A stretch of DNA of 35,363 bases from Verrucomicrobia subdivision 6 bacterium. Its GTDB lineage: Bacteria; Verrucomicrobiota; Verrucomicrobiia; Methylacidiphilales; Verrucolacustridaceae. Below are positions 1 to 35,363 of the stretch, in pieces. Every line of letters starts with the position of its first letter. The first letter of the stretch is position 1. Position numbers and translations under genes: made by a program. The notes under the pieces were generated by a model. The model was not told where the DNA came from and ran no database searches. It was given only the letters and a program-made list of their open reading frames with translations. The stretch is taken from assembly GCA_947441075.1 (NCBI GenBank), contig CANESK010000010.1, positions 1 through 35,363 on the forward strand, read 5' to 3'.

Positions 1-1
1 C

Positions 2-712
2 ACTCAAAGCTTTGCCACAGAGTGGGATCCAAAAATGGAGCCCCCCCTCGGCCTCTCTTTCCCCCTCGAAATCAAAAACGATCGCGTCGTCTTATCCCAA
101 GATATTCTCCTGACCACCACCAAAATTCTCCCCGCCGGCACAATTCTGCGCACCATCTTCCGCCCCGTCACCCTGACCGAAGGCGAACTCAAATCAAAAC
201 GCGGAGTCAATGAAGACTCCTACTCCCGCGTCGCCCCAAAAGTAACTACCAAGGGACTCATGACCGAAACCGAACGCAAAATTATGGAGCGCGCCTACCA
301 AACCGTCTGGACCGATCCTATCGAATTTCGTCGAGCCCTCGAAATGTCCATCCCAGGTAACCTCCGTATCGTTCTTGAACCCTCCACTGGCCAGACCACT
401 GCCCCAATCGAGATTCCAGATTTTCCCGAAGGACTCTGCCTTGTCGGTCACCCAACTCCCCAAGTTTTGTGCGTACTCAAGGAGAGTCGAGCCGCCATCG
501 CCGGTTTTCGCGGTGGGGATACTCTTCTCGAAATCGCAGGCCAACCCGCAGGGGAAGACCTCAAGGAGTTTGCCACCCGCTACCTCACCGCGCACGAAAA
601 TGCCTCGAAGAAACGCGAACTTCTCCGCTTCAAAGTCCGCCGCTCTACTGGCGAAACTGAATCGCTCGCCCTTCGCATCCCCCCCACTTGGAACAGCGCC
701 TTCGAAGAGTAA
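2..712 (+). CDS. PDZ-like domain protein, 5' truncated by window edge
   Basis: Frame is open from base 2 (TQSFATEWDPK) through ATG at 35 to TAA at 712. C-terminal half (VLCVLKESRAAIAGFRGGDTLLEIAGQPAGEDLKEFATRYL) resembles a PDZ domain. Confidence 0.6.
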   Translation, partial: TQSFATEWDPKMEPPLGLSFPLEIKNDRVVLSQDILLTTTKILPAGTILRTIFRPVTLTEGELKSKRGVNEDSYSRVAPKVTTKGLMTETERKIMERAYQTVWTDPIEFRRALEMSIPGNLRIVLEPSTGQTTAPIEIPDFPEGLCLVGHPTPQVLCVLKESRAAIAGFRGGDTLLEIAGQPAGEDLKEFATRYLTAHENASKKRELLRFKVRRSTGETESLALRIPPTWNSAFEE

Positions 713-715
713 ACT

Positions 716-1255
716 TTAGCTTTTTTTTCTAGGCCCCTTCCCTCCATCCCGCGGTTGTTCTCCTTCTCCCTTCGCCTCGCTGCCAGCCTGCCCCTCCTCC
801 CCCTCCTCACCAGTCTCGAACTTCTTTTTCAACTCCTGCAAAAAGGGGGTCATATCCGAAACCTTATCCCAAACCGCCTTGGCCACATGAATCGGCTTCT
901 GTGTTTCCAACGCCACCGCCACACAATCACTCGGTCTTGCATCGATCTCGGTGATCGAGGTTCCTCCTGGGCCAACCTGTCGCAAGGTCAACCGCGCAAA
1001 ATAGGTGTCATTTCGCAAATCATTAATCAAAACCCGATCCACCGTGATCCCAAACCCCTGCAAAATAAGATGAATCAAATCGTGGGTCAAAGGCCTCTCT
1101 CTCTTCTCCCCTTTCAACAAAAGAGCAATCGAAGTCCCCACTCCATGATCCACATGAATACTAAAAGTCTTTTTCTCATTCCCTAAAAAGACTGCCATTC
1201 CGTTGGCCGCAGGCATCAATCCGAGAATTTGAACTAAGGTGGAACCGTCACTCAT
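716..1255 (-). CDS. bifunctional nuclease (BFN/DUF151) family protein
   Basis: Motifs LTHDLIHLILQGFGITVDRVLINDLRNDTYFARLTL and IDARPSDCVAVALETQKPIHVAKAVWD are typical of the BFN domain. Confidence 0.9.
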   Translation of the reverse strand: MSDGSTLVQILGLMPAANGMAVFLGNEKKTFSIHVDHGVGTSIALLLKGEKRERPLTHDLIHLILQGFGITVDRVLINDLRNDTYFARLTLRQVGPGGTSITEIDARPSDCVAVALETQKPIHVAKAVWDKVSDMTPFLQELKKKFETGEEGEEGQAGSEAKGEGEQPRDGGKGPRKKS

Positions 1256-1323
1256 CTCCTCAGCTTATCTTTCTCCCCTCTATCCGCAAGATTGCTCAAT
1301 TCTTGACGAATCGTTGCATTGGG

Positions 1324-3270
1324 ATGACTAAGCAGTATATTCGGGATCCCGTGGCTGAGCCTTCAACGAAATGGACCATCGACGAAGCAATTCGTACCTA
1401 CGGGATTGCCCGTTGGGGAAGCGGTTATTTCGGCGTCAATCCCGCAGGACACATGACAGTTCATCCCCAAACCACAGACGGGGCTGGTATTGATCTAGTT
1501 AAAGTTGCCACTCGTGCCCGCGAAAAAGGCCTTCACTACCCTCTGCTCATTCGTTTCCACGATCTACTTCGCCACCGCGTGCGTGCCATCAACGAAGCCT
1601 TTGCCGATGCCATCAAGTCCGCCCGCTATAAAGGTGCCTACCGCGGTGTGTTCCCAATCAAGGTCAATCAGATGCGCGAAGTCGTAGAAGAAATACTCGA
1701 TGCGGGCGAACCCTACCACTTCGGCCTAGAAGTTGGAAGTAAACCAGAACTCTTCGCTGGCCTCGCTCATCATCGCGACCCTGAAAGTCTCCTCGTCTGC
1801 AACGGCTACAAAGACGCCGAGTTCATCCGTACGGCCCTTCTTGGCCGCAAACTCGGCAAAAAAGTTATTCTCGTCATCGAAAAGCCTGAGGAACTTCGTC
1901 TGGCCGTCGAAACCGCCCGCTCCATGCAAGTCGACCTTCTGGTTGGCGTCCGGGTTCGTCTTTCGGCGCGCGGCGTAGGAAAATGGGCCCTCTCAGGTGG
2001 CGATAGCGCGAAATTCGGACTCTCCACCAGTGAACTCCTCGAGGCGGTCGAATACCTACGCAAAGAAGGATGTCCTGAGGCCTTGCAGATGCTTCATTTC
2101 CACGTCGGCTCCCAAGTCCCCGACATTCTCGCCCTCCGCCGAGCCGTTCGCGAGGCCACCCGCTTCTACGCGCAACTCCATCATCTCGGACTAAAACCCA
2201 CCTATCTCGATGTCGGCGGCGGACTCGCCATCGACTATGACGGATCCCGATCCGATTCGGAAAGTTCGATGAACTATACCCTCGCCGAGTACGCTCGCGA
2301 TGTCGTTCGATCCGTAGCCGAGGTTTGTCGACAGGAAAAAGTCCCCCACCCCACTTTGGTCAGTGAAAGCGGGCGGGCCACCGTTGCCCATCACTCCGTC
2401 CTCCTTGTGGAAGTTTTCGGCACAATTGACAAAACCCCGCGCGCCTTTGTCCCCGCCAAGGAACAAGATCCAGAGTTTGTTCGGCAACTTTCCGATCTCG
2501 TCGTCAACCTGACCCGCAAGAATCGGCGGGAATCCCTCCACGACGGAATGGCGGTCAAAGAAGAAGCGGCCGCCCGTTTCGACCTTGGGTTGCTCGATCT
2601 TCCAACCAAAGCCCGCGTGGAAGACTCGTTCTGGCACCTGGCTGAGCGCATCACCTCCCTTTACACCAACGGTCGCCCGCCCCCTGAGGAAATCCGTAGT
2701 TTGGTGGAACAGCTCGGCAAACAGTACCTCTGCAATTTCAGCGTTTTCCAATCTCTCATCGATCACTGGGCTCTCAAGCAACTCTTTCCTATCGTCCCGA
2801 TCCAACGTCTCAACGAAGCCCCCATCCACCAAGGCCGCTTGGTCGATATTACCTGCGATTCAGACGGCAAAATCGACCACTTCGTCGATGGTACTGGAAC
2901 CCGATCGAGCCTCCCCTTACACGAATTAGGAAAAGACCCCTACCTCCTCGGTTTCTTCCTGCTCGGCGCCTACCAGGATGTCATGGGCGATCTCCACAAT
3001 CTCTTTGGTTCAGTCAATGAGGCCCATATTTACCTCGATGCAGATGAGCCCGACGGCTTCTACATTGAAGAAACCATTCCTGGGTTCTCTATTGGTCGGG
3101 TTCTCGGCAATGTTCAGTACGAACCCTCTCAGCTCTCTCGCTTAATCAAAGCCCAAGTCGACGAAGCCATTAAACTCGATAAAATGAAGGCTACCGAGGG
3201 GATGACTTTACTCGAATCCTACGAACAAGGCCTTTCCCACCCAACCTACCTCAATCTCGAAACTCCCTAA
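1324..3270 (+). CDS. speA: biosynthetic arginine decarboxylase
   Basis: Full-length SpeA architecture (YGIARWGSGYFGVNPAGHM, YRGVFPIKVNQMREVVEEI, HFHVGSQVPD, YLDVGGGLAIDYDG). ATG at 1324 preferred over the TTG at 1303. Confidence 0.96.
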   Translation: MTKQYIRDPVAEPSTKWTIDEAIRTYGIARWGSGYFGVNPAGHMTVHPQTTDGAGIDLVKVATRAREKGLHYPLLIRFHDLLRHRVRAINEAFADAIKSARYKGAYRGVFPIKVNQMREVVEEILDAGEPYHFGLEVGSKPELFAGLAHHRDPESLLVCNGYKDAEFIRTALLGRKLGKKVILVIEKPEELRLAVETARSMQVDLLVGVRVRLSARGVGKWALSGGDSAKFGLSTSELLEAVEYLRKEGCPEALQMLHFHVGSQVPDILALRRAVREATRFYAQLHHLGLKPTYLDVGGGLAIDYDGSRSDSESSMNYTLAEYARDVVRSVAEVCRQEKVPHPTLVSESGRATVAHHSVLLVEVFGTIDKTPRAFVPAKEQDPEFVRQLSDLVVNLTRKNRRESLHDGMAVKEEAAARFDLGLLDLPTKARVEDSFWHLAERITSLYTNGRPPPEEIRSLVEQLGKQYLCNFSVFQSLIDHWALKQLFPIVPIQRLNEAPIHQGRLVDITCDSDGKIDHFVDGTGTRSSLPLHELGKDPYLLGFFLLGAYQDVMGDLHNLFGSVNEAHIYLDADEPDGFYIEETIPGFSIGRVLGNVQYEPSQLSRLIKAQVDEAIKLDKMKATEGMTLLESYEQGLSHPTYLNLETP

Positions 3271-3287
3271 ATCCGTCCCTTTTACGA

Positions 3288-3316
3288 TTGGCAAACTCTT
3301 GCCATTACGCTAGGTT
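3288..3316 (+). promoter_or_regulatory. possible sigma70-like promoter overlapped by inverted repeat TGGCAA-ACTC-TTGCCA
   Basis: TTGGCA (3288-3293), 17-nt spacer, TAGGTT (3311-3316). Perfect 6-bp inverted repeat at 3289-3304. Confidence 0.3.
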
Positions 3317-3325
3317 TGAAATTTC

Positions 3326-4033
3326 ATGGCATCAAAGTCTAAATCAAAAAAAGCCTCTAAATCCTCTTCGAAGAAGTCCTCCAAGGCTTCTCGCAAGAAG
3401 GCTCCTAAGCGTCCCTCTGCAAAAGGTAAGAGCAAGAAACCCGCCACCCCTCCCCTTGTGGCAAAAAGACCCTCTGGTCCCCCTTTCCCGATTAAAGTTC
3501 CTGCTAAGTTTCTCCGCCCTTTAGAGGAGAATCTCAAGCCTATCCGTCCGCCCAAGTTCTCCTCCTCCTTTTTAGAGCGGCAGACGATCAAACTGGCCGA
3601 ACTTCGTGACCATATTCTCGATCAAGTCCAAGGTGTAACCAAAGACAGCCTCCGCGAACGTGGCGAAGGCGGTGGATCCGCTTTCGGTATGCACCAAGCC
3701 GATGCGGGCAGCGATGCCTACGAAAAAGATTTTGCCCTCAGCCTTCTCAGCCAAGAACAAGATGCCCTCTACGAGATCGAACAAGCAATGAAGCGCATCC
3801 AAGCCCACGTCTACGGGGTCTGCGAAATGTCGGGCCAAGCCATTCCAGTTTCACGGCTCGAAGCCATTCCCTTTGCCCGCTTCACCGTTGATTGTCAGTC
3901 CCGCTTTGAACAGGAAAATAAAGGCAAGAACCGCTGGGAACCTGCCGTGCCTTTCATGGACAGCGTCGAATCATCCGAAGAGGAAAGCGGTGAAGAATCC
4001 GACGAAGAAGAGAAAACGAAAGCGAAGGAATAA
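3326..4033 (+). CDS. TraR/DksA-family protein with Lys/Ser-rich N-terminal tail and acidic C-terminal tail
   Basis: DksA-like core (DAYEKDFALSLLSQEQDALYEIEQAMKRIQAHVYGVCEMSGQAIPVSRLEAIPFARFTVDCQ). Basic KSKKASKSSSKKSSKASRKK start and EEESGEESDEEE end. Confidence 0.8.
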   Translation: MASKSKSKKASKSSSKKSSKASRKKAPKRPSAKGKSKKPATPPLVAKRPSGPPFPIKVPAKFLRPLEENLKPIRPPKFSSSFLERQTIKLAELRDHILDQVQGVTKDSLRERGEGGGSAFGMHQADAGSDAYEKDFALSLLSQEQDALYEIEQAMKRIQAHVYGVCEMSGQAIPVSRLEAIPFARFTVDCQSRFEQENKGKNRWEPAVPFMDSVESSEEESGEESDEEEKTKAKE

Positions 4034-4039
4034 TTCAAT

Positions 4040-4270
4040 ATGATCATTAAAAAAGGCCGCAAACCCCGTCGGATGAATCGATCCACTTCTCGGAAGCGGA
4101 TTGATATCAATGGCGAGGCAATCGATTTCCGTAATGTGGAGCTTCTCCGCAAATTTATCACCGAGACAGGCAAGATTCTTCCCCGTAAGATCACTGGCAT
4201 GCCCGCCAGCCTGCATCGCCAACTCAATACCGCCATCAAGAGGGCCCGCAATGCCCTCCTCCTCAAATGA
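4040..4270 (+). CDS. rpsR: 30S ribosomal protein bS18
   Basis: [48 protein letters not shown] matches S18. Confidence 0.97.
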
Positions 4271-4530
4271 GCCGCCGCTGCGAAATCACCGGTGCCGTGC
4301 CCTCTCTCGGGCGTAAAATCATTCGGAGTGGTAAGTCCAAAAAATCAGGCGGTATCGGAACCCACGTCACCGCTAATACTCCTCGGCGCTTCCGTCCTAA
4401 TCTGCGTCGCAAGAGCATTTTCGTACCTGAACTCGGGCGTCATATCCAAGTGCGTCTCACCGCCCGTGCCCTCAAGACGATCGACAAGAATGGTGCCTAC
4501 GCCACTCTCAAACGCGCGGGCTTGGTTTAA
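4267..4530 (+). CDS. rpmB: 50S ribosomal protein bL28
   Basis: [15 protein letters not shown]...RRFRPNL...[13 protein letters not shown] is typical L28. ATGA overlap with rpsR. Confidence 0.97.
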
Positions 4531-4635
4531 AACAACCCGGCTTTGGACGGTTTCTGCCAAGGGGCGATCTTTCGCCATGGTGGAATCTAGAGTTACCGCC
4601 CTGCCCGCTTCTGTCCTGTCATCGTTCGATTACCG

Positions 4636-4944
4636 ATGAACCATCTTCATCTTCTCGCCTCGCCACCGGACCACCCTGCCACCGCTCTTTTCTTGAAGCA
4701 GACAGCGACCTTGCTCGAGTCCCATGAAAAAGTTTCCGCCTACTTTTTGCACGAAGGCGCCACCTCCCTAGTACACCCCCAACTCCCTGACCTCGTGGCG
4801 CGCGGTCTCCGCCTCTTTGCTTGCCCACGTGCTGTCGAACAATTTGCCTCAGGCAATCAACTCGACGTCGTCTTAGGTGGACCTGGCCTCCTCGCTGAGC
4901 TCATCGAACGCTGCTCCCCCACCCAATCTTTCGATCCCGTATGA
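4636..4944 (+). CDS. DsrE-fold (TusD-like) small protein
   Basis: About 100 aa; FLKQTATLLESHEKVSAYFLHEGA followed by GLRLFACPRAVE with a Cys at the TusD/DsrE-like position. Confidence 0.6.
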   Translation: MNHLHLLASPPDHPATALFLKQTATLLESHEKVSAYFLHEGATSLVHPQLPDLVARGLRLFACPRAVEQFASGNQLDVVLGGPGLLAELIERCSPTQSFDPV

Positions 4945-5261
4945 AGAAGGTTGCCATCATCTGCCAAACCGCACCCGGCGGAAAACGTCGCTTGGCTGAA
5001 GAAGCCCTCCGCCTCGCCACTGGTCTCACCGCCACCGGTCGACTGCAAATCGATCTTATTCTGACCCAAGGCGGCACCGCTCTCCTCCACCCAGAAATGG
5101 GCGGACCCCTTGGTACTTGGGAATCCCTCCTTGCACCCCACACCCGAATCCTTGTCCCTTCCGATACGCAAGTCCCTCCCTCCGCTCCCCCGGTTACTCG
5201 GTTGGCCAATATTAATCCGGAAAAAGCCTCCGCTGGAGCGGATATCATCCTTCGCTTCTAG
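4941..5261 (+). CDS. DsrE-fold-like small protein, partner of the preceding gene
   Basis: 106 aa; AEEALRLATGLTATGRLQIDLILTQGGTALLHP resembles the DsrE fold. ATGA overlap with upstream gene. Confidence 0.5.
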   Translation: MKKVAIICQTAPGGKRRLAEEALRLATGLTATGRLQIDLILTQGGTALLHPEMGGPLGTWESLLAPHTRILVPSDTQVPPSAPPVTRLANINPEKASAGADIILRF

Positions 5262-5312
5262 GGTTTTTCCTCGACTCCACCCCTTCTCTCCGCCATCCGA
5301 TGTGTCTGCCCT

Positions 5313-6716
5313 ATGCTAGACCGAGCCCAGCTTAAACACCTCCACTTCCTTGGCATTGCAGGAAGTGGCATGGGTACCGTCGCCGCAATGTTCCGCGAAC
5401 TGGGTCTTCAAGTCACCGGATCCGATCAAGCGGTCTATCCGCCCATGTCCGATTTCCTCCGCGATCGTGGCATCGTCTTTCACGAAGGCTACGCCGAAAA
5501 GAATCTTTCCCCTAAGCCCGACCTCGCCATCGTCGGCAACGCCCTCTCCCGCGGAAACCCCGAACTTGAAGCTGTCCTCTCCCACCGTATTCCTTTTGTC
5601 TCCCTCCCAGAACTCCTCCGCGGTTGGTTCCTCTATAAAACCCGCAATCTCGTCGTCTCAGGAACCCACGGCAAAACCACCACCTCCACCATGCTCGCTT
5701 TCCTCCTTGAAAAAGCAGGTCTCCATCCCAGCTGGTTCATCGGCGGAGTTCCCCTAGACCTCCCCGGCGGATGCCACCACGGCACTGGCTCCTTCTGGGT
5801 TCTCGAAGGAGACGAATACGACACCTCCTTCGCCGATAAACGAAGCAAGTTCCTCCACTACCTTCCCGAACTCGTCATTCTCAATAATGTTGAATTCGAC
5901 CACGCTGATATCTACCCCGACCTCGCCGCCATTCAGAAATCATTTCGCCAACTTCTTCAACAAGTACCAGGCAACGGGCTCGCCTTAATCAATGCGGACG
6001 ATCCCAACGCCCTCGCCGTCGCCCAAGACGCCCCCTGCGAAATTCTTGAGGTAGGCTCAGGTCCACAGGCCGCCGCCCGCTATAAGATCCTCAAAGCGGA
6101 TGCCAGTGGAAGTAGCTTTACCCTGCACGGCCAAGAATTTCATCTTCAGCTAGCGGGCAAACATAATGTCCACAACGCATCCATGGCTCTCTGTGCCGCT
6201 CACACCCTCGGACTCCCTCTCGATAAGCTAGCTGCCATTCTTCCCACATTTCGCGGTGTCCGCCGCCGATTAGAAGTCCGCGCAGAGGCTAACGGAATCA
6301 CCCTTGTGGATGATTTTGGCCATCACCCCTCCGCCTTGCGAGAATCGATCGCCGCCCTCAGGGGTAAATATCCAGGTCGTCGCCTTTGGGCCCTCTTCGA
6401 ACCACGATCCAACACCACCCGTCGCGGTATTTTCCAAAACGAGCTCGCTCAATCTCTCTCCGCTGCCGATGGCGTCTACATCACCGAAATCGCCCGCAAA
6501 GAACAGATCGATCCCCAGATGCGCCTCGATCCAAAGAAAATAGCCGACGACATTCGAAAAGCAGGTCGCGAATCCTTTTACCTTCCTGGCCCAGAAGAAA
6601 TTCTCAAAGACATCCTTCCCCGCTTAAAATCGGGCGACGTCGTCGCCATCTTTACCAATGGGAGTTTTGGTGGGTTGGTTGGAAAGCTTGCCGACGCCAT
6701 ACAGAAAAAGAATTAA
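5313..6716 (+). CDS. mpl: UDP-N-acetylmuramate:L-alanyl-gamma-D-glutamyl-meso-diaminopimelate ligase (Mur ligase, Mpl type)
   Basis: HFLGIAGSGMGTVAAMFRELGLQVTGSDQAVYPPMSDFL, SGTHGKTTTSTMLAFLLEKAG and DDFGHHPSALRESIAALR. YPPMS favours Mpl over MurC. Confidence 0.88.
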   Translation: MLDRAQLKHLHFLGIAGSGMGTVAAMFRELGLQVTGSDQAVYPPMSDFLRDRGIVFHEGYAEKNLSPKPDLAIVGNALSRGNPELEAVLSHRIPFVSLPELLRGWFLYKTRNLVVSGTHGKTTTSTMLAFLLEKAGLHPSWFIGGVPLDLPGGCHHGTGSFWVLEGDEYDTSFADKRSKFLHYLPELVILNNVEFDHADIYPDLAAIQKSFRQLLQQVPGNGLALINADDPNALAVAQDAPCEILEVGSGPQAAARYKILKADASGSSFTLHGQEFHLQLAGKHNVHNASMALCAAHTLGLPLDKLAAILPTFRGVRRRLEVRAEANGITLVDDFGHHPSALRESIAALRGKYPGRRLWALFEPRSNTTRRGIFQNELAQSLSAADGVYITEIARKEQIDPQMRLDPKKIADDIRKAGRESFYLPGPEEILKDILPRLKSGDVVAIFTNGSFGGLVGKLADAIQKKN

Positions 6717-7951
6717 GCGGTCGTTTGTGGAATGAGTGACTTTACGTCCACCCCACGAAACTGAAACAACTTCGCAATTGTCTCCTCGATGACGTTGTTT
6801 GGGCAGGAAGCCCCCGCCGTCACCCCGATCTTCACCTTCCCCTTGGGCAACCAATTCATCGTTCTCTTCTCTTTTTGAGCGTGCTGGTCGTAATGCTCAA
6901 TCTCATCGGTCGATATCATTCGTGAACTATTGCGAATGAAGTAGGTAGGCAACTTTGCCTCGCCCATCTCCGCTAAGTGAGTGGTGTTACTACTATTGTA
7001 CCCACCCACCACCAGCAAGAGATCGGGTGGCACCACGAGCAGATCTCGCAAGGCATCTTGCCTCTCCTGAGTCGCGCCACAAATCGTATCGAAAAATCTA
7101 AAGTGTTCGCCCGTCTTTTTCTCCCCATACCGATCCTCAATCGCCTTCTTCAACCTTCTTTGCACCTCCTCAGTTTCTCCACGCATCATCGTCGTCTGAT
7201 TAGCCACTCCCACCGCCTGCAAATGCTTTTCTGGATCAAATCCTGGAGAGTGGGCTCCCTCAAACTTCTTCAAGAACTCCGCCCGGTCGCCACCTTTCCG
7301 AATATATTCACAGACATAATCAGTCTCTTCTAAATTATAGACAACTAAGTAGTGACCCATCCCGTCCGTACTAAGGGCCCTCGAACTCGTCGCCATCGTC
7401 TCCTCGTGGGATGATTTTCCGTGAATAATCGAAGTGACCCGCTCCTTATTGTACTGGCGAACCCGCTTCCAGACGCTCATCACGTCCCCGCAAGTCGTAT
7501 CCACCGTCTGACATCCAATCGTTTTCAACCGATCCATCACCGCCACCTCCGCACCAAAGGCAGGAACGATCACCACATCCTCCGACGTCAATCCTGTCAG
7601 GTCATACCCCGCAGGATGACGCTTCAAAGATTGAATCTTCATCTCTCGTAACTGCTCGTTCACCTCGGGGTTATGAATAATCTCACCCAACAAAAAGATC
7701 CGTTTGTCTTTAAAGACTTTTGCCGCCGCGTAGGCCAGATCAATTGCCCTCTCCACCCCATAGCAAAAACCAAACGCCTTTGCCAAAACCACCGTCATAT
7801 CCCCCGCCACCAAATCCCGACCCGTCGCTCGAACATATTCCACCGCCAAACTGCGATAATGCTTTTCCACTTCCGCCTGCACCGCCTGCATCACCTCAGG
7901 AGTCCGCAAATTTACCTTTTTAGGAACGGGGGCGGTGGAAGTTGTGCTCAT
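6713..7951 (-). CDS. ispH: 4-hydroxy-3-methylbut-2-enyl diphosphate reductase (cyanobacterial/plant-like long form)
   Basis: AFGFCYGVERAID, TTCGDVMSVWKRV, IIHGKSSHEET, TICGATQERQDAL, GGYNSSNTTHLAEM; three conserved cysteines present. Confidence 0.97.
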   Translation of the reverse strand: MSTTSTAPVPKKVNLRTPEVMQAVQAEVEKHYRSLAVEYVRATGRDLVAGDMTVVLAKAFGFCYGVERAIDLAYAAAKVFKDKRIFLLGEIIHNPEVNEQLREMKIQSLKRHPAGYDLTGLTSEDVVIVPAFGAEVAVMDRLKTIGCQTVDTTCGDVMSVWKRVRQYNKERVTSIIHGKSSHEETMATSSRALSTDGMGHYLVVYNLEETDYVCEYIRKGGDRAEFLKKFEGAHSPGFDPEKHLQAVGVANQTTMMRGETEEVQRRLKKAIEDRYGEKKTGEHFRFFDTICGATQERQDALRDLLVVPPDLLLVVGGYNSSNTTHLAEMGEAKLPTYFIRNSSRMISTDEIEHYDQHAQKEKRTMNWLPKGKVKIGVTAGASCPNNVIEETIAKLFQFRGVDVKSLIPQTTA

Positions 7952-8023
7952 AGTCAGAATCCTACCTCGATTATTTCGAGGGTCGAGCCTCGATGAGGTT
8001 GCAGTTAAAGTGCTAACAGGGAA

Positions 8024-8914
8024 TTATTTAGAGACAATCCACTCCAAGATACCCTTCTGGGTGTGTAGCCGGTTTTCTGCCTGATCGAAAATATCCTGCG
8101 ACCGCTCTTCTAAAAGTTGCACGCTAATTTCTTTGCCCCGATACGCGGGCAGACAGTGCAAGACCAAAGCATCTTTCTTGGCCTTGGCCACCAACTTCTG
8201 ATTGATCTGATACGGAGCGAAAAGTTTTTCCCGCATTTCCGCCTCCGCCTCTTTGCCCATAGAAACCCACACATCCGTGTAGAGGACATCTGCTCCCGAA
8301 GCCGCTTCTTCAGGATCCTCTGTCCACGATACCCCATCGCCCGTTTTCGCAGGCCGGAACTCCTTCGGAGCTCCACAAGCTAAGGAAAATCCAAAGATCT
8401 TCGCCGCCTCGACCAGAGACCGCGGCACATTGCAGGCCGCATCACCGATGAAAGCAATTTTCTTGCCCCGAATCGCACCCCGCTTCTCTTCAATTGTAAA
8501 GATATCACTTAGAATCTGGCACGGATGCTCATCATCCGTTAGGGCATTGATCGTTGGAATCTTGGCAAACTCCGCAAACTCCACCACGTCTGCCTGAGCA
8601 AAGGTCCGAATCACCGCGCCATGCACCATCCGACCCATTACTCGCGCGGTATCCCGCACCAACTCCCCCCGCCCCAACTGAATCTCCGCAGCACTTAGAA
8701 AAGTCGGCACTCCGCCCATCTCACGAATGGCCACTTCAAAAGATACCCGCGTACGAGTCGACGCCTTAGTAAAAATCAACGCCCAGATTTGCCCGGCTAA
8801 GGCCTCACTCGCAGAGCACTTCTTTCCCCTGTTTTTCTTCGCAGCTTGGGCAAGGCCCAAAATAATTCGCGCCTCCGCCTCTTTCATTCCTTCCAACTTC
8901 AAAAGATGTTTCAT
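8024..8914 (-). CDS. argF: ornithine carbamoyltransferase
   Basis: FTKASTRTRVSFE, DDEHPCQILSDIFTIEE, VLHCLPAYRGKEIS. Start set to internal ATG at 8914, overlapping the argD stop; the longer ORF start at 9115 would read back into argD. Confidence 0.95.
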   Translation of the reverse strand: MKHLLKLEGMKEAEARIILGLAQAAKKNRGKKCSASEALAGQIWALIFTKASTRTRVSFEVAIREMGGVPTFLSAAEIQLGRGELVRDTARVMGRMVHGAVIRTFAQADVVEFAEFAKIPTINALTDDEHPCQILSDIFTIEEKRGAIRGKKIAFIGDAACNVPRSLVEAAKIFGFSLACGAPKEFRPAKTGDGVSWTEDPEEAASGADVLYTDVWVSMGKEAEAEMREKLFAPYQINQKLVAKAKKDALVLHCLPAYRGKEISVQLLEERSQDIFDQAENRLHTQKGILEWIVSK

Positions 8915-10131
8915 AGGGTCTCCTCCACTTTTTTTAGCGCCTCTTGCACCTCTTCTTTTGTCACAGAATAAGGCGCAAGGAACCGCAAAACATCCGAACC
9001 CGCGGGCACCACCAATAACCCTTTCCCAGACAACGCCTCCGCAACCTCGCCATGCGTCCTTCCCTTTACCGTCACCCCCACCATTCCACCAAATCCCCGA
9101 ACCTCTCCCACCCAACCTTTTCCAGAAAGTCTTCCTAAACCCTTTTTCAGCTCCTCCCCCCTCTCTTCAATGTTTTTATCCAACTTTTCCTCTTCAATAA
9201 TATTCAGAATCTCCAGCGCTACCGCACAAGCCAAGGCGCCTCCCCCATAAGTTGTCGCGTGCGTTCCTGGAGTGAGCACCTCCGCCAGTCGACTACCAAA
9301 CCAAACCGCCCCAATCGGAAAACCACCCCCAAGGCTTTTCGCCATGGAAACAGCATCGGGCAGGAAAGCCTCTTTAACCCCAGCATCCTCCAAAATTCGC
9401 TGATAACTCTGGAACCGACCCGTCCGATAGTGACCGCACTGCACCGAATCCATCAAAAGATAGATACCCTTCTCCTTTGCCAGCTTCTGCAAACCCAACA
9501 AATAGTCCGCCTGCGCAGGAAGAATCCCTCCCTCCCCCTGAATGCCTTCGATCATTACCGCCACCGTTTTTACTCCAATTGCTCTCTCCACCGCCGCCAA
9601 GTCATTGTACGGCACATAGACAAACCCAGGTAGAACAGGCCCAAAACCTTCCCTTAACCGCTCCTGACCGGAAGCCGCAATCATCCCCAAGGTCCGTCCG
9701 TGAAAAGAATTTATCGTGGTGATCACCTCATACCTACCCTCCTGCGCCCCAGCCTTCCGTACCGCCTTGATCATCGCCTCATTCGCCTCCGCCCCACTAT
9801 TACAGAAAAAGATTTTTCCAGGACCTGTCCTCTGGACTAATGCCTCGGCCAACTCTGCCTGCTTGGGGTGGAAGAAAAGATTCGAAACATGCACCAGCTC
9901 CTCCCCTTGCTTTTTCATCACCGCCGCTAACCGTGGATGAGCGTGGCCCAAGCAGTTCACCGCAATCCCACTGCCGAAATCCAAATATTCCTTCCCATCC
10001 GCATCCCACACCCTCGCACCCTTACCCCTTACTAGAACGGGCGCCATGGCCGACCGCTTATACGAAGGCACCACGTGCTGGGCGTAACCTGCCCGCACCG
10101 AATCTGACAGCTTCTGAGGATTTGTCTTCAA
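8911..10131 (-). CDS. argD: acetylornithine aminotransferase
   Basis: Class-III aminotransferase motifs (GAEANEAMIKAVRKA, FHGRTLGMIAASGQ, GIQGEGG, DAVSMAKSLGGGFPIGAVW) adjacent to argF. Confidence 0.95.
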   Translation of the reverse strand: MKTNPQKLSDSVRAGYAQHVVPSYKRSAMAPVLVRGKGARVWDADGKEYLDFGSGIAVNCLGHAHPRLAAVMKKQGEELVHVSNLFFHPKQAELAEALVQRTGPGKIFFCNSGAEANEAMIKAVRKAGAQEGRYEVITTINSFHGRTLGMIAASGQERLREGFGPVLPGFVYVPYNDLAAVERAIGVKTVAVMIEGIQGEGGILPAQADYLLGLQKLAKEKGIYLLMDSVQCGHYRTGRFQSYQRILEDAGVKEAFLPDAVSMAKSLGGGFPIGAVWFGSRLAEVLTPGTHATTYGGGALACAVALEILNIIEEEKLDKNIEERGEELKKGLGRLSGKGWVGEVRGFGGMVGVTVKGRTHGEVAEALSGKGLLVVPAGSDVLRFLAPYSVTKEEVQEALKKVEETL

Positions 10132-10181
10132 GGTTAGATTTTAAACGTAAATTGCCTCTCGGCCAATCCCAACCCGCACCG

Positions 10182-11252
10182 TTACTTTGCCGCCCAACGC
10201 AATAACGACTCAGTCTGCTTCCAACCCATGCACGCGTCAGTGACCGAGACTCCGTACTGCAAGCCTGCCAAACCATTGGCAGGAATGTTCTGCCGTCCTT
10301 CCTGAAGATGGCTCTCCAGCATCAACCCCAAAATCCCTGGCGTGCCTGACTTCTTTTGTTCGATCACACTTTTCCAAGCCGTTTCCTGCTGGGTCGGCTC
10401 CTTCCCAGAATTGGCATGACTACAATCCACCATCACCCGCTCAGGCAACCCATGCTTCCTCAAGGAGTCTCGTGCCGAAGTCAAACTCGCAGGATCAAAA
10501 TTGGTCCGATCCCTCCCCCCGCGCAAAACAAGATGGGTCGAATGATTTCCTGTTGTCCGAATCACGCTGGTCGCTCCCTGTGCATCGATCCCCACAAAAG
10601 CATGGGCTGCTTTCGCCGAGAGCATCGCATCCACCGCTACTTGTAAACTCCCGTCCGTCCCGTTTTTAAATCCCACAGGCATGGAGAGTCCACTGGCCAT
10701 TTCCCGATGAGTCTGACTCTCTGTTGTCCTCGCCCCAATGGCGGCCCAACTCACCAGATCCGCCAGATACTGCGGCACTATCGGATCCAGAAACTCAGTT
10801 CCCGCAGGCACTCCCATCTCGTTAATCTCCGCCAACAGCTTGCGACCCGCCTTCAGCCCCCCCTCCAAGTCTAAACTGCCATCCAGGTACGGGTCATTGA
10901 TCAGGCCCTTCCAACCTACCGTCGTTCTCGGCTTCTCAAAATAAACCCGCATGACCAGCAAAAGCTTATCCCCAAGTTCCTCCCGCATCCGCGCAATCTG
11001 CCCCGCATATTCTAAAGCAGCGTCCCTCTCATGGATGGAGCACGGGCCCAAAACAATCAAAACCCGAGAATCTTTTCCCTCAAGCACCGCCTCCACCTCT
11101 TCCCGCGATTGCCGGACGGTTTTCTCCGCCTGTACTCCTATGGGAATCTCTTGCCGAAGCCTTGCAGGGGAAATGAGAGGTCTCACCTCCCGAACCCGAA
11201 GGTTGGTTAAAGGAGTTGCAGCTTGCGCCGTGGGTACAATGGCCATCCTCAA
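10182..11252 (-). CDS. aroG: 3-deoxy-7-phosphoheptulonate synthase, class I
   Basis: VLGPCSIHERDAALEYA, MRVYFEKPRTTVGWKGLINDPYLDGS, WAAIGARTTESQTHREMASGLSMPVGFKNGTDG. Confidence 0.96.
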   Translation of the reverse strand: MRMAIVPTAQAATPLTNLRVREVRPLISPARLRQEIPIGVQAEKTVRQSREEVEAVLEGKDSRVLIVLGPCSIHERDAALEYAGQIARMREELGDKLLLVMRVYFEKPRTTVGWKGLINDPYLDGSLDLEGGLKAGRKLLAEINEMGVPAGTEFLDPIVPQYLADLVSWAAIGARTTESQTHREMASGLSMPVGFKNGTDGSLQVAVDAMLSAKAAHAFVGIDAQGATSVIRTTGNHSTHLVLRGGRDRTNFDPASLTSARDSLRKHGLPERVMVDCSHANSGKEPTQQETAWKSVIEQKKSGTPGILGLMLESHLQEGRQNIPANGLAGLQYGVSVTDACMGWKQTESLLRWAAK

Positions 11253-11355
11253 ACCCTACCTGTTTCTCTTGGGTTTTGAAAACTCCGTTCCTTCAACCCT
11301 CCCGACAGCAATCTAACCTCGCTTTTTCTTACCATTTCGTCACGATCCACCCGTT

Positions 11356-12354
11356 ATGCTAAAGCGCATTGGCATCATCACCTCTGGAGGCGATTCCCCT
11401 GGAATGAATCCAGCGATTCGCTCCGTCACACGTACCGCCATCAATCTTGGCATCGAAGTTGTCGGAATTCAAAACGGTTACCAAGGTATATTCGACCGTG
11501 AATTTATGCCTCTTGGCGTAATCGAAGTCAGTGGTCGGATCAGGGATGCTGGCACCATTCTTTCCACCAGCCGTTGCCTCAAATTCCTTGAGGAGCACTC
11601 TCAGCTCGAAGCTATCGAGATTCTTAAGAAAGAAAATATTCAAGCCCTCCTCATTCTAGGCGGGGACGGCTCCTTGGCAGGAGCCGCCGCTCTTTCTAAA
11701 CATGGCTTTCGGGTTCTCGGGATTCCCTGCTCGATCGACAACGACCTCTCGGGAACCGAAATGTCCATCGGCGTCGATTCATGCCTCAACACCATCGTCC
11801 ATCTCATCGACATGATTAAAGCCACCGCCGCTTCTCATAACCGCTGCTTTGTCGTCGAGGTCATGGGTCGCAAACAGGGCTACCTTGCCCTGATGAGCGC
11901 CATCGCCTCAGGCTCCCAAATCGCCGTCATCCCTGAATTCCGCTGCGATATGGACTTAATCATCGAGAACCTCACCCGCCGTCGCCTCCGCCGCCATAAC
12001 AACAGTGTTGTCGTGGTTGCCGAAGGCGCCTGCACGGGGCAAAATTTCATGGAACGCCTCCTCGTCGCAGGAAAAGATAAATTACATCAAGAAGTCCGTC
12101 TAACCGTTCTCGGCCATTTACAGAGGGGATCTCCTCCAACTTTTTCCGATCGCTTTCTCGCTACCCGCATGGGCGAATTTGCCGTGCTTGCCTTGAATCA
12201 AGGAGAGCACGGCTCGATGGTCGGTCTCCTACGCAATCGAATGAACCTAACCGATCTGCAGGAGATTAAGGGCCATCGTCCCCACCTACCCGCCGACGCT
12301 ATCCGCCTTGCTCGCAATCTTGGCATGGAGGTCGGCATCCCCACCGAAGCCTAA
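11356..12354 (+). CDS. pfkA: ATP-dependent-type 6-phosphofructokinase
   Basis: IGIITSGGDSPGMNPAIRSV, LGGDGSLAGA, SIDNDLSGTEMSIGVDS, VEVMGRKQGYLAL, GHLQRGSPPTFSDR. Confidence 0.93.
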   Translation: MLKRIGIITSGGDSPGMNPAIRSVTRTAINLGIEVVGIQNGYQGIFDREFMPLGVIEVSGRIRDAGTILSTSRCLKFLEEHSQLEAIEILKKENIQALLILGGDGSLAGAAALSKHGFRVLGIPCSIDNDLSGTEMSIGVDSCLNTIVHLIDMIKATAASHNRCFVVEVMGRKQGYLALMSAIASGSQIAVIPEFRCDMDLIIENLTRRRLRRHNNSVVVVAEGACTGQNFMERLLVAGKDKLHQEVRLTVLGHLQRGSPPTFSDRFLATRMGEFAVLALNQGEHGSMVGLLRNRMNLTDLQEIKGHRPHLPADAIRLARNLGMEVGIPTEA

Positions 12355-12371
12355 AAAGGGATCCGCTTTTT

Positions 12372-13505
12372 TTAGCGAAGTTTCGCCACCACCGCCGCCC
12401 AATCAGGGTCCGGGGTAAGATGACACCACGAAAAACGCATCGCTCCGATAATTTCATCCTTGGCTAATCTCATCGCTTTCAGCACATGACTTGGTTGGTA
12501 GCTGGAGGAAGTGCAGGCCGAACCATTGGAAACTGCCACCAGATCCCGGATCTTCACCATCCCTTCCTCCGCACTTATTCCTGGAAAGGAAAGATTCACC
12601 GTATGCGCGAGAACCTGCTCCTCCTCTCCGTGAATCTTTGGATGGAGAGGCTCGATCGCGCTGAGAAATCTCTCCCGAAAGGCACGGCACTTCGCCTCCC
12701 GCGCCTCGTGATCTATCGCCCCTATCTCCGCCGCGAGACCAAGCCCTGCAATTAAGGGTACCGGCAACGTCCCTGGCCGCAGACCATGCTCTTGTCCACC
12801 CCCATGCACCAGCGGTGCCAACGGAACTTTCTGCTTTCCGCGATGTCGCACCAGCAGCACCCCGACCCCTTTCGGTCCGTAAATCTTGTGCCCACTGGCG
12901 CTCAGTAGATCAATACGATGATTTTGCAAAGGCTCGATCAGCTTCCCGAAAGTCTGAGCCGCATCGACATGAAAATAAGCAGGATGATGCGCCAAGGCTT
13001 TAGCCACCTCGTCAATCGGCTGGATCACCCCCGTCTCATTATTGGCATGCATCAATGAAACCAAAAGCGTGGTGGGTCGGAGTAACGCAACAATCTTAGC
13101 CGCATCGACCCGACCATTTTTCTCAGGGGCGACCAAATCCACCTCAAACCCATCCTTGGCTAAAACATCGATCGGCTCCAGAACCGCCTTGTGCTCGAGG
13201 TGAGTACTGACGATATGGGTTTTTCCATGACGCCTGCCCCAATTTGCCAATCCGAGAATCGCCAAGTTATTACTTTCCGTTGCCCCACTAGTGAAAATCA
13301 CCTCGTCCGGCTTAGCCGCCAACAGGTCCGCGATCTGCTCTCGTGCCTTTTCCACTGCTTCTTTCGCACGCGCTCCGTAGCCATGGGTCCGACTCCCTTC
13401 ATTGCCGTACTCCTCTTCAAAGTAGCGACGAATCAACGCCCCCACCGCCGGTTCCAGTGGAGTGGTCGCATTACAATCGAGATAGACAGGGGACCCGATG
13501 GGCAT
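12372..13505 (-). CDS. dndA: cysteine desulfurase, DndA type
   Basis: PLP Lys in SASGHKIYGPKG and catalytic Cys in SNGSACTSSSYQPSHVL. DndA-like signatures GNEGSRTHGYGARAKEAVEKAR, GGGQEHGLRPGTLPVPLIAGLG and RFSWCHLTPDPDWAAVV. Confidence 0.83.
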   Translation of the reverse strand: MPIGSPVYLDCNATTPLEPAVGALIRRYFEEEYGNEGSRTHGYGARAKEAVEKAREQIADLLAAKPDEVIFTSGATESNNLAILGLANWGRRHGKTHIVSTHLEHKAVLEPIDVLAKDGFEVDLVAPEKNGRVDAAKIVALLRPTTLLVSLMHANNETGVIQPIDEVAKALAHHPAYFHVDAAQTFGKLIEPLQNHRIDLLSASGHKIYGPKGVGVLLVRHRGKQKVPLAPLVHGGGQEHGLRPGTLPVPLIAGLGLAAEIGAIDHEAREAKCRAFRERFLSAIEPLHPKIHGEEEQVLAHTVNLSFPGISAEEGMVKIRDLVAVSNGSACTSSSYQPSHVLKAMRLAKDEIIGAMRFSWCHLTPDPDWAAVVAKLR

Positions 13506-13665
13506 AAGGGATGGAGTATGCCCGAAAATCTACCCTTTTCCAACTCTCTCCGTCCGTTACTTTGCCGAACACCACCCTTTGGGCGCCCGTCGTGTTTTCC
13601 TCCGTATCCAACCAACTTCCCTGAGTTTGTCACCTAACCCATTTTCAGCCTAAGCTATCGCCTTC

Positions 13666-13737
13666 GCCGGAGTAGCTCAGTGGTAGAGCATCTGTTTCGT
13701 AAACAGAGGGTCACGGGTTCAACCCCCGTCTCCGGCT
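13666..13737 (+). tRNA. tRNA-Thr (anticodon CGT)
   Basis: Cloverleaf: acceptor GCCGGAG/CTCCGGC, D-arm AGCTCAGTGGTAGAGC, anticodon stem TCTGT/ACAGA with loop TTCGTAA, T-arm GGGTTCAACCC. Confidence 0.97.
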
Positions 13738-13784
13738 CGCTGCCCTAGTTGGCAACTTCGCCCCTTCTGCCTTACGATTGTCCC

Positions 13785-15230
13785 GTGCCCAAAACCACCC
13801 ACTCCTTGGAAATCCGCATCCTCATTGGCGGAAAACTCGTTTCGGGCGAGGGCGAACCTCATCCCGTCCTCAATCCACGCACGGGTGAACTCCTAGCCGA
13901 AATTCCAGAAGCTACGCCCAAACAGATCGATCAGGCTGTGCACGCTGCCGAAAAAGCATTCCTCACGTGGGGCCGTACCACCCCAGGGGAGCGCGCCAAC
14001 TTACTTCTCAAGATTGCCGACAAAATCGACGCCGACGCAGAGCACTACTCCGATCTGGAATGCCGCAACTGCGGCAAACCTCGCCACCTTTTCCTCGCCG
14101 ATGAAATTCCCGCCGCCAGCGACTGCTTTCGATTCTTTGCTGGAGCCGCCCGCTGCACCACCGGCCCCTCCGCCGGAGAATACATGGCAGGGTACACTTC
14201 CATGCTCCGTCGTGATCCAGTGGGAGTCGTCGGCTCGATTGTTCCATGGAACTACCCACTGATGATGGCCGCCTGGAAACTCGCTCCTGCCCTCGCGGCG
14301 GGAAATACCATTGTCCTCAAAGCCTCGGAAATCACTCCTCTCACCGCCCTCTATCTCGGTCGCCTCTTAGCCGATATCCTCCCTCCCGGCGTAGCGAATA
14401 TCGTCACGGGGCGCGGTCCCACCACGGGCCAAGCCCTCATCACTCATCCCCTCGTCCGAATGGTTTCTCTCACGGGTAGCATCTCGACCGGAACTCATGT
14501 CCTCGCGGCTGCTGCCGCCAATATTAAACGAACTCACCTCGAACTTGGTGGTAAAGCTCCCGTAATTGTTTTCGACGATGCCGATCTTACCGAACTCGTC
14601 GCCGCCGTCCGCAAGTTCGGCTTTTACAATGCAGGCCAAGACTGCACCGCCGCCTGTCGCATCTACGCAGGTCCTAAAATTCACGATGACCTTGTGAGCG
14701 AACTCGGTAAAGCGGTGGCTTCACTTCGATACAACAACCCTAAGGATGAGAACAATGACCTCGGTCCCTTAATCTCCGCCGCCCATCGCGATCGTGTTCT
14801 CGGCTATGTCTCCCGCGCCACAGGCACCCAACACATCAAGAAAGTGACCGGAGGATCCTCGGTCACTGGAAAAGGATTCTATTTTGAGCCCACACTTCTT
14901 TCTGGAGCTCATCAAGAAGACGAGATTGTTCAACAGGAAGTCTTCGGTCCCGTCGTATCTGTGACCAAGTTTAAAACACCCGATGAAGTAATCCGCTGGG
15001 CCAACGATTCAGAATACGGTCTCTCCTCCTCGGTCTGGACCTCTGATCTAGCCAAGGGCATGAGAGTCGCATCTGCCCTCCGCTACGGATGCACCTGGAT
15101 CAACACTCACTTCATGCTCGTCAACGAAATGCCCCACGGAGGACTCAAACGCTCTGGCTACGGCAAAGATCTCTCCGTCCTTGCCCTCGAGGACTACACC
15201 ATTCCTCGTCACGTCATGATCAAGCTTTAG
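13785..15230 (+). CDS. patD: gamma-aminobutyraldehyde dehydrogenase (aldehyde dehydrogenase family)
   Basis: [49 protein letters not shown] and [16 protein letters not shown] match PatD/YdcW. Start is GTG 13785 or TTG 13749; start uncertain. Confidence 0.92.
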
Positions 15231-16161
15231 ATCCGAGTATCTTTTCTGCTGTATCCTTGCCGCTGCGCCAGACCGACTCCAGTCGGGAGTCCACTTGCGA
15301 ATCCCCACAAAGATAAACTCCTTTGGGTAACTCCCCAGGATAACCCGTAGCTTTTTCGCGTCTTGCGTATCGCCAGCGGTGGCTCATCACCCGACCCCGC
15401 TTCGTGGCATCCACCCCATAAGCTTTTTCGAAACGCGACTGCAGATCTGCTACCCACTCTTCAGGTTTTTTCTCAAGATTCTCTCGGCTGTACTTCGCTG
15501 AAGTCTGAATCACATAAACCGTACTCCCATCCGTCACTCGCCCCACCTTGGCATTTTCACACGCCACCCAGCTCAACGGATCCTCGCCGCTCGGATCAAT
15601 CTGAGCGTAGACCGCACCACTCCACCCGCCCCCATACTCCAGTAGCGCCGTTAAATTAGGTTCATACCCAACACCATCCTGAGACCCACCCAGTATCTTT
15701 GCGCTTTGCGGCCAAGGAGCGGAACTTACCACCACATCATACCTATCCCCCGCCACCTCCCACTCCTTGCCAACAAAGGTCACCGCCCCAACCTCTACCT
15801 CCTTTCGTATCTCCAATCCATCGGCCAGCATCGCGCCTAAGCGATTATTGCCGCTACCGATATAAAATCTTTCTTCACCCTCCCGATAGACCTCTCCCAT
15901 TTTCCCATTGATCAAAATAGGAAAGGAAATTGTTTTTAACTGAGCACCCGCCACTTTCCCTATCTCTTTTCGAAGAACAGGGTCTCGCAAGGTAAAATAC
16001 TGTGCGCCCGTATCCACGATATGCTCTCCGAATTTCCGAGTAGCACAGCGGCCCCCAAGACTACGCGACTTTTCCAATACGATGACCTCTTGCCCACCTG
16101 CGACAAGGTGCTTAGCACATACCAGTCCACTAATCCCTGCTCCGATTACCGCTATCTTCAT
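15220..16161 (-). CDS. renalase-like NAD(P)/FAD-dependent amine oxidoreductase
   Basis: [52 protein letters not shown], and C-terminal [27 protein letters not shown]. Confidence 0.82.
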
Positions 16162-16226
16162 TCACTCTTTTGCCAGATCACACACATTTTCTCCAGCCAT
16201 GAAATAATCACTTTGCCTGGAAAGCA

Positions 16227-16252
16227 TTCCTACATTCTTGGGAATGTGGGAA
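16227..16252. promoter_or_regulatory. 26-nt near-perfect inverted repeat, unassigned function
   Basis: TTCCTACATTC-TTGG-GAATGTGGGAA: 11-bp arms with one T/G mismatch (a G-U pair in RNA), between divergent genes. Confidence 0.6.
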
Positions 16253-16303
16253 CGCCAAAGCCCACCTTTTCCAATTGAGCTTTTTTGGCTAGATTGAGGC
16301 AAC

Positions 16304-16726
16304 TTGAAAGCCACCCTCGATGCCGTCCGCGCCATCTACGCCGACCTCGCCCAACGTCCCGTCCAGCGCGACTGCCTTCGTCGCACCGAATGCTGCCAAT
16401 TTAAACTCACTGGGCGCACCCCCCATCTTACCCGCGGCGAGGCCCTTCTCGCCGCTCATGGTTTTCGGGCCTCAGGTCGAAAAACTCTGCCCACCCCCAC
16501 CGACGGTTCCTGTCCCTTTCTCCAACCCAAGACCCAAAAGTGCCTCATCTATGAGACGCGCCCCTTTGGTTGCCGTACCCACTTCTGCCAAGCCGCTGGC
16601 GGTCCCATGGATCGCAAAGATGTTCTCGATCTCATTCGCCGACTCGAGACCATTGATACCAATCTCGGTGGCGATGGATCCCACTCCCTGCCTCAGGCCG
16701 TGGATTGGGCTCTCGAAAACCCATGA
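16304..16726 (+). CDS. YkgJ-family cysteine-cluster protein
   Basis: RDCLRRTECCQF, GSCPFLQPKTQKCLIYETRPFGCRTHFC. TTG start. Confidence 0.75.
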   Translation: MKATLDAVRAIYADLAQRPVQRDCLRRTECCQFKLTGRTPHLTRGEALLAAHGFRASGRKTLPTPTDGSCPFLQPKTQKCLIYETRPFGCRTHFCQAAGGPMDRKDVLDLIRRLETIDTNLGGDGSHSLPQAVDWALENP

Positions 16727-17964
16727 ACGCGCCGCGCATTCTCATCGCGGGTGGTGGTGCCTCAGGCTTCTTTGCCGCCATCACCGCCGCCGAGGCCAAT
16801 CCCAATGCCCAAGTCGTCCTTCTTGAAAAAGGAACCCATCTTCTTGCCAAAGTCGGGATCTCAGGCGGCGGACGTTGCAACGTAACCCACGCCTGCTTCG
16901 AACCACGGGAACTCGCCACCCGCTACCCGCGTGGCGGACGCACTCTCATCGGACCCCTCACCCGCTTCGGTCCCACCGAAACCATCGACTGGTTCCAATC
17001 ACGCAATGTCTTCCTTAAAACCGAACACGACGGACGAATATTCCCTATCACCGACTCCTCCCAAACCATCATCGACTGTCTGACCACCGCCGCTCGTCTA
17101 GCTGGAGTCAAAATTCTTACCGGAACAGGGGTTGCCTCGATAACAAATTCCTCCGCTGGTGGCTTCATCTTACATCTCACTAACGGCTCACTCATGGAGT
17201 GCGATCGCTTTCTTTGGGCCGCCGGTGGATGCCGGCCCGAGTCTCATCCACCCTCAGGCCTCGGCCACACCCTTACTCCTCCCGTCCCCTCCCTCTTCAC
17301 CTTCCACGTCGACGCTCCCTGGCTTCGAGAATTAGCAGGCGTTTCCGTTGAATCGGTCGAAGTCTCAGTTCCTCACACCGATCTCAAAGAATGTGGCCCC
17401 CTCCTCTTTACTCACTCAGGACTGAGTGGCCCGGCCATCCTTCGCCTCTCCTCTTGGGGAGCCCGCCCCCTCCACGAACTGAATTATAATTTTCCTCTCC
17501 ATCTCAACTGGCTCCCCGCATCCTCTTCTGCCGATATCCTGCGCGAAATCCAAATTCGTCGCGAAACCATCGGAGCCCAAATGGTCCTACGCTCACGCTG
17601 GAATTCTCTTCCCCTGCGACTATGGGAGCAACTCCTCCTCCGCGCTGGCATTACCGAAGAACACCGCTGGTCCAAATTAAACCGCGAAACCGCCCTTCAG
17701 ATCGCGCAGATCCTCACCCATACCCAACTCCTCGTCACCGGTAAAAGTATGAATAAGGAGGAGTTCGTTACCAGCGGAGGAATCCCCCTCAACGAAGTTG
17801 ATTTCAAAACAATGGAAAGCCGCCTTGTTCCTGGCCTTTATTTCGCAGGGGAAGCCCTCGACATCGATGGCCTCACTGGTGGCTTTAACTTTCAATCCGC
17901 TTGGACAACCGGATGGATCGCAGGCCATGCCATGGCTAGCTCCTCCCCTCCCCCAACAAAATAG
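16723..17964 (+). CDS. HI0933/YhiN-family flavoprotein (NAD(P)/FAD-dependent oxidoreductase)
   Basis: [102 protein letters not shown] at 16723 overlaps the upstream stop. Confidence 0.92.
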
Positions 17965-18022
17965 GGTACGACCATCCCAAACTGCTTCTATTTCAGCCCA
18001 ATTCTTTTTAGGCTATCCGATC

Positions 18023-18442
18023 TTGAAAGGTAAGAAACCACTCGTCGCCATCCTTATGGGCAGTCGCTCCGACTGGCCCACTCTCCGGCCCGCCCAAACC
18101 CTTCTCCGCCGAGCCGGCATCCCCACCGAAGTCCGCGTGGTCAGCGCCCATCGAACTCCCCAGCGTCTTTTCACCTACGCACGCTCCGCTGAAAAACGTG
18201 GCCTACGAATGATCCTCGCAGGCGCTGGCGGCGCTGCCCATCTCCCTGGTATGGTCGCAGCCCTTACTCCTCTCCCCGTCCTCGGAATTCCCGTCGCTGG
18301 CAAAGCCCTCCGCGGACTCGACTCCCTCCTTTCTATCGCCCAAATGCCAGCTGGCATCCCTGTCGCTACTTTCCCCATCGGAAAAAAAGGGGCCATCGCC
18401 GCCGCTCGCTTCGCCATCGCACTTCTTCAACACTTCCCGTGA
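18023..18442 (+). CDS. purE: 5-(carboxyamino)imidazole ribonucleotide mutase
   Basis: [64 protein letters not shown] start at 18023 gives the canonical N-terminus. Confidence 0.94.
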
Positions 18443-19593
18443 TTCCTCCAGGCAAAACCATCGGCATCGTCGGAGGGGGCCAACTCGGGCGCATGCTCGC
18501 CCTCACCGCTCGCCGCTTAGGTTACCGCATCGCCGTTCTCGACCCCGAACTCGCTTGCCCCGCTGCCCCCGTCGCCGATGTCGCCCTGACCGCCCCATTC
18601 GACGATTCCAAAGCTCTCCGACGCCTGGCCGAAGCCAGCGACGTCGTTACCTACGAGTTCGAAAATATTCCTGTCGAATCTCTTCGCCAAATCGCTTCGA
18701 TCCGACCGGTTTTTCCCCACCCCGAAGTCCTTCACCTCTGCCAACACCGCGAACGGGAACGCGAATTTCTTAAGAAATATAATTTCCCCAGTCCTCGCTT
18801 CGAAATTGTCGCCTCCGCCAGCGAACTCGCTTCGGCCCTCACCCGATTCCCTGGCAAAACCCGTCTTAAATCCTCCGCATTTGGCTACGATGGCAAAGGG
18901 CAACTTCCCCTCGACCCCTCCGCCAACCCTCAACAAGCCTGGTCCCAAATCAATGTTCCCCGGGCTGTTCTTGAAGAGCACGTTCCTTTTGTCCGCGAAC
19001 TATCGGTCCTCCTTGCCCGCCAATCCACTGGTCTTTCCGTGCCATTCCCTCCTTTCGAGAACCGCCACCAAGGAGGTGTTTTGGAACGTACCGTCTTCCC
19101 CGCTCGCACTTCCGCCACAACCGCTGCTGCCGCCCTCTCTCTCGCCTCCTCTATCGCCGACCAGCTCCAACTGGTCGGCTTGCTTGGCGTTGAACTATTC
19201 GAACTCGACGACGGCAAACTTCTCGTCAACGAACTGGCCCCCCGCGTGCACAACTCAGGCCATCTTACCGCTGAAGCCTGCCATACCAGCCAGTTCGAAC
19301 AGCAGATCCGAGCCGTCTGTGGCTTGCCCCTCGGACTCGTCACCCCCCTCTGTCCCGCGGTCATGTTCAATCTCCTAGGGGATCTTTGGGTCCAAGGGGA
19401 GCCAGACTGGTCTCCCCTCTTCGCTCTTCCTGGGACTGTCCTTCATCTCTACGGAAAGTCAGTCGCCCGACCTGGCCGTAAAATGGGTCACTTAACCATT
19501 CGCGCCGCCACCACCGAGGAAGCCATCCGCCTCGGTAACCTCGCCCTCAATCCGATCCGCGCTCAAGCCGGTTTACCCCCCTTAACTGCCTAA
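18439..19593 (+). CDS. purK: 5-(carboxyamino)imidazole ribonucleotide synthase
   Basis: [59 protein letters not shown] start overlaps purE stop. Confidence 0.95.
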
Positions 19594-19720
19594 TCTCGCG
19601 TTCTCTCGTATTTTCAGATCCATCTGCCCTCGCTTGATCAAGGCGCAAAACACGCCAGATCTATCTCTATCCAAATGTCTGCTCGAATTATTTTAAAAGA
19701 TCGACTACTCTTTCTCTGTT

Positions 19721-19792
19721 TGCCGGCTGGTGCAATGGTAGCACACCAGACTTTGGATCTGGCTGTTCCTGGTTCGAATCCAGGGCCGGCAG
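19721..19792 (+). tRNA. tRNA-Gln (anticodon TTG)
   Basis: Acceptor TGCCGGC/GCCGGCA, anticodon loop CTTTGGA, T-arm GGTTCGAATCC, G discriminator. Confidence 0.96.
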
Positions 19793-19795
19793 CGT

Positions 19796-20404
19796 CTATT
19801 TCCTCGGGTCCTCTGCCCAGGGAATCTTTCCCTCCGCCAACCCTCGCACCACTTGAGGAAGACACCGATGCTCCGCCTCTTGAATTCGCCCATGCAACGA
19901 CTCCGCACTATCCCCCGCCAAGACTGGTACCGTTTCCTGTCGCAAAATCTCTCCTCCATCCACCTGCGAATTGACCCAGTGCACCGTGCACCCCGCCTCT
20001 TTTACACCCGCCAACCGCGCCTGCTCCCAAGCCCGTAGTCCAGGAAAGGCAGGAAGAAGCGAGGGATGGATATTAATGATCCTCCCTCCGAATTTGCGTA
20101 AAAGCGGATCTTTCACCACCCGCATGTACCCCGCCAAAACCAACAGATCCACCCTCGCCTTCTCCAACGCCAAGGCCAACTCCTCCTCAATCTCTGGCTC
20201 TAACTTCGTACGGAAGTTACTCTTTCGACAGACCACCCTAGGAAGATTTAGCTTTTTCGCATGCTCGACAATTTTCGCCTCCGCCCGATCACTCCCCACC
20301 ATAACAATTTCAGCCGGAATCTTGTCCCGCTCAATCGCCCTAGCCAACGCGACAAAATTACTCCCTTGCCCTGACCCCAAAACCCCCAAGCGGAGCCCTC
20401 TCAC
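19796..20404 (-). CDS. purN: phosphoribosylglycinamide formyltransferase
   Basis: LGVLGSGQGSNFVALARAI, DLLVLAGYMRVV, IINIHPSLLPAFPG, GCTVHWVNSQVDGGEI. Confidence 0.95.
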   Translation of the reverse strand: MRGLRLGVLGSGQGSNFVALARAIERDKIPAEIVMVGSDRAEAKIVEHAKKLNLPRVVCRKSNFRTKLEPEIEEELALALEKARVDLLVLAGYMRVVKDPLLRKFGGRIINIHPSLLPAFPGLRAWEQARLAGVKEAGCTVHWVNSQVDGGEILRQETVPVLAGDSAESLHGRIQEAEHRCLPQVVRGLAEGKIPWAEDPRK

Positions 20405-20874
20405 TTCTTCAACTTCTGCAGCACGGCGGTGGTCGAACGTCCAGGAGTCAACGGTAGCACCTTCACTATGCCCCCCCCTTTTTTTACCGCCGCCAGTTCA
20501 TCTTGATCCAACTGCTCCGCTTGGTAATCCCCACCTTTCACATAAATATCGGGCCTCACAGCATCCAAGAAACGAGTCGCTCGCTTCTCGGAAAAGATTA
20601 ACACTGCATCCACCCCCGCTAGTCCTGCCACCACTTCTGCTCGGTCCCCTTCAGGATTGACTGGCCTCCCCTCTCCTTTCAACTCTCGCACACTGCTGTC
20701 CCCATTGACCCCCACCACTAGGACATCCCCCTGCGCTCGCGCTTCCTGCAGAAAACGGACATGCCCCACGTGCAAAAGGTCAAAGCATCCATTCGTGGCC
20801 ACGACCTTGACCCCGCGCTTCTTTGCCTCCTCCCGCCAAGCCGGAAGTTTCTCCCAAGAAAGTTGTATCCCCAT
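20401..20874 (-). CDS. rfaE2: D-glycero-beta-D-manno-heptose 1-phosphate adenylyltransferase (RfaE2/HldE C-terminal type)
   Basis: ATNGCFDLLHVGHVRFLQEARAQGDVLVVGVNGDSSVRELKGEGRPVNPEGDRAEVVAGL, KGGDYQ. Start set to 20874. Confidence 0.9.
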   Translation of the reverse strand: MGIQLSWEKLPAWREEAKKRGVKVVATNGCFDLLHVGHVRFLQEARAQGDVLVVGVNGDSSVRELKGEGRPVNPEGDRAEVVAGLAGVDAVLIFSEKRATRFLDAVRPDIYVKGGDYQAEQLDQDELAAVKKGGGIVKVLPLTPGRSTTAVLQKLKK

Positions 20875-20941
20875 CACTGAGAATCTTGACCCGCCCCTCC
20901 GCACTCGCAACATCAAATCAGAAAGGTAATCGAGCCATTTT

Positions 20942-21214
20942 ATGGATTTTGACTGGTCCCTCTATTCCACTCCTGAAGTTCCCCAAACGGAAGTTCATGA
21001 AAGCTTTGAAGATCCCTTCTGCCTGCGGATCCTTCCAGGCGGCGGGCCATTAGCTGAACACTCCCGCTTTCTCTGCCTCGGCAAAAGCCTAGCCGGAAAA
21101 TCTCTCTTCTCCCTTTACAGCGCGGATGGTCGGCGCATGCGACCCATCGCCACTAGACCCATGACAGACGCCGAAGACCATTTTTACGAACGAAAAGCTA
21201 AGGAATCCCTTTGA
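20942..21214 (+). CDS. BrnT-like toxin (RelE-fold family), truncated or divergent N-terminus
   Basis: ESFEDPFCLRILPGG..RFLCLGKSLAGKSLFSLYSADGRRMRPIATRPMTDAEDHFYER matches the BrnT core. Toxin-first order with an RHH partner. Confidence 0.62.
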   Translation: MDFDWSLYSTPEVPQTEVHESFEDPFCLRILPGGGPLAEHSRFLCLGKSLAGKSLFSLYSADGRRMRPIATRPMTDAEDHFYERKAKESL

Positions 21215-21495
21215 CCCCAGCCCTCACCACGATTCGAAAATGGGAAGAAATTCCTTTTTTTCCCAACCCCAATGAAGAGGCAACCTACTGGGCTGCTCAC
21301 CAGTTGGATCCCGCTCTTATGGCCGGCTCTCTTTCTTTGACCGAGGGCCAAGATTCCACCTCGATTACCTTGCGAATGGATCCCCGTATGCTCAGCCGCC
21401 TCAAACGCCTCGCCGCACGGCGCTACCTCAACTATCAGTCCATGATGAAACAGTGGATAGCCGAGCGTTTAGAAAAAGAGCTCCCAGGAGCTTAA
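21211..21495 (+). CDS. BrnA/CopG-like ribbon-helix-helix antitoxin
   Basis: YWAAHQLD linker, then STSITLRMDPRMLSRLKRLAARRYLNYQSMMKQWIAERLEKE (RHH/CopG). TTGA overlap with upstream toxin. Confidence 0.7.
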   Translation: MTPALTTIRKWEEIPFFPNPNEEATYWAAHQLDPALMAGSLSLTEGQDSTSITLRMDPRMLSRLKRLAARRYLNYQSMMKQWIAERLEKELPGA

Positions 21496-21509
21496 CTCGA
21501 GCTTTGCCT

Positions 21510-21944
21510 CTACGAAGCTAGTAACCCTGAAAACTCATCCGCATTAAGCTCGAAAAGCAGTTCGTAGACCTCCGCCACCCCATCTGAGAAACCGACCGCC
21601 GCCGAACTCGCCATCTGCCGAACCGCCGCAAACCCTTCAACCGCTCCCGTCGGATCTCGCAAAGGAATGAAGTCGATTCGTAAACGAAACTCTTTGCCCC
21701 GCAATTTTCCTTGGGTCTGCCGATACTCCGCACTGCATCCGTTACCACACGCAAGATTTTGTACCACCTTGCTCATCTCCTTTCGCGCCGCCACCGCGCC
21801 CTTCCATAATACTTGGACGGGCGCTCCCACCATCGACCTTTGCATCCCCGTCGCCCACCGAATTCGTAATTCTCGATCCACTAAAGCCACCGTATGGCCC
21901 GAACTCTTCAACGCATCTACGATCATGTTTTGAAAAGTTTGCAT
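21510..21944 (-). CDS. stand-alone PAS-like domain protein
   Basis: VALVDRELRIRWATG...VGAPVQVLW...FRLRIDFIPLRDPTGAVEGFAAVRQ is PAS-like. Start set to ATG 21944. Confidence 0.5.
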   Translation of the reverse strand: MQTFQNMIVDALKSSGHTVALVDRELRIRWATGMQRSMVGAPVQVLWKGAVAARKEMSKVVQNLACGNGCSAEYRQTQGKLRGKEFRLRIDFIPLRDPTGAVEGFAAVRQMASSAAVGFSDGVAEVYELLFELNADEFSGLLAS

Positions 21945-22119
21945 AAGCACTCGCAAGTAGAATAATTCGCTTGCCAACGCTTAATAGCAACATTTAATTT
22001 AAATTTATTAACATCTGTATGTATCTACTGTTTAATGTTTTAAATTCAATATATCAAAGTGTTCCAGACATTCTGCGTCCTCTTCTTCTTTTTATTCCAT
22101 AAACAGGCTAATAAGGGAG

Positions 22120-23574
22120 GTGCCTACTACCTCCGCAACTTCTACCTCCACATGGAAACTGCCCTTCGCGCGCAGGACAAAGCTCATCGCCACCCTCGGA
22201 CCGCAACACACCGATCCCTCCGCCCTCTCTCAACTTCTCGACGGTGGGGCCGATGTCTTCCGCCTAAATATGTCCCATGCCAGCCACGACTTTGTCCGCC
22301 AGGTCGCACCCTCCCTTCGCACTCTCGCCGCCAGTCGCGGCAAGGAAATCTCCCTACTCCTCGATACCCAAGGACCCGCCATCCGTACTGGAACCATCGG
22401 CACCCCACGCCACCTCAAAGTCGGCGACACTCTTATCCTCAGCGTCGATCCTCACGCCTCAGCGCCCGCCGTTCCCGTAAACTACCCCGATCTCCTGCAT
22501 GATCTCGAACCTGGACAAAAACTCCTCGTCGATAACGGCGTCCTCCATCTTCAAGTCCTCAGCAAAGATGCCACCTCCCTCCACTGCCGTGTCTTAACCG
22601 CAGGCGTCCTAGGGGATCGTCGACACATCAACCTTCCAGGAGTTCGTGTCAATCTTCCCGCTATTACCGAAAAAGATGCCGCCGATTTAAAAGTAGGTCT
22701 CGAAATCGGCATCGATTGGGTCGCCTTATCTTTCGTTCGTGATCCCGCCGATGTTCTCGCTTTACGAGATTTCCTTTCCCAGCACAACGCCAAGGAGGTC
22801 GGCATCATTGCTAAAATCGAAGATCAGTCGGCTGTTAAAAATATCCTCGGCATTGTCTCCGCGGCCGACGCCATCATGGTCGCGCGCGGCGATCTCGGAG
22901 TGGAGTGCCCCTACGAGGAACTCCCCATCATTCAACGTAAAATTCTCAAACAGTGCATTGCCTCCATGAAGCCGGTCATCGTCGCCACCCACATGCTCGA
23001 AAGTATGATCTCCAATCCCCTGCCCACCCGCGCAGAAATCACCGACGTCGCCAACGCCGTCTTTGAAGGTGCCGATGCCATTATGCTTTCAGGCGAAACC
23101 GCCACCGGAAAGTATCCACGAGCCTGTCTCGAAGTCCTCGACCGAGTTGCCCGTCGTATCGAACGCTCTGGCTCCATTGGCTACGAAAAAGGCATTCACA
23201 CCGAGGGAGAGGCAGATGGAGTCGTGTCCGCAGGTGTCCATCTCGCCAATCAACTCGAAGCCCAAGGCATTCTTCTTTTCACCCGCACGGGACGAATGGC
23301 CCGCGTCGCCGCCGCCCTGCGCCCAAAAGTTACCCCCATCTATGCCTTCACCCCCACCGTTGCCCTCGCTCGCCAACTGGCACTGCATTATGGCGTACGC
23401 GCCCGCTGCCTTCCCTTTGAACGCCAAGAAAGGGAAGTTCTTATTCGCGATGTCATCGGTGATCTCCTCGCCAAAGGACTGATCCTTCCTCATGCCCCCC
23501 TCGTCATCATCAATACCTCCATCGTCGGCGATAAAACCTACCGCACAGTCCAAGCTCGCACCGCGCAGGTTTAA
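22120..23574 (+). CDS. pyk: pyruvate kinase
   Basis: TKLIATLGPQHTDPSALSQLLDGGADVFRLNMSHAS, MVARGDLGVECPYEELPIIQR, MLESMISNPLPTRAEITDVANAVFEGADAIMLSGETATGKYP. GTG start uncertain. Confidence 0.97.
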   Translation: MPTTSATSTSTWKLPFARRTKLIATLGPQHTDPSALSQLLDGGADVFRLNMSHASHDFVRQVAPSLRTLAASRGKEISLLLDTQGPAIRTGTIGTPRHLKVGDTLILSVDPHASAPAVPVNYPDLLHDLEPGQKLLVDNGVLHLQVLSKDATSLHCRVLTAGVLGDRRHINLPGVRVNLPAITEKDAADLKVGLEIGIDWVALSFVRDPADVLALRDFLSQHNAKEVGIIAKIEDQSAVKNILGIVSAADAIMVARGDLGVECPYEELPIIQRKILKQCIASMKPVIVATHMLESMISNPLPTRAEITDVANAVFEGADAIMLSGETATGKYPRACLEVLDRVARRIERSGSIGYEKGIHTEGEADGVVSAGVHLANQLEAQGILLFTRTGRMARVAAALRPKVTPIYAFTPTVALARQLALHYGVRARCLPFERQEREVLIRDVIGDLLAKGLILPHAPLVIINTSIVGDKTYRTVQARTAQV

Positions 23575-23641
23575 TTCCTTTCTCCTAACCTCGTTTAATA
23601 ATTCCCTTTTGACTCAACTCCTCTGGAGGCAAATTAGAAGT

Positions 23642-23956
23642 ATGTCCAAACCCTCCCGTCTCGATCATGTGGCCTTGGCCGTCACCGATGTGCCCGCCGC
23701 GGTTCGTTGGTGGACCGAACACTTTGCTTGTCGCGTTAAATATGCGGATGCCACCTGGGCGCAACTCGATTTCGAGAATACCTCCCTCGCCCTCGTTACC
23801 GAAGGCCAACACCCTCTACACCTCGGGTTTCTCGTGCCCGACGCCTCCGCCTACGGCAAAGCTCAAACCCACCGCGACGGAACCAAATCAGTCTATGCTC
23901 AAGCCCCAGGCGGCGCCATCGAGTACGTCGAACGCCCTACCCCACCATCCCCATGA
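23642..23956 (+). CDS. VOC (glyoxalase/bleomycin-resistance) family protein
   Basis: SRLDHVALAVTDVPAAVRWWTEHF...HPLHLGFLVPD...GGAIEYVER; one VOC module with metal-ligand-like H/H/E positions. Confidence 0.8.
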   Translation: MSKPSRLDHVALAVTDVPAAVRWWTEHFACRVKYADATWAQLDFENTSLALVTEGQHPLHLGFLVPDASAYGKAQTHRDGTKSVYAQAPGGAIEYVERPTPPSP

Positions 23957-24750
23957 CCCCTTTTGCCCTCTTTCAAAAAAAGCCGGTTCTACTTGGCGTC
24001 GTACACCTCCCGGCCCTACCCGGCGCCCCTCACTACTCCGGAAATCTCTCCCAGGCCCGTACCGCCCTCCGCCGCGATCTTCAGGCTCTTCATCGTGGCG
24101 GCGCCCACGCCATTATCATCGAAAATTTCGGCGATACTCCCTTTCCTCAAGGCTCCGCCAGTCCCGCCACCGTCGCCGCCCTCACCTCCCTAGCCACGGA
24201 AGCCCGTGACCTTTTCCCTGGACCCCTCGGAATCAACCTTCTACGTAATGACGGCATCGGGGCGATGGCCATCGCCCATGCAGTCGGAGCTCAGTTTATC
24301 CGCGTCAATGTCCTCGTCGGTGCCCGCGTTGCCGATCAAGGACTCATCTCAGGAATCGCCGAGAGCCTTCTTCGGTTCCGTCGTGAAATTGGCGCAGAGA
24401 AAATTCGCATCTTCGCCGATGTCGACGTGAAACACTCCGCCCCCCTCGCAGCAGGCTACACCTTGGAAGATGAGTCTCGCGACGCCTGGGAACGCGGCGG
24501 TGCCGATGCCCTCATTGTCACTGGCGGCGGGACCGGTTGGTCTGCCGATCCTGAACATCTTCGCCGCGTCCACTCCATCGTCCCGCGTGCCCCTCTCCTC
24601 ATCGGTAGCGGCACCACCCTAGAAACCCTTCCTACCTTTCTCCCAGAAGCTTCAGGTTTCATTGTCGGCACGGCCCTCAAGAAGAATAGTAAAATCAATC
24701 CCGCCCGCGTCCGCGCTTTCGTCGCCGCCCTAGCCAAAGCTCGCAACTAG
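23953..24750 (+). CDS. BtpA/SgcQ family protein
   Basis: LLGVVHLPALPGAPHYSG, GGAHAIIIENFGDTPF, GINLLRNDGIGAMAIAHAVGAQFIRVNVLVGARVADQGLI, DVDVKHSAPLA. Confidence 0.93.
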   Translation: MTPFALFQKKPVLLGVVHLPALPGAPHYSGNLSQARTALRRDLQALHRGGAHAIIIENFGDTPFPQGSASPATVAALTSLATEARDLFPGPLGINLLRNDGIGAMAIAHAVGAQFIRVNVLVGARVADQGLISGIAESLLRFRREIGAEKIRIFADVDVKHSAPLAAGYTLEDESRDAWERGGADALIVTGGGTGWSADPEHLRRVHSIVPRAPLLIGSGTTLETLPTFLPEASGFIVGTALKKNSKINPARVRAFVAALAKARN

Positions 24751-24757
24751 CTACCCC

Positions 24758-25243
24758 ATGTTTTCACCCGTCCATATCCCCGTGGGAATGGCACTCGCCC
24801 ACTGGATTCCTGGTGGTCCCATCCCCGCCTTCTGCGCAGGAGTTCTCAGTCACCTCCTTTTCGATGCCATCCCCCATGGCGATGCAGGCATCGGGCACTG
24901 GGTCCACTCTTCTCCAAATCACCTCACCAAACTTAAACGCCTCCTGCCGATGGTTTTTGTCGACCAGATCCTCGGTGCAGGAGTTTTTTTTCTACTTCTC
25001 TCATCTCCCCTTCTTGCATCCACCGGATTCTGGACTCTTCTTGCAGGAGCCTTCGGCTCCATTCTCCCCGATTACCTAACAGGAATCCGCGATCTGCTTC
25101 AGAAACCGCCAAGCTGTCTTGAATCGATCCATCGCCTCCACGAAAAGTGCCACTACCGAGGCAAAGAACCTTTCAACATCGTCACGGGACTCATTTTTCA
25201 AGCTGGGCTCGTTGGTCTCGGCGTCTTTTTCGCATTCCGATAA
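24758..25243 (+). CDS. small hydrophobic membrane protein of unknown function
   Basis: 161 aa with several hydrophobic segments; His/Asp-rich HLLFDAIPHGDAGIGHW vaguely like YdjM-type membrane proteins. Confidence 0.55.
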   Translation: MFSPVHIPVGMALAHWIPGGPIPAFCAGVLSHLLFDAIPHGDAGIGHWVHSSPNHLTKLKRLLPMVFVDQILGAGVFFLLLSSPLLASTGFWTLLAGAFGSILPDYLTGIRDLLQKPPSCLESIHRLHEKCHYRGKEPFNIVTGLIFQAGLVGLGVFFAFR

Positions 25244-25262
25244 GCGGAACACCTTAACCCTT

Positions 25263-25937
25263 TTATCTTCCTAAACCAGGCAGCCGAGTCCACTTCTCCA
25301 CCTGCCGAGCCATCAAGACGAGAATCGAGACCAAACCCAGATACACCCCCGCCGCTAATAGATACGCTTTGAAGAACTGAAAGTTAGTTGCCGCCAACTC
25401 TTGAATCCGAGCAAAGAACTCGGTGTACTGAATCAGGAACGCCACCGAACTATCCTTTAGATTCCCGATACACTGATTCGTAAGGGCCGGTACGGATAAA
25501 CGCAGGACTTGGGGAAGCGTGATCCATCGGAAGATCTGCCCACGCCCGAATCCTTGTGCCCGAGCCGACTCAATCTCGCTCGGATCCAACCCATTCCTAG
25601 CAGTCGTCAGATACGCCGCATTGTAAGCCGCCACATTCATCGTGAAACCAATCACCGCTACAAGAAAGGGAGAGCACCTCAGGCCCCACTGAGGTAATCC
25701 GTAGTACATTAGGAAAAGAAGAACAATCAGCGGAGTACCGATAAAAAAGGAGATATAACCCTGAATCAAAGAACGCACCCATCGATAAGGGCTATTAGAA
25801 AAGTAGAAAACCACTAAGCCAAAAAGAAAACCAGTGACGCTAATGATCACCGTAAGTTGTAAAGTCTGACGCAGACCCGCCAAGATCAGGGGCAACTGCT
25901 CAAGTAAGTCACGCTGAAATCCAATCCATCCGCTCAC
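25263..25937 (-). CDS. amino-acid ABC transporter permease (HisM/GlnP type)
   Basis: Hydrophobic protein with IQGYISFFIGTPLIVLLFLMYYGLP and ARAQGFGRGQIFRWITLPQVLRLSVPALTNQ (EAA loop). Confidence 0.92.
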   Translation of the reverse strand: MSGWIGFQRDLLEQLPLILAGLRQTLQLTVIISVTGFLFGLVVFYFSNSPYRWVRSLIQGYISFFIGTPLIVLLFLMYYGLPQWGLRCSPFLVAVIGFTMNVAAYNAAYLTTARNGLDPSEIESARAQGFGRGQIFRWITLPQVLRLSVPALTNQCIGNLKDSSVAFLIQYTEFFARIQELAATNFQFFKAYLLAAGVYLGLVSILVLMARQVEKWTRLPGLGR

Positions 25938-26671
25938 GATTGACCCTCCTTTTCCCCAAAGAAAGCCCTCACCTGATCACTGGGATGATGCTTCGCTAGG
26001 TTCTCTAAGGTGTCATCGGCTCGAATTACCCCTTGATCTAAGAAAATGACCCGATTGGCAATTTGACTCGCCAAAGCCAGATCGTGCGTCACGCAGAGTA
26101 AAGTGACCCTTTCCCGGTTTAAGCGGTTAAAGAGGTCTGCTACTTCTCGCACCATCACAGGATCTAGTGCCGAAGTCGGTTCATCAAATACCACCACAGC
26201 AGGATCCATCGCCAAAGCCCGTGCGATCGCTACCCGCTGCTTCTGACCTCCTGAGATCTGCGATGGATATTTGTCACGATGGTCAGCCATCTCGAGATGG
26301 TTAAGTTGAAAGAGTGCTTGGGCTTCCGCCTCCGCCCGGCTCATTCCCCGCAGTTTTCTTAGGCCCAGCATAACATTACCCAAGACGGTTAAATGGCGGT
26401 ACAGCGCAAACTGCTGAAAAACAAATCCGATGCTTTGTCGGAGAGCACGAACATCCACCTCAGGTCCCATAATATCTTGATCGCGAACAAGAATCGTCCC
26501 AGAGGTCGGTTCAACCAGACGGTTAATGCAACGCAGCAAAGTCGATTTACCACAGCCTGAAGGCCCCATCACCACCTTCATCTCCCCCTTTTGCAGATCA
26601 AGATTCACTCCGTCCAAAACGGTATGAGTACCGAATCTCTTGACCAGATTTCGAATTTGGATGAGGGCCAT
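25934..26671 (-). CDS. amino-acid ABC transporter ATP-binding protein (GlnQ type)
   Basis: Walker A GPSGCGKSTLL, signature QISGGQKQRVAIARAL, Walker B VVVFDEPTSALD. Start set to 26671. Confidence 0.96.
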   Translation of the reverse strand: MALIQIRNLVKRFGTHTVLDGVNLDLQKGEMKVVMGPSGCGKSTLLRCINRLVEPTSGTILVRDQDIMGPEVDVRALRQSIGFVFQQFALYRHLTVLGNVMLGLRKLRGMSRAEAEAQALFQLNHLEMADHRDKYPSQISGGQKQRVAIARALAMDPAVVVFDEPTSALDPVMVREVADLFNRLNRERVTLLCVTHDLALASQIANRVIFLDQGVIRADDTLENLAKHHPSDQVRAFFGEKEGQS

Positions 26672-26672
26672 C

Positions 26673-27326
26673 TTAGGTCGTTCCCAATCCTGGCACTTGA
26701 TAACGCTTCTCCAAAAAATGAACTCCTGCCAAAAGAATCCGATAAATAAGGAAGTACAACACACCCACCGCAAGATAGATCTCGATCCCACGAAGTGTCG
26801 TCGCCGTCAGGGTCATCGCCTGCTTTGTGATTTCAGCGATTCCCACCGTATAGGCAAATGGGGAGTACTTCAGGATAGAGGTAAACTCATTGATCATTCC
26901 TGGCACTGCCAGACGCAGCATCTGGGGAAACTCAATGCTAGTTAGAATCTGGAATCGACTCATCCCCATTGCCTCGGCCGCAAGAATTTCGGAAGCTTCG
27001 ACCGAGTCCAAGGCCCCACGAAAAACCTCCGCCAGATACGCCCCCGCAATTAACCCTAAGCTCAGAGCCATCGCCAACAGCGGACCTACTTTGATACCCA
27101 CGCTGGGCAAACCGAAATACACAAGGAAAAGCAGTACTAAAACCGGAACTCCTCGGAAGATGTAGGTAAAACCATCTAGGAGATGCACCAGATGCGCATA
27201 ACCCATCCGCCGTAACCCCGCCACCGTTAACCCTACTCCCATGCCAGTTCCACTACAGACGAGGGTTACCACCACGGTCGAAACCAGACCCTGCGCTAAC
27301 TGCGCAACGATCTCAAAGAAGTTCAA
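26673..27326 (-). CDS. amino-acid ABC transporter permease (HisM/GlnP type)
   Basis: YIFRGVPVLVLLFLVYFGLPSVG and AAEAMGMSRFQILTSIEFPQMLRLAVPGMINEF (EAA loop). Confidence 0.92.
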   Translation of the reverse strand: MNFFEIVAQLAQGLVSTVVVTLVCSGTGMGVGLTVAGLRRMGYAHLVHLLDGFTYIFRGVPVLVLLFLVYFGLPSVGIKVGPLLAMALSLGLIAGAYLAEVFRGALDSVEASEILAAEAMGMSRFQILTSIEFPQMLRLAVPGMINEFTSILKYSPFAYTVGIAEITKQAMTLTATTLRGIEIYLAVGVLYFLIYRILLAGVHFLEKRYQVPGLGTT

Positions 27327-27345
27327 TGAAGCACGATCTCCAAAA

Positions 27346-28167
<822 letters not shown>

Positions 28168-28186
28168 TTAAAAGACCGAATTACCC

Positions 28187-28645
28187 TTAGCCAAGCTTAA
28201 GGGTGCCATCGGTCAGGATTCTTGCTCGTAACCCGCCACGCCCCATGAGCCACGAATGAGCCCCAGGAGCGAAGGCCTGATCCATCCATGCACAAGGACG
28301 GCACTCTTCGACCCCAAAGAAACGAACTCCCTGAAGCTCAAACTCTTTTCCAATCCACTGATTTAGATCCACTCCTGAAATCAGTACATTACGGCGACTA
28401 CTCCCTGCATCGGCTGAATCCAAACCGAGCTCTCTTTTCATAAGCTGAAACACTTCCGAGGAAAAAAAGGTGATCTGGCCTTTGTAATCGGGTTGATGAT
28501 CAAAGTAACGATCCTCTCGAATTCCACTCCCTGCCACACAAGCGATCTCAGACACTTCAAAATGAGGTTGGGTCCCCGCAGGTTGACCCTTATGCCCAAC
28601 GTAATTGTGTTCAGGAGAAATATAGAGGCGTTCAATCGTGATCAT
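28187..28645 (-). CDS. MOSC domain-containing protein
   Basis: MITIERLYISPEHNYVG...FGVEECRPCAWMDQAFAPGAHSWLMGRGGLRARILTDG. Start set to 28645; the longer ORF start overlaps groEL and its terminator. Confidence 0.85.
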   Translation of the reverse strand: MITIERLYISPEHNYVGHKGQPAGTQPHFEVSEIACVAGSGIREDRYFDHQPDYKGQITFFSSEVFQLMKRELGLDSADAGSSRRNVLISGVDLNQWIGKEFELQGVRFFGVEECRPCAWMDQAFAPGAHSWLMGRGGLRARILTDGTLKLG

Positions 28646-28689
28646 ACCCACGCTCCTATTCTCAATCCCCACTTGAGCCTTAGAAAGCC

Positions 28690-28720
28690 GAAAAGGCGCG
28701 GCTCCTTTCGGAACCGCGCC
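28690..28720 (-). terminator. Rho-independent-like terminator downstream of groEL
   Basis: Minus strand: GGCGCGG-T-TCC-GAAA-GGA-G-CCGCGCC followed by TTTTCGG. GC-rich stem, tetraloop and short T run. Confidence 0.7.
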
Positions 28721-28772
28721 CTCTTCAGCTCCCCTCGGGGGACGTACCCCGGGGGAAATACTTACGAATGGA

Positions 28773-30407
<1,635 letters not shown>

Positions 30408-30419
30408 TCATTTCCTCCT

Positions 30420-30716
30420 TCAGCTCACCACGCCGAGGATATCATCCTCACGCATGATCAGCATTTTCTCGCCTTCGAGGGTAATTTCTGTCCCGCCGTA
30501 TTTACTAAACAGGACCTTGTCCCCTTTTTTAACTTCCATCGGGATGAGTTTGCCCGCGTCGTCCCGTTTTCCGGGTCCAACTTGGACTACTTTCCCCTCC
30601 TGGGGTTTTTCTTTAGCGGTATCGGGGATAATGATCCCGCCTTTTTTCACTTCCTGCTCTTCGAGAGGATGCACCAGCACCCGATCGCCGAGAGGACGGA
30701 TATTCACATTAGCCAT
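30420..30716 (-). CDS. groS: co-chaperonin GroES
   Basis: [45 protein letters not shown]. Confidence 0.99.
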
Positions 30717-30775
30717 AGCTTGGGTGAACTCCTTTCTTTGGTTTTGAGGTTTCGGTTTGTCTGAAGGATGGGCAA

Positions 30776-30789
30776 GGTCCCGAGGGACC
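30776..30789. promoter_or_regulatory. small hairpin in the dnaK-groES intergenic region
   Basis: GGTCC-CGAG-GGACC perfect stem-loop with no T-run on the minus strand. Confidence 0.4.
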
Positions 30790-30794
30790 CAGGG

Positions 30795-32762
30795 TTAACT
30801 CGGCTTTGGGCCGCCCTTCTTGTTTTTGTCAACCATCTCGAACTCGGCATCAATCACTTCCCCCTCACCCTTTTCAGGTTGGGTTCCGCGATCCGCCGTG
30901 CCCGAGTTTCCCGGTTCCGAAGTTGCTTCTTTTCCTGCGGCCGCTTTTTCCGACGCTTGCCGATAGAGATCTGAACTCACCGCCTGAACCAGCGTGTTCA
31001 GCTTTTCCGCCGTGTCTTTGATGGCGGCTTCATCATCTTTCTTCACCGCTTCTTTCACCGCGGCCGCCGCCTCCTCAATCTCTTTTTTCTTCGCCCCATC
31101 CAGCTTGTCCCCCATCTCCTTCATCATCTTCTCAGCAGCAAAAGCAGTGTTCTCCGCTGTGTTCCGCGATTCAATCTTCTCCTTCGCCTTAAGATCTTCC
31201 GCCTCGTGCTCCTTCGCTTCGCGCGTCAGCTTCTCTACCTCTTCCTTGGATAGACCGCTCGAGCCAGTAATCGAAATCTTCTGCTCTTTCCCCGATCCCA
31301 GATCCTTCGCTGAAACTTGCAGAATCCCGTTAGTATCGATGTCAAACGTCACCTCCACCTGAGGCACGCCACGCGGCGCAGGCGGAATCCCGTCCAAATG
31401 AAAGGTGCCCAGCCTCTTGTTATCCCGAGAAAGAGGACGTTCCCCCTGCAAAATCACAATCTCCACCCCCGGTTGGTTGTCCGAGTAGGTGCTAAACACA
31501 TTCGTCTTTTTCGTTGGCACTGTCGTATTGCGCGGAATCATCGGCGTCGCCACCCCACCCGCCGTTTCAATCGCCAAGGTCAAAGGAGTTACGTCGAGGA
31601 GAAGCACGTCATGGACATCACCCTTCAACACCCCCCCCTGAATCGCCGCCCCGATCGCCACCACCTCATCGGGATTCACACCCTTGTGAGGCTCTTTCCC
31701 AATTAACTTACGCGCAGTCTCAATAATCGATGGCATCCGCGTCATTCCTCCGACCAAAACCAGCTCGTCGATCTGTTTGGATGCCAAGCCTGCATCCTTC
31801 AGACAGGCGTTGACCGGCCCAATCGTCCGTTCCCTTAGTTTGTCGGTCAACTGCTCGAGCTTCGCCCGAGTCAGTTTCTTCGCGATATGCTTCGGTCCAG
31901 AAGCATCCGCCGTCACAAATGGCAAATTAATCTCGTACTCCTGAGCCGAGGATAGAGCGATTTTCGCCTTCTCTGCCTCTTCTCGGATTCTCTGCAAAGC
32001 ATCAGGCTGCCCATGCAAGTCGATCCCAGCATCCGCCTTAAACTCCGCAATAATCCAGTCCATCACCGCCATGTCCCAATCGTCTCCACCCAAATGGGTA
32101 TCCCCATTCGTCGCCTTTACTTCAAAAAGCCCGTCCCCAATATCCAAAACCGAGATATCAAAAGTCCCACCGCCCAAATCATAAACCGCAATTTTCTCAT
32201 CCTTCTTCTTATCCAGTCCGTAGGCCAAAGAGGCCGCGGTCGGCTCGTTAATAATCCGCAGAACTTCTAGCCCAGCAATTTTCCCCGCATCTTTCGTCGC
32301 CTGACGCTGACTATCGTTGAAATAAGCAGGCACCGTGATCACCGCTTGGGTGATTTTTTCTCCCAGCTTCGATTCCGCATCCGCCTTGAGTTTGGCCAAA
32401 ATAAAGGAGGAAACTTCCTCGGGCGAAAAAGATTTCTTCTCCCCCTTCACTTCCACTTCGACATGCGCATCCCCATTCTTCGCTGCCACCACTTTATAGG
32501 GCAACCGCTTCGTCTCTTCCTGCACTTCGACAAATTTGCGACCGATCAACCGCTTAACCGAAAAAATCGTGTTCTTGGGATTGGTCACCGCTTGCCGCTT
32601 CGCCGCCTGCCCAACCACCCGCTCCCCACCCTTCGTAAAAGCTACAATCGACGGAGTGGTGCGCGCTCCCTCCGAATTTTCTAGAACCACTGGTTGCCCA
32701 GCTTCCATTACCGACATACATGAGTTGGTCGTTCCTAAATCAATTCCTAGTATTTTTGCCAT
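30795..32762 (-). CDS. dnaK: molecular chaperone DnaK (Hsp70)
   Basis: [42 protein letters not shown] and full-length Hsp70 motifs. Confidence 0.99.
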
Positions 32763-32797
32763 AATATTATTCTTTAACGCAAGATACGTGCCAATTT

Positions 32798-32825
32798 AAT
32801 ATATGCACAAAGTGTTAACTGACAA
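32798..32825 (-). promoter_or_regulatory. putative sigma70-type dnaK promoter
   Basis: Minus strand TTGTCA (32825-32820), 16-nt spacer, TATATT (32803-32798), about 36 nt before the dnaK ATG. Confidence 0.5.
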
Positions 32826-32831
32826 CAGTTA
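32816..32831. promoter_or_regulatory. inverted repeat TAACTG-ACAA-CAGTTA overlapping the putative -35 of dnaK
   Basis: Perfect 6-bp arms, 4-nt spacer. Confidence 0.45.
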
Positions 32832-32850
32832 TATTTATCAAATAATTTAA

Positions 32851-32903
32851 GTGTGGGACATTCTGTCACAATAAGCTCTGTACGTGTGTGACATTTTGTC
32901 ACA
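32851..32903. promoter_or_regulatory. tandem palindromic operator-like sites between dnaK and lpxK
   Basis: GTGTGGGACATTCTGTCACA (32851-32870) and GTGTGTGACATTTTGTCACA (32884-32903): 18/20 identical, 33 bp apart. Second contains perfect TGTGACA-TTT-TGTCACA. Confidence 0.7.
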
Positions 32904-33036
32904 GCTTCTGCTGCCGCTTGGTTAAGGAATAAAGGGATCAAGAGAGAAAAATAGTATGGGGCGATTATTGAGGTTGGCAACCCGCGCGGTAACGAATTAT
33001 CTCAACCTTTGACCCTAAAATCTCCACCTTACCTTT

Positions 33037-34209
33037 ATGGCAATTAAGGCTCTCGAATCTCTCGAACAGTTTGCCACCGATGTCATTCTGGATCGTGCGG
33101 CTGGACGCCGCGCATCCCTCCTTAAACCTCTCCTTCTCTTCCTCGCTACGATTTACGCAGGCATCATGCGCTTGCGTGCCCGCTTCTACCAAGATGCTGT
33201 CTTCCGCCGATACTCGGTCGGCGTCATGGTCATCAGCGTCGGTAATCTCACCGTAGGTGGCACTGGTAAAACTCCCGTCGTCGAAAAACTTGCCCGCTCT
33301 CTGCACGAAGCAGGTCGCCGTGTCGCCATCCTCAGTCGTGGATACAAAAGCGCTCCCAAACCTCTCCTCACCCGCCTGGCGGATAAGTTTCTTCCAGGCC
33401 GGATTCCATCCCCCCCTCGCGTTGTTTCGGACGGAAAATCGGTCCTCCTGGATTCAGCCCAAGCAGGAGACGAGCCCTTCATGCTCGCCCGTAATCTCCC
33501 CGGTGTCGCCGTGCTCGTCGATTCCGACCGAGTCAAAAGCGCCCGTTACGCCATCCGCAACTATCGGTCCGACACCCTCCTTCTCGATGACGGCTTCCAG
33601 TACCTCCGCCTCGGCGATCGCTTCAACCTTCTCCTCGTCGATCGGCAGAATCCTTTCGGCAATAAGCATGTTTTGCCTAGGGGAGTTCTTCGCGAACCTC
33701 CCGATGCTCTACGCCGCGCCGATCTAATCCTCCTGACCAAATGCCTTGGAACCGACCATGCAGAGCTAGAAAAAACCATTCGCCGCCATAACCTTCACGC
33801 TCCCATTCATCCCTGCAGCCACCACCCTCTTCACTTAGAGGATGTTCTCACAGGTGAAAAACAACCGCTCTCCTTTCTCCGGGGGCTGCGTGTCGGGGCC
33901 CTCGCAGGCATAGCCGTGCCTGAAAGCTTCTTTGCCGGCCTTATCAAACTAGGAGCTGAAATCGTCTACCAGCGATCCTTTGCCGATCATCATCGCTTCT
34001 ACGCTTCGGAAATCGAAAATGCCCTTACCCGGACCCGAGCTCGTCGCGGCCTCGCCCTCATTACCACCGAAAAGGATTCCGTCCGCTTTCCTCCATTCCC
34101 CCCACGCGACATCCCCGTCCTTTTCCTTCGAGTCGAGATTTCCATGCTCGACCCAACCACAACCTTCGAGCAGACCGTCCGTGCCGCCCTCGGCATTCGT
34201 CCAACCTAA
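33037..34209 (+). CDS. lpxK: tetraacyldisaccharide 4'-kinase
   Basis: VISVGNLTVGGTGKTPVVEKLARSLHEAGRRVAILSRGYK (Walker-like GGTGKTP), DDGFQYLRL, DRQNPFGNKHVLPRGVLREP. Confidence 0.95.
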   Translation: MAIKALESLEQFATDVILDRAAGRRASLLKPLLLFLATIYAGIMRLRARFYQDAVFRRYSVGVMVISVGNLTVGGTGKTPVVEKLARSLHEAGRRVAILSRGYKSAPKPLLTRLADKFLPGRIPSPPRVVSDGKSVLLDSAQAGDEPFMLARNLPGVAVLVDSDRVKSARYAIRNYRSDTLLLDDGFQYLRLGDRFNLLLVDRQNPFGNKHVLPRGVLREPPDALRRADLILLTKCLGTDHAELEKTIRRHNLHAPIHPCSHHPLHLEDVLTGEKQPLSFLRGLRVGALAGIAVPESFFAGLIKLGAEIVYQRSFADHHRFYASEIENALTRTRARRGLALITTEKDSVRFPPFPPRDIPVLFLRVEISMLDPTTTFEQTVRAALGIRPT

Positions 34210-35363
34210 TCTTTTTTCTTCTTTTTCTTCTTTTTCTCTGCCTTGTCAGTAGGCGCCCGAGCACACGACAGATCGTCCTCCACCGCGAATTGGCCCGCCT
34301 TACGTAAGGCAATCACCCATCCAGGCCCTACCTCATCTGGAGTCAACGGCTTCCAGTTTGCCAGCTCCTTCTCCTCCGACCATCCACTTGGAATCGCCTG
34401 AATTTTACATCCAGAGGAAGCAAGGGCATCGGCACAAGTCCCACCCAACAGCACATTGTTCTCAAAATGATTCGGCTTCAGTTTGATCTTATCCAAAGGG
34501 GGTTCCGTGTCGGCCACCGCCCCAATGACCGATTCTCCACCATTCGAACGAATAAATTGGTTATCTTTGATCTGACAATTCTCGGGCAAAAGGACCAGCT
34601 GATTCTCAGGCCAATGCCGCTTGTAGGCAAAGCCAACCTCTAAATCTGCTCCCGTATTATTGACCGAAACATTGCGCGCCAGCAGCAAATCCTGAACCGG
34701 GGGATACTTGGCCACATTCACCTCGGTTGCCTCTCCCTTTTTGCTCTTTTTCTCCTTCATGTTCGCCTGATAGCTCGGGGTCAAAGCCGATTCCGTATAC
34801 TCCCCCGTCTGAATCCGAATTCCCCATTCGCAACCTGAGACATAGTTATCTTCCACCTTGTTATCAAAACCCGACATCCGTAGCCCCTGCGCCCCTACCA
34901 CCCCCTTACCCAGCAAAATATTTCCCTTCACTAGGTTGTGAGAGCCCTGCCGGATATTGAGACAACCACGACTCGCCACAATCGTATTACTCAAAACCTG
35001 ATTGTAGTTGGACTTCAACGAAATGATTTCCGTCCCTTCCCCGTCCGCGCCCTCAAACAGATTTCCCTCCACCACACAAAAAGCCCCATCCTTATCTTTC
35101 GGATCAAATTTACCGGGGCCCCACATCCGCAAGATCTCGCGCCCATTTCCATCCTCGTAGGGAATATTCTTAAAATAACAGCTCCGCACGGTGTTGGTTC
35201 GACTCCCATCAATCGCATTACCCAAAAGAGGATGCATGTTGTTCTTTCCCTTGAAGTAACATTTTTCCAGAACATTGTTATCCCCGCTGAAGTAGGCCCA
35301 ATAGCTCTCATCCTCAAATTCAGGAGGGTTGTAATCGATCACAGCAGTATTACGGACGGTCCC
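34206..35363 (-). CDS. parallel beta-helix protein, polysaccharide lyase family 6-like, 5' truncated by window edge
   Basis: Repeated right-handed-helix turns (NNVLEKCYFKGKNN, NTVRSCYFKN, CVVEGNLFEGADGEGTEIISLKSNYNQVLSNTIVASRGCLNIRQGSHNLVKGNILLGKG). Frame stays open to base 35363 (GTVRNTAVIDYN). Confidence 0.78.
   Translation of the reverse strand, partial: GTVRNTAVIDYNPPEFEDESYWAYFSGDNNVLEKCYFKGKNNMHPLLGNAIDGSRTNTVRSCYFKNIPYEDGNGREILRMWGPGKFDPKDKDGAFCVVEGNLFEGADGEGTEIISLKSNYNQVLSNTIVASRGCLNIRQGSHNLVKGNILLGKGVVGAQGLRMSGFDNKVEDNYVSGCEWGIRIQTGEYTESALTPSYQANMKEKKSKKGEATEVNVAKYPPVQDLLLARNVSVNNTGADLEVGFAYKRHWPENQLVLLPENCQIKDNQFIRSNGGESVIGAVADTEPPLDKIKLKPNHFENNVLLGGTCADALASSGCKIQAIPSGWSEEKELANWKPLTPDEVGPGWVIALRKAGQFAVEDDLSCARAPTDKAEKKKKKKKKD

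Follow-up and report, generated by a model that had tools for sequence, protein, structure and literature searches.

Paired palindromes upstream of dnaK as a predicted NtrC-type enhancer of a sigma-54 promoter in Verrucomicrobiota

Within a window of 35,363 nucleotides (the whole stretch of DNA analysed) from a Verrucomicrobia subdivision 6 bacterium, we examined two palindromes in the gap between the divergent genes dnaK and lpxK (Table 1). It is highly probable, judging from comparative sequence analysis, that they constitute a paired NtrC-type enhancer of a sigma-54 promoter driving dnaK-groES-groEL, with a response regulator of the type found at locus L190 as the most likely activator. The sites, the promoter, their phasing and conservation, a two-component pair and the absence of HrcA, the usual heat-shock repressor, can all be seen in the sequences. 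Taken together, our data suggest a two-component system as the switch for the main chaperone operon across Verrucomicrobiota.

Table 1. Position of the features discussed (window coordinates unless a contig is named)
Feature	Position	Strand	Description
Distal UAS palindrome	32887-32903	(-)	TGTGACA-AAA-TGTCACA on the minus strand; starts -141 from dnaK ATG
Proximal UAS palindrome	32854-32870	(-)	TGTGACA-GAA-TGTCCCA on the minus strand; starts -108 from dnaK ATG
Possible sigma-70-type promoter	32798-32825	(-)	TTGTCA-16-TATATT, 10/12; tentative; just upstream of the sigma-54 box
Sigma-54 -24/-12 promoter	32793-32779	(-)	TGGCACG-TATC-TTGC; fits the consensus at every fixed position
dnaK	30795-32762	(-)	655 aa; first gene of the putatively controlled operon
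groES	30420-30716	(-)	98 aa; 78 bp after dnaK
groEL	28773-30404	(-)	543 aa; 15 bp after groES
lpxK	33037-34209	(+)	Divergent neighbour; outside the conserved unit
Candidate regulator L035/L190	contig C66, 4401-5771	(-)	456 aa; REC-AAA+-Fis; Response_reg, Sigma54_activat, HTH_8
L034	contig C8		474-aa response regulator; adjoins an aroF-like gene

The original prediction had described two near-identical 17-bp palindromes in this gap, and re-reading of the sequence together with shuffle and genome scans confirmed them where they had been placed. They read TGGGACATTCTGTCACA (32854-32870) and TGTGACATTTTGTCACA (32887-32903), start to start 33 bp apart, and lie 92-141 bp from the dnaK ATG (32762) and at least 134 bp from lpxK (33037), distances that the coordinates bear out as claimed. 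Sequences within three mismatches of TGTGACANNNTGTCACA were expected 0.53 times per window in shuffles, while the two palindromes show 0 and 1 mismatch. A genome scan, proposed alongside the prediction, returned the perfect copy once in the 1.73-Mb draft genome; at up to two mismatches it returned both palindromes and one two-mismatch site on another contig, and a reversed control pattern gave 0. The two palindromes are real and not a product of chance.

Sigma-54 promoters are recognised by a GG at -24 that 10 bp separate from a GC at -12, their consensus being TGGCACG-N4-TTGC. The minus-strand sequence TGGCACGTATCTTGC at 32793-32779 has this GG-N10-GC arrangement, the sole one on the dnaK-facing strand of the 274-bp intergenic region, whose minus strand terminates in ...TTAAATTGGCACGTATCTTGCGTTAAAGAATAATATT-ATG(dnaK). 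This box, which the original prediction had missed, begins at -31 from the dnaK ATG, with 77 bp between its start and that of the proximal palindrome and 110 bp in the case of the distal one. NtrC-type activators typically have upstream activating sequences made of palindromes some 80-150 bp upstream, mostly as pairs in phase on the helix, and the two phased palindromes found here have this layout of a bacterial enhancer. In glnA of E. coli K-12, measured in the same way, the NtrC sites lie at -221 and -189 from the ATG and the sigma-54 promoter at -99; its sites are thus 32 bp apart with 90 bp to the promoter TGGCACAGATTTCGC (glnAp2), compared with 33 and 77 bp at dnaK here. The E. coli NtrC box, TGCACCAnnnTGGTGCA, shares the 17-bp architecture with a 3-bp centre (PMC8743547). 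The half-sites differ, however, being TGNGNCA here and TGCACCA for E. coli NtrC, as do the targets, which are nitrogen genes in E. coli and dnaK-groES-groEL here. The NtrC box itself (conserved GCAnnA/TnnTGC) does not describe our sites, position 4 being G (96%) and not A, and the palindrome would appear to have the architecture of an NtrC box with another specificity.

Conservation was assessed at three depths. In the order, we compared 30 dnaK upstream regions, one from the window and the others from 29 related genomes. All 30 contain a palindrome scoring at least 10 (shuffles 0.8%), a figure that is partly circular because these same sites supplied the palindrome matrix. GG-N10-GC follows the palindrome in every one of these regions, starting 26-31 nt before the ATG in 28. 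When eleven dnaK upstream regions of the genus were aligned, the sigma-54 box proved to be the most conserved block; ten of them show the paired palindromes clearly, and in the eleventh (L243) these are weaker or displaced. The wider sample comprised 46 named records of Verrucomicrobiota and Lentisphaerae, one of them (L077) a duplicate of a member of the order. A palindrome score of at least 10 was reached in 37 of the 46 as against 0 of 33 records from other phyla (shuffles 0.9%), and a score of at least 13 in 25 (shuffles 0.3%); the remaining nine have no palindrome above the cut-off. A sigma-54 score of at least 10 after the palindrome, using a matrix approximated from the published consensus, was found in 35/46 compared with 1/32 for other phyla.

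From these sites we derive the consensus TGNGNCA-N3-TGNCNCA, or in full T-G-n-G-(A/T/C)-C-A-WWW-T-G-(T/A/G)-C-n-C-A. The second palindrome is weak in several lineages. The start-to-start distances from the best site to the second best cluster in three groups, 21-23, 32-33 and 40-44 bp (Rayleigh p about 1e-7 to 1e-12, a descriptive value that ignores relatedness). These groups belong to different lineages, in support of helical phasing and not of one inherited spacing. The 33-bp phased spacing claimed at the outset holds in the form of spacings near multiples of the helical repeat, and alignment with relatives, also proposed at that time, recovered the palindromes before dnaK. The idea of an unrecognised regulator of the chaperone operon is likewise supported, by a regulatory element conserved across relatives.

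The element appears to have few targets. Palindrome and promoter combined occur in 15 of 62 order genomes, once in each and at dnaK in 14, with 0 in controls. The strict form, TGNGNCA-N3-TGNCNCA, is present in one to three copies per genome in four genus members, almost all at dnaK, which led us to reject a broad regulon. In the window's genome the third copy of this motif (968-984) has no sigma-54 promoter close by. Additional strict matches fetched from Akkermansia genomes have no sigma-54 promoter nearby. From its distribution, the regulon in the genus seems to be about one operon.

As to the activator, two full-length sigma-54 activators are encoded in the window's genome, L035/L190 and L034. 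The gene for L190 adjoins one for a PAS-HisKA-HATPase histidine kinase, and two Akkermansia drafts (G063 and G064) that carry the dnaK element (L105, L106) encode exactly one full-length activator each, which belongs to the L190 clade; members of family f8 also fall in this clade. With an L190-clade profile we searched 21 further verrucomicrobial genomes, among them an A. muciniphila genome already in the profile, and 19 have one clear ortholog (597-794 bits, next activators at most 472 bits). The conserved candidate has a REC domain, a GAFTGA/GSFTGA loop and HTH_8. Its recognition helix reads LG(I/V/M)SRRTL(H/Q)R in 18 of the 19 orthologs, the remaining one (L223, IGMSRRTLHR) differing in the first residue alone, and an adjacent kinase with HE(I/L)GNPLN was recognised for 11 of the 19. 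The nearest solved proteins are NtrC-family activators, including ZraR and NtrC; E. coli NtrC shares the REC-AAA+-Fis architecture and the place beside a PAS histidine kinase. Judged by co-occurrence, as the sole full-length activator in two site-bearing Akkermansia genomes and with orthologs in 19 of 21 further genomes, the L190-type response regulator is the likely activator of the dnaK enhancer. The dnaK site also occurs, with no clear L190 ortholog, in a Udaeobacter record (L071) and in one from Lentisphaerae (L122). RpoN is present in 51/60 relatives and in 16/20 members of the genus; none was found in the window's 91%-complete draft genome, which is most simply an assembly gap. We also observed that the kinase-regulator pair lies near a gene for a gpmI-type phosphoglycerate mutase in the window's genus and in Akkermansia (L190-L192, L195), and that in the genus a gene for a CorA-type transporter adjoins the kinase gene.

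The same sigma-54 enhancer might instead answer to a different activator, for example L034, a complete REC-AAA+-Fis activator in the genus with relatives across the order. We judge this unlikely: its clade was not found in the site-bearing Akkermansia genomes, and the f8-family (Methylacidiphilaceae-like) genomes, all of them keeping the site, seem to have a missing or altered version of the protein's C-terminal Fis-type helix. A more radical alternative is that the palindromes bind a repressor or activator of sigma-70-type transcription and that the sigma-54 box is incidental. A sigma-70-like promoter does lie between the palindromes and the sigma-54 box, TGTGA...TCACA resembles a CRP operator, and the perfect copy fits the GlnR/TnrA consensus. 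Yet the sites begin at a distance that suits an enhancer, 77-110 bp before the sigma-54 promoter, and the box is conserved together with them. Nor do the individual operators agree. CRP sites have 6 bp between TGTGA and TCACA, compared with 7 in our palindromes, and we reject a CRP-like operator. The fit to GlnR/TnrA (TGTNANAWWWTNTNACA) that the original prediction had noted did not survive comparison, given that TGTNANA needs positions 3 and 5, which vary across relatives, while positions 2, 4, 6 and 7 are fixed (TGnGnCA). CIRCE/HrcA is also rejected as an identity; the earlier observation that dnaK lacks a CIRCE element holds, no TTAGCACTC-N9-GAGTGCTAA being present in the 79 other dnaK upstream regions scanned and HrcA being absent from all 60 related genomes. 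The absence of HrcA from Verrucomicrobia has been reported before (PMC4989314). We therefore consider an operator of this kind very improbable. None of 40 genomes has an RpoH (sigma-32) above the TIGR02392 cut-off; shorter RpoD-like sigma factors exist in the genomes searched, and given these, another stress factor of the sigma-70 type is possible.

The position of the palindromes between divergent lpxK and dnaK in this genus had raised the idea that they co-regulate lipid A synthesis and the chaperones, and to this we attach hardly any probability. Among the loci examined, lpxK lies beside dnaK solely in the window's genus, and not even there in member G002 (L007); at that locus and in the other families examined lpxK is located away from dnaK while the sites persist. 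The lpxK-facing strand of the intergenic region, moreover, offers no convincing sigma-54 promoter. With lpxK adjoining dnaK in this genus alone and the element remaining at dnaK elsewhere, we assign the site to dnaK-groES-groEL, and the proposed link to lpxK was not upheld.

Returning to the enhancer and its sigma-54 promoter, canonical spacing applied to the 32793-32779 box predicts that transcription begins near 32767, leaving 5 nt ahead of the dnaK ATG; for most of the order the corresponding figure is 0-6 nt. The stress transcript would accordingly have no leader, or almost none. In several relatives, purines resembling a Shine-Dalgarno sequence lie between the -12 box and the start codon; such a transcript would lack them, which implies a second, upstream promoter. 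The sigma-70-like promoter, which varies in the genus alignment, could supply the normal dnaK leader; both forms of leader are predictions only. With the sigma-54 box it forms a possible tandem promoter, comparable to that of Chlamydia hrcA-grpE-dnaK.

In the mechanism that we infer, a stress signal, heat or misfolded protein, would cause the L190-type response regulator of the kinase pair to be phosphorylated. Its dimers would bind both in-phase palindromes and assemble into a hexamer, and this NtrC-family activator would then loop onto the sigma-54 RNA polymerase waiting at 32793-32779, where ATP hydrolysis would open the promoter and induce transcription of dnaK-groES-groEL. In Chlamydia trachomatis, from a related phylum group, hrcA-grpE-dnaK has a tandem sigma66-sigma54 promoter (PMC8762339), so that a sigma-54 promoter serves the dnaK operon as here, and the pair CtcB/CtcC is alike in type, i.e. 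NtrC-like. The activator CtcC is without a DNA-binding domain (PMC7482065), however, whereas our candidate has HTH_8, and Chlamydia has HrcA/CIRCE, which is absent here. HrcA-CIRCE also places an inverted repeat before dnaK/groE, but with another sequence, distance and mechanism. Sigma-54 promoters have further been predicted for DnaK, GroEL and GrpE genes in Planctomycetota and Bacteroidota; the part of that work describing the chaperone cluster names these two phyla, with Verrucomicrobiota not among them, and proposes neither an enhancer site nor an activator (PMC12316311).

Enhancer, promoter and type of activator are textbook components, and sigma-54 control of chaperones is known in Chlamydia and, from the cluster just described, predicted in Planctomycetota and Bacteroidota. 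What appears to be new is an element that spans the phylum, with its consensus and a nearly exclusive target, together with the candidate two-component pair. The system was not reported in the literature we covered on Verrucomicrobia sigma-54/dnaK, HrcA/CIRCE, Akkermansia RpoN, and Methylacidiphilum RpoN/chaperones, a search that most subscription journals lay outside, and this literature contained no description of general chaperone control in Verrucomicrobiota, a phylum that includes Akkermansia, acid methanotrophs and abundant soil lineages. Our analysis offers a concrete promoter, an enhancer and a candidate two-component system for a phylum without HrcA and, in the genomes examined, without RpoH of the proteobacterial type, and extends sigma-54 chaperone control by a defined enhancer and a candidate activator. 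More tentatively, and as a scenario that we would not yet favour, HrcA/RpoH control may have given way in Verrucomicrobiota to a dedicated NtrC-like switch, built on a two-component system and sigma-54 and almost exclusive to dnaK(-groES-groEL). In the order, the stress mRNA (start 0-6 nt before the ATG) would then be leaderless or nearly so and the sigma-70 transcript would carry the ribosome site, and the pair could represent the ancestral state from which chlamydial CtcB/CtcC arose by loss of the DNA-binding domain.

Some further features of the locus deserve mention. No dnaK was found in nine drafts of the genus (G001, G005-G007, G013, G014, G018-G020), one of them listed as 96% complete; all four of these that were examined for GrpE (G001, G005, G006 and G007) have it, which makes gaps in the assemblies the probable explanation. 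Rfam contains no structured RNA matching the dnaK-lpxK region, and no terminators were found at 32700-33100. In the dnaK-groES gap (30761-30796, minus strand) there is a hairpin, GGTCCC-TC-GGGACC, lacking a T-run, at which the transcript might be processed or partially terminated. Between enhancer and promoter, an A+T-rich TTGATTATCA-like segment recurs in one or two families (L028, L032, L247-L250) and is a possible DNA-bending (IHF/HU) site.
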